A stretch of 64,000 nt of DNA, from contig NW_021167079.1 in NCBI RefSeq assembly GCF_003711515.1, positions 3,111,998 to 3,175,997 of the forward strand, read 5' to 3'. Source of the stretch: Sodiomyces alkalinus F11. Lineage: Eukaryota > Ascomycota > Sordariomycetes > Glomerellales > Plectosphaerellaceae. This document shows, one piece after another, positions 1 through 64,000 of the stretch. Each line of letters starts with the position of its first letter. Positions within the stretch are counted from its first letter, which is position 1. The notes under the pieces were generated by a model. The model had not been told where the DNA came from and searched no databases. It saw only the letters and a list, made by a program, of their open reading frames with translations. Position numbers and translations under genes: made by a program.

Positions 1-102
1 TCCTTAATATATATATAGGTAGCGGATCCAGCGGCCTTAGAAAGGGGGGTTATATAACCGTCTACCGAACTACTCTAACGCCGTATCTGCGCGGTTATAA
101 TA
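1..102 (-). repeat. Gyp1 3' LTR, truncated by the window start
   Basis: This is nearly identical to 14403-14504, differing by RIP-type transitions. It ends in TAATA, a mutated TAACA. About 262 bp of the LTR should lie before base 1. Confidence 0.85.
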
Positions 103-120
103 CGGCCCTAATTATCTCGA

Positions 121-2190
121 TTACGCTCTCGTAGCGTAGATAACTCCTAAAAATAAGCAGATATAAGTTAATAAACTAAGTAAAGAGCTATCGTATACCC
201 TTATTCCTCTAATCACCCCGTCCTCCACGTATACCTGATTAGGGATCCTCTTAATTCTAGTTCCTCCATATATACTATTCCCTTACTATCTTCGCCGACT
301 ATTTCCTTAGGATATCTCTTATCCAATCCTCTATATATACCTTTACTTACGCTTTCGTAAGGTTCTTCCTCCGACTATATAGTTAGGCTTATTAGCCTTT
401 CTAGCCTCTTAATCAGCGGTAGCTTTATCTGCCTCCTATTTAATCCCCGCGTTATAATAAAGCCACCCTTCCTAAAGTACTACCCGAGGTGGCGGTAGAT
501 ATAGCGCGCTATTAGCCACTACGTCTCGGAGGCTAGCTTGGTACGGGTTATTAAAGGACTTAACCTATTCTTCCTTAGTATATAGGCTTAGCCTAATAGG
601 ACTAATACGCTTAGCTAGAGGCCGTATATCTATAAGTCTATAATAGAGAAGATAATAAGATATCTTAGTACCCTTAGCCTAGTACTTTATCTCCTCTTCC
701 TATTTATCTTAGATATCGTAGCTCCTCTTCTTTAAGACGGCTACGGGCTTAGGCGCCGCCTTAGGAGTCTTAGGCGTCTTTAGTATCTTCGGGGGCGGCG
801 TTTTCTTAACGGCCGGTGGCGTCTACTTCACGGCTTTCTTACCCTTTAGCGTCTAGAGCTCGAGACTACTAAGACCTACGTCGTTAATATCGCTACTACT
901 ATCGGATAATACTAAGGGGTCCTAGAAACTCTAGCCTAATATACTAGTAAGGTCCATAATATCGGGATTAGGGGAACTAATAAGATCGATAGACTCCTCC
1001 TTAGCCGTGGGCGTCGCGGGGGTCTTTAGCGTCTTAAGGCCCTTAGGCGGGTTAACCGGTATCTATTTCTTAGTCTTATTAATAGGCTAGAATCTAGTCG
1101 TTTTAGGGACTTCGGGAGGCGGCGTCGCGGGCTTTATGGCTAGCTCTGTATAGTAACCAAAGCCGAAGAGTTTACTAATATAGCTTACCTAGCCCTCTTT
1201 AATATACCGAGTATACTCCCCTATATTATTTCCGTAGTAGCGGCCTTAGGAGAACTTATATATCTTAGAGCTTTAGGGAAATAGATATCCCTCCTAGGCT
1301 AATACCCTAATCCATTCTATAATAAAAGGGCCGTATAAATAACCGTCCTGCTATATTAGACTAGGTATAATATAAAACTTCTTAGCTATACTATTAATAG
1401 CTTCCTTAGGGGCACTAATAGATACTAACTATAGTATCGCGAGATAAGCGACTTCGAGGAGATAGCGCTTACCTTTACCGTCCCACTATATACTATCGTA
1501 CCCGTATATAATCCAGGTCTCTTAGTCGATAATCAGGCTAATAAAATAGTTACTATCGATATAGCAGATTATAGGAATAAAGCGGCTAGTCCTAGTATAA
1601 TATTATGCTTTATCCTTAAGAGTTATAAACTCAGCTTTTCCTTTACTATTTACTCCTTAGCACAGGATCTCGTTAAGGAATATAACGGGCCTTAAGTCCC
1701 CTTACCTACGGCTACTCACCGCACTCACCACTTCTTCTATAATACCCTTTTCCTGCCACTTATCGTCCTTAATATTATTACGTAGATAGTAGGCTAATAT
1801 TAAAATAAAGCAGATCTTAAGGTACCGTTCACTATATAAGACTATTAGGGGTGACTATAATATAGCTAGTCCTATAATCTCTGCATCTAACCTATTATTC
1901 TTATTCTTATCTAAGAGTCCTTAAACTATTTACTAGCCGTCCTTCGAGATCACTCTAAACCCAGTATAAGGGGTATCGTTATCTACGGCCTTAAAGAGGC
2001 GGTGCGGTAAACTACTCGCTAGGAACGCCTATCTACTCTTCTTAGGATTATACTCTTTACGGGGCCTAGTCCTTAGCTCGATAGCGGTCCGTCCCTTAGG
2101 CTAAACGCCCTTATTCAGTTCGGAGCCTTTAGGGGCGGTGGCCTAGTAGTCTATAGAGTTACTAACGGCTATAGTGTCGATATTCGCAGG
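121..2190 (-). pseudogene. Gyp1 accessory ORF: decayed Ulp1/C48-like cysteine peptidase with Lys/Pro/Thr-rich tail
   Basis: One minus-strand frame runs about 690 codons, broken only by TAG/TAA codons explained by RIP of CAG, CAA or TGG. The first half reads as an Ulp1/SENP-type (family C48) core. NxFISLIID is followed by IYGYDS, where the His position is Tyr (TAT, 1546-1548) and the Asp codon is at 1495-1497. Then comes QQDGYxxGPF, where the Cys position is Tyr (TAC, 1333-1335). Both changed codons are single RIP-type transitions from CAT and TGC. The second half is rich in KTPK/PPK repeats, then acidic/serine, then a short basic segment. C48 peptidases remove SUMO or similar modifiers; a role in this element is inference. 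The start codon is not identifiable. It lies between pol and the 3' LTR in the same orientation as pol. An unrelated adenain-like fold remains possible. Confidence 0.65.
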
Positions 2191-3180
2191 ATCTAGCGTT
2201 TACGGTTACTTATATTACCCTGATTAGGGTCTTTAGTAATAATTCCTTACGAAAAAAAAAAAAGAGAAAAGGAGGGAAGGGGGCGTTTAGGAGGGGAAAC
2301 GGGGAGGTCAAAATAGTAGAAAAAAGGGTAAAATATAATAGAAAAAGGACGGGTAAGCCTGAGTTTATAAGGATATATTAAAGGGGAAGATCAGGATTAA
2401 GGCTAAAAAGGGTTCTATTTATCCTCCGAGGACCTCTTCTAAAGGCCCTTTCCTTTAAGCAGGAGTCCATAACTTATAACTATAGCTCGAATAGTCTTTT
2501 AGTCGTTAAAGGAGGTTATTTCCTAAGCCGTGATAAAGATAGCCCTTATAAGTCGGAAAGAAGGTGCTAAATTAGGAATTCGATATTAGAAACGCCTGCT
2601 ATAATTAGCCTAACTAGCTTCGGCGCTTACTATAATTAGCTAGTAAATATCGGATAAGGCTTTTCGTTTATTATTAGGTAATAGGCGGAGTTATAATTCT
2701 ATAATAAAGGGAAATAAAAGGAGGTAGCTATAAATAGCTATAAAGGCAGGTCGAATAGTTATAATTACTTTATCAGAGACGCCTCCTCTAACTTATAGAA
2801 GCTATAAGCCGCTTAGTAAATATCTTTACTTATCGGTCTCTTAAATATAAAAAACGCAGGATCCCCGGCTCTTCGTTCCTCTTCTCCTAAGTAATATCGC
2901 CACTTCTATAGTTATCTTCACCGATAGCACTATTATTATAATAAATTCCTAACTTCTTAAGCATATACTATAGCTTCTAAGTATATAATTAGGGTATTAA
3001 ATATAGTTAAACCGTATAAACGTAAGAAGGCCGTTAGTAGACAGGAGTCCGTTAAGCCTATTCTGTGGTTTTAGTCTAAGATATATTTAATAAGGGATAC
3101 TCCTAATAAGTATAACGTTTAGGTAACGCCTATAGATATAATTATAAGTTTTCCTTCCTTATTTCTCGTGGTTACCCTAA
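2191..3180. other. Gyp1 internal non-coding spacer
   Basis: I see no ORF. It holds a poly-purine run at about 2250-2310, one palindrome at 2217-2230 (ACCCTGATTAGGGT), and a second at 3175-3186 (CCCTAATTAGGG) just before the opposite-strand ORF. Confidence 0.5.
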
Positions 3181-4188
3181 TTAGGGCGTGCTAACTTCGG
3201 TGCTAAGGTTAACACTTATGTCGGTTAGTTCGAGGTAGCTAGTAAGGGCGGCGTTTCGTACGTCGAGCTTGACCTTCTATCTTCGGTCGTCGATTTAGAT
3301 ACCCGGTTTACCGTTACGAACCGGTTTTAGGATACCTTATTGAATATTACTAACCGGGATATGGAATAGGCTTTATTTAGGGAGATACGTGACTTCTTTA
3401 AGACGCCTTTATTCCGCCGCCGTATCTTTATGGCTAAGGACCTCGCGGGTCCCTAGAGAGAGTATATTATAAAGATCGTGACGAGGCCTTACGCCGCTAG
3501 GGCACTTATCGTGCAGGTATATAGCGTAGTTAATAAGGTGCCCTGCTAGTACTACGAAGAACGCTAGACCGCTATAATAGATCGGGTTAATAATAAGATC
3601 ACGTACCTATTCTATAAGTGCGTCTCCTTACCGTAGAATCCACGCTTCCCCGACTACGCTAACTGCCTATTCTATAAGTCTACTTACACGTTCCGAGACG
3701 CGGGCCTTTATAAGGAGTTCTAGTAGGCTAAGTATAAGATTAGCTAGCCCGATAATAATTACCCCGGCTTTAAATACTATAATCCCCTCCCTAAGAATAA
3801 CTTAGTGTTACTGTAGTCTTTTTATAATAATAAACGATACCCGATCTACTCGCCTCGGACCGGTATCTTCCTGGTTAATATAACCGTTATAGGCTACGAG
3901 ATTACTTATTAGATACGCTAGGTTTATAGCGGTAAGACCGCTAAGGCTTATAATAGCTTACTTAGTCTTATTCTAATACTCTTAGCTCGGTATAGGGAGG
4001 AGGTGGATAGGTATTATAATATTATCCGTAAGGCTAAGGAGGTGCCTAACCGGGAGGAAATAGTTATCTACTAGACTATTCCGCTTCCTAAGGGGGCTTA
4101 GGTCTAGCGCCGGGTCTCTAAGAAGTATAGGCCTAAGGAAGGTAACTATAAAAGCGACCCTAACCCAGAAACTGAATTATTTACTTAA
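3181..4188 (+). pseudogene. Gyp1 opposite-strand ORF, unrecognised family
   Basis: A single plus-strand frame of about 336 codons ends at TAA 4186-4188 and is interrupted almost only by TAG codons that fit RIP of CAG or TGG. It runs opposite to gag-pol and to the Ulp1-like ORF. The product would be rich in Tyr, Arg and aromatic residues, with two Cys-containing stretches (near FYKCVSLP and YANCLFYKS) and a basic C-terminus. I recognise no conserved domain and cannot fix the start; the frame is already open at 3181. Palindromes lie immediately upstream (3175-3186) and 13 bases after the stop (half-copy). Frame maintenance through about 1 kb of RIP-mutated DNA argues it was a real gene before RIP. 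It could be a transposon-acquired host gene. Confidence 0.55.
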
Positions 4189-5554
4189 TAGGGTATTTTA
4201 TAATTAGGGGAATAGCTAGTAAGGATAGGTGCGTGGTTTACTAGGTAGCTTATAGGGACGGGAATCAGGTAGTTAATTAACTAAATAATATAACTTTAAT
4301 AGATAAACGGGATTTCTAAGAAGCGATGTTCCCTGGTGATTAGGGCTTTTGCTCTTTTCGCGAGAGCTTCGAGATAGGTCTAATCAGGGGAATAGATAAT
4401 AAGGTTAGGGGAAAAAGGTATAAAAGGAGGTTTTCTTCGTGGTTTATCTTCTTCTCTTTTTCCTTCTTATCATAATAATCCGTTTTCTACTCTATACGAG
4501 TAGACTCCACGGGCCTATTTACCGATAAAGCCTTTATAAGAAGAATAAAATTTATAGGTAATAGCCGGTAGTTGCTTAATTAGGCTAATAAAGCTAGGGA
4601 ATCCCCGGATTATCCGGTTTTTATTATTATTATCGCCGTCGTTATCGTGATATTACGTTTTTCTTTTTTAGGGGGTTTTTCTAGCGGGGCTCTTAACGCC
4701 GTTGACTTAGTGTCTTAAACTTACTCTTCTGGTGATAGGTATAGTATTAATCTTCTCTTTCTGGACGAGAAACTTACGTGTAGTAGGTTTAAGGGTAATA
4801 TATATATATATACGTGGTTAGGGGAATAGGGGTGTAATATTAGTAATAGAGAGAGCGATTAGTAATAGAGATTAGGAAAAAGGGGGCTTTAGGTAGTGGA
4901 AAGGAGAGGGCTTCTTATACTTTTTTTAAAATCAGGCTATTAAGATTAACGTAATAACTTAATAAGTTACTAGTACTAGGGTTAGTAAAGGAGGGATTTA
5001 TAGTTTATGGCTTATAGCCTTTGACGGTATTTCTCTTGATTATATTATACCCTTAGTAACCGTTCCTATACTATTTATTCCCGACTATAACTCCCTTTCG
5101 CAGAATAGGCAGCTTATATTAAACTAGGTATAATTTAGCTTAGGTCCGATAAATTATACGGTGATTAGGGGAATAGAAGTAAAGAATTTAAGATTATAAT
5201 AAAAGAAACCTATACTTATTATAGAAAAGAGAGTGTATGGTGGTATATCTCTATAATGTCTACGTAGTTAGGCTTACTTATAAATATAATAAACGATAGA
5301 TATAGGAAAAAGCCTTCTAATCGGGGAAATAAGTCTGGATAGGTTTATAGTGCTTCTGATTAGGGTAATAAAGGAAAAAGTTTAAAAAAGAAACGGATTA
5401 GGGTGATGGTTAGGAAGAGTATTTATAGATTTACGCCCTTTATACTAGCGTATATCACGACTCTAAGTGGATAAAAGACTTAGCTTTATTTACCCTTAGC
5501 TCTAAGACTACACGCTAGCCTCCTAGCGAGTGCAGGCTTTAAAAATAAAGGAAA
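4189..5554. other. Gyp1 spacer between opposite-strand ORF and gag-pol end
   Basis: There is no convincing ORF. Five or more full or half copies of the Gyp1 palindrome lie here (4380-4390 and 5356-5365 two-armed; 4201, 4335 and 5162 one-armed), so this is the densest part of the element for that motif. Confidence 0.5.
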
Positions 5555-8500
5555 TTAGGGAAAATAATAATAAGGAATAAAATACAGCTCGTTAGTATAA
5601 TCCTCGTACTTACTCGGGTTAAAATCTAGGCGCTATAGAATCTACACCTCGACGGTACCAGACTCCCTTACCTATTTTAACTCTTCTTCTAGCTTCTTAT
5701 AATACTCCGTTAATAACTCTCTTAGTCTTTCGGAGCGGCGTAAAATATCGTTAATAGTATAATTAGGGGAACTAATGTTATCCTCGGCCCTAGTATCTTC
5801 CTAAGGGTCCTCGCTAGGTAAAAGGAGTGTTTCGGTGACTTCTTCGGTAATAGGCGCTCCTCGGGCAGGGTACGTGATCTTAAGCTCTTCGCTATAGTCT
5901 CGTTTAAGTATAGTCTAGTCCTTAGGCTCATAATACCTATCGTCGTTTTTAATAAACTTCTTTAGGCGGTTAGCGGTAAAAGTAATCCCTTTTAGTTCTT
6001 CCCTAGTAAGAGTCTCGAGGATAAATGACTTATTATCTTGATTAGCCTTCCAGATACGATATAGGCCGTTCTAGCGGTAGTCGAGCTTAGCCTTACAGCT
6101 TATATCAATAGCTTTCTTAGTATCGTGAACTAGTATAAGATCCTTAACTTATAGCCTTTACTTATAGAGTACCCGGGCACGGCTAGCGTTAATATAGGCT
6201 ATCCGTCGCCCTCGTTATTTAGTAATTATAGTAATAGTAGCTTATCGGTTAGTATTAAGCTAGGCAAAAGCCCTTAACCGAAGTATTATCTTATTCTTAG
6301 GGGTTTTAACGCAGCCCTAGTCTAGTACTCTTTAGGTTAGGTAGGTTATCTTAATCGGGGTAATAGTCTTATAGCCGTGTAAAAGGAAGAAAGGGGTACG
6401 GCTAGTAGAAGCTCTTATCGTTATACGGTTAGCGAAAAGGATTATCGGGAGGATCTCGTAAAGGGCTCTAGGGTAAAGCTTCGACTAGATAGATAAAGCG
6501 TAGGTAATAGCCTTATACCTAACCTCGTTAAGGCTATTAGCGCGGGGGTAGTAGGCTAAGGCGAGTTTTCGAGTAGTCTTATAACAACGGTTTAGCTTAA
6601 TTATATAACCCTTATGCTCTAGACCTTTATCTATAAGGAGAATTATATAGAGCCTATACCTATAAATTATATCTTCCTATAAGAACGAGGTAATAGCCTT
6701 AGACGTATTCTTCTTTAGTAGTCAGGCCTTAACCCAACCCATAAATATATAGCGGGCCTCTACGAGATACTATCCTTAGAGATATTAAATATCCAGGCAG
6801 ACCTAAGTAAAAGGGAGGGCGGTTTCGGGCAGGCTTATTACGATTAGGGGGTCCTCCTAGGAACGGCTACGGCGGGCCTAATATCCAGAACAGGACTCGA
6901 TAAACCTCTAAATGCTCTTATAGATACTATCCTAGAAGTAGTTAGCGGCGAGGCGATAATAGGTGCCTTACCTTCCTTGATATCCGGATTCGTTATAGGC
7001 TCTCCTGATCAGGTTAACCTAGATATCCTTATCGTTAATCTAGCGTTTAGGGGTCGAATCGGCTTTAGTTACTCGGGTCTATAGTAGTCTATCCTTAAGG
7101 AATACACGGGTGGCTCTATCTTTAACTCTACGGGCTTCCTTAGGATTTATTCCTTTAGGCACGCGAAAGGTCGTTAAGAAGGTGGCTACTTATCGGGAAA
7201 ACTAACTCCAGGTAAGGTCCTTATCGAGGATATCGTTAGCTAAGGCAGGGTTATCGAACTACTTCTCGGCTTCCGTAAGGAAGATTCTATCGTCCACGAA
7301 ATCGTCTAGGTCTCCTTCGGTATCGTTATTAGCCTAATTAAAGGGTATTCCGGGTATCCGCGAGAGTCTATCGGCTATAGTATTCTTAGATCCTTTAATA
7401 TACTTAATATCGAAGTCGAAAAGCCGGATCTAGGCGAGCTATCGGGTAATTAGGGTATTAGGGAAGTTAGTAGTAGATCCTTTTAACTAGGATAAAAGGG
7501 CTTAGGTATCGATTTCGAGGATAAAGTGAACCCTATAGAGGTAGTTACGTAGGCGCCGAAGGGTTCTTAGGACTCCCCTTAGCTCTAGCTTACTAGTATT
7601 ATAAATCCTCTTTACGGGAGATTAGCGGCCGCTTTCGTATCGTGCTATAGCTCTTTTATCCTTAACGTACTATCCGAGGATTCTACCCTATCTATCCGTG
7701 CTAGCGTTGACGATAACGTAGATAACTCCTACGCCTTCGCCGTACTAGATAGTAATCAGGATAGGGGTAGAGGTAAGGGCTTTCTTAAGGGCGTTTATAG
7801 CGTGTTATTAGGGCTCCTCCCACTTAAAGGTAGTATTCTTCCGTAGCAGGTTAGTTAGGGGTCTAGCGATAATAGCGAACTTATAAATCCAGACTTAAGT
7901 AAAAGGTAATATAACCGAGGAACGAACGAATATTAAAGACTATACTATACCTTTCCTACTCTCGGACCTTCGTAATCTTAGCCTACTTAGGGGAACGACT
8001 ATTAATACCGCAGATATAGCCTATAATAGTGGCTGCTTTCTAATACTACTGGCTTTTAACACCTACGATAGTGCCTCTAGCTAGCTCCACGTTAAAAAGT
8101 ACTTTATCGATATTAGCGATATACTCGGCTAGAAAACGGCGAATTCCTAGTCTAATTAGGGTATCCTTATAGGTGGTTATCGGTCCTTTTACTATAATAT
8201 CGTTAATAAAGGGTCTATAGTACTAGGGAATAAGGTCGTAAAGGATACGAGTTATAATACGTATAAACTAGGTCACTAAATTAGTAGCCTCCTAAGGAAG
8301 GGTATATATCCTAAAGAGTCTAATAATAGTCGTAAAGGTAGTTAAATCTTAAGACTCCTTGTTAAAGGTGACCTAATTATAGCCGGAGAAGAGGTCTAAG
8401 AGGGATATAAGCTTATATATAGCGAGATCCTGGGAGAACTCGTCGGCCCTAGGCGGTATAAAGGCATCTTAAAGGGTTACTGCATTAATCTTAGTAGCCG

Positions 8501-11500
8501 AGTTAATAAGCCGTATATTACCGTCCTTCTTCTTAACTAGGAACCAGGGGTTACGATAGGCTACGTGGCTCTCTTTAATCACACCCTTCTTAAGGCGGTT
8601 TTTTATTATCTACACGACTATAGACTCTAGAGTCTTAGGGATAGGGATCCCTTTCGCCTACCACACCTTATAAGGAACCGCTCGAATCTTCTATAAAGGG
8701 GCTACCCGTTCGTTAAGGCGGCCGTACTTAGTCTAGTCCCACGTAATAGCTGCTTCGCGGTTTAGGAGGACCTTCGTTAGGAGCTCCTTTTCCTTAAGGG
8801 TTAAATAGTTAATAGTCTTTAGGATCGCGTCGAGTTTTTCGGGTATAAGGCGCGAACGGGGTATAATTTTAGAAAACTTCGGTATAATCAGGCTAATAAA
8901 CCGCTTATCTTCTAGCTCCTAGTCTTCCTCTTTAATTTGTACGAGGATATTCTTCTTCTAGTAGGGGTCTTTATTAGGGACACTTTTATTAGATAGGACG
9001 TCGTTAAAAGGGTAAACCTTAAGAGCCTTCAGCTTCTATATAGTAAAGACGCCTTCGGGATTAGGGGGATAGTATGCTTCTTTAATAAGATCCTAGGACT
9101 TCCTCCTTTTCGGCTACTATAGCCTCCTCTTCGTAACCACGGCTATACTAATAATACTATCCTCCTCTTTCTTTAGAGCCTTGAGCGCTTTTATCTAGGA
9201 ATTATCCTACGTTATCCGGTCCTTTCGAAAATATAAGACTAAGAGGCTATTAGGGTAATTAGGCTAATAGTAGTATAGAAAAGTCGAAAAAGATAAGTAG
9301 TTAGTATAAATTACTTAGTATTATATAGTCGTAGTTATTATATAGAGAGCCTCCGCGACACACCTCTTATATCCTCGGCCCTAATTTCGTGGTATCGCCC
9401 TTAAGGCTATATAAATTCTCTTCGTTAGAGGCTTTACCTCCTCCGTAAACAGGAAGGCTACTAAAGCAGTAGCGTCCTTATTATCTAAATAAAAGAAAAT
9501 ATCGTCGTTACTCTTCTTTTATTCTCCTCCCTCGCCTCCTCCTTCTCTTTCGCCCCCTAGTCGGGCGAACCGCTAATCCTATTATTACTCGATATTAAGG
9601 TAGCGGCCCCGGACTAACTATAAGGGACGCCGTCCTCCCCCTACTATCCGATACTTAGATCGATTAAATCCTCCTCCTCTTAACGCTTCTCCTCCTCTTT
9701 AAACTTAGGCTAGCTCTATCGATAAGGGCGGTCGTCGACCTATTCTCTACTAGCGATAGGGACGATAATACGGGCGTCTCTATAGGCGAAGTCTATATCG
9801 ATCTATCCGTCCTTATAAGTGAAAGAGGCGTGACTATTAAGTAAGAATAATAGGCTAAGAAGTATCCTAAGCCTTATTCCCTCGATCACTATAAAATAGA
9901 CTTTCCTATGCTAGTCCCCGACTTAAAGGTGCTCCTCTAGATATCCTGCGTAGTTTACCCTATCTATATCGTTAATCCCTTTAATCGCGATATTACTTTT
10001 ACCGACACGACCCCGTAGTCCTAGCTTCTCCACGAGGTCTAGCCGGATAGTGTTTAAGACGGCTCTTATATTAATAACTACGTAAAAACGGTCCTCTATA
10101 GGGTAGGCCTTAGCTATTCGCTTAGTTAGGCTAACCCGTATTATTATATACTTAGCGTAAATAGTAGGAGGCTTTAGTTTATTAATTATCGGGGCGGGCG
10201 TAATAGATAGGGCACTATTAGGCGTAGGGGGTATAATCGTGGTATTCGTAAACTATATAGGGCGTTCGGGACCTAAGGGTAAGGAGTCTATAAAAAAGGC
10301 CTTTTTAGGGGTTAAGCGGATAACCTTACGAGGCTTTACCTAGCTACTGATTAACCTTAGCGTCTCCTTATAGTCTACCAGGGTAGCTCTATTAGTAGAG
10401 AGGAGGTAAACTATAGGAACCTTAACCTCTATCTCTAAAAGGTGCTTTAGGCTCTTCTCGCGGACCTTCTATATAACGGCCTCCTAATTAAATAAGTCAA
10501 GGGTATCCTTTTAAGCCGAGGCTCGCGAGATAGGCCGAGTAGTAGTTAAGGTGGTAATAGGTCTAGATATAGGGGCTATCGAATTAGGGGTTAGGCCGTT
10601 ATCTATATCGGTGTCGTTAACTATCTCTATAACCCTTTAGGAGCTTTCCGGAGTTATTAGAGTCTATTAAACGGCCTAATCAGAGGAACCAGCTACTTTT
10701 AGCGTGGGTTTACTAATTCTACCGCTCCTAGTAGTGCGAAAAGGGTCTTAGGGGTCGGTCGAAGTGTATCGAGATATAGACGTAGTATATACTCTAGCTA
10801 TAATAAAGTTAATAGATCCCGTGACCTTAATAACCCTTGAGGCTTAAGTGGCTTAGATGGCCTAACTACTCTGACCGGTCTACTACTTCTATGCCTGCTT
10901 AACTATATACTTAATTATAAGCCTATTAGTCTTATTAGTCTTATAGGAGAGGGTAGCGGGCTGTTACAGCCAAGAAGAAGAGACCAGTTCTGCAGAACAC
11001 GACGGGTCGAATAGACATTGGTCAAGGAACACACGTCATGTGCGGGGGGTCACGTGATAACAAGAAGGAGGGATTGCGGGATCACGGTGAGCCAGTGAGC
11101 CGGGAGCGGGGGATCACGGTGAGCCAGCGATCCACGATGATGGATCACGACGGGGCGTGAGCCTACATAAGGGGGCACTTAGGGGAGTGAGCTAGGGGAA
11201 GGAACAAGTATATAAGGACTCGGAAAAGTCATGTATCTAGTTAGATCACTCACCTCAGTGTTCAATCTAAGTCTTCATTGGAAACCTCCTTGAGTATCAC
11301 AGTGAAGAGGCAGACTTGCCTTACGACCGCCTACGAGAAGTTACGAGAGACTTACGCTCAGCTTGCAACCTCCTCTTACCTCGTGAACGCAAACTCACGA
11401 TAACCCCAACTAGGGATCCCAGACTTAGTGTCCAGGAACCCAGGTCGTAACACGGGCTAGAAGGTCTTAATATAGAGGTCTACGAGCTCCTTAAATCGGC

Positions 11501-13500
11501 TATAGAGCTTAGTGGCCAGCTAATATAGTATAAGGCGTCGGTATAGCCAGTACTCGTTAACTCGTAGTTCGCTCTCTAGGTAGGCTGCCTAGGTATTAGT
11601 TTAATCTATAACTGAATACGCGGGAAACTCTTACTTAACCAGGTTATAGGCGTTATCGTGGATTAGGATAGGGTAGTTATCTCTCCGATACCCTTCTTAG
11701 CCGTAGTAGTAGTAGCGAGCTAGCGGGGGCTATCCGTTATTCTAAGCACCTCTCTGCTATCTAGGGCGGTTATCGTATTACTAGGTCGGGCGGCTGTTAT
11801 TACGCCGGTTATTATATCTAGGGCGGGGTCCTCCGTAATAGATCTCCTCGGTATACTAGGCGTTATTAGGCTAGGAAACGGTACCGTTAGCCTGATTAGG
11901 GGTGGTGAAGTATACTAAAGCAGTTATCGTAGGCTAAGGGGCGTGCTTAAGGACGGTATAAAAGGCGTTCTTTAGATTAGACTTCGTGGCGAGGAGGGCT
12001 TAGACCTTCTCCGTGCCTATCCTTTTAGATAAGGCGAGTACTTAGGCGGTAATACCCCTAACGCCTTTAGCTCTATTATAGATAAGGGAAATAGTATACT
12101 TCTTAATGAGGTCGGCGAGCTTATCTATATCTAATCGAGAGGCCGTAGACTCCTAGACTATAGTAGGCCGCCTTAAGATAGTAGGCTAGAAAGCGGCGTT
12201 ATTAGGCCAATTAGACTTAGCCACACCTAGTATAGCGTCCCTATCTATAGGCTTACCCTCTACTTCCTAGATATCCGTAGACTACTCGCGTAGTAGGTCT
12301 AAAAGCAGCTTATAGCTCTTAACTATCTTTCTTAAGTCGGTGCCTCGAATCTTAAGCTTATTAGCGATAAATATATAGATATCCCTATACAGAATAGTAA
12401 GGATAATACCGTAGAGCTCGGAGTCCTCGATAAAAGTACCTTAGACCCGCTCTACCTTAGCCTTCTAGATAGTGATTTACTATAGTAAGTCCCTAATCTA
12501 ATAAACGCTATTAATCTTATACGTCTTATATTTTACCCGAAGCTAATAAACCTCGTAAGAGAAGTTAAGTTAGTAGTTAGGATCTAGATAAGAGAACTCT
12601 TTAACGAGCTTCTTAACTAGATTAGACTAACCACCTTTAACGGTTTAAACCTCTCTGAGTAGGTATTCGATAGCGGGACGAATAGCCGTATCCGTGTATA
12701 GGTTAACGTAGGTGATCTTATCGGCTTTACTAAGGCGGTTAAGCTTAGTATAGTTATCGTACTGCTAAAGGAATGTGGAGAGAGACTTACCACTAAAGCG
12801 GGGAGCTTTAGTAGCGAGGGGATTTAGGGGTACTCTCGACGTAGTAGTAGTAGGGGGTAGGGCTCTAATAACCTCGGTAATAATACTCTCTCGGTCATGG
12901 CTTATTAGGGCTTATAGCAGCTTAATTAGGTCTTTAGCGGTGGTAGGGGAAGCGTTCGAAGCGGGCTAGGCAGTAAAGATAGGCTAGGCAGGGGTAGTAA
13001 TAGGGGTAGTTATCGAAATAATAGCCGGAGCCGCGGTAGACGTAGTAGTCGGCCTAGAAGCGGGCTGAGGTAAGGCCGTAGCCCCGATATCGTGGTTCCC
13101 CTAATTAGGGGCAGCAGAAATAGTAGGCGTAAGAATAAGGGGAATAGCCGGCGAGGGAGCCTTATTATCGGAGTCGCTAACGACGATAATAGGGGTAGGC
13201 TCGCGATACTAAGTCTAAGTGTCTATAGTGTTTTAGGTGTAAGTGTAAGGGGGTAGGCGAATAATAATAATAGGGTTAAGGCGCTTAGGGTGTTTAGGGA
13301 AAGGCTCCTCGAACTAATCGTCTAGCGAGAAGATCCTATAGATGTTCTAGATACTAGCCAGGTTATTATATATATTATCTCGTCTCGATAAAAGTGATAA
13401 GGTCTTTAATAAGAGGGCGGTCCTAGGTTTTACTCCTTAATACTTATCTTCGGGGTTTAGCTTTTCTAACTCACCTTAAAGGAAGAGGCCCCCCACGATC
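5555..13500 (-). pseudogene. Gyp1 gag-pol polyprotein (Gypsy type), RIP-inactivated
   Basis: The minus strand can be read nearly continuously, with stops explained by RIP, one apparent single-base shift near 7895, and the solo LTR at 10962-11452; removing that LTR and one duplication restores frame. Gag shows a Pro/Thr/Ala-rich N-terminus, a capsid-like helical region, and a CCHC zinc knuckle (11671-11712) in which every Cys and His codon has become Tyr. A retropepsin-like segment follows (about 9.7-10.2 kb). Reverse transcriptase has PFINDIIVKGP at 8181-8213, an Asp-to-Asn change of the catalytic pair. RNase H follows, with VxSFLGYITFY and PLTNLL landmarks. Integrase (about 5.9-7.0 kb) has YLVEARYIFMGWVKA and AYYPRAN, typical of the rve core. 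No chromodomain is seen, unlike Gyp2-Gyp4. The 5' boundary is approximate. Confidence 0.85.
10962..11452. repeat. Solo LTR (491 bp) inside Gyp1 gag-pol, lightly RIPed
   Basis: It begins TGTTAC and ends GTAACA. The 5-bp duplication CGGGC flanks it at 10957-10961 and 11453-11457. It retains many CA/TG dinucleotides, in contrast to the surrounding DNA. A TATA-like TATATAAGG lies near 11210. Excising it restores the polyprotein frame. No internal retroelement sequence remains, consistent with LTR-LTR recombination. Confidence 0.93.
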
Positions 13501-14115
13501 AGGAGATTACCTATTAGTAAAAGAATTACACTCACGGATATTAATATTAAAAGCACTACCCGCTAAGTCTTACGAAGAAGTATCACGGCCTACTCACAGG
13601 GTCTATAAAGGTCCTTACTAGACTATCGGGTCCTCTTATAAGGTATTATTATTTCGCTCCTATATTCGGTATTAGCTTTTTATTAGATTTATTAGGGTTT
13701 AGTTACCCTAATCCGGGTAAGCTACTCTCGGCGGTCTTATCTTTTCTTCGCCGTCGTGCGAGGGTCTATCTTAGTTAGTGGTAGGGGTTATAAGCCCCCT
13801 ATCGAGTCTATTCTATATCCGGAATCTAACTCTATCGCGATCTAATCGGTTTCTTCCGCTATAATTACTACCTCCGTGGCGGCGGGTCTTATAATTAGAA
13901 GTATTAATAGTTCTTTAACTCTTACCTAAGCAGTTATTTCTTTTCCTAATCTTATTAGGGCAAATCTCCCCTTAGTCTTAAAGCGTTAAATCCTTCCTTA
14001 GTCGTTATCTTTATATTCTTCTCGGGGTCATTAACTAATAGTCCGTTTAGGAGGGCCGGAACCTCCCTCGAGCGCCTTTATTACTCTAATTAGGGTCAGA
14101 ATACTTTAGGGACGC

Positions 14116-14140
14116 CGAATAAATCCGCCTCCGAGCACCA
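14116..14140 (-). other. Gyp1 primer-binding site candidate
   Basis: Immediately inside the 5' LTR, the minus strand starts TGGTGCTCGGAGGCGGATTT. The complement ends in CCA and looks like a tRNA 3' arm: 7-nt acceptor strand, 5-nt T-stem, then the T-loop. The isoacceptor cannot be named with confidence. Confidence 0.6.
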
Positions 14141-14504
14141 TATTATAACCGGATAAAGACGTAGTGGCACTAGATCGTTAAGATGAAGATCAGATAAAGA
14201 GGTTAGTCCAGTAAAACCACGATGCATAACCAAAACATAACCAATACCGCTATAACCTTTAGCGAAGAAGTAGATCGGTAGTCACTATTCTGATTAGGGC
14301 AACGTAAGTTAAACTAGAAAGATACCTTAAACGTAGAATAAGTAATTATAAAAGAGGATAATAATTATATAATAGTCCCCCGATAGGGACGTCCCGAGCC
14401 TGTCCTTAATATATATATAGGTAGCGGATCCAGCGGCCTTAGAAAGGGGGGTTATATGACCGTCTACCGAACCACTCCAACGCCGTATCTGTGCAGTTAT
14501 AATA
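14141..14504 (-). repeat. Gyp1 5' LTR (364 bp)
   Basis: Terminal inverted ends are TATTATAACCG and, in the left copy, CGGTTATAATA (mutated TGTTA...TAACA type). It shares its last 102 bp with the window start. It carries a palindrome copy at 14290-14299. Downstream sequence from 14505 is Copia pol. Confidence 0.88.
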
Positions 14505-14510
14505 CCTTAA

Positions 14511-16547
14511 AGGGTATTAATAGATAGACTACTAGCAGGAGGTAGGTAGTAATCAGGCTAATAAGTAATAAGTCCTCGTCTATAGATAGGTATATACCTA
14601 TAAATTTAATAAAGAGGGCACCCTCCTTAAGTGTAAGGCACGCCTTGTAGTCCGAGGGGATTAATAAAAACGGTTAAAGACTAAAGATAACTACGTCGTA
14701 ATACTAGCCTCGCGGTCCTTCTGTATACTAATAGCGATCGCCGCCCGATTTAACCTAGAGATAAGGTAGTTCGATACCGTTAACGTATTCGTTAACGCTA
14801 GCCTTAAGAAAGAGGTATTTATAAAGATACCGTAAGGTTACGAAGTACCATGTAAGGTCCTATTACTACGGAAAGCCCTCTTCGGTTTAAGGGTATCGCT
14901 ACTACTATAGTAGGAGGAATTTAGCGGCACGTTATAGAGGATAGGCTTTATAGCCGTCTCTAATAACCCCTATATTATAATCCGCGACGGTTTAATTCTA
15001 TTCTTCTACGTTAACGATATCGGACTTATATACTATAAATACTATAAAACGGACGCCGACGACCTTAAGGCTACCCTTAAGCGAAGCTATAGGTTATTAG
15101 GAGGCGAAGAAATCCGTTAATTCCTAGGAATTAAGGTCCTAAGGGATAGAGCCACCCGTAGATTATAGCTATTATAATCCTCCTATATAGAGAAGATCGC
15201 GGTTAAATACTACGCAGATATACTCTATCGAAAACTACTAAAAGTCCTGTTATTAACAATAAAGCCGCTAATACCCCGCGACGGCACACGCGCGTTTATT
15301 CCCGAGGTCCGTTAGTATCAGGGTATAATCGGTTCTATTCTATACGCCGTTATCGTAATAAGACCCGATATCGTATTCGCCTATTCGAAGCTTTCCTAAT
15401 ATAACGTTAACCCCTCCTCTAACTATCTTAAGAGGGCTTAATAAATACTACTATTCCTATACTATATAAGACACTCCTACCTGAAATTCGGCGGGGATAA
15501 GCTCTTCCTAATAGTAAGCGACGCGTCCTTTAAGGATAATCCAGACCGTAAGAGTTCGTAAGGATATATAATAAAGCTCTTCGGCGGCACTATTAACTAG
15601 AAAGCGGGTAAATAACCGATAGTTATATTATAGGTGTACTGTGAGGAGTGATAGGCGACTGCTGGACGACATAACATCACCTAGGGACTGGTAGGAGCTA
15701 AAGAGGGGGTATCGTGATGAGATTGTTCGTTGAGTCCTCCTAAGACTCTAGGAACTGTAGAAGGCACTCCCCTCTTTATACCTACCCAAGGTCTTCTAAC
15801 CAACTGGGTGGCGAGAGGCCTCCTCAGGACTAAGTTCAGGCGTAAGCTGGTTCCTAAGCTGACCAGCTTACTAGATCTAAGCTGACTTCTAAGCTAACCA
15901 GCTTACTTAACCTCGACGCGTCGTGTCTCTGACGGTCTGACCTGACTACGATCCCCCTATCTATGTATAAGTCTGGTGCCAGTCCTGTGGCAACGTATAA
16001 GCACTGCATATTCTGACAAGTTATAACGTCGTTAACAGAATCGGAACTACTCACTCTTATAGAGGCCGCTAAAAAGACGTTATTCGTTAGCCGGATATTA
16101 AGGGATTTAGAGCTTCGGTTAGACTAATAGTAACTATAGCTATACTACGATAATTAGCAGACTATTAACCTCGTTAATAAGAAGGCATAATGCCTACGGA
16201 TAAGGCTACGGCACGTCGATATACATAACTAGTAAGCGCGCTAGTCAGTATAATAAGGTCTTTTTAAGGTTATATACATTAACACGAAGGAGATAATCGC
16301 GGACGGCTTAATAAAGGCACTGCCGGAGGCAGGAATTAAAAGACTATAGTAATAGCTTAATTTAACGGATTAAAAGGACCGTATCGAGTAGTCTAAACGA
16401 CTACACGAAGAGATTAAACGCGCTAAAGCCACGGCCGTAGTAACGACGAAGGCCCCTAAGGGCGTAGCAGATCCGATGGATATAGATCCGATTAAGCAGA
16501 TCCGACTAATTAGGATTAAGAAACCAATTAAGATAGAAGTGAATTAA
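14511..16547 (+). pseudogene. Cop1 pol fragment: Copia reverse transcriptase and RNase H
   Basis: A plus-strand frame, broken by RIP stops, shows Copia RT landmarks: CKARLVVRGD, a FDTVNVFVNA stretch, then FFYVND at 15001-15018. Catalytic YVDD has become YVND (GAC to AAC). RNase H follows, with a SDASFKDNPD-type segment near 15519 and GTINWKAGKQP before 15621. The frame resumes after the solo LTR with TESELL-type sequence and ends at TAA 16545-16547 after a basic tail. The N-terminal gag, protease and integrase lie before the window, on the other side of Gyp1. It is inactive. Confidence 0.85.
15626..16018. repeat. Solo LTR (393 bp) inside Cop1 RNase H, lightly RIPed
   Basis: The 5-bp duplication AGTTA is at 15621-15625 and 16019-16023. 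It starts TATTA (mutated TGTCA) and ends TGACA. Comparison with Cop2 at about 63,810 shows the uninterrupted site. CA/TG dinucleotides are frequent, so it was hit less by RIP than its host. Confidence 0.9.
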
Positions 16548-16698
16548 ACGGTTAAATAGGGCGGATTTAGATCCCTTTTACGAGGGCGTTTTCCCTTGAC
16601 TATTAATTTTACGATAGAAAAGTTAAGAGCGTTTGGTTTAAACCGAAGCCTCTGATTACTTAGTTAACCTAAGAAGACCCACCTTAACTAAGGGAGTG

Positions 16699-16961
16699 TG
16701 TTGTATAGATATACGGACCACGACGTGGTCTATAGGGGATCTAGGGGGGATCCACGCTATAACTAAGGGCTTCGGATATAATAGGGGCGGATACCGGAAA
16801 AGACCGGATAGGATCTAAATGACTTAGTACCCATAACAGAGTCTTCACCACCTAAATTAAGGGTATAAGAGACTCTCCCAGATATAACTTAATATAACAC
16901 ACACACACGAGATTTCTACTCTACTAAGTTAATCATTAAAAGTGCCTTTTGACGTGCGACA
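16699..16961 (+). repeat. Cop1 3' LTR
   Basis: It begins TGTTGTATAG right after a purine tract (AAGGGAG) and ends GCGACA. The matching 5' LTR of the sister copy is 42053-42334. A CA microsatellite (ACACACACAC) lies near 16905. Confidence 0.85.
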
Positions 16962-16967
16962 ATATAA

Positions 16968-17091
16968 CCTAGGTAGGAGACATTAACATTTTCTTTGGTA
17001 TTTTTAGGTATCGGGCAGAAGTCGGACAGACTCACGAACTCCCCCTGAGGACCAGACAGACAGACAACCACCGCTCTTCTTCCTACCTAGG
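16968..17091. repeat. 124-bp unit with 11-bp terminal inverted repeats, possible MITE
   Basis: CCTAGGTAGGA at 16968-16978 is exactly inverted as TCCTACCTAGG at 17081-17091, with TA-rich sequence outside both ends. There is no coding content. It sits between the Copia LTR and the gene island and could be a small DNA-transposon derivative or a chance hairpin. Confidence 0.4.
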
Positions 17092-17534
17092 TATACAACA
17101 TTGCTTAATTCCTCTCTTTATCCCGTGCAAGTTATATTAGGCTAAAGGTCTACCTTTTATAGCCTTTTGGTTAGGTGGTGAATGGCTACGTCGAGTCTAG
17201 TATGTCTGTCCTTCTATAGTGGATAGTAAGTATCTAAGCTACTGCCTGCTTACTTCTAAACGGATGCCTTTATCTTTACTATTTCTTCGAACTCTCTTAT
17301 AAGTTATACCCCTTGGATAAGAATGAAAATACTATATAAAATGGAAATCTTATATAAAATCAGTCCCTGGTTAAAGAATCCTGGAAGGGCTTACTAATAT
17401 CGGAATATAAGTGTTTCTCTTATCGGAATAAATATTTATTCTGTATTAAAATTCCTAACCTCACGTCCCCCCTTGAACAAACCATTGTCGAGTATTAAAG
17501 TATCTGATAAACCCCCGTCGTACTGTTGAACTTA
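17092..17534. other. Transition region, 3' flank of the next gene
   Basis: AT-rich, partly RIP-like sequence with no gene seen. It is the downstream flank of the minus-strand gene that ends at 17535. Confidence 0.5.
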
Positions 17535-20500
17535 TTAGGGGAGGATAACCTCAGCCAACTGTACCACCCGCGGATTTACGTCCCGCAACCATTTCACCAA
17601 CCGAAGCCCCTGCATCTTGGACCGCCCTAGACGGGTCTCTAGTATAAGCCGCTGTTCCTCCTCCGGCCGCTCCCCGTAGTGCAGCACAACCTCATGCCGA
17701 CTTCTGTCCCTGCTACGGTTATACTGGAATCGCAGCACCCGTCGAGGATCCACTATGATCTCCTCCGCCGTGCCCTCCTTCGCCCGCGCCACGCCGCCGA
17801 TCTCGTCAACCCTAAGACGCGCCGCATCGGCCGCCGACCCTGCCTCCCACTGCCGGGCCCCCTGCCGGAACGCGCACAGGTCTAACGCGTCCGGCTCGCT
17901 CTTCACCACAGCGAAGGGAGACTGGCCCCTCGGGGCGCTGGTACCGGGAGAGTAACGGGAATCCGGCGGCGTATCCGATGGTCGTCGAACCGCGCGCCGT
18001 GCCAGTTCGCCCGGGTTCCCCATCCACCCGGAGCTCGCGGCCCAGTCGCTGTGTCTGCGGCCGAGACTGTCGCTATTCGGCGTACCTGGCATGCCCGGTC
18101 TAGCCGTCACTGCCGGAACGTCCTTCGCCTGAGAGTCGGATGCGTCGCGCGGGACACGTTCGTCCCTAGATCCCGTCGTCTCCCGGCTGTGTTTTGCCAG
18201 GTCTTGCAGGAACCGCGGCCGGTTCTCTCCAAGTTCGACCTCGGCACTCGGTCCCGAGTGATTCGCTCCCTGAGTTTGTGGAGGCTGCATGTGGACACCG
18301 CCGGTGACTGCATTTTGTCGAGACTGAAGTCGTTGCGGTTGATGCTGTTGGGGTTGGCCGACCGGCTCCCTGTCCGTCTGCCCGGCATCGTTCGCGCTAT
18401 TTTCCTCTTTACCCCCATCCACTGCCGGCGCATCAGAGGTGGAAATGGCCGGGGGCGCCATGACATTCTGGCCTCGCATGTCCTGCTGCGACTTCTGTTG
18501 CATCTCACACTTCTCGGAGACCTTGTCTCCTTTGCCATCGTGAGAGGCCTCCCTCTCACCCGACTCCCGGCGTTCTTCCTCTTCGGCGAGGCTAAGTGGA
18601 ACTGGGGTTCCGAGACGCACTTGCAGTTTTTCTCGTTCTCCTTCCTGGTCTTCCTTTCGTCCATTTGGTGATTCGCGTGGCTCGGCCTCTGCGAACAGTC
18701 CAGTGTCTTCCTCCCGTTGATCGGCACCGGAGGTGACGTTATTCGCAGAAGGTTTCTCGGTCCCTGTAGGCCGACCGTCTTTCAATGCAGAAAGAGGACC
18801 ATGTCGTTCTCGGGCGCGGTCGATGCTCGGCGATGGCTGTGGCCCACGACCAGGCGCATTCGACATTAGCACGTCAATGTCCGTGGTGGTCTTCCTTGCC
18901 GATAATCGTGTGCCGGCGGCAGCGCCCAAACGCGAAGGCGTAGTAAGATCGACAAAACTCGTGGCCGGCGGCGGTGTGGTGGCTGTGCTGGGCAGATCTT
19001 CGGTGATCGAATCGGGATTCGACGCAACGTCCTCGTACTCGTAGTCCATGTCGTCCTCGTCATCTAGCGTGGGGATCTCCACATTCCCATCCCGATCCGC
19101 CGTTTCTCCTGGGTGCACGTCCGAGTCCGAGTCACAATCCGTCGCGTCGGGGTCTTCGTCTCTCCCCACGGCCACTTGAACGCCCTTGGCTCCCTTGGCT
19201 CCCTTGGCTCGCATAAGCTGCCGTCCCAGCTTGTGCTGGGCACGCGCACGCATTTCGGGATGGTCCGGGCCTAGAACGGGCACCGGATACATCGGAAAGT
19301 TGGAAAGCTCCACAGCTCGCACCCATCCCTCCCTGGTGCTCTTTCTTTCGAACCAGAGGACGGGGAAGAATCGGTTCTTGACCGACTTGCCCCCATCCTC
19401 GTAGCCCGGCGCCCATCTGGCGATGCCGTCTTGATCGTACCTGTAACATGCTTGGCGATGCGCATCCCGCAAGAGGGACAAGCTGCCCAGTGTGGTGCCG
19501 CCATAGCCGCAGGGAGTGAGATCCTTCCAAGCGAGGATCATAACGACGTACCTGCGAGTTCTCTCGCCCGGCTTCGTTCTCGGGGTCGCGAAGTAGAGCT
19601 CACCAGCCCTGGGATTAGTGATGATACCCAGACCTTTCTGCATGTGTTTGTTGGCATGCTTCTGGGCAACACGGGAAGGGTTTGCAGCTACTATCGCGCT
19701 TTTCCCCTCCAGCGCCTGAGCATTTCCACTGATCGGAAGCATCCCTGTCGCGGTGGGGAGGCTGGTGGCCCCGGGAGCGCCAGGCACAGCAGAGTCTTGC
19801 GTTTCTGGTTGTTTGCACCGGCCCTTCATATTCATGCCGAGTGGTGTGTAGCCATTTTCAAAGGCTTCCTTGACAATCGCGTTATGCTTCTCGGCGAGCT
19901 CTTCATTGCAGCCGAGGACGCGGTACCCCAGCATCCGCACAGCCCGGTCTGAATAGCGTTTCAGTTTGCCATGGGCCTCCGAGTCGAGGTGCTTCATAGC
20001 GGCGTTGATGGCCTGCATACGAAAGTGGACGCCGTGTTCCTCGCACTTGAGGATATACCATTGTCCTTCCCAGCCCAAGATGGCGTGCTTGTACTTGGCT
20101 TTCCCATCTTGGTATACTTCGTCGTACGTCACCGTCCTCTCGCCTTGCGGATTGTCTGATGCTGTCTTGGGGCGTTTGGTGCGGCCGGATTCTTGCGCAC
20201 TGGGTTCCAGTGCCGAAGTACTCTTGCGCTTGGGCGGGCTCCCGCTTTGAACAGAGGCTTGACTGGAAAAGGACACAGAGCGCGCCTTCTTCTGGCTTGA
20301 CACTGGAGCCCTTTCCTGGCTACCCACCGAGGCCGGCCTCGGAGACGGATGCGGGTGGCTCGGGACTGGAGCATGATGAACGGAGGAATTCCTTGCAGAT
20401 CTGATGCCGCCGACGCTGAATCTCTTGGGGAGAGTGGGACGGGCTGCGTTGGATATAGTGGGAGTCACCAGTGAGGGTTCGGGCCGAGGGCCTGACGAGT

Positions 20501-21050
20501 ACGTGGGGTCGGACTTCGGTGTCGCCGTGGTTTTCTGACGACTTGCAAGACCGTCATTGGCGACTTCTTGGTCAATATTTGCAGAACTCGCGGAGGAGCC
20601 AACATTGATACTTTCGTCGCTGCCGTCCCGCGGTGTAGAGCGGTCGTTTCGAAGAGCAATACCAGAGCGTTTAAGCTCTGCTTTAGGGAGTTGCTTGAAT
20701 TCTTCACGTAGGTAGTGGCATACGGCGGCCTTCCTCTCCTTCTCGCAGTCGGCTGTTTTTCTTTCAAAGTCGCTTATCAGAGCGTTAAGGCGCAGGTCGA
20801 GATTGTTGGACATGAGTTCCCGCATCTTTCTGTCAATATCCACGGGGATATCGCTTCGATTTGCCAAACAACCAGCTTCTTCCCTGGCAGCAGCAAGTAA
20901 AGTAGCCCTGGCTTGCGTATACTCTTTCTCTTGAGCCTCCGAGATAAGCTGATATTTGCTCTCGATGGCATCGAGTTGCTTATGGCGGGCGGGGGTAAAA
21001 AAGAGGTCAGGTGAATTACTTCTAGCCATGGCAGGATTTTGAGTTGCCAT
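17535..21050 (-). CDS. Uncharacterised large protein, probably nuclear
   Basis: Intronless ORF of 1171 residues, start MATQNP at 21050, GC-rich with normal codon use and no RIP. I do not recognise a named family. Residues about 20-130 are charged and likely helical or coiled-coil. About 130-300 is Ser/Pro-rich with basic clusters (PPKRKS near 272, RTKRPKT near 290) resembling nuclear localisation signals. Residues about 308-400 form a conserved-looking block, with WYILKCEEHGVHF then a His-containing helix resembling a degenerate Cys/His finger. About 480-590 is a second globular block rich in Trp/Tyr (ELYFATP, RYVVMILAW, WFERKS). About 640-690 is acidic. About 700-1050 is disordered. The last 110 residues form a third folded segment. 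The layout suggests a chromatin or transcription-associated protein; that is inference. It is the gene nearest the transposon border. Confidence 0.85.
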   Translation of the reverse strand: MATQNPAMARSNSPDLFFTPARHKQLDAIESKYQLISEAQEKEYTQARATLLAAAREEAGCLANRSDIPVDIDRKMRELMSNNLDLRLNALISDFERKTADCEKERKAAVCHYLREEFKQLPKAELKRSGIALRNDRSTPRDGSDESINVGSSASSANIDQEVANDGLASRQKTTATPKSDPTYSSGPRPEPSLVTPTISNAARPTLPKRFSVGGIRSARNSSVHHAPVPSHPHPSPRPASVGSQERAPVSSQKKARSVSFSSQASVQSGSPPKRKSTSALEPSAQESGRTKRPKTASDNPQGERTVTYDEVYQDGKAKYKHAILGWEGQWYILKCEEHGVHFRMQAINAAMKHLDSEAHGKLKRYSDRAVRMLGYRVLGCNEELAEKHNAIVKEAFENGYTPLGMNMKGRCKQPETQDSAVPGAPGATSLPTATGMLPISGNAQALEGKSAIVAANPSRVAQKHANKHMQKGLGIITNPRAGELYFATPRTKPGERTRRYVVMILAWKDLTPCGYGGTTLGSLSLLRDAHRQACYRYDQDGIARWAPGYEDGGKSVKNRFFPVLWFERKSTREGWVRAVELSNFPMYPVPVLGPDHPEMRARAQHKLGRQLMRAKGAKGAKGVQVAVGRDEDPDATDCDSDSDVHPGETADRDGNVEIPTLDDEDDMDYEYEDVASNPDSITEDLPSTATTPPPATSFVDLTTPSRLGAAAGTRLSARKTTTDIDVLMSNAPGRGPQPSPSIDRARERHGPLSALKDGRPTGTEKPSANNVTSGADQREEDTGLFAEAEPRESPNGRKEDQEGEREKLQVRLGTPVPLSLAEEEERRESGEREASHDGKGDKVSEKCEMQQKSQQDMRGQNVMAPPAISTSDAPAVDGGKEENSANDAGQTDREPVGQPQQHQPQRLQSRQNAVTGGVHMQPPQTQGANHSGPSAEVELGENRPRFLQDLAKHSRETTGSRDERVPRDASDSQAKDVPAVTARPGMPGTPNSDSLGRRHSDWAASSGWMGNPGELARRAVRRPSDTPPDSRYSPGTSAPRGQSPFAVVKSEPDALDLCAFRQGARQWEAGSAADAARLRVDEIGGVARAKEGTAEEIIVDPRRVLRFQYNRSRDRSRHEVVLHYGERPEEEQRLILETRLGRSKMQGLRLVKWLRDVNPRVVQLAEVILP

Positions 21051-23514
21051 CTTGTTGGGGGTTATCTGTGGATCAGAGAATTACTGTCAGTAAAGCATAC
21101 AAGGACGATAAAATGTGAGGAAGAAACGGGAGAAAATGGATAATGAATAATGAATCCACGCAGTGGACGAACGCTTCTTGGATTCGAGCTACATGACCAG
21201 TGTCTGAGTGCGTCTTCAGAGGATGCCCTAATTGAGAGCAAGTATAAACAGACACGCCATGCCAACGGAAGTAGATGCAGTAGAGACAGTAGGTGCAGAA
21301 GACTGTAGATGCCGTAGGCCCGTAGAAGCTCGAGGAATTAGGATGCACCCACCCTTGAGTGTCTAGTCGTTCCCACGCCGTCTTTGGACTCTGGGGACAG
21401 ACTCAGGCACAAATCCACACAATGCCGTAGATGATACAATACGCCAGGGTGAAAGACTAGCGTAGTTGAAACGAAAATGTGCCGCTGCCAGCCATGTGTT
21501 AGCAAACCCTGGGCTACTATATAAAGCAGTATGCCGACTTACCTGGACGATTTTAGACCTTGTAGGCTAACAAGTAGAAAAAGACAAAAAGACGCAGTTG
21601 TGATGAATCGACGCTGTGGCGGAACATTTCTTGGCTAACTAGAATGAGATGGAGGGGTTGGCGGTTGAAGAGCGCGTGCGCAAGGCTGGGTTGGAATCAG
21701 AGACGCGTCTTATATTGAATGAATCGGTATGTAATTGAATCGTAAAGGACAAGCGCCTAGGAAGAACATACCGGAAGCCTTGTTACTTGTAGACCATAAA
21801 CCTGGATTTGACCTGGCCGAGCTGGGTGCTCGACGGAGGTAAATCTCTTCGCCGAGATATCCGAGTAGAGAGCAAAACTGTAGAAGGCAGTAGTGGTATG
21901 AGAAGAACGGCCGCGATATAGACTCAATAATAGGAAGGGAGGAGCGATGAACTTCAGGACAAGGAAAGAAAGAGAACCTTAAGCTTATCCCTAAAGGTTA
22001 GAGTGCCGATTAGAAGAAAAAAGAAGAAGAAAAGGGTACCTCAAGGAGGTTAAAGGGGAGGAGTCAGGGATAGATATAGGTTGTAGAAGGGCGGTGGGAA
22101 AGGAGGATAGAAATTTGAGATCAAGATTAATGACCCAAGTGCCCTGTAGACCGCTACACCTGGTTAGTCACGGTAAGCCCTCGCTGCCCTCCTACCCCGA
22201 CCCTTGTCGTAACGTATATCGAATTCAGTTACACTGTGTGTTTTTAAGATAAGGAATTATTAGACGAGTCGTCTAAGAATCCTATAGGCGTAGATCTCGG
22301 CGTCTTCTAGACTCTAGCTATATATAAAATAGTAATAGTAAGAATACACTCCTTATACTTGTTTTTAATGGCTGCTATAGCCCTTGGTTAATATATTAGT
22401 ATCTAATTTCTTGTATATATAACCTAGAAGTATCTAATAATCAAGGGATTTTCCACAAGGTATACTGTAAATAGGACCTAGTATCTTCCTATAGTATCTA
22501 TTCGTACTTTTAAGGTTTTACTCGAAGAGGGTGTACTAGAGTACCGGCTAGACGCAGGTCGACGTGTATAGTAGGGGTTAAGTTCGAAGCTAATATTCGT
22601 TCTATTTATCGACGGTCATTTCTATTGGACGCCACAGTAAAACGGAGAAAACGCCCAATACTACAGGTAGGTATAGAGTAGAAGTCCAGAACACATTTCG
22701 CACCGGCTATCTCCCTGGCACCCCTCAGGGGTCTAGCAGTAATAATTATTACACTTATAATTGCGTCTTGTCCATGACCATTTCATTCCCCGCGTCTTGT
22801 ATTCATCATCAGGGGTGGAATATAAACACCCGCGCGTCCCCTTTTTTCTTTTTGTTTCTTCAATAACAAATCTTTATTCTCGTGTAATTTGTAAATTACG
22901 GACACTGATACTCCCTACTTCTTCTATATTTGGTGGGAGCTAGACACATGGCGAATGCTTGCATCCGAGAGTCGACATGTGTCCGTCTGGTAGGTTCCCG
23001 TTTCTATACAATGTTTCGAGCGTGAAGATGAGTTCTCGAGGAACCATCTACTTGAGAAGATGTCAGTTGAGGTTATACGGCACATGTTGATCGAGTCACA
23101 CGAAGCTGATGGGTGGGCTGCTTATCCTATGATTCTGAGTAGGCTTTATAATAGTACCGTGGGGCTTGTACATATTTATTTTCAATTCTTCTTCTTGTTG
23201 GTCTTCTTGTTGTTCCTGTTCCTATTCCTTTTTTTTCCCCCTTCATTTACCTACAATGAAATATAGAAATCGGGATTCGAAAATCGCTTCGTAAGGACTC
23301 AACCAAAATGAATTTCCTTTTTCATTGCCAGGACAATACATTTCTCTGTAGCATTTCATTACTCTCGTTCCTACCGTCCTACGGCACCTATCATGCGTAA
23401 GAACTAGCAACAACATAACGGCTTCCCATCCGGCATTCATAGAACGATGTTCGTCTTTGTTCGTAAGATTTATCATGTATCTCGACAATCGAGCAGCCCG
23501 TCTACACATTCGTT
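21051..23514. other. Intergenic region upstream of the 1171-residue gene and downstream of pdx1
   Basis: I find no convincing gene. It contains the promoter of the minus-strand gene ending at 17535, purine-rich tracts near 22010-22120, and an AT-rich RIP-like patch. The segment near 23180-23250 is a pyrimidine-rich tract just beyond the pdx1 3' end. Short open frames here lack domain or codon support. Confidence 0.5.
22240..22640. repeat. Short RIP-like decayed patch inside the gene island
   Basis: TpA rises and CpA falls relative to flanks, as in the transposon tracts, suggesting a remnant of a repeated sequence. No family could be identified. Confidence 0.35.
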
Positions 23515-24453
23515 TTACCATCCCCTGCCGGCCATCTTCTCCTCCGGCCGCATAGAATCGCAGTTAATGCCAACCATAGCCTCGCCGAGTCCCGTAGAAA
23601 CCTCGGCAAGCACAGCAGCGTCACGGAAGTGGGTGGTGGCCCGCACAATGGCCTTGGCGCGCTTCGCGGGATCACCCGACTTGAAAATGCCGCTCCCAAC
23701 AAAAACGCCATCGCAGCCGAGCTGCATCATCAGCGCCGCGTCAGCCGGGGTGGCGACGCCGCCCGCCGCAAAATTCACGACGGGAAGGCGCCCCTCCTCG
23801 GCGACGCGCTTCAGCAAGGAGGCGTCGACCTCGAGCTCGCGGGCCAGGGCGCGGATGCCGACCTCGCCCTCGGAGGCCAGCACGGCCTGGGCGCGGGCAA
23901 TGTCGGCGCGGACCTGCTTGACGTGGGTGACGGCCTCGACCACGTCGCCGGTGCCGGCCTCGCCCTTGGTGCGCAGCATGGCGGCGCCCTCGGCGACGCG
24001 GCGCAGGGCCTCGCCGAGGTTGCGGCAGCCGCAGACGAAGGGGGCCTTGAATCCGTGCTTCTCGACGTGGTAGGTCCGGTCGGCGGGCGTGAGGACCTCG
24101 GACTCGTCGATGTAGTCGATGCCGAGGGACTCGAGGATCTGGCACTCGACGAAGTGGCCGATGCGGGCCTTGGCCATGACGGGGATGGTGACGGCCTCCT
24201 GGATCTCGCGGATGATGGCCGGGTCCGACATGCGGGCCACGCCGCCGTCGCGGCGGATGTCGGCGGGGACGCGCTCGAGGGCCATGACGGCGCAGGCGCC
24301 GGCTTCCTCGGCGATGCGGGCTTGTTCGGCGTTTGTCACGTCCATAATGACGCCGCCCTTGAGCATCTGGGCAAGGCCGGCCTTGACGGCGAAGGAGGGG
24401 ATTTGCTTGTCATCGGCGGCGTTGCCGTTTTGCGCAGCTGACTCGTTGGTCAT
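23515..24453 (-). CDS. pdx1: Pyridoxal 5'-phosphate synthase subunit PDX1 (SNZ family)
   Basis: The protein has 312 residues and no intron. PDX1 makes pyridoxal 5'-phosphate from ribose 5-phosphate, glyceraldehyde 3-phosphate and ammonia supplied by PDX2, as a cytosolic dodecamer with PDX2. The (beta/alpha)8 landmarks are all present: GVIMDV with Asp38, [10 protein letters not shown] with Lys95 (the Schiff-base lysine), RTKGEAGTG with Lys163 (the second lysine), and phosphate-binding [12 protein letters not shown] and GVFVGSGIF. Length matches fungal homologues (about 300-315). The start is ATG 24451-24453, followed by a short polar N-terminus before the conserved [10 protein letters not shown]. 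It is divergent from pdx2, which starts 1.67 kb away. No RIP is seen and all catalytic residues are intact, so it is probably functional. Confidence 0.97.
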
Positions 24454-24490
24454 GGTGACGGTGGGTGGTGATTATTAAGGAGGCGCGAGG

Positions 24491-24530
24491 GAGTCGAGGG
24501 GAGTCGAGGGGAGTCGAGGGGAGTCCAGGG
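24491..24530. repeat. Four 10-bp tandem units in the pdx1 leader
   Basis: Units GAGTCGAGGG x3 and GAGTCCAGGG x1 lie 38-77 bp upstream of the pdx1 start codon. On the mRNA strand this is a C/T-rich repeat, CCCTCGACTC. Confidence 0.9.
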
Positions 24531-25473
24531 GGGTCGGTGGGGGTTTTGGAGGAAAGTTTTTGGAGGGAGATTTTATGAGGGGGTTAGAAAGAAATAGCTT
24601 GGTTTGATATGAGGTGAAAATATTCAACGAGGGCCCTCACGGATTGAATGTCCCGAGATGTGAGAACTTTTTAGTGGCGACTTTTTTCCTCCAAGGCCTG
24701 CCAGTCGGTAGCGTCGCCGAGGGGTATGTGGGTAAGGGTAAGGGGGGTAAGGGAATGGTCCGAGGGGCGGAGAGGGGCAAAAACGCAAGACGCGGGGTAT
24801 TATTGGTGATAAGGATATGGGACCTGGGGGTCGTCTTACATGTACCTTATTCTTCATGATACCTATAAAAGACTGGAAATGTAAGAAAGTACCATTATAA
24901 GCCAGTCAAGTCTTAACACCGAAGATTCCAACACGTAAAAGAAAAGAGAGAACAACCCGACAAGAAAGAACGAAATGAAAATGGTCACTCGTTTCGGAGT
25001 TGTTAAAGCGTCGGCCTTGTAAAATTGTGTATAATAAATTGTGACATGTTCCTCGAAATTCCCTCAAACGGTTACTCCGGGTCTCTCAAATTTCACTATC
25101 CCCCGATTCCTCTCCCCCCAGTGCTCAATGGCTCGCCCGATCAACTCCGCTGTCCGGTTTCCTGGTCCAACGGGTCCCGCACCGCTATTGGATGCCCTTC
25201 GATCGACTTTATGGTCGTGCGTGCGGCTTTTATCGGCATGTGGAAAGCAGATGTAGTGTAATCAAATGTATGTACCTTACAGTACCACCTCTCCCAAGTC
25301 TTCCCGCCCGTCGCCGCCCATGCTTTCCGCGCCCGTGTGGCCCGTTGCCACCGGTTCCGCAAGACCCTTAGACGGTCACTGTCACTCTAGTTTAGCCGGC
25401 TCGCTGTCTTAAACGGCGTCTTGACTCATTGTCCACAGGAGCACTGGAATTGATATCTTTCAGTACCCGATGA

Positions 25474-25498
25474 ATTAATTAAGGCCGGCTTAATTAAT
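25474..25498. promoter_or_regulatory. Perfect hairpin in the pdx1-pdx2 spacer
   Basis: Arms ATTAATTAAG (25474-25483) and CTTAATTAAT (25489-25498) flank a GCCGG centre. It could be a dimeric protein-binding site for either promoter; no factor is assigned. Confidence 0.5.
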
Positions 25499-26122
25499 CC
25501 AACCAGAGGATTCGGTACCAGACGGATAGTCCGGACATGGCCAACTTGAATCCTACCGATACCTAAGGTAATAAGGTACATACGTTGTATCATAATGCTC
25601 CGACATCGATGATCAATTCGCATCCGTAAGGTACTTCGTAGATACAGCACATGTGATCGTCTTTGGAACCACGCGGCAATTCTCCGACTGCGGAACCACC
25701 TCCCTATCGGTACTCATCGTGTATCTCCCAAAAATTTCAAGACAGCCACCGCCATTCCCCTAACCCATCAACCGTCGTGCACTCACAAATTCCAACCACC
25801 CCTTACCATATTATCAACAAGCATTAGTTATAACTCAAATATCATCAATCTTACAGAGTATTCTCGGCCTAGATAGACAGTTTTATTACTGGGCCTTCCT
25901 TCCACGGAAGACCAGTCATCCCTCGGGATCGTCTCGATTCTCACCTTCTCCACGGACCGCGGGATATCCCGGCCCTCACCCACCAAGAGACTCACCCACC
26001 AAGCCTAAACCAATCGATCATTCACCACGATCAAGATCATCGTCAAAACTCCCTCGGCCTCATACTTTCTCGTCCTTCCACTTCCTTGCTTACAGCACCA
26101 CTCGCACGACGCCATATCCAAT

Positions 26123-27157
26123 ATGCCTACTCTCACCATCGGCGTGCTGGCCCTCCAAGGTGGCTTCGAAGAACACATAAACCACCTGCGCAAAGCCGCC
26201 GCCACCGCCTACCCTTCTCCTTCTCCGTACCAGTTCAACTTTATCCAAGTCCGGACCCCTTCTCAACTCGAGTCCAGCAAAGGGCTCATCCTCCCGGGAG
26301 GCGAGAGCACCACCATCTCCCTCGTTGCCGCCGAATCCGGTCTCTTGGAGCCACTGCGCGATTTTGTAAAGTATACTGTTTCCTTTCCTAGTCTTTCGTC
26401 TTCCTCTCTCTCTCTNNNNNNNNNNNNNNNNNNNNNNNNNNNNNNNNNNNNNNNNNNNNNNNNGTCTCTACTTTTGTTCTCTGCTAAGTACCCCAACAGG
26501 CACAGGAGAAACCCCGTCTGGGGGACTTGCGCAGGCGCCATCCTTCTCGCCGACGAAGCCAACGCCACCTCCACCAAAAAAGGCGGCCAGGCCCTCATAG
26601 GCGGCCTTTCCGTCCGCGTCCACCGGAACCACTTCGGCCGCCAAGTCGAGAGCTTCATCGCCGACCTCGACCTCCCTTTCCTCTCCTCTTCTCCGTCGGC
26701 CGAGGCCCAGCAGCCAGAAGCAGAAGTAGAAACAGCAGCAGCAGCATCATCATCATCCCCTTCTACGCCATCACCATTCCAAGCCGTCTTCATCCGCGCC
26801 CCCATCGTCGAAGCCATCCTCCCCATCGCCTCCGAGAGCACCGAGGGTGGCGCTGAGTCAGGGGCCTCGCCCCTCCCAGTCCGCCCGCCCGTCGAAACCC
26901 TCGCCGTCCTCCCCGGTCGGAAGCACAGGGCCGGCTTTTCTCGGCCCAGCGAGAGCGACGCCCCCGATGCCATCGGCGATATCGTAGCCGTGCGCCAGGG
27001 GAATGTCTTTGCGACCAGTTTCCATCCGGAGCTGACGGACGATGTGCGCATCCATGTGTGGTGGCTTCGGGAGGTTGTCCGGGCTGTTGAAGCGGCAGCG
27101 GACGAAGGGGTGGGCGGCGAGAAGACGAGGGGTCCCGTTCCTGTGACGAGTGTATGA
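26123..27157 (+). CDS. pdx2: Glutaminase subunit of PLP synthase PDX2 (SNO family), one intron
   Basis: Exons 26123-26370 and 26500-27157 give 301 residues. The intron 26371-26499 (GTATAC...CAG) contains an assembly gap. The splice joins DFV-K-HRRNPVWGTCAG, the usual family sequence, and restores frame exactly (248 + 658 nt). PDX2 hydrolyses glutamine and channels ammonia to PDX1. The class I glutaminase features are LALQGGFEEH at the N-terminus, LPGGEST, nucleophile Cys93 in WGTCAG, and His258/Glu260 in SFHPEL. Compared with usual lengths of about 220-250, it has Ser/Ala/Glu-rich inserts between about residues 145 and 240, probably surface loops. Reading through the intron would give a frame with a run of unknown residues, which I reject. 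It is head-to-head with pdx1. Confidence 0.95.
   Translation: MPTLTIGVLALQGGFEEHINHLRKAAATAYPSPSPYQFNFIQVRTPSQLESSKGLILPGGESTTISLVAAESGLLEPLRDFVKYTVSFPSLSSSSLSXXXXXXXXXXXXXXXXXSLLLFSAKYPNRHRRNPVWGTCAGAILLADEANATSTKKGGQALIGGLSVRVHRNHFGRQVESFIADLDLPFLSSSPSAEAQQPEAEVETAAAASSSSPSTPSPFQAVFIRAPIVEAILPIASESTEGGAESGASPLPVRPPVETLAVLPGRKHRAGFSRPSESDAPDAIGDIVAVRQGNVFATSFHPELTDDVRIHVWWLREVVRAVEAAADEGVGGEKTRGPVPVTSV
26416..26463. other. Assembly gap of 48 N inside the pdx2 intron
   Basis: The run of N follows a CT microsatellite (TCTCTCTCTCTCT), the probable cause of the break. True intron length is therefore uncertain. Confidence 0.98.
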
Positions 27158-27796
27158 GATGAACGTTTTGCCGGTTTTTTTGGATGATGCCATCGCACGG
27201 GCGGAATTTAGGTGTCGAGTGGCGCATAGAGTCGGTTTCTCCGGGGGGCGCGGGCCCTCTGTGAGTTCTCACCCCCCATCTGAGGCGCTTTGCGATCGCT
27301 AACCTGTGCTCACAGTTTTGCCGGCCTCGTCTCCTTGGTTGAACCTTATACAGTTTCCTGTTCCTCCCAGCCTCCCTATCCCTCGTGTGAATGCTGCTCG
27401 GAGCGAAGCTAATCTTGAGTTCCTTTATCACGTGACGCAACGTAAAGTGTCGGTTTTGCTTTTCTTTATCGTAGCCGGGATATTTCTTAAAAGCCTCTTC
27501 GACAGCCTGTAAGAGGCCATCAAGAAATATCCCGTCGAAGAGGCTATCAAGAAATATCCCGGCTACGATGAAGAAAAGCAAAACCGACACTTTACGTTGC
27601 GTCACGTGATGAAGGAACTCAAGATTAGCTTCGCTCCGAGCAGTATTCACACGAAGGGGTCGGTAAGTTGGTTTTATGCTAGAACTATGAAGCGTCGTTC
27701 CAACGGATGTGGCAGTGCCCATCCACGTCTCACGAGCTCATAGATACAACTATACAGTAGACATCAATTACAGCCTCGTTAGACATTATATTGCCT
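27158..27796. other. Convergent intergenic region between pdx2 and the TMEM135-like gene
   Basis: Both genes end into this 639-bp space. It contains the foldback repeat described separately and otherwise no gene. Confidence 0.7.
27384..27653. mobile_element. Foldback (long inverted repeat) element, about 270 bp
   Basis: The sequence from about 27384 to 27515 reappears inverted at about 27533-27653. It starts CGTGTGAAT(G/A)CTGCTCGG and includes CACGTGACGCAACG and the CCGGGATATTTCTT stretch, with only a few mismatches. The centre also holds direct repeats of ATCAAGAAATATCCCG. Each arm can be read as a short peptide with a KKYPGYD-type motif, suggesting derivation from the end of a coding transposon. 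No clear target duplication was found. Confidence 0.8.
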
Positions 27797-29883
27797 TCAC
27801 TCCTTCGGCTCGAATTCTTCGTCCTCCTCCTCATCCCTCTCTCCCTCCACCTCATCTTCCTCAATGCTCCAATCCCGGAACCCCGTCCCCCGTACCCAGC
27901 TGACCCCCTTCCTCCACCCAGCCTCCCGCATCGCCCCCGCATCCCGCTCGTACACCACCCCGGTAACTATCAAGGCGGCAACAAAAACCCACACATCCCC
28001 GCCCTTCATCCCCCTCCACCACCTCCTCTTAACGCCCACCTTCCAGAGCGAATCCACGCTCGCCCTCGCCGAGTACAGGAACGCCGCCCGGCCCCTCCTC
28101 CGGTCCGCCCACGCCCACAACCCCGCCGCGAACCCGCCGAGGAAGAAACGCAGCCGCGGGAGGAAGTGCCGCGGGAACCACTGCTGGAAGAAGCAGACGG
28201 ACGCCCACGCCGTGGACAGCGCGCCCGCGAGGAAGCTCGACGTGCGGAGCGCCCGCGCCAGCACGCCCTGCAGCGTCGCCAGCGGCGCGTGGTAGAAGAG
28301 TTTCCGCCCGCCGCCGGGAAGGAGGGCCAGCGCGGCGTACAGGCCCAGGAAGAGGCGGGCGAGCGGCGGGAACGAGCCGAGCCAGAACTGCAGGTAGGTG
28401 CGGAGACAGGACGGGTCGGAGGGGTGGAGTGTCGCGCAGGAGAGCGATGTGATGATGGGGTGGGCCAACGAGGTCAGAGGTCTTACGGCTGAAAGAGATA
28501 GCGGGAGAGTCTCCTTGTCGGGGAAGAGTGTCGGTGAGATGTAAGGTCTACCGAGACGTTAGTCTGAGAAGCGGGGATGGGATGGGGGGAGATAATAGGG
28601 GGCAGAAATAAATAAAAAAGTTGAACGTACGGCCAGTCGAGACGTGCCATCCGGGCAAGACTATCCACAATATCATACGCGCTAGGCCACGTAATATGGC
28701 TCGGATACCCCTCCGGCCTGGGGTGCAGATACGCCGTCGAACCCCCGACGATAAACTTGCCAATCGGCTCCGGGAAGCAGTCGCGATCAAAGACGAAGGC
28801 ATGAAACAACTGGCCGAGGGCAAAAGGCTGGAGGAGCCAGCTGCCCCACCACCAGGGCCGCTCGCGCTTGAGGCGGCCGCCGTTCTTCCAGCCCCAGACG
28901 AGGCCCTCGCCCTCGCACAGGTTCCAGGCGAACTCGAGGGCGCGGAACAGGGCGAAGACGGCGACGGAGACGCGGAGCTTCTGGGCCGGGTAGATGCCGA
29001 GGGCGAGGCCGGCGAGGGAGGCGCCGACGGCGGGGGCGAAGGGCGAGGTCAGGGTGGCGGCGGCGCGGGGGTTGCGGAGGCGGAAGGGCCGAGCGGCGTC
29101 GTCGAGGAGGTGCATGCGCAGGCGGGTGAGGAAGCGGAAGAGGACGCGGTAGAGGAGGAGGATGGTGGAGAGGGAGAGGGAGAGGCGGAAAGTCGACGAT
29201 TTGTGGAGCGGTTGTTTCTTGGAGGATGTGTTGGGTCTGTTTGGGGTTTGTTAGCGATCGATGCCTTGCCCTCTTTCAACAGCGCAGTGGCGCAGAAAGG
29301 AACAAACAAAATGGAAGAAAACGAAAATGAAAAGAAAGAAGGAAGGAATGAAAGAAAGAAAAGGGGAAGGGAAGGGATGTAAGACATACTCTTTCTTGCC
29401 GGCTACCCTACTAGCCAGCGCTTCAAAGGTCTTCATGGCACCCGCAGTCCCTAGAAACACCCGCAGCGATTCCCTAACGGCCCGTGTATTATAACTGTCC
29501 CCATTACCGCTACCATTACCACCGCCACTACCTCCCGCGTTGTCCACAGCAGCCGGCTGTCCCTTCTTCCCCCTCCCATCGGAACCCTCGATGATGCGCT
29601 CGACGGTGGCTACCGAGGGCGCGGCACGGCGCAGGACGCGGGGACGCGACAGGATATACTTGTGGAGAATGGCATATTCGCGAGCGGAGATGGTGTAGCG
29701 CAGGGCATTGCGGAGGATGGGGTCGGTGACGCTCTTTGCCGTCAGGGTACGCGACAGAGATTTCGGGGATGAAGACGACGACGAGGAGCGGGCGAGTGGC
29801 TGGGTGGAAGAGGAAGGGGAAGAAGATGGGGGTGCCCCGGAGAGGACGCCTGGCCCCGGGTTTGCGACGGCAGCCGAGGCCAT
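27797..29883 (-). CDS. TMEM135/PMP52-like integral membrane protein, three exons
   Basis: Exons 29390-29883, 28631-29236 and 27797-28547 (minus) total 1851 nt, giving 616 residues. Intron 1 (29237-29389) has GTATGT...CAG with branch GCTAAC; intron 2 (28548-28630) has GTACGT...TAG with branch GACTAAC. Junctions restore phase, joining KKE-PNTSS and DWP-PYISP. The product has an N-terminal Ser/Pro-rich segment (to about residue 50), then several hydrophobic helices, the AHPIITSLSCATLHPSDPSC Cys/His motif, and WFPRHFLPRLRFFLGGF, as in the TMEM135/peroxisomal membrane protein 52 family. The C-terminus is acidic. Animal TMEM135 acts in peroxisomal and mitochondrial membranes and lipid handling; the fungal role is not established. 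The start at 29883 is chosen as the first Met of the conserved region; an upstream in-frame open stretch looks like UTR. Confidence 0.88.
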
Positions 29884-30615
29884 TAAGTGGATGGGTTGAA
29901 AAAGCGCCCCTTTTGACCCTTCTTCTTCTTTTCGTATTCCCAATGTTGGTTGAGATGCGGCGATGGGGCGTATCGTGGACGTATGTGGGTGCTGGAGGGG
30001 ACGTGATGAGATGCACCTGGGTTCGTTAAGATGACCTCCTGCACAGACAATTTTCGTCAAGCTGTCAAACGATACAGGAGAGGCGCCCGTGTATCGATTT
30101 TGGACGTTTGTGTCGCTTGGTTGATGACAGGATGTAAAGGCGATTGGATATCGTAAGTGAAGATTTCGATTCTTCGAGGGAGACACGTGAGGAGCGAGGA
30201 CGCGAGGAAGAGGGGGGGAAAAGGAGAATTAAGTTGAGCAAGGGAGGGTGGTATTGGTTCTTCCTCCTCTTGATCACAGGTCAAAAGAAGAAATTATGAG
30301 TGGAGGGAGAGAAGACCTGGTGCTGGTATTGGGGGAGAGAAGCTGGTGGTGTGCTTTGCTTCTGGGGGGGAACAGGGAAAAAGGGAGGGAAATGGGAAGG
30401 AAATGATGACATGTGCCTCGGCTCTTACTGTGTTTGGCATGAGCATACTACCTACATCTACAGTAAGGGTTGCAGAGTGCATTAGGTACCTTAAGGTACG
30501 TATGACATATAGACACTGTGTATCTAAGGTCGGCATGACATTCACGCACCTCTCTCTGTACCTATATGAAGGTAATTAAACCCCACCTTGCATTTGGTAT
30601 ATGTACATCCTAATA
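29884..30615. other. Promoter side of the TMEM135-like gene up to the transposon border
   Basis: No gene is seen. A GGTACCTTAAGGTAC-like palindrome lies near 30485. RIP-type composition begins at about 30600. Confidence 0.5.
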
Positions 30616-31065
30616 TACTATATAACCCCTGAAAAAACGTATAAAGTGGTACCTTCGCAGTCTACCCTTTTAGGAAAATTAAGAGGGTTCGAGAAACGTA
30701 CCTGCACTAATAATAAAAAGTTTATAATACTACTATAGGATATCGTGAAGTTAATCCGAAATCCATTAATAGCTATTTACTATACGAAAAGATTTAATTA
30801 CTACTTAGAATTCTTATATAAGAAGTGTTTTCTGCTTTTTTTTAGGGCTAATACGATACCTTAAAAGCTACCGTGGCTTTTATATAGTTATACCTAAACG
30901 TATAAAAGGAATTAAGGGAAGTATAGAAGTATAAACTGCCTATATTGATAACCCTAATCCGGATCCGATTCTAATCTATAATTAATACTAGGTTCGAATA
31001 GCGAAAATCTTAGCTAAAATAGCCCTTAAGTTCCCGAGTAGTCCTAAGAAGAGAATAAGGATAAG

Positions 31066-31362
31066 TGTTAAGAAGGATATATAAATCTACCCCGAAGGGA
31101 TAAGGACTAGAGGGTAATAGGGAGTGACAGATAAGGATCGTAGTCTTATATAAGGGGAGGCTAACTATAGGTTAACTGGTGATTAATAGGATAAGTATCT
31201 AAAGGTAGGTGGTAGTATAGAGGAGAGATAATCGCTAACCCCTTCCTTCTAGAATAGTCTAGCTCCCCGTCTTATATAATAAATATCCACTTATTAGTTA
31301 GCTGGTAGTCCACTACTATATCCTAGTACCTCCTAAGTCTTCCTTATATCCTATACCTAACA
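31066..31362 (-). repeat. Gyp3 3' LTR (297 bp)
   Basis: It matches 39916-40225 along its length; differences are mostly RIP-type transitions plus a small insertion in the right copy near 40170. Confidence 0.92.
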
Positions 31363-32149
31363 GGCTACTCCTTCCTAGAATAAGGCCTATCCTTAGGCTA
31401 TAGCTAGTTACGGAGTATCTATAGGGTAGGTAGTAATTATCGGGTAAGGCGAGTGGGTTAATAGTACTATCGGTGATACGTGGGTCGGAGCTTAAAGAAA
31501 ATAAAGCCGTAGGTAATCCACCGTTAAGTGACGGTGGAGCTAAAGGCTTAAAATATATCCTAACCTTAAATAGTGGTACTAAAGGATATTTTTAGAAGAA
31601 GAGAATAAAGAGAAAATTCCTTACGAAGTGTGCTATTTTAAGCACTTTAGGTATATATAAGGGCGTGGAAAGAACTACTATAGGTAGCTAACTATTAATT
31701 AGACGGTGGTTTATAGGGATTTATTATAAAAAATAAGTCTATAAGGGATATATCCTTATATAATAACAGGTATAAAATAAAAGTTTGAAGCAGCTACTTA
31801 CCCACTATTAGATAGTAGTAGTGTTATTAAACGGTTAATATCTTCCCGTTTATTAAACGCGTTCGTATTATTTATTCCGTGAATAGGGAAATACATTACC
31901 GGTAATAAAGGCGTGCCTGCCCTTTTATACGTGAATAGTAAAACGGCAGGCATAATAAGTGGGTCCTCACTATTATATAGAGGATCTTTTCGGCTATAGG
32001 CCTCTTTTCCTTTTCTTCTTCTTTTTCCCCTCTTTAGGCTCCCTAAAGAGGTTATAAGTATCCCCCCCCCTTATTTATAAGAGGCTATAGGCGGCGTTAT
32101 ATAGTCGGGGCTAGAGCAGAAGAGGTGGCGGTTTAGCAGAGGGCTAACT

Positions 32150-33650
32150 AGTAGCTAACGTGTATACAGTTTTTCTTTTAGCGTATATAAGTCTATTTTT
32201 CGTTACGAGTCTCCTATCGGTATATATAATTTAACTTCGAAGGAGAGTAATAGCTGGATAGCGGTTAGATAAAACTGATATAGAATAGATTAATAGAGAA
32301 GGTTTATAGTTAAGTGAATCTTTACTAAGCTCTATAAGTGCCTTTAGATTTATAGTAGGAATATAGGTAATAGCTAATTAGCTATAGGATAACTATACCT
32401 CCTAAGGGAAGTCGTGGTGGTAGTATAGCAAAAACTCCTAAATAGCCTTGTCCTAAGAAAAATAGTACTACAGGCATTTAACAGGGGACTAGCGGTAAGG
32501 CGTCTAGTACTTAAGGTACGGATATAGAAAATAATAATACCTCGGCGCCCCTAAGTCTAGTTAGTAGAGAAACACCTAGTAGTTAGTAGTAGACTAGCTA
32601 TAACGTTAGTAGTAGGAATAATACCAATATCGGTAATTTAAATAATAGTTCTACTACTAGAATAATAGGACGGTCGAGTTAGGTAATAGTAGACTAGCTA
32701 GTATATCCCGGGTATACACTTTGTATCCTCCCGTAGAATAAGGATATAATCCGTTTCTAGTTCCGTGCGTGCGGTGTGTTAGTCGAATAACGAAGTGGCA
32801 CCCTAGTAGTAGTTAAGTTCCCTCGTGTAGTTATAGAGATTATAAGTAAAGTGGTTAAGTAGGGAATAATAAGTAATCAGCTGCTAACTTAGTATAATAG
32901 CGGCCTCGCTTAAATATATATATTATATAGAATAGGGATTAAAACCCTGTATAAAGGTATATTAGTTAGTGTATAGCTATTCCACTGCTAATTAATTATA
33001 GATACTATATATATAGTTAGATAAAATTATACGTCTTTATAACGTGATTAAATAACACTAGTATAAGGCAGATACGAGCCAAAGGTATATATTTATAAGT
33101 TAACTATTAGGTAATAATTCTAAACATAATATACAACGAATTATAGTATTTACAGCGTCTAGGTAAACGTGTATTAAATTATAAGAAAATATAGCAATCA
33201 GATTAAAAGCGCCCCGCGGCTAAGCTCGAGGAGGAATATTAAGAGTAAGTTTAGCGGTAGTTAATTATAGCCGAGCGGTAGGCTAGTAGTAGCGTAGCGG
33301 TTACTAATATACTACGATAACTAGTAATACTATAAGAAAAGCGGAATAAAGATTCCAGCGCCTAAGTATCTTTCGTTAGGTTACTTCGGGATAGGCAGAA
33401 ATCCCTAACCGATAAAATTATTATAGGTTAACTAGTGGTTAACTTATAAAGATAAGGCTAATAATTATATAGGAATTTAGAAATCGGCTAAAGGATCTAA
33501 ACAGTCAGGCACTTAATAATAGCGGAACCACTATTATTACTCTAGTACCTAGGCCACCCCCTCCTCCGGTAAATAATAACTATAGTGATATTATAGATAA
33601 GGAGGATAATAAGGGAGTCCCTACTAGTGACTAATAGGTGGGTAATTCCC
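32150..33650 (+). pseudogene. Gyp3 opposite-strand ORF: CxxC motif plus charged helical segment
   Basis: Plus-strand coding-like sequence between integrase and the 3' LTR, opposite to pol. Near 32766-32785 it reads PCVRCV, a CxxC knuckle. Further on (about 33230-33530) a Glu/Gln/Lys/Arg/Leu-rich stretch, with many TAG/TAA codons from CAG/CAA, looks like a coiled coil, and then a Pro-rich end (PRPPPPPV-like near 33570). The frame is hard to follow continuously and boundaries are approximate. The same architecture is seen in Gyp2 and Gyp4. No function is assigned; the Cys motif suggests zinc or nucleic-acid binding. Confidence 0.5.
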
Positions 33651-34179
33651 CTTATTCTCCTAACTTATAACCTATTACTAATTAGTTATTATAAGGGTGG
33701 GTATTATAATTTTAACGATATCGTGGATTAAGAGGTAATCCGTAATTAGTTAGGGTTAGGTTTATTAGGCTTAGACTAATAAAAAGTACCGGGTTTAGAC
33801 CGGTGCTAAAAGAATAGATAACGTACGAATATCTAGCATCTAGTAGGAGATTAGCGTCTGGGTTTAGACTAGAACACGAATATTATCGCTAGGTTTAGAC
33901 TAGCTAGAAGAAAATATAGGCTTTGGGTTTAGATTATTAGCTAATAGGTAAATAACTAGGACTTAGCGGTTATATATATTTTACTTTAATATAAAGTCCG
34001 TAAATAGCGGCTAATAATAATAAAAAGACCGTAAATAGGCGGCTAGAGATTATTAGCTATAAAATAGTAATATAAAGGAATATAGTTAATTTAATAAAAT
34101 AATAGTATTACTATACCGCTAATAACTATAAATTAGCAGTTACCTAATTAAAGAGGTACTCCGTAACTAAATCTTTATA

Positions 34180-37100
34180 AAGATATAACTTAGGTTCCTA
34201 AGTATTTTCTTCTACAGGATAACCTTCCTACTTAATAAGAAATTCGCGGTAGCGGCGCTTAGAGTTCTAGCGTATACCTAAAATCCTTTTAACCTTAAAC
34301 TTATTCTCCTCTTCCGCTTTAATATCTAATAGCTGCTTAGCCGGCGCTCTACGGCTATCTTAGTTAAAAGGCTTAAGTAAACTAATAGGGAAAACGTTAT
34401 AAATCCGAAGATACTTAGGAAGGTCGACCTTATAAGCTAACCGGTGATCACCTATTACCTTAATAATCTTAAAAGGCCCGATGTATTTATATAATAATTT
34501 TCGACTTAGGCGTATAATTTTTATGTTTTTAGTAGATACTAAAACCTTATCGTGTAAATAAAACTCCTTTAGCGTGTGTTTACAGTTATAATAGTTAGCT
34601 ATTACCCGATTACTAAGTAATAGTTATTTATAGATTGATATATGGTTAAGAGATAGTTATTTTACTCTCTCTTCTACTAATGTAAAGGGCTATTTAACTT
34701 ATAGTATAGGAGTATAGGGGCCGCGCGGGTTATAACCTATTAGGGCCTTAGCGGGTAAATAACGAGTAACGGAACACTATAATGTATTATATATACATTC
34801 GGTAAGGTCTAAAAGATTAACCTAAGTATCTTATTATTATATAGCGTAGGAGCGAAGGTAATACTCGAGAATTTAGTTACTACGTTCGGTTTAGCTATTA
34901 GGCTACGGGTAGTATATAGTGGAAAGGCGGCGTTTAACTTATAGTAAGCCGTATAGCGTGCGCTAAAAAGCACTTATAAAAAGACTTCCACGGTCGGAGA
35001 TAATACCGTCGGGTAAACTATACACCTTAAAAATATAGTGCTATAAGGTAATCGCTAACCCCTTAGCTATAAGCTTACTAAAGGTAGGAATAAAAAGGGA
35101 ATATTTAGTTAGTCTATAGATAACTATAAGAATAGTATCTTTCTACTTACCCCCCGGCCACTTAATAGGTAGTAGGCCGGTAATAAAATCTATTAAAATT
35201 TACTAAAATAGTTAGGTCGGAATAGGTAAAGGGGCTAGTTCGCTATAAGGAGTATAAGTACGAGATTTAGTATATTAATAAAAAGGGCAGCTAAGTACCT
35301 ACTAGCGAATATCCATCGATATTCTCGGCTAATAAAAAGATTATTAGATTCGTTTTAATATCTTTATAATTCCCTAGTAACCTATAATCGGGTTATCGTG
35401 GTATAATTAAAGGATTATTAACTAAAGCTTAGAAGATCGAGGAATATAGACCTTACCGCAGAATCGAATAAGACTATCGATACTATAGGTCTATAGATTA
35501 GGCTCTCGCTAATTAACTATTAACTATCTACTAGAAATAAGAAAATTATCTTCTTTTTAAGCTTAGTGAATATCGTTAAGGATATTAGGTAGCTATTAGT
35601 TATCCGGTACTCGGGCGGGGGCTACTCGAAATTTAGATATAAAAGTATCTAGCACCTCCTAAGTAGTAATAAGACGTTTATTAGAAGTAAGAAGATAGAG
35701 AGAATTTCGTGAGAGACCGTTAGCAGAGTTCTTATTACCCGGTTAGTAAATAATACGAATATTATAAATACCTAATTTGTTAAGCTAGCGTATATATTTA
35801 TTACTAAGCTTAGGTTTATCTAGTAGCGTCTAATAATTAAGGTAGTCTGTTAGGACGTTAATAGTGGAGGCGCTATAGAGTAAGTAGTAACGCTAATAGC
35901 GACACGCCTCTATAATAGCTATAAGCTTAGTATCCGGAGTAGTATACTTTAATTTAGCGCCTTTAAGCTTATATAAAAGGAAAGTAACTAGGTGCTAGAC
36001 GCGGTCCTTTAGTTAACTTAGAATGGTATTAATAGTAAAATTAGAAGTATTAGTTTTAAGGCGTGTTAGTAATAAGGGGTTAAAATACTGTGAAACGGGT
36101 ATAGAAAGAAAAGTATCCTTAAATTATTTAAAAGCACGATAAAAATCTTTTAGTGGTTCGGCTAGTATATAGCCGCCGGTCCGTAATTAGTCCGCGAATA
36201 GTCGTATAATTTTAGAGTAATTATAAATAAAATGCCGGTAAAACCCTATAAATCCTAAAAAGACTTGAATTTCGGGAATAGTTATAGGCTGTGGCTAATT
36301 AATAATCGTATCTATATAATTAGGGTCTATCTTAATACCTATTAGGCTATAGCGGAACCCTAGGAAGTCTACTTTATTAATTTTAAGTTTATATTTTTCA
36401 GTATTTACGTATAAGTCCTATTCGCGTAATCTACGTAGGACCTACTTAATATACCGCCGGTGCTTAGTAAGGGAACGACTATAGATAAGGATATTATCTA
36501 AATAAACGATATAAATAGTGTTAATAAGACCGGAGAGTGCTTAGTTAATATACCGTTAAAGCGTAGCGGGGGTATTAGTAAGTCTAAAAGACATAATAAG
36601 GTATTCGAAGTAATTATATTTCGTGCGAAAAGCTATTTTCTATTCGTTACCTTCTGTTACGGCCAACAAGCCCAATATGCAGGAAACCCCGACAGAAATA
36701 CTGGAAATCACGTGGGGGCTTACGTGACTAAAAGACCAGGGTGGAACGACGGAGCGTAGGACTCGGAACGCTCCCGCGTTCTAGGAATAAGGGAGCGTCT
36801 AGAACTATAACTCTCTAACGCTCCTAATGATCTAAGAATATATAGCTAGAGGAAGTCATAGATAGTATTACTATATATACTAGAGTATTCTAGGTCTTAC
36901 TTCTACTAGGGAACGAGATATCGATTAATCTAAGTCTTCACCTAGACTATTATTCTACGCTTAAACCTACCTTATAAAGAAGACGCCTAGTCTTTACGAT
37001 ATAACTACGACTAGACCACTACGAACGATAGTTACTGCTCTTTAGTTAATATTCTCTTCTTATTTTAAACTAAAACCTCGACGCTAGTCCCCTATCGTCC

Positions 37101-39900
37101 GCTATACTATAGAGGACCAGAAGCCGTCATAACACCTTTCTTAATTCGAAGTCGATAATAAGTATCCTTAAGGTCTAATTTACTATAGATTTTTAATTTA
37201 ATTAAACGATTAAGTATCTCGCTAATTAATAGTAGGGGAGTATAGTCCTTCCTAGTAATCTTATTAAGGGCGCGGTAGTCGATATATTAACGTAACTTAC
37301 TATTTTTCTTTAGAATAAATAACACGGGGGCGCTAGCTAGACTACTAGAGAGTCGTATCCACTAATTACCTAAAGTATTAGTAAGATATTCGCGGAGGAC
37401 TTATAGCTTAGTATTAGATAAAGAGTAAATTAGTCTAAATAGTAGGTATTTATTATCCTTTAGTTAAATAGTATAATCCTATTATTAGTGACTAGGAAGT
37501 AACGCTACTCGATCGATATTAAAAATATCTTTAAACTCGTGATAAATAGTGGGAATATTACGTAAATAGGGAGGAATATCAGAATTAACGGTTAGATTAT
37601 TAGGCTCCTCCTATTAAGTAGCCGATAATATAACTCTATTAATCCGTGGTAAAGAAGAAAGATATTCGTTTATAGATAAAATAATAGTATAATACGCGTT
37701 ACGTTTAGCCGAATATATCTATTTCGGTGTAAAGATAAGAGAAAAATAATCGGGGGATAAAAGGTAAATCCACTCGTTAGTCCGCTAGTTAATAGCAGGG
37801 TTAACGGCGTGGAGCTAAGTACCGCCTAGAATAATTTTATATTTTATATTCGTATTAATATCGATAATTCGAGATTTCTCCTTCTATAGTTTAGTAACCG
37901 ACTAACTATTAGTCGCCTTAAAAAGTATAGTAGTAGTACCGTAAGTCCGAATCTAGATATCGGCTCTACTTAAAGTCTAAGAGAGATTTTATACTAGGTT
38001 AGCCGCTAAGCTATTAATAGCTCCTAAAAAAGAACGGTTAATTAGACTAAATTCTATACCACTATTAAGTAAAGCTAGGATCTTAATCTATGCTTTACCC
38101 TGCTATAGACTAACTTTAACCTCCACGCTAAAGCTAGTAGTGCTCGGCTATAGCGGGGATAGTTCTTAATCGTTATTATTATATAACTCTATAATATAGG
38201 CAGGGATAAGGATAGTGTTAGAGCTAGTAATAGGAGGAGGTTTAGTTAGACTATTAGTAGTCTGCTATTAGCTAGATAAAAAAGAACGTCTTTACGGGTA
38301 AGTATTAGCGTAATAGCCCTTCGCACGATATTTAAAATAAGTAATCTTACTAATAGGACGATAAATTAGAGGTATAGAAGTAGGCTAAGTATTCTGCTAT
38401 TAGGTAGTAATAATATTAGTAGCGTTATTATAGGAACGCTTAATTCCCCGGAAATTATTATTACGACTATAATATTAAGAACGATTATTATGCGACTAGT
38501 AATTAACTACGTATTTACTACTTTTAGTAAAAACTGATTTAGCCTATTTAGCCCGTTAATCTAATTTACGATACGTTATAGGTAAGCCGCCTAATATAAT
38601 CTAAGGGCGTAAATTATCTTATAATTTTATAATTATAGAAGTAATACCGATAATCTCCGGTAAGGGAATAAGGAGCTCGGATTCGAGTAATCGCTACTTG
38701 GCTTTAAAATTATCGTAGGATTAACGGGGACCCTACCGTAAGTCCTTATAGAATATACGTTAAACCGCCAGTAAAACTCGAGTATCACTATCTAGTATCT
38801 AATCGCGGAGCTAAGCTAAAAGTTCGTCCTAAGATAGCCTACCGTTAGGCTACTATCGGTCGGCTTCTAAGTTATAATCCTATTATAAAGAGGGTACAAG
38901 GCACTATATAGTAAAAATAATACGGTTAGTGTTATCGTTAAAAGTAGGGTTAATAATACGAATCTACTATATCTACGTAATAAAAGATTTATATTAAGCC
39001 TATAAGGCAGCGGAAAAATAGGGATTTAGTATATTAAGTCTCGAAAAAGCAGGGTTCTCCGAAGTAATCGGCTATAGAGTAGCGGCTATCTAGATAGGAA
39101 TAAGTTAATAATTTTAAATAGGTTAGTAGGGCTATAAAGCCTAACTAGATACTATAGGTATATTAGGCGGGGGTATAGCTAAATTACTAGGAGTTAGGGG
39201 TAAGGGATATAAATATATAGTCACCTAACTAAAATCGTCAGCATTATTCGCCTACTATTAAGTAGCGGCTATATTATCGGCACATTACTACCGAACGTTC
39301 TTTAACTAATCGTATAGCTATTATTAACGCTAGCGCTCTTATTTACGAGCCTGCTATTCTTATCTCTCTTATTTAAGCTATATATTCTCTTTAGCTAATA
39401 GATCTTCTAGCTCCTTAAGGCTAGGTAACTACGGTTTAACTAGTAATTAGGGTCGGGAATATAAAATTAAAGGTAAACGATTCTCTTAATCTTATTAACT
39501 TCCCGTATATAGCTAATTCAGGTTAATACCTATCGTGGTCTTATAAGGCCCTAAGCTAGTCTACGGTCAATCTATATCTATATCTATAGCACTAGATATA
39601 TAAGGTGGAATCGGGGTATTCTCCGAGATTATAGGGCTAGGAGGAAAATTTAATTAAAACTCGGGTTAAAGACTAATAACACTACTTATACTACTAATTA
39701 TCTATAGCCGAGTAGTGCTATTAGTGGCAGGGTTATAGTTAGTTAGCTATTCGGCCGCTAACGACGAAGATACTTAATTAGGCTAAGGATCGCTAATATA
39801 AATACGAATACTATCATCAGACTAAGCCTCTAATAGCCGATCATTATTCGACTATTAGGTCCTAGATATACCGAATCCTGCCTAATAGTCGCTATCTGCT
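34180..39900 (-). pseudogene. Gyp3 gag-pol with chromodomain, RIP-inactivated
   Basis: The minus strand reads gag (about 38.2-39.9 kb, with a zinc-knuckle-like YFKYRAKGYYA remnant near 38300, Cys and His changed to Tyr), protease, reverse transcriptase, RNase H and integrase. The RT active site is YLDNILI at 36484-36504 (Asp to Asn). The C-terminus carries a chromodomain at about 34190-34320, with FLIKxEGYPVEENT and EPK, which marks it as a chromovirus. A solo LTR splits RT at 36655-37134. Many in-frame TAG/TAA codons arise from RIP. Confidence 0.85.
36655..37134. repeat. Solo LTR (480 bp) in Gyp3 reverse transcriptase
   Basis: It starts TGTTACGGCC and ends ATAACA. The flanks CCTTC (36650-36654) and CCTTT (37135-37139) form a 5-bp duplication with one C/T difference. 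The 3' half resembles the Gyp2 LTR in inverse orientation. Confidence 0.85.
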
Positions 39901-39915
39901 TTTAAGCGATTATCT

Positions 39916-40225
39916 TATTAAAAAGGATATATAGGTCAACCCCGAAGGGATAAGGACTAAAGGGTGATAGAGAGTAATAGATAAGGATCGTAGTCCTATA
40001 TAAGGGGAGGCCAACTATAGGTTAACTAGTAATTAATAGGATAAGTATCTTAAAGGTAAGTAGTAGTGTAGAGGAGAGATAATCGCTAACCCCTTCCTTC
40101 TAGAATAGTCCAGCTCCCCGTCTTATATAATAAATATCCACTTATCAGTCAGCCGGTAGTCTACTGCGTAGTCCACTGCCATATCCTGGTACCTCCTAAG
40201 TCTTCCTTATATCCTATACCTGATA
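39916..40225 (-). repeat. Gyp3 5' LTR (310 bp)
   Basis: It pairs with 31066-31362. It starts TATTA and ends TGATA and is followed by the ATAAG duplication. Confidence 0.92.
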
Positions 40226-40385
40226 ATAAGGACGTTAATAACTCGGGGTATTTTAACGACTCCCACGACCCTATAAGGGAGGCATAAGCCGATTAACGCC
40301 GCCGTGAACTTAAGGAACGGCTTACTAATCCTCTAAAAACACCCCGCCACGTTAGTCTATACCTTCCCTTTTATTCCTTCGTTAT

Positions 40386-40921
40386 TATTACGGCCGGCCG
40401 CCTAACATAGACCAACCCCATGGGTACACTGGTGTATATTCCACGGGACGGCCCTAGACGGGAAACAGCATAGGGTGACTCGGGGAGTCACGTGCCAAGT
40501 CACGTGTCACCAGGTACGGAGGTACTTAGTAGACCGTCCGGGACGGACCGGGGTCGATCACTCCGACGAAATAACTAATAAGTGATCGGTTATAACAGAA
40601 TCACCTAGGCATAGCGACCACGTAAGGAATAGTCACTACAGGTAAGGAGGCACTATCACTATATAAACCAGAGTATCCTAGGTCTTACTTCTACTAGGGA
40701 ATAAGATATCGATTAATCTAAGTCTTTACCTAGACTATTAGTCTACGCTTAACTCTACCTTATAAAGAAGACGCCTAGTCTTTACGACGTAACTACGACT
40801 AGATACTACGAACGATAGTTACTACTCTTTAGTTAATATCCTCTTCTTATTTTGAACTAAAACCCCGATGCTAGTCCCCTATCGTCCGCTATACTATAGA
40901 GGACCGGAAGCCGTCGTAACA
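40386..40921. repeat. Solo LTR (536 bp), Gyp2-related family
   Basis: The duplication GTTAT lies at 40381-40385 and 40922-40926. It starts TATTACGGCC (mutated TGTTAC) and ends GTAACA. The first ~150 bp keep CA/TG dinucleotides while the rest is more RIPed. Confidence 0.9.
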
Positions 40922-40999
40922 GTTATATTCTAACCTATTAAAGCAGCAGGGTCGGTTTATTATATTTATTCCTTTTACCAATAGCTCTAAGGACTCCTC

Positions 41000-42043
41000 C
41001 GGGAACTCCTCCACCGAAAATACGCCTAGCCGGTCCTAGGTTTCGCCCGCTAAGTGTATAACCTATAAGGATCGTATACGTATTAATTACCTCTAATTCG
41101 AAATAAATAAGACGCAGGCTAAAGTCGTAAAAATCCTTAGATTAACTAAAAGACAGGTCTAATAGGCACTTAGCTCCTAACGCCTATAACGTGACTACTA
41201 CCTTAAAGGATATAAGCGAGTTATACTATAGGCGTTTAAAGAGGCTCTTCGAGAGGCTATTTACACGCCCTTAAAGACTAAGAGGTTTATATCTCTAAAT
41301 AAGCTTCGGTAAGCTATTCCTTTCCTTTAGAGCTTTAGCGATAAAGCTATCCAGAGTACTCTAGCAGCTATAGGTGCTAAAAGGGTGCTATAGCCTTATA
41401 AAATCGCTTTAGAAACCCGCGACCGCTAGAAACGCCTTACTTTTACCGATAAATACGCTTACTTATCGGTTAAAGATTAGAATAGATAGATCTAGACCGA
41501 TAAGACTTCGGTTATAGGCGTGCCCACGAAGCGATATATCACGATCTTTACAGACGAGTATATCGACGATTTCCCTTATCCCAGGATACGGGGTAAGGGC
41601 TAGATATTCTAGGGCTATTTTACCGGAGGGTAAAAAGGGCCGGGTCTTATATAGAAAAAGGAATAGAAGACGATAAAAAGTGCTAATTTCTACGAGAAGA
41701 TTCTTCCACTTCTACACTAATTTTAGTTAGAGGATCCGAATCGGATCCTCTAATAAGATAACCCTCGTATTCACACATCGAAATATACCCGGCGTTAGAT
41801 TAGAGAGCGATAGGGTAATACCGTAACTACCCACTAGATTTAGTGACCTCCCTATAGCCCTAACCTTAATTCTATTAAGAACGTGTAGGCGTGGATAAAA
41901 AGATAGATAATAGATAACTATCCTTAACGCCCTACTAGATACGCCCTCGAAGCCGCTATATACGCTACGTAGGAGGTAGTTCCTATAGACTTATTAAAGG
42001 CGTCGGTTACTTCGATACCTTAGAGACTTTAATATATTAAGGA
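41000..42043 (+). pseudogene. Tc1/mariner-like transposase, RIP-inactivated
   Basis: The plus frame has a helix-turn-helix-like N-terminus (INKTQAKVVKILRLTKRQV near 41100-41155), then the DDE core. The first Asp is in TDKTSV (41499-41501), the second in DNPRIHTSK (41757-41759), and the third acidic position is in PPYSPNLNSIKNV, where Glu is replaced by Lys (AAG, 41877-41879), a RIP-type G-to-A change. It ends with WIKR-IIDNYP and a short tail before Cop2. I count 39 residues between the second Asp and the third position, more than the 34 usual in Tc1. Stops are TAG/TAA/TGA from Gln/Trp codons. Confidence 0.85.
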
Positions 42044-42052
42044 GCTATAAGG

Positions 42053-42334
42053 TATCGTATAGGCAGGACCACGATATAGTCTATAGGGGATCCAGGGGGG
42101 ATCTACTCTATAACTAAGGGCTCCGGATATCGGGGACTTCGGGTATAAGGATATAATAAGGGTGGATACCGGAAAAGACCAGATAGGATCTAAATAATAT
42201 AGTACCCATAACAGAGTCTTCACTACTAAAATTAAGGGCATAAAAGACTCTCCGAGATATAACTTAATAATACACACACACGAGATTTCTGCTCTACTAA
42301 GTTAATTATTCAAGTGCCTATTTAACGTGCGATA
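42053..42334 (+). repeat. Cop2 5' LTR (282 bp)
   Basis: It is related to 16699-16961. It begins TATCGTATAG (mutated TGTTGTATAG) and ends GCGATA. A CA microsatellite (ACACACACACG) lies near 42275. Confidence 0.85.
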
Positions 42335-42349
42335 GTTATAAGCCCGGTG
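42335..42349 (+). other. Cop2 primer-binding site resembling the initiator-Met tRNA anticodon arm
   Basis: Directly after the LTR is GTTATAAGCCCGGTG. Before RIP (TGA to TAA) it would be GGTTATGAGCCC-like, complementary to the initiator tRNA anticodon stem-loop with CAU. Priming by a half tRNA-iMet is known for Drosophila copia; assignment here is inference. Confidence 0.6.
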
Positions 42350-42941
42350 TATAATGCCTAAATAATAGATATCGGTAAGGCTACCCCTATTCTACTATAA
42401 AGAAGTAATCACGTCTATATAAGCACTCTTAAATAACTACTATCGACCTGATTAGAGTAATTAAGAGATTAATTAACCTACCTATTAGTTAACTGACCGA
42501 TAAATGATAATCTAGTAAAGATATCTTCTAATATATCTAACGCCGAATAGAAGGCGGCCGCTACTACCCTCGTTAACTAAAGGGATTAGGTAGTTTAGGA
42601 GCGCGCCGTACGCGGTAAATCGGCCTCCTACTAGGATAACTACTTTAATCTAAAGCTAAGCGATAAGGAGGCTAACGCCTATCTCCTCCTTATACCTATA
42701 CCCCTTAACGTTCGTAAATACGAAGCCCTCGCCGCGGACCCTAACGCGGAGGAGGCCACGGCTATTACCGTTACGGCTACTCCGTCTTCTACTATCACGC
42801 TAAAGGGCGATAAGGCCACGGATACTATAAAAGCCACGGCTACCACGGCCGCTACTATAGCCGCTACCACGGCGGCTGTAGCCGTAGGTAAGAAGAAGAC
42901 GGCCGCCCGCCGGAAGGCTATAGCCGTAATAAAAGAACCAC

Positions 42942-43291
42942 TGTTAAATGGGTAGTCGCAAAGAGTGAAAAGGTAGGGTCCAGTAAGGAACCAGGTGTGA
43001 TCACGATAGGATTATAATGGGGTCAGAACGTGGGGGTAGCTAAAGAATCAGATTAATTGCTGGCCTCCCTTTAAAGGGGAGGCTCCCTCGCCCCTTAAGG
43101 CTACGCTTTACTCCTCGAGAGCTATTTATTTGCTTCCTCGAGGGCTGCCTTATTTGCTTTAAGGGACTACTCTATTTACTATATAATAACTTACTTTATT
43201 TATGCCTTAAGGGGTCTTAGACGGGGTATACCTGGACTCTTATAGGTTCACACTAGGGACCTATTATGACTACTGCTATAGGCACCTGATA
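42942..43291 (-). repeat. Gyp4 3' LTR (350 bp)
   Basis: Begins TGTTAAATGGG and ends CACCTGATA. It matches 58902-59251 over its full length with RIP-type differences. Confidence 0.94.
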
Positions 43292-44591
43292 TAGCGACCT
43301 CCCCCGGATACTCTTGTCCTTAGGAGCGCCCGATCCGTACTGGCCTCTCGGCTCCTCCGAAAACCCAGCCTCCGAGTCCCTCTCTAAATTCCCCGATACC
43401 CCGAACCAGAGCCTTCTATAACAGGGACCCCGCTAAGTCCCCGCCTAGTTCCTACGCGGAGCCTTCCTCGGCTATAGCCCCGACCCGAGTATATTTCGTC
43501 GACTAAACTACTAAAGCTAATATCCTAGCCTAGACCCTAATAGGTTTTAGGGTAATTCCTTACCGGGCCTTCGGATTTACCCCTTTATCCTTCTGGGTTA
43601 TCCCTTTTATCTATTTATAAAGACTCCCCGAGCTAGTATTATATAGGGCCTGTTATTATTCTTTCCGTGGATTTGTAGCTTCCTTCTTTATACTAAAAAT
43701 AAGGGCCTATATAACTGCTATTAGGGGGATATCTCGTAATCCTGCCGTTATTCCTCTTTCTATTCTTTTCTTCCTCCTTTATACTTAATTTTTCGATCGT
43801 GCTGCCCTTTCTTAGTGAGTTCTGCCCTATCTAAGATATCGCGAACTAACGACTTACAGTCTTATTCTACTAATTAACTACTATCTTATAAGTACTCCTA
43901 CATATTGTTTAGTCTATAATACTGGCTAACCACACGTCTAGGGTAGTCACTATACCTTCCTAGGAAAATAATAATAATAAAAACGCGCCGCTACTCCCGT
44001 GAGTATAACGCGGTCCTCTAAGATGATTAAGATTATAGTTACGGCGGCGACCTCGTAATCTGCTAGGCAGTCTGCCCCGTAGCCAGCTACGCTAGAGCCT
44101 CCTACTCCTACTACGGCTACGTCGTCGTCGACTACTACGCCGTCGGTCACTCCACGTTAAAGGGTAGTGGATATCGGTATAGGCGGGGATCTAAGGACCC
44201 CCTGTATACGTTATACGGGTAAGTTAGTGGCGATTAACTTTAAGGAAAAAACGTATACTATTAAGGCCGTAACGTGCCGCTATACCGATAATAGTCGGTG
44301 GACAAATAAGTGCCACTATTACTCTAAGTATAATAGCCTTAAATACCGCGTGGTAAATTATATATCTTCGTCGTCGTCCCGATACGCCTTTATTCCCCTT
44401 TATATCTCTTTATTATCCCTATAGCTATAGTCCCTCCATTTATAGACTACTCTGTGGTCCCGTTTTCTAATATATATAATAGCTCCCTATCGCCGGTAAG
44501 AACGCTACCGAGTAGCTATAAAAGGTTTTAGTTATCGCTATCGAGAAAGGTAGCCTAAACGAGAGTCGCCGTGTAAGTATTACTATATCCC

Positions 44592-45090
44592 TATTACGAC
44601 GGCTTCCGGTCCTCTATAGTATAGCGGACGATAGGGGACTAACGTCGAGGTTTTAGTTCAAAATAAGAAGAGGATATTAACTAAAGAGCAGTAACTGTCG
44701 TTCCTAGTGATCTAATCGTAGTTATATCGTAAAGACTAGGCGTCTTCTTTATAAGGTAGGTTTAAGCGTAGAATAATAGTCCAGGTAAAGACTTAGATTA
44801 ATCGATATCTTATTCTCTAGTAGAAATAAGACCTAAGATACTCTGGTATATATATACGTTCCTATTCCCTGGATCGATATTCTCCTATTATGATCCTCCC
44901 GGGATTATAGGTTATTCTGGATAATCTATCCAGATTATAGGGATCATCCATTAAGTCCCTCGATCTAGTAGTCACGTGTTTTCGCACATGACCCTCTTAA
45001 TCCGCTTATCCTTCCTTTACTATATTCGTACCTAAGGCTTAGGGTTCCGTAGTAGGCCTATCCTCGGGCTTTGTTTTATTAGCCGTAATA
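44592..45090 (-). repeat. Gyp2 3' LTR (499 bp)
   Basis: Near-identical to 51563-52061; the first 40 bp (GACGGCTTCCGGTCCTCTAT) are also shared, inverted, with the ends of the two solo LTRs at 36655 and 40386. Confidence 0.94.
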
Positions 45091-45329
45091 TTACCTCCCC
45101 TCCTCTAGGTTACTGTCCTAGTATCTATAAGTACGTGCCCCCCGCTCCTTAGTCTATTTCTTACTTCCCTCCTCACTAACCGTCCTTCCACTATATTAGG
45201 TCGCGTTAATAAATCTTCCTCGCGTTACCCTAAAACCGAGAGGCGTAACGTTCTTTTATAACTCTTTCTCCAGAACCCTTCCGCTATAGACCATCCTTAT
45301 TCCTTCTATTCCGAAAAGAAGTTATCGTG

Positions 45330-45806
45330 CGCGACCTTATCCGACTCCTCCCGCTATCTTAGCTGCGTTAAAAATAATTAGTCCCGTTACGATACTAAGG
45401 GGCTAACCCCTTTATAACTACATAAGATCGGGGTTAATTATTCGAAGGTAGAGGCGGAACTCGAAGCCGCCGAAGACGAGCTTACGCAATCGATAGCCAA
45501 GGTTTAACGTTTAAGAAAATAGAAGAAACTATGGTTCGAGAAGATAATAAGGGCAGTCTCCCGAGGTATTGATAGTGTGGAGGAACTAGAGCGTATAGAG
45601 AGAGAAAAGGCCGACCGGGAGCGTGAGCGGCCCTTTAGTGGTCGTCCTCCTTCTCCGTCCTCCGAGCACCTTCCTAATAGGTTTATAGATAACTAGGATA
45701 CTATATACTCGGATATAGTCTTATCTCCTTCGGTGCTAGCGGAGTTTGGTATGGTGCAGGGTACCGGTGATTCTTCGTAGACCGCGGTGTCCGGTTCTAG
45801 GTCCTG
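45330..45806 (+). pseudogene. Gyp2 opposite-strand ORF: Cys motif plus charged helix
   Basis: The plus frame reads SCVKNN (degenerate CxxC) near 45362, then a Glu-rich helical stretch (EAELEAAEDELTQS), a basic K/L/R segment, RAVSRGIDSVEELERIEREK, and a Ser/Pro-rich end before TGA at 45804-45806. It is opposite to pol and lies between the chromodomain and the 3' LTR. The IDSVEELERIEREK stretch looks like segments I associate with many uncharacterised Pezizomycotina proteins next to Gypsy elements. No biochemical function is known to me. Confidence 0.65.
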
Positions 45807-45849
45807 ATAGTGTTTTATCGGTATTACTTTAGGAGTTACTTATAATAGA

Positions 45850-48800
45850 TTAGGTTTTCTTTAGGTTCCTATATATTATCGCCGTGGTCGTAGTTTTTCC
45901 ACTTAATAGAATATTAGGTGCCGTCTAGCGTCTTGTAATAGTCGAGGATTCGTTCTGCTTTATACACGTCGCTAGTATCGACCACGATCGTGTCTTATAT
46001 TATTTTTATATTCTTTAGTCCTAGTTTAAGTAGTGAAATATAGAAATTATTATATATCCTTATTATCGGAGGTAGTAATAGAATATAGTTCGTATCTGAA
46101 TTTTCCTCTAGGATTTCGAATAGTCCTAGTTTTTTAAAATCTAATTTATCGCTTAGTCGTTGTGTTTTTATATTTTTACGAATAAGGTAGACGCGGTCCC
46201 TTCTTAAAAGGGTTAGTCCCTTAATCCTTAATTACTTCGCGTACTTGCTTATTCGTGTTCTGACTATCTTTAGGTCGGTTCGTAGTTCTTCGTGTAGTTC
46301 TTTTATGCTTTTAACTATTTTTATTGCTTTTAGCGTATCTGGTCCTTCTAAAGGTTTCCTAAATACTATCGGATTATATCCGTAGTTTGCTTCGAATAGT
46401 GTTTTCTTTATTAACTTATTTAACGAGCTATTATATACGAATTATATAAGAGGTAGGTACTATACCTAATTATCTTATATATATCCTACATAGTATCGTA
46501 GGTATTATTCTAGGATTTAGTTTATAATTTCGGTTTATCCGTCGGTTATAGGGTGAAATGCTGTTAAGTACTTATATTTCGCCCTTACTTGGCTTATAAC
46601 TGCTTTCTAGAAGTTATTCGTAAATAATTTATCTCTGTCTATAATAATCTTATATAGTATACTATAATCCCGGATTAGGCGGTCGAGGAAGATACTGGCT
46701 AGTTCCTCTGCTATAGTGTTTTTAATATATAGAATATAAAGAGTGTATTTCGTGAATCGGTCGATAATTACGAATACGCTATCGTAGGCGATTCTTATTA
46801 CTAGATCTTTAGATATCGGAAATCCTATCACGAAGTCTATCGTAATCGACTCCTAAGGTCTATTTACTACTAGTAGTGGCTTTAGTAGTCCGTAAGGTTT
46901 ATATCGGCTACTCTTTACTTTCTAGTAAATATCGTAATTACGAATAAAGTCCCTAACTCGTTCTTTAGTTCCTATATAGCCGTATTATTATCGTAATCGG
47001 CGGTAGGTCTAATAAACTCCTTAATATCTATATATTAGTAAGGCGTGTGCTTCTTCGAACGTGGTATCGGTTATCCGATTAATGCTATTTATTTCTCTGT
47101 TTTTAAGGGTAAGAGCTTCTCCTTCCTATTAGAGTATAGCTTATAGTTTAGGTGATTTATTAGGTGTTCCTAGTCGGCTAAGTACGTCTACGCGACTATT
47201 TTTGCTCCCTTTTATATATTGAATAGAGAAGTTGAATTCGGATAGGAATTCTGCCTATCGTATCTCCTATTAATTAAGAACCTTAGTAGTGGTGAATTAT
47301 ACAAGGTTCTTATAATCCGTGTAGACCTATACCGGGTATTTTATTCCTAATAGATACGGTCTCTATTCCTTAAAGGCTTTGATAATAGCTATTAGCTCTT
47401 TATCGTGGATCTAATAGTTAAGTTCCGGTCTACTGAGTTTTTTGGATATAAAGGCTATAGGATATAGTCTCCCTTCGGCGTCGTGTTACCCGAGTTATAC
47501 TCCTAAAGCCTAGTCGGACGCGTTTATCTCGAGTTTATATTCTTTATCGGGGTCTAGTATTACTAAGATAGGTTCGCTAATAACCTTTTCTTTAAGGGCT
47601 TAGAATACTTCTTCTATTCTTTTATTCTAGTTAAAGTTAAGCCCTTTTTAGTTACTTTAGTTAAGGGGATAGTAATCTTACTATAGTCCTTAATAAATCG
47701 TTAATAATAGTTAACGAGTCCGAGGAAAGACTAAATATCGCGAATACTCTACGGCTATAGCTACTTAGAGATATATTAGATTTTTGCCTTATCTATATAG
47801 ATTTTATTAGGTTGTATCGTATACCCTAAAAAGTTAACTTTTTACGTGTAGAATTACACTTTTTCTAGTTTAATTAGTAGATCGGCGTTTTATAGGAGCT
47901 ATAGGATCGTGTGGATATATTATCGGTATTCTTTAAGTGTTTTAGAGAAGATAAGAATATTATCTAGGTATACTATAACGAAGTAGTCTAGATACTTCCT
48001 TAGGATATCGTTAATAAGTGTTTAGAACGATACCGGCGTATTTATTAATCTAAAGGGTATAAGGAGGTACTCGAAATATCCTCGCTTTATTCGGAATATT
48101 ATTTTCCACTCTTCTTTTTCCTTAATCCTAATTAAGTTATAGGCTCTTTTTAAGTCGAGTACTATAAACTATTATACTCCAACTAGCTAATCTCGTATCT
48201 CCGAGATAAGAGGTAGTAAGTAACGGTTCTTAATAGTTATATCGTTAAGTTATTAATAGTCGATATATAGTCGTAGTTTACCGTTTTTCTTTAGTATAAA
48301 TAGGATAGGGTATCCTGCTAATAACTATAATACTTTAATATAGCCTTTTACTAGTATTCCTTTAAGATATTCTTCTAAGGTATCTAATTTCTTTTAATTT
48401 ATCCGTAGATTAGAAAGAATTTCGGTTGTATACCCTTTTTAAGGGGTATCTTATAATCGTAGTATCGATATTTCGGTAATCTAGTCTTTAGATTTTCGGT
48501 AAATAGCTTCCCGTATTCGCGGTATTCTAGTAATACCTTAGCGAGTCTATTATAATTACCTTCTACGAGTCCTTTCTCTACTTAGATAATCTAATAGATT
48601 CCTTTAATAATATTTATTACGCGTTAGTTATTATACTATCACCGTTATCTTAACGTCTTTCGGACTTCTTTCGCCTTAGTCCCTGACTTTTAGCGGCTAT
48701 TTAAGTCTCCCTAAGGCTCCTTTATCGGTAAGCTTTTCTGCTATTTTTAACAGATATCGGGATCGGGTAAGGTTTCCTTTATAGTCTTCTACTTACTCTC

Positions 48801-51530
48801 TAATCTCTACTAGAGCTAGCTAAGCTTTTAATCTATATCGGGATTCTATTCGTTAAATTATAGCTTATTAAGGATAACGTCCTTATAGCCTATATCGTAT
48901 ACGTCGAACTTTATTACTTTAGTCTCATTCTAAATTTTAACCTAAAGCTGTATAGTCTTCTAGCTAATAATAACTTCTTCTTAGGACTAGTTCTTTCTTA
49001 TATACGGAGTAATTTTATACTTATTTTCTAGGTATTTCCTAATCTAGGGTATAAAGAACTTTCTCACGGCTACTAATAAGATAAAGTTTCCTACTACGCC
49101 TATATCTAATAGTACGTTTATCTTATATTTATCGAGTTATATTCTAATATAGTAATACCCTATACTACTATATATTATAGAGTATATCTATTAAGTACCT
49201 CTCGCGTACTCTTTATAATAGTATACTCCTAGTTTTTTACCTGTTTAGCTCGGTATTTAAGGGATATTTCTTTATCTAAGAACCTATACTAAATTAAAAG
49301 CTATTCTATTTATCGTAAACGCTTATTAAGGGCCTAAAAGCGTGATTCATAAGCTTCTTAGTCTTGCTTTAGTTATCGGATTTTTCCGGTAGCGTATACT
49401 ATATAGCTATTAGTTTTATATTCGCTTAACCGATACTCGTAATAGTCGTCTTTAGGTAGTTAAAGGCGAATCTTATATCCTTTATCCCTAGTCTCCGTGA
49501 TAACTTAGTCGTTACGTTATCTTTTTAAATAGACTTTATCTTCTAAGGTCCGTTCTTCGTTCTAAGGCTAAAAATTATTAGCTTATTTATATTTCTTATA
49601 TATAGAGTATACGTCCTTAATATGATTAGCCTAAAGGATTAAGCTATAGCCTAGATAGTTAGCGTGTATTATCTATCCTTTCTTATACGTTTAGTACTCG
49701 GGTAATTAATTATCCGGTCCTTATAGACTTCTTATTAGGCCGGTAAAAGTATCTCGGTCTTCCTAAGTATAATAAGGTCGCTAATATACGGTTTATTACT
49801 ACTCTTTGCTAGTATTCGTAGGTGCTTTATAGTAAGCGTTATTAAAGCCGAACTTAGTAAAATGGACTTAGTAGGTTTACCTAAGTGGTTCTTCCGCGAG
49901 CTAATCGAGTATCCGTAGCTAGATAGTTTCCTCCTTAATTAGGTCGGTTACTTTTATAAGTTAATACTAGAAGTTTATATTATTATCCGGAACTCTATCG
50001 GACTCCGTTTCCTGATCTTACTCTTCGAGTTTAGCGATTTCCTCCTATACGTAACGTGCATAATCTTCTCTGTTAAGTTAGTGTTTCTTTTCGGGAGTAA
50101 GTCCTACTTCCTAGAGGGCGCTAAAGCCTCCACTACTAGTATTCGTGTAGACTTCCTATTTTTTCTAAATCTCTAAGATCTACTCCTATCTCTTAGCTTT
50201 TTCTTTTATCTATCCGTGTTCTTAGAGGATTTCCGCGGTAGTTTATAAAGCTAGTTTATCGTTATCCTAGTCGGGGATTTTAAGACTATAATCGTTATCG
50301 TACTCGTTACTAGATATTATAGCGAGTATCTTCTAGGGTCTTTTAGGGTAGTATCTAGCTCCGTCCTTCTCTAATTAGTATACTAGATAATAGTTATCGT
50401 AGTAGGTTATTTAATAGAGGTTAGCGTATAGTGTTTTATCCCTATAAATTTCTAGGTATCCGATAGCGTTAATTTCCTTCTAGGGTTTCTCTTTTCCGAT
50501 CGTGTTAGCCTATTATTACGATCGCTCTCTCTTAGGCTATTAATAATTATACGCGAAGTGGCCTATTTTATCGTAATTATAGTATTTAACTTTACTTATA
50601 TCTTTCCTACCCTGCCTATTACTTTATCGGTTAATATTATTAAGCTTTATCAGACTACTATAGTATCTATATAAGGTGCTCCCGAATTAATATAGGTATA
50701 GCTACTTCCTATTAGTATTAGCTTAGTTCGTTCTATAGTAAGTAGTATATATTATAGTGTTTAAGTTCTAGCGTTTCTTTATTCGTCGTTTAAATTATCG
50801 GTTATCGATCCGAATAGCTATAGCTATAAATATACTAAAATCTTCCGGGCGGTTAAGTTTATATAGTTTATCCTTAACTTTATCTTTAAGTCCACGATAG
50901 TATTAGTCTATATGGGGTTCGTTATTATAGTTAAGCTTTAAGGCGATCTATTAGAACTTAGCGGTATAATCGGCTACCGACTTAGTCTATTAAAGCTTTT
51001 TAAGTTATTAGGTAGCGACCCTCTTCTTATCGGGTTATCTAAAGATACCGCCGAGTCGCTAAGCGAAGACCTTAAAGTCGCCGAAGATAGCCGTAATACT
51101 ATCCTCCCTCTTAGTAGGATCGTTAAGGTGCTCTAAATAGTCCCTGTGGATAGGCTTAAACCACCTATAGGCGTCTCCCATGAGGAGTGCTATAGCGTAA
51201 AGAACTTTCGCCTCCTCCGTGTTAAGGGTATCCCTATAGAATAAAAAATACCCCCGGAGATAAGTCAGGAAGCCTTATAGCTATCCCCGAGTCCTATCGT
51301 ACTTAGGTGACTCTGTGTATTTATATCTTAGGTTACTAGGATATAGTACCTTAATTTAAGCTCGGAGTTACTAGTTCTCTTAATAGAGTTATATAATTTA
51401 ATTACGTATAGCTTATATTAGGTCGGCGGCCGCGGTAGCCGTTATTCTAGCGTTATTAGTAGCGTTACCCGTGGTATTAGCGTTATTCGATATATCGTTC
51501 TTATCGAGAGAGTACTACTCGTTAGGTGTT
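45850..51530 (-). pseudogene. Gyp2 gag-pol with chromodomain, RIP-inactivated
   Basis: Minus-strand domains in order: gag (about 49.7-51.5 kb), a retropepsin motif LLDIGVVGNF (DTG to DIG at 49098-49106), and RT with YLDNILIFS at 47950-47970 (catalytic Asp to Asn). Then RNase H and the integrase core at 46607-46831 (YDSVFVIIDRFTKYTLYI, with SDRDKLFT-like DRDKLFTNNF). The C-terminal chromodomain is at about 45865-45985 (AERILDYYK, YSIKWKNYGDNI). Stops arise from Gln/Trp codons. Confidence 0.88.
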
Positions 51531-51562
51531 AAGGTCTACTTACCGAACAGGATCGATTAAAA

Positions 51563-52061
51563 TATTATGACGGCTTCCGGTCCTCTATAGTATAGCGGAC
51601 AATAGGGGACTAGCGTCGAGGTTTTAGTTTAAAATAAGAAGAGGATATTAACTAAAGAGCAGTAACTATCGTTCCTAGTGATCTAGTCGTAGTTACGTCG
51701 TAAAGACTAGGCGTCTTCTTTATAAGGTAGGTTTAAGCGTAGGATAATAGTCTAAGTAAAGACTTAGATTAATCGATATCTTATTCTCTAGTAGAAGTAA
51801 GACCTAAGATACTCTGGTATATATATACGTTCCTATTCCCTGGATCGATATTCTCCTATCATAATCCTCCCGGGATCATAGGTTATTCTGGATAATCCAT
51901 CCGGATTATAGGGATCATCCATTAAGTCCCTCGATCCAGTGGTCACGTGTCTTCGCACGCGACCCTTTGAATCCGCTTATTCTTCCTTTGCCATGTTCGT
52001 ACCTAAGGCTCAGGGTTCCGCAGTAGGCCTGTCCTCGGGCCTTGTTTTGTTAGCCGTAACA
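51563..52061 (-). repeat. Gyp2 5' LTR (499 bp)
   Basis: It pairs with 44592-45090. The last ~100 bases (51960-52061) retain more CA/TG than the other copy. Confidence 0.94.
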
Positions 52062-53167
52062 ATCCTTTCGTTAACCCTATATAGTACCCTTACTAATCCT
52101 CTATAGTACCAGGCTATAAAGCAGTTCGATACCAGGTTATCCTTAAAAAGGCTTTAGGTTAAGCGACGCTAAAGGTTAACCGGTCGTCTACCGAGGAAGC
52201 TATTACTACTCGGCGTTAAGCTAAGGAAGTTACCGATGCCCGCTAAAAAACGGCGGAAGATATCCACGAGAGGCTCGATAGTATAAAGTCGCTCCTTAAG
52301 TAATTTATCGGGTTATAGTAGTAGCGCCTTACCGTTAAGTAGTAGCGGCTTAATATCGAGTAATAACGCCTAGCGTTATATTAGCGCGACCTTATAGCCT
52401 AGGAATATACGGCCACTACCTTTAAGCAGATAGCTACTCTTAACCTAGCCTAGGCTTAGGCCGTGGAAGGTAATATGCCTACACCCTTAGTGTCTACCTT
52501 AGCCCCCGCGGGGGTTAGCTTTACAGGTAACGATATGTTTAGTGATAGTGGTGGCCCTGTGTAACCTTAAGGCTTCGTGCCGTAAGGTCCCTAAGGTCCC
52601 CGGATCCTTACGAAGTCCCCGATAATAACGATATAGTGCCGAGCTTATTAGTGAAGAAGGGTAAGGGGAAGAAGGCTTTAACGCCCTTAACTCCTTTATT
52701 AGGGAAGAAGAAGAAGAAGTAGTAGGCGAAAACGCCGCTATCTTTTTATCCTTTAACGCTATCCGCGGGTAGTAGGTAAAAGGGGGTAACGGCTACTACC
52801 GCGGGGTAGAGCTAGGTATATATAGAGGATAACGAGGCGGTTAGGCGCGAGCCTACCCCTCTAGATAACGAGTTAGTAGGGTTTAAGGACGCACTAAAGG
52901 GGCCGTGATAGTATATATAGAGGAACGGTTATTTTTTTTAGGTTTTTTACTAGCCTTCGGGTTAGGTTTTTCCTTTTTTTTTTTCAACCAGCTTTAGGGT
53001 ATTCCTATCACAACCCTAACGGTCCTAACTATGCTTCCATTATAATATAATCGTGTCTCTATTATAACGGTCAATTAAGGGAATAGTAGAGGAAAATAGA
53101 CTGAAGGGCGATAAGTTATTATGCCGAAGGAATAAAAACGGGGTTAAGGGCGTTATACCCGAAAAGG

Positions 53168-53290
53168 AATAGAGGTCGGAAGCAGAACGTTTAAAAAAAG
53201 GGAGAATAGAGGTTAAGAGCAGAACGCTCTAACGAAAGAAAAATAGGAGGTTAAGAGCAGAACGCTTAAAAGGAAGAAAACAGGAGGCGA
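53168..53290. repeat. Three imperfect tandem units of about 45 bp in Gyp4
   Basis: Each unit contains AGAGGT(C/T)..GCAGAACG followed by an A-rich stretch and GGAG. It lies between the opposite-strand ORF and the integrase end. Confidence 0.6.
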
Positions 53291-53579
53291 GGTGATAGTG
53301 CCTATATAGTTTCCGTTTAGGTTAAGGGGGGGGGTCCCTGCCTAAGAATTTATCTCCACGGCCTATTAAAGGGTTTGCCTAGGTTAATATAGCCGATATG
53401 TGGACAGTATATAAACCTATTTAGTTCCTAGTAAGTCTCGTTTATGAAAATGCCGTCCGCAGGGGGGAATATATAAGAACGACCTCACGTTATCTTTATC
53501 GGGTCCCTTATAGGGATAGTGTGGGGACCTACTTGGTTCCCGGATAGTCTCGCTCTGAAGTAGGCGTCGATAAGTTTGT

Positions 53580-56500
53580 TAGGGACGTTCTGTTTCGGCT
53601 CCTAAGTATTTTCCTCGTCGCTATACCCTGCCTATTTAATTAGGTATTAACGTCGCTTACCCTAATATCGGTGGGCTAGGATAGCTTCGACCTTATACTT
53701 ATCCGAATCTAGTTCGATATCGACTACGGGTGGCTCCGGCTATAACCTATCGCGGGACCTCTATAGTTCTAGCAGGGAAACTGGAAAGACATTATAAATC
53801 CTTATGCCCTTTGGCAGTTCTAATTAGTAGGCTAGGCTATACGTGCCAACGATTTTAGTCACCTTATACGGCCCGATAAACTTATCGCTAAGCTTTCTCG
53901 ATAGTCTCCTTTAGCGGATATTCTTCGTGGATAGCAGGACGTATTCGTTGACCTTAAAAGAACGCTAGGCACGACTATTATTATAATACCGTTCGTAGGA
54001 AGCCTACGCCCTTTTAATAAGGTCCGAAATAGACCGGCGCTAGGCTATAAGATATTCCGCCCGGGTCTCGGCTTTGGCGGCGCGGACCTCGCCTGCCTTC
54101 GGAAGCTATACTTTATTAGGTCCCCTTGGGTTATAGCCTATTAGGGCATCGGATAGAGTGTAACGTATCGCGGAGTGCCACGCTATATTATAGGGGAATT
54201 CTGCGAGCGGTAGTCAGTCAACCTAGTTATCCTATTCCTACAAATAGAACACACACAGGTAATACTCGAGGTTCTAGTTCTATCGCTCCGTCTATCCATC
54301 CGTCTACGGGTACTACGCTATAGATAGGAGTTATACGATACCGAGGCAGCGATATAAGGTTACTTAAAAACGGCTTATAAATAATAAGCCTCGATCTAAT
54401 ATAATACCGTTAGGTAAGCCGAAAGTGCGAAAAACGTGATACTATAAAGACTCAGTAAGTCCTTCTGCCGTTAGGCTACTACTTAAGGGGATATAAATCG
54501 AGTACTTTATTAGGCGGTATACTACTACGAGGATAGTATCCCTTTTACGGCCTAGGCCGTGGACCGGCGGTAGCCCCGTGATAAAGTTAATAGATATCTC
54601 TATAAAGGGGCGCTAGGGTACTAGAAGACTCGCTAGCTCGCTATATAGCTTATAGTGCCGCGGTTTAGTGCGTTAATATATAGTATAGGTAAGTATAAAC
54701 TACCGTATATCGCGTAGGAGATAGTCCTAGAAGTAAAAGTCCGATATTCTCTTAATAGTCCTTATAACCCTATAGTGACCTATACTGGGTCTATTATAGA
54801 AATACTGTAGGACCTTTTATCAGAGGCTAGAGTGGTCTAGTATAAAAACGCGACTCTTAAAACGAAGGATACCACTACTCCTAGACTAATATCCGTACGT
54901 GGTATCGTTACTATGGGCCTCGCGCTATCTAATGCAAAAAGGGTTATCCGCTTACGCCTCTGCTACCTCTTCTAATAAGGTGGGGGAATTAAGACCGGGA
55001 ACACGATAGGGGGTAATACGGGAACCCTACTAGTTCCCGATAAGGCCTAACACAAAACGCCTCGATATAGGCTCTAAAAAAGAATTATCCGCTTACGTCT
55101 TAACTACTAACATGGGAGGGGCGGGAATAGAAACTAGGGCAGCCCGGGAACCACGCTGGTTCCCGGTCTAGCCTAATATAAAATACCTCGAAAAAGACTT
55201 TAAGACAGAAGAAGGATCATCCGCTTATATCTTTACTATCCTTTCCGGCAGGATAGGAGCAGCGGGAATAGAAGAAGGATTATCCGCTTACGTCTTGACT
55301 ACTAACGTGGGAGGGGCGGGAAAAATAGACTCGGGGGTGTTATAGGAACCCTGCTAGTTCCCGATATACCCTATAAAACGCTTAGAAAAGGACTCTGCCG
55401 CCTTAGCCCGGTTAGTAACCAGGGCACGCTTATAGGGCGTATATTAGGGCTTTCTTAATAATCTATCCGCGGGGTTTAACGTCCCCGGACGGTGCCGAAT
55501 TTTAAAATTAAACGGGGCGAGCTCCTTAAGCCACCGTGCGTGCTAGCCTTTAAGCTTCGGCTTATCTAGCAGATGATAATGGTTTAGGTGGTCCGTTAGG
55601 ATAATAATAAAGCTCTAACTATAGGCTATATAGTGCCGCTATCTCCGAAAGGACTTAATAATCGCTATAAGCTCCAAATCGGGTATACTATAATTAAGCT
55701 CGGCGCCCCGGAGCTTACGAGATATAAACGCGATAGACCTTTAGAGCCTATCCTCGAGCTAACTAATAACGGCCCTAATTGTAAAAGCAGAAGCGTCGGG
55801 CTTAATGCGTATTAGCAGAGCGGGGTTAAAATACCGTAAAAGGGGCGCTTTCTAGAATAGTAGTTTTATCTCCTTAAACGCGGTCTAGGCCTGGGTGGAA
55901 AGTATAAAGATCTCGGCGTGGCCCTTAGTGGTTCCCCCTTTAAGATAGTCTATAAGGGGGGCAGCGACCTTAGAGTAGTTCTTAATAAAACGCCTATAGA
56001 AACCTGTAAAGCCTAAGAAGACCTGTATCTTTTTAACACTATTAGGGAGTTCCTAGTCGCGGATAGCCTTAACGCGGGCCGGGTCTATACGTACGCTATC
56101 TAGGCTATAGATAAACCCGAGGAATTTAACGTCTTTAGTCTCGAACTTATACGTATTAGGGTTAGTATATAGGGACTACTGCCTAAGCCTCGTAAGGACC
56201 TCGCGGACGTGTACGCGGTGGATGGCTAGGTCTTTACTATAGATAAGAATATTATCTAGATAGACTATATAGATAGTGTCGATAAGACCCGTTAGCGCCT
56301 AGTTAATATACCGCTAGAAACTTACGGGCGTGTTGGTTAGCCCGAATAGTATAACGAGGTACTTATAGTGGCCGTATTTTATACAGAACGCTGTCTTCCA
56401 CTCGTCCCTAGCTTATATACGGAGCTGATAGTATATATCCTTAAGATCTAGCTTAGTATAATACTGCGCCGATAATAACCGATCTAGGATTTCGTGCATT

Positions 56501-58860
56501 AGGGGCAGGGGGGTACGGTCCTTAACTATCACCTTATTTAATCCCCTATAGTCGATATATAAACGTAGCTTACCACCTTTCTTAGGGATAAATAGGATAG
56601 GGGCGCCGGCCGAATTAGTGGATAGTCTAATCCACTCTTTTATAACGGTATTCTATATGTATTAGCGTAGTACCTCGAGCTCTTATACGGCGAGGGGGTA
56701 AATAGGGCCGTAGGGGGGCTTCTTCCCTTCCTTAACCTTAATAGCGTAATCCCACTACTAATACGTCGGTAGCCTCCCGGCGTCTTCGACGTTAAAAACG
56801 TTAGCGAAATCTTAATACTATTCCGGCAGCGTGATAGCGGCTATTAGGTCCTCGTCTAGGCTAGGGTGGACCCTGTTTTCTGAGAATGCATCTCTATATC
56901 CCACTAAAGGGTTTTCTGTTAGGCCGACGTGGCCGATACGTAGAACCCGCGTGGAACCTATATAGGTTAGAGTAAGGATAGACTTAGCTTATCTGACTGC
57001 CCTACGTAGTTCTCTCGGTAATATAACTATACCGAGCTCTGCGTAGGTTAAGAGATAAGTCCACGTACTATACTGCTAATTAACGTTAGGATTAACGGCT
57101 ATAAGCCACGGCCTCCCTAAGATGATCTTCGCGCCCTAGGGATTAAGGTCTATAACGTGAAACTCGATGCGCTGTATTTTCTTCCGATCCTAATAGTCGG
57201 TGGTGGTGATAATCCTATAGAGGGACCTAAGGGTTATCTTCGTTTATCCTTCTGTAATCCAGGATACCGGGATCGGGGACCCCTCGGGGACCTAACTAGG
57301 TCCTAGGAGGGACTAATCCAGTATATTAATATCGGCGCCTCCGTCGAGGAGGGCCGACGTCTATACCTATTCCTTACCTCGGCGAAAGGACACGCGTGCC
57401 TCTACTAGTATAGTAGTAAGGGTAGTCCGAGGCGGGTATAGTTCCTAGGGCACCTCGCCCGTGACACGGCCGACTATAGGGCGAGAGGTGGATACCGGTT
57501 AGGTATTCGGGTTACTATTACTCGGGCGTTATACCCGAGGGCTAAGGCACGTAGTGGCGTAATACCCCTTTTAGTTATAATTATAGTAAATGATAGAGTC
57601 GAGGTACGATAACTGTCTAGGGCGTATAGGGTAACTAGAGGTAGGTGTAGGCGTAGGTATAGGCGCGGACGCAGGGGCAGACGCGGGGGCATTAGTAGAA
57701 CCGTGGGTGGTTATCTAGGGTCTATAGCCGGGGGCATGCGAACGGAAGCGATGTTATTAGGTGGAGGACTAAAAGTCTATTCGAGCGACGGATAGCCTAT
57801 CGTTAACGGTTAGGGCTTCCGCTTGGCGGTAGGCCGGGGCTAAGTCCTAGTAGTCCTTAAGAACCCCTATAGACACTATATAGTCCCGAATAGGTGGGAG
57901 GACCCTTATTAGTACTATCTAAATCCTCTACTAGTTAGGGAGTTTGCCTAGTAGTTCCGACTCTAGGGCTTCCTACCGTTATATAAATTTAGCGTAGGAC
58001 TCTCCCTCTCTCTAGGACAAGATAGATTCGCTCTGGATCTATACCACTACCTCCTATAGGCGGGTATCGTTATCGTTAACCTAGTGGGATAGCTAGGCTT
58101 ATAGGGCGGCCTAGCTAACTCTATTAGAGTCGCTATCATACTTATATCGTAGCCCGGCCGTTAATTTATCTCCTAAATAAACGTGCGATACTTAGCCCAG
58201 GATATACTATCCTATTTTAGTAGGGGGAAATTAAACTTAGCCTATATAGCGATCCTGTGTATAAAGGATATCGTGGATATATCGTGGGTATACTAGGATC
58301 CCGATAGGGTTATAATAATACGACGTCGAGGCTTAGCTATACGACGATAGGTAATATCGGCCGGGCTGGGATTAATAGTAGGATTAGTAGTAGCGGCGGC
58401 GGCGGCGGTAGCGGTGGCGGCGGTAGTGTCCGCCTTTAGCTTAGTAAGGTACGCGAGCTTACACTTAAGGTGGTTCTATGCCTCTATCCATTTAACGCGT
58501 TCGTCTAGTTATTTATCCGTCAGCATAGCTGGGTCAACGTCTACGTGCGGGGGCAGGTTAGGATCCTATACGGGTCCCGTCGTGGTTATAGGAGGAACGG
58601 GGACGGTGATAGGGGCAGAGGTAGTGGTAGAGGTAGTGCTAGCGATAGGAGCCGGTATAGGGGCAGGAATAGGTACCGGTGCGGTGGTAGAGGTAGGAGT
58701 AGTATTAGTTCCCGGCGTGTTCCCGTCGTATTCCTTATCGGCGTCCTCTATAAAGGCGGTTTCGCTATCGCGCGGCTATCGCTTAAACTGGCTAGCCGCC
58801 TCGTCGAAATCGAAGGTAGGATCATTTATTTCGTGATAGTTAGATATCTTAGTGACTCTC
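53580..58860 (-). pseudogene. Gyp4 gag-pol with chromodomain, RIP-inactivated
   Basis: The minus strand reads gag (about 57.5-58.9 kb, with a Pro/Thr-rich linker and an Ala/Thr tract from a GCC-rich repeat near 58390), protease LLDGGADIN (57337-57345 is DGG, a DSG/DTG-type site), and RT YLDNILIYSK at 56242-56262 (Asp to Asn). RNase H and integrase follow. A clear C-terminal chromodomain lies at about 53590-53700 (EAILAHRYWGKRRWYLIKW, AGYSDEENTWEPK). A minisatellite lies between RNase H and integrase. Stops are RIP-type. Confidence 0.87.
54940..55365. repeat. Minisatellite in Gyp4 pol
   Basis: TTATCCGCTTACGTCTT-type units recur near 54946, 55085, 55219 and 55276, followed in three cases by GGGAACC...GGTTCCC-type palindromes (55019-55040, 55144-55166, 55345-55363). 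The units lie inside the reading region between RNase H and integrase. Confidence 0.75.
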
Positions 58861-58901
58861 CTTAATGGTCTTCGCGCCCTTAGAGGGTAGAGCGATTAAA
58901 A

Positions 58902-59251
58902 TATTAAATAGGTAGTCGTAAAGGGTGAAAAGATAGGGTTAAGTAAGGAACCAGGTATAATCACGATAGGATTATAATAGGGTTAGAACGTGGGGGTAGC
59001 TAAAGAATTAGATTAATCGCTAGCCTCCCTTTAAAGGGGAGGCTCCCTCGCTCCTTAAGGCTACGCTCTACTCCTTAAGGGCTGCTTATTTACTTCCTCG
59101 AGGGCTGCCTTATTTGCTTTGAGAGACTATTCTGTTTACTATATAATGACTTGCTTTGTTTATGTCTCGAGGGGTCTTAGACGGGGCATACCTGGACCCC
59201 TGTGGGTTTACACTGGGGACCTATTGTGACGACTGCTGTAGGCACCTAATA
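58902..59251 (-). repeat. Gyp4 5' LTR (350 bp)
   Basis: It begins TATTAAATAGG and ends CACCTAATA, followed by the ACCAC duplication. Confidence 0.94.
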
Positions 59252-61850
59252 ACCACCGACTAGAACGCCTATATCTATTAACGACCTCTCTAAAAAGGGG
59301 CGTACGCGCTACCTATAAGATCGCCGTGTATACCGCGAGGAAAAGGCAGACTATAACGCGTAGCAGAAGGAGTTTAACGAGGTACGCTCCTATATTAAAG
59401 GGACCGTTTATACTACGTTATATAACCTCCTCGCTTAGCTATAGGATAACACCTTAAATAACCTATAGGCTTAGATTACTCTCTTATACGCGTACGTAGA
59501 ACTAATACTTATAGACCTCTATAAAGAAGCCTTAATCCTATACCGACGATATACTACGCTAATAAAGGCTATACCTAAGGATATAGACGCTTAGGTAATA
59601 AGCTAGAAAATAGCGATAATACACTATAAATATATAGGCGTTTTAGAACTATTAAGCGTAGACTATTAGGTAGAAGACGCGTTAAAAGCCGTTAGACCTA
59701 TTACCTAGGAATAGAGTAATAACTACCTAGTAAATAACTACGATAAGATTACGGAAAACGAACTAACGATTAACGACTTCGTAAAGGCTTTACGGGCGGT
59801 TGTTAGTAATATAAAGAGCCTATAATCCACCGCTATAAAGCCTAGAGTTAGGAGAGGCACCTTTAATACCCTTAGGAACCTCCCTAATACTAAGGATACT
59901 GCTAATAACGATAATAATAAGAAACGCCCTTATAGTAATATATCCGTAAAGGCTATCCCTCCTATAATAAGGAGGCCTTACGAGATATATAAGAATATCT
60001 ATACTACCGCCGCCTATTAGTACGTAAGGCCGGATATACGCCCTTATACCTAGCGTAGCTATACGTATTTATAGTTTTAAAAGCCGCGTGGATACCGCGA
60101 TATAGAAGAGGCGGGAAGTAGTAGCTGCGACCGCTAAGAAGATAGAGGAAGTTTAGGAAGATTAACTCTATAATACTACGCCTACTACTACTATAGTTTA
60201 TAAAGACCTATCCGTTACCGCGATAGGGAGACTAAGAGCCCCCCTAACATAAGGGGTAGCGCATTATCGTATAACGACACTATTAAGATTATAATAAGAA
60301 TAAGGGATATCCCTTTCTATTAACTAAGCCAGAGCGCTATTATACTACGCGATCCTAGACTTAGGATCGTTAATCTATATCTTTAATAATTAAGGCCGTT
60401 TTACGGCTATTAGACTACCCACGGTTAATTTATTAATGCTTTAGGTGGGTATTTATAAGGCTCCTATCCTCGGATACGGAGATATTAAGCTATATATATA
60501 ATCCTTAACGGGCACGAAAAGGCTACTACGCCTCCGTAACGTTATATACTATAAAGAATTCGTTACTAATATTATCTCGGAACGCTAGCTACGCCTATAA
60601 GGTTACCGTTAGGATACCGTAAATAATACTATTATTAGCTCCGCCGATAACCGGCCTATCTATAAGCTTCTAGATATCCACGGCCAGTATATAATCGAGC
60701 GCGTAGAAGCTATAGCCGCCACCGCGTTCGCGGTCTTAGTAAGGCACCCCCGCGATAACCCGTATAGAAGATCACGATAACCGCAGTAACCGTAGAAGAC
60801 TACGGTATAACGGTGGCACGAACGCCTTAGCCACTATAGCACCGATACTCTTATAAAGATCGTCGACGCTATTTAAGGGGTAAAGATAAAAGGACTACGT
60901 ATAACGGACTATAACGCGTGTGGATAGTCGTAAATACCTATATAGATCCGGCGGATACTATCTCTTTACCCGTTAAAGCCCGGAGAGGCCCTAGCTATTA
61001 ATTTTCATGATCTAAAAAAGGCGGAGTAGTTAGCGGGCGGACTATATAAGTCTATTATATTCGTTATAGACGTGTATATAGGTTATACGTGGGATTATTA
61101 CCTATAGAAGAGAGACTAAGGCTCTATCCTATACGCTTTAAAGGATATTTTTACCCTACTTAAGACCTAATTCGACGTTAGGCCACGCGTTCTACGGGCC
61201 GATTCTAAGATATTTTAGCACCTAGAAGTCGTTACTTTCCTCGCTACTAAGGGGGTAAAAGACTAGCTATCAGTATTATACTTATAGGATTAGAATAGCG
61301 TAGCAGAATGGATTAAAGGCATTATTAAGAGAAGGGCGAGGGCTATAAGGATTAAAGCCAATCTGCCTATATCTATCTAGCCTAAAATCTTTAAGACTAC
61401 TATATATCTATATAATAGGACGCCACGATATATTAACGACTAGGGAACGCTATATAAAGGTCTACACGGCCGTTAACCTAACCTTATACACCTACGAGTA
61501 TGCGGCTATAAAGCCTTTATAAAAACACGCGATACTTAAGCTAAAAGGAACCGCCTATAAAGGCTAGAACCGAAGGTATAGATCGGTTATTACGTCGGAT
61601 ACTAATCCTCGAATAGCTTCCGGATTTAGCTACTATACCTAATAGATATTATCACTATAAGAGACGTGGTCTTTAACGAAGATAAGATATTTAACGGCAG
61701 GATTAAAACGCTATAAGCTATAGCTTCCGCTAAGGAAATCGGGGAACGCCTATAATCCATCCGTATCACCTGTACCCCGACCGCGAATAGGCTACTATTA
61801 AGGGGTATAGCTATAGACGTATTAGATCTTAAGTCGGAAGACTTTTACGC

Positions 61851-62095
61851 TACCGCTATTACTACGGATAAAGGTAAGGCCGTTACTATTACTATAAGAG
61901 AGGCTACTACTATTACTATAGACTATACCGCTATTACTACGGACACCGCTATTACTACGGATATTACTATTACTATAGAAGAAGACTATACCACCGCTAT
62001 TACTACGGGTAAAGGCGACGCCACCGCTATTACTACGGATAAAGGCGAGGCCGTTACTATTACTACGAGAGAGGCCACTACTATTACTATAGATA
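61851..62095 (+). repeat. In-frame coding minisatellite in Cop2 pol
   Basis: Repeats of ACCGCTATTACTACGGAT and variants encode TAITTD / TTITI units joined by short KGEA-type linkers. They lie between integrase and RT, in frame with both. Confidence 0.85.
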
Positions 62096-62098
62096 AGG

Positions 62099-62139
62099 TT
62101 CTAAATCTATAGCCTAATAACTAGGCTATAGATTTAGAA
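62099..62139. repeat. Perfect 18-bp-arm hairpin in Cop2 pol
   Basis: TTCTAAATCTATAGCCTA (62099-62116) and its exact inverse complement (62122-62139) flank a 5-base loop ATAAC. It sits directly after the minisatellite and is still in the coding frame. Confidence 0.9.
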
Positions 62140-64000
62140 TCTTATAACTCCGACGCTACCGCTATTACTATAGGAGAGGCTACCGCTATTACTACGGATA
62201 CTTCACGGTTTACTACTACGAGGTTTAAACCGTTTCCCACGCCTTTAATATCCCCTAAAGATCGCGCGCGCGTGTTCCTTATAGCGTTAGCGGTAGTTAG
62301 GGGCGCTAAGGTGAAAGAATACGATAACCACTAACGGACAGCTATAAGTGCCCTTAGGGGGTGCCCGTCGGCTATACTCTAGTCGGCCGCGCGCCTATTA
62401 CCCACGCGCCTATCTATCGCGAGAACTATTATAAGTCTATACACGACCGAGAAGGTCTAGAATAATAACGCCTAGAAGGCGTTCTTTAACGCTAGCAGGA
62501 CTTATAACCCCACACGTATAAGGAAGTAAGCTATTAACGATAACGATATCGGTGCTATAGATTCCCCTTATACCTCCTAGCCGCTATCGCTATCGTATAT
62601 AACCCGCGAGGATCTCCCGCCTCTACTAAACCACTACCGCGATATACGCCTTTATCCGTTACGGGAGCGGTAGTTATAGGCTAAGGGGGAATACCTTAAG
62701 GGGCACCGATAAATAGGCTACTAGTAGGAGGTAGGTAGTAATCAGGCTAATAAGTAATAAGTCCTCGCCTATAGATAAGTATATACCTATAAATTTAATA
62801 AAAAGGGCACCCTCCTTAAGTGTAAAGCACGCCTTATAGTCCGAGGGGATTAATAAAAACAGTTAGAGACTAAAGATAACTACGCTATAACGCTAGCCTT
62901 ACGGTCCTTCCGTATACTTATAGCGATCACCGCCCGATTTAACCTAAAGATAAAGCAGTTCGATACCGTTAACGCGTTCGTTAACGCTAGTCTTAAAGAA
63001 GAGGTGTTTATAAAGATACCGTAAGGCTATAAAGTACTAGGTAAGGTCCTACTACTACGGAAAGCCCTCTTCCGTTTAAGAGTATCGCCACTACTATAGT
63101 AAGAGGAATTTAGCGGCACGCTATACAGGATAGGCTTTATAACCGTCCCTAATAACCCCTATATTATAATCCGCGACGGTTTAATCCTATTCTTCTACGT
63201 TAACGATATCGGACTTATATACTATAAAAACCGTAAGACGGACGCCGATAATCTTAAGGCTGCCCTTAAATAAAGCTATAGGTTATTAGGAGGCGAAGAA
63301 ATCCGTTAGTTCCTGGGAATTAAGGTCCTAAGGGATATAGCCACCCGTAGGTTATAGCTATTATAATCCTCCTATATAGAGAAGATCGCGGTTAAATACT
63401 ACGTAGATATACTCTACTAAAAACCACTAAAGGTCCTATTATCTATAGAGCCGGTAATGCCCCGAGATAGCACCCGCGCGTTGATTCCCGAGGTCTATTA
63501 GTATCAGAGAATAATCGGTTCTATCCTATACACCGCTATCGTGATAAGACCCGATATCGCGTTCGCCTACTCGAAGCTTTCCTAATATAACGTTAACCCC
63601 TCCTCTAACTACCTTAAAAGGGCTTAATAAGTGCTGCTATTCCTATACTATATAAGATACCACTACCTAGAATTCAACGGGGATAGGCTCTTCCAAATAA
63701 TAAGCGACGCGTCCTTTAAGGATAATCCAGACTATAAGAGTTCGTAAGGATATACGATAAAGCTCTTTAGCGGCACCGTTAACTGGAAAACGGGTAAATA
63801 ACCGATAGTCATAACGTTATTAATAGAATCGGAACTACTCGCTTTTATAGAGACCGCTAAAAAGACGTTATTCGTTAGCCGGATATTAAGGGATTTAGAG
63901 CTTCGGCTAGACTAATAATAGCTATAGCTATACTATAATAATTAATAGACTATTAACCTCGTTAATAAGAAGGTATAACGCCTGCGGATAAGGCTACGGC

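What the first reader, a model, noticed from the sequence alone, without database searches (positions are those of the whole stretch)
121..2190. LTR retrotransposon carrying a Ulp1/C48-type peptidase gene
A single ~690-codon decayed ORF lies between pol and the 3' LTR of Gyp1, with a readable Ulp1-type core (NxFISLIID, IYGYDS, QQDGYxxGPF) and a KTPK-rich tail. Ulp1 domains are known in some cut-and-paste transposons of plants (Mutator-like, Kaonashi type). I know of no described fungal Gypsy element with one. A deSUMOylating peptidase could counter SUMO-dependent silencing; that is inference.
Basis: partly seen in the sequence, partly recalled or inferred. Interest (0 to 1): 0.88.

Follow-up and report, generated by a model that had tools for sequence, protein, structure and literature searches.

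The report
Fungal retrotransposon carrying SUMO-protease-like gene
A heavily mutated family of copy-and-paste jumping elements in a fungal genome carries, beside its normal genes, a gene for an enzyme of the SUMO-removing type, in a swappable segment, which hints at an element-borne way to loosen the host's control.

Summary
Window 124-2190 (minus strand) is one decayed frame of about 690 codons between pol and the 3' LTR of a ~14 kb Gypsy-order LTR element damaged by RIP. It is a fixed part of the element: 29 of 30 fetched loci (subfamily A) and 20 of 20 of a second subfamily (B) have the LTR downstream of it.

Direct Pfam and PDB searches of subfamily A fail, as expected if RIP turned His and Cys codons into Tyr and Gln/Trp codons into stops. 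Two other lines identify Peptidase C48. A profile of known C48s put through simulated RIP scores best at this core in 30 of 30 A loci (26 above the best of 1000 shuffles). Subfamily B, less damaged there, shows His, Asp, Gln and Cys at C48 spacing, all four together in two copies.

New here: the C48 gene and an antisense gene form a cassette (window ~430-4400) that differs about tenfold more between A and one B copy than gag-pol, with sharp edges, as expected of recombination.

Function is inferred: removal of SUMO from host regulators to favour the element. My literature searches showed no Gypsy element with C48. No intact relative was found.

The parts
124..2190 (-). decayed C48 peptidase ORF (about 690 codons; final stop codon at 121-123; start codon not certain, near 2180-2190)
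   Evidence: frame; codon-position test; frame kept in 21 of 30 loci; most long B matches begin at residues 10-28
1300..1590 (-). C48 catalytic core: Y(His) 1546-1548, Asp 1495-1497, stop(Gln) 1351-1353, Y(Cys) 1333-1335; spacing H-17-D-54-C and Q six before C
   Evidence: RIP-simulated C48 profile
733..1050 (-). KTPK/Pro-rich linker between the core and the C-terminal region
124..690 (-). conserved C-terminal region of the ORF, of unknown fold; its last ~100 codons differ little between subfamily A and the B copy compared
3190..4187 (+). antisense accessory ORF (about 320 codons, stops read as X; ends approximate); region found in 28 of 30 A loci, B homologues 44-59% identical over the parts aligned
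430..4400 (-). exchangeable cassette: transversion difference between the window and B copy L045 17-23% per 500-bp bin inside, 0.8-4.2% outside
6872..7822 (-). pol part with RNase H (7520-7822, E 5.8e-9) and integrase H2C2 (6872-7018, E 2.2e-4): order RNase H then integrase
14141..14505 (-). 5' LTR, 365 bp, ends TATTATAAC..GTTATAATA
14124..14140 (-). presumed primer binding site (TGGTGCTCGGAGGCGGA) directly after the 5' LTR
   Evidence: sequence read; role inferred
10963..11452 (.). 490-bp later insertion into the element, absent from two other copies

Best explanation
The ORF is an accessory gene that belongs to a Gypsy-order LTR retrotransposon and encoded a Ulp1-type (C48) cysteine peptidase with a complete His-Asp-Gln-Cys active site before RIP destroyed the copies seen (identity: about 0.93). 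It most likely worked as a deSUMOylase made inside the host cell: by lowering SUMO on host repressors of chromatin or transcription it would raise the element's own RNA and cDNA level (about 0.45; inferred). Together with an antisense ORF it forms a cassette between pol and the 3' LTR that related elements have exchanged, most likely by template switching during reverse transcription (about 0.7). Shown: position, conservation, C48 active-site pattern, cassette edges. Inferred: enzyme activity, substrate, benefit.
For: Fixed position: LTR downstream of the ORF in 29 of 30 A and 20 of 20 B loci (partial LTR in L005, L052, L056); 44 and 40 matching stretches in the genome for A and B (both capped). 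Coding constraint: 24/18/56; A versus B e.g. 116/105/191 transversions at positions 1/2/3 over 674 codons (L055). C48: the RIP-simulated profile scores best at the ORF core in 30 of 30 A loci (3.9-21.1 bits; second-best place at most 6.2 apart from the B ORF beside L018); in pieces, 26 of 30 exceed the best of 1000 shuffles, 12.6 bits. Means of 16.9 (22 A frames) and 17.5 (15 B frames) against at most 6.1 and 5.0 for 100 column-permuted profiles. B shows NHF, 17 residues to YDS, Q six before C. PF02902 E 0.065 with X at stops, 0.0025 with stops read as Q/W; 5 of 16 B copies, best E 0.001. Cassette. Precedent: in yeast the Nup84 complex represses Ty1-Ty3, for Ty1 through tethering of Ulp1 (PMC8585004, passages).
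Against: No Pfam hit to C48 in any of 21 A copies; the B scores whose bits were shown (13.5, 18.1) lie below the Pfam cut-off of 20.7. The least RIP-marked A copy, L007, scores only 3.9 bits with the RIP-simulated profile and L010, frameshifted, 6.3; single column-permuted profiles reach 12.4 (A) and 14.2 (B) on a single copy; a non-C48 frame at window ~61 kb scores 11.4. No homologue in three protein searches. Two structure models failed (pLDDT 39.5 and 38.5); Ulp1 came only 26th in the fold search, E 0.25. The copies looked at are all decayed, so activity and substrate cannot be read. In yeast a ulp1 mutant impaired in activity also raises Ty1 RNA, so the direction of effect is not certain. 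Nothing here shows that SUMO silences elements in this fungus.
Confidence: 0.55

Rival explanations
1. The C48 peptidase is the element's own maturation enzyme: it cuts Gag-Pol (as adenain-type relatives cut viral precursors) rather than acting on host SUMO.
For: C48 relatives include viral processing peptidases (recalled). Pfam found no aspartic protease in the pol pieces searched.
Against: A retropepsin-like stretch (VVINI[RGE]AV[LF]N.IRLDL[VI]EKLGL) is read in pol in three of the four copies examined; its first residues fit a RIPed D-T-G (motif recalled). A maturation protease should co-evolve with gag-pol, yet the C48 core differs far more than gag-pol between A and B.
Confidence: 0.12
2. 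The cassette diverged in place by fast or diversifying evolution (arms race with the host), not by exchange.
For: Within subfamily A the C48 ORF of one full copy (L015) also differs more than the rest (transversions 2.8-3.8% in window 501-2000, 0.6-2.4% in the other bins).
Against: The right edge is sharp (28% in 4351-4400, 2% in 4401-4450), the bins with the non-coding stretch between the two ORFs differ as much as the ORFs (17-21%), and codon positions show constraint.
Confidence: 0.2
3. The ORF is a passenger from the host or from a DNA transposon, captured once and without function for the element.
For: Ulp1 domains are known in Mutator-like, Ginger and Crypton elements (passages).
Against: Codon constraint, active site retained in a lineage at about 43% identity, and presence before the LTR in 49 of 50 loci.
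Confidence: 0.08
4. The C48 resemblance is chance and the ORF is some other protein.
For: No Pfam hit in subfamily A and no trusted fold.
Confidence: 0.05

Closest known systems
Boty-like Gypsy elements of Botrytis cinerea with the antisense gene brtn (Zhao et al. 2011, seen only as a reference; passages in PMC7264820 and PMC8365987)
   Same: Fungal Gypsy element with an antisense extra gene between pol and 3' LTR
   Different: The passages seen speak of an antisense gene and no C48 peptidase; homology of brtn to the antisense ORF here could not be tested
Kaonashi/KIU genes in Vandal (MULE) DNA transposons of plants (PMC13317346, passages)
   Same: Element-borne Ulp1-type domain; KIU-carrying elements induce hypomethylation of their own kind
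   Different: DNA transposon in plants; no LTR, gag or pol; the role of the Ulp1 part is reported as unknown
Ginger1 DNA transposons with Ulp1 or OTU domain (PMC2836005, passages)
   Same: Ulp1 domain together with a Gypsy-type integrase
   Different: Cut-and-paste element with terminal inverted repeats; Ulp1 is a C-terminal domain of the transposase
CryptonF/CryptonS of oomycetes with C48 peptidase (PMC3212892, passages)
   Same: C48 peptidase encoded by an element
   Different: Tyrosine-recombinase element; oomycetes
Gypsy elements of Phalaenopsis with an AlkB RNA demethylase (PMC9289625, abstract and passages)
   Same: Large Gypsy element that took up an enzyme which may counter host control
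   Different: Different enzyme; plant; activity was shown in vitro

Membership tests
Gypsy (Ty3/Metaviridae-order) LTR retrotransposon | two direct LTRs bounding the element | tested here: met
   Direct LTR repeat in the window (1-103 and 14403-14505, 95%) and LTR after the ORF in 29 of 30 A and 20 of 20 B loci; two other A copies read through to the 5' LTR
Gypsy (Ty3/Metaviridae-order) LTR retrotransposon | RNase H before integrase in pol | tested here: met
   A; B; H2C2 weak, E 0.015; the RT domain itself gave no Pfam hit
Gypsy (Ty3/Metaviridae-order) LTR retrotransposon | short target-site duplication | tested here: inconclusive
   No clean duplication in the two copies read at both ends; the window copy is withheld on one side
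Peptidase C48 (Ulp1/SENP) | His-Asp-Cys triad with Gln six before Cys, His-Asp 17 apart | tested here: met
   Seen directly in subfamily B, all four in L050 and L055; in A the sites mostly read Y, D or N, stop, Y, as RIP predicts. Ulp1, SENP1 and SENP2 spacing read from the chains
Peptidase C48 (Ulp1/SENP) | profile match to PF02902 | tested here: inconclusive
   A: 0 of 21. B: 5 of 16 at E up to 10, best 0.001, shown bit scores below the cut-off. RIP-simulated profile: best place in 30 of 30 A loci
Peptidase C48 (Ulp1/SENP) | C48 fold | tested here: inconclusive
   Models of pLDDT 39.5 and 38.5; order of strands and helices fits by eye, no significant fold match
Peptidase C48 (Ulp1/SENP) | hydrolysis of SUMO or a related modifier | not testable with these tools
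   needs protein
Boty brtn-type antisense gene | sequence homology to brtn | not tested
   no brtn sequence was at hand; only position and orientation agree

The most novel reading that the evidence does not exclude
Fungal Gypsy elements carry an exchangeable counter-silencing cassette in the place where retroviruses carry env: a C48 deSUMOylase and an antisense partner gene, swapped between element lineages by recombination, so that elements keep pace with host control as retroviruses do by swapping env.
Probability: 0.25. Interest if true: 0.82.

Novelty: new variant of a known kind. Interest (0 to 1): 0.64.

Why it matters
Extra genes in LTR retrotransposons and Ulp1 domains in DNA transposons are both known. 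A C48 gene as a standard component of two lineages of a Gypsy element is not in any title, abstract start or passage that my ten literature searches and the papers opened from them showed me (open-access library only, some lists cut). If it is a deSUMOylase, it links retrotransposon fitness in filamentous fungi to the SUMO pathway, which in yeast is already known to influence Ty1 RNA levels, and makes that testable. The exchange of the whole accessory cassette would be a fungal counterpart of env swapping. The RIP-simulated profile is also a general way to recognise RIP-decayed genes without mending them.

Tried and rejected
Led nowhere: Pfam, NCBIfam and PDB searches of the window ORF; protein searches in the 5.8-billion set with the window ORF, with 21 A copies and with one B copy; two structure predictions and a fold search, not used as evidence. 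A first idea that the terminal repeat was only ~105 bp was wrong: the sequence left of the window is withheld, and other copies show 365 bp. The other C48 hits of the genome are not the element: three intact frames that look like host genes, two of them tested against the PDB, and one unrelated decayed copy. A palindrome (CCCTRATYAGGG) before the C48 ORF is found in 22 of 30 A loci but lies inside the ORF in B, so I give it no role. Corrections made on re-checking: my note says that all 30 A copies scored 11.5-24.0 bits; only 28 of 30 A loci stand in the 45 rows shown (L007 and L010 do not), 26 above the best shuffle. In some searches withheld letters (N) had been dropped from the loci, which shifted L027; one search repeats the search with them kept. 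My notes also give the palindrome a few bases off and the antisense identity as 44-50%; it is 44-59%.

Full report
What is there. The window lies in an unnamed fungal genome of 43.4 Mb in 22 contigs. On the minus strand, window 14505 to 1 is an LTR retrotransposon: a 365-bp LTR (14505-14141) with a presumed primer binding site directly after it, gag-like and pol frames, RNase H (E 5.8e-9) followed by integrase H2C2 (E 2.2e-4), the Gypsy order, then about 5.5 kb of 3' region and the start of the 3' LTR at 103. The rest of the 3' LTR lies left of the window and is withheld. A 490-bp insertion at 10963-11452 is missing in two other copies that are otherwise colinear over 2.1-14.5 kb, apart from small gaps.

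The ORF. Read from 2232 to 121 the frame has 42 stops in 704 codons, its own end included, all TAA or TAG. The composition of the 30 fetched loci (TpA/ApT 1.75-2.12, CpA-type index 0.13-0.30) is that of strong RIP. The stop count alone would not prove a gene (56.5 +/- 6.9 in shuffles). The genome holds 44 matching stretches (40 of 120 candidates scored, so a lower bound). Of 30 loci fetched, 21 keep the frame over their whole aligned length without a frameshift. In a frame-blind DNA alignment of 27 of them (three truncated loci left out), transversion columns shared by at least two copies fall 24/18/56 on codon positions 1/2/3 (no correction for relatedness; with singletons 102/115/137). The ORF was coding and constrained before RIP.

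Fixed part of the element. The LTR starts right after the ORF in 29 of 30 A loci; L023 is truncated, and in L005, the window's own copy, only the first 103 bp are readable.

Is it C48? Directly, no search of subfamily A says so: 0 of 21 A copies match PF02902 at E up to 10, with stops as X (whole ORF) or as Q/W (residues 40-375); a profile of 21 copies finds nothing in the PDB or in the large protein set. This is what RIP predicts, since it turns CAY (His) and TGY (Cys) into TAY (Tyr) and CAA, CAG and TGG into stops. I therefore did not mend the ORF but damaged the references: nine C48 domains (three from this genome, six PDB chains) were put through simulated RIP and built into a profile. Searched in 400-residue pieces, 28 of 30 A loci stand among the 45 best rows with 11.5-24.0 bits (E 6e-7 to 7e-3), and 26 of 30 lie above the best of 1000 shuffles (12.6 bits); the best row that is neither this family nor a shuffle, a frame at window ~61 kb, has 11.4. 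Searched in whole forward frames with withheld letters kept, the best place in 30 of 30 A loci is the ORF core, with 3.9 (L007), 6.3 (L010, frameshifted) and 8.6-21.1 bits (the other 28); the second-best place has at most 6.2, apart from the B ORF beside L018 (14.4). In a further control, 22 A frames average 16.9 bits (lowest 5.4) and 15 B frames 17.5 (lowest 5.5); 100 profiles with permuted columns average at most 6.1 and 5.0, though single copies reach 12.4 and 14.2 with them; the unmodified profile averages -2.6 and 3.2.

Subfamily B. The same search turned up a second, diverged C48 ORF next to one copy. It has 40 matching stretches in the genome (40 of 69 candidates scored), its ORF is about 41-45% identical to A in the matches of ~590 codons or more, and in 20 of 20 fetched loci the LTR lies downstream (partial in L052 and L056). 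B is less damaged at the key sites. The anchor motif was found in 11 of 20 B loci; of these, 9 show His (GNHF), 7 show Asp 17 residues on, 9 show Cys ([YH][S/L]C), and 4 show Gln at the place six before Cys; two (L050, L055) show all four. The solved Ulp1, SENP1 and SENP2 chains share the His-17-Asp spacing and Gln six before Cys. PF02902 is the only Pfam family for the first B copy (E 0.065 with X; 0.0025, 18.1 bits, with stops read as Q/W; cut-off 20.7) and matches 5 of 16 B copies (best E 0.001). Taken together I put C48 identity at 0.93. Structure prediction failed twice and is not counted.

A cassette. Between the window element and one B copy (L045), gag, pol and the non-coding stretch after pol are 83-91% identical with 0.8-3.0% transversions per 500 bp, and the last 500 bp are 85% identical with 4.2%; window 501-4500 falls to 49-63% identity with 17-23% transversions. 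In 50-bp steps the jump is from 2% (4401-4450) to 28% (4351-4400) on one side, and from 2% to 20% across 351-550 on the other, inside the C48 ORF. This rests on one B copy. The cassette holds the C48 ORF up to its last ~100 codons, a spacer, and an antisense ORF (~3190-4187, + strand). The antisense region is found in 28 of 30 A loci (not in the stretch held for L009 and L027, and part of L027 is withheld) and in B at 44% over 321 residues or 46-59% over shorter parts. Within A its coding nature is not proven on its own (shared transversions 3/2/4 over the part examined); conservation to B favours it. The sharp edges and equal divergence of the spacer fit exchange by recombination, for example template switching between co-packaged RNAs (inference), better than fast evolution in place; but within A the C48 ORF of L015 is also more divergent than its surroundings.

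Mechanism. The enzyme class points to removal of SUMO or a related modifier. In yeast the Nup84 complex represses Ty1, Ty2 and Ty3, for Ty1 by tethering Ulp1; a truncated, untethered Ulp1 raises Ty1 RNA about 3.5-fold and transposition 89-fold, and the authors ascribe activation to decreased SUMOylation of unidentified factors (PMC8585004, passages). An element that brings its own untethered C48 enzyme could gain in the same way. Against: a ulp1 mutant impaired in both place and activity also raised Ty1 RNA there. Plant KIU elements, Vandal elements with a Ulp1 domain, escape silencing, but the role of that domain is reported as unknown (PMC13317346, passages). A maturation role is less likely, as a retropepsin-like stretch is read in pol, though Pfam did not confirm it.

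Known or new. Antisense extra genes in fungal Gypsy elements are known (brtn of Boty; PMC7264820 and PMC8365987, passages). Ulp1/C48 genes are known in MULEs, Ginger1 and Cryptons (passages). Ten searches of the open-access library (of three only the first 10 or 12 papers were listed) showed no title, abstract start or passage on a Gypsy or other LTR element with a C48 gene; a screen of 121 angiosperm genomes for extra domains in LTR elements has no C48, Ulp or peptidase in its main text (PMC9289625, abstract and passages). I class it as a new variant of a known kind: LTR elements with accessory genes.

Noticed in passing
window 3190-4187, + strand: Antisense ORF between pol and the C48 ORF, conserved in both subfamilies; possible counterpart of Boty brtn.
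   Followed up: partly
window 430-4400: Accessory cassette with sharp edges, about tenfold more divergent between the window and one B copy than its surroundings.
   Followed up: partly
window 2218-2229 and 3175-3186: Palindrome CCCTRATYAGGG shortly upstream of both accessory ORFs; before the C48 ORF in 22 of 30 A loci, while in B it lies inside the ORF.
   Followed up: partly
window 10963-11452: 490-bp insertion, absent from two other copies; the bin around it is richer in GC.
   Followed up: no
L004 1501-1881 (G000:C11:294915-295295): Another decayed C48 domain gene, apparently not part of this element family; origin unknown.
   Followed up: no
L018 (G000:C7:2300247-2303863): An A element seems inserted into the C48 ORF of a B element (B reading starts right after the A LTR); the other flank was not examined.
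   Followed up: partly
window 60601-62400: Frame on the + strand that looks by eye like a Copia-type integrase, with many stops (no search made); D2/D4/D5 repeats link window 14.5-16.2 kb and 62.7-64 kb.
   Followed up: no
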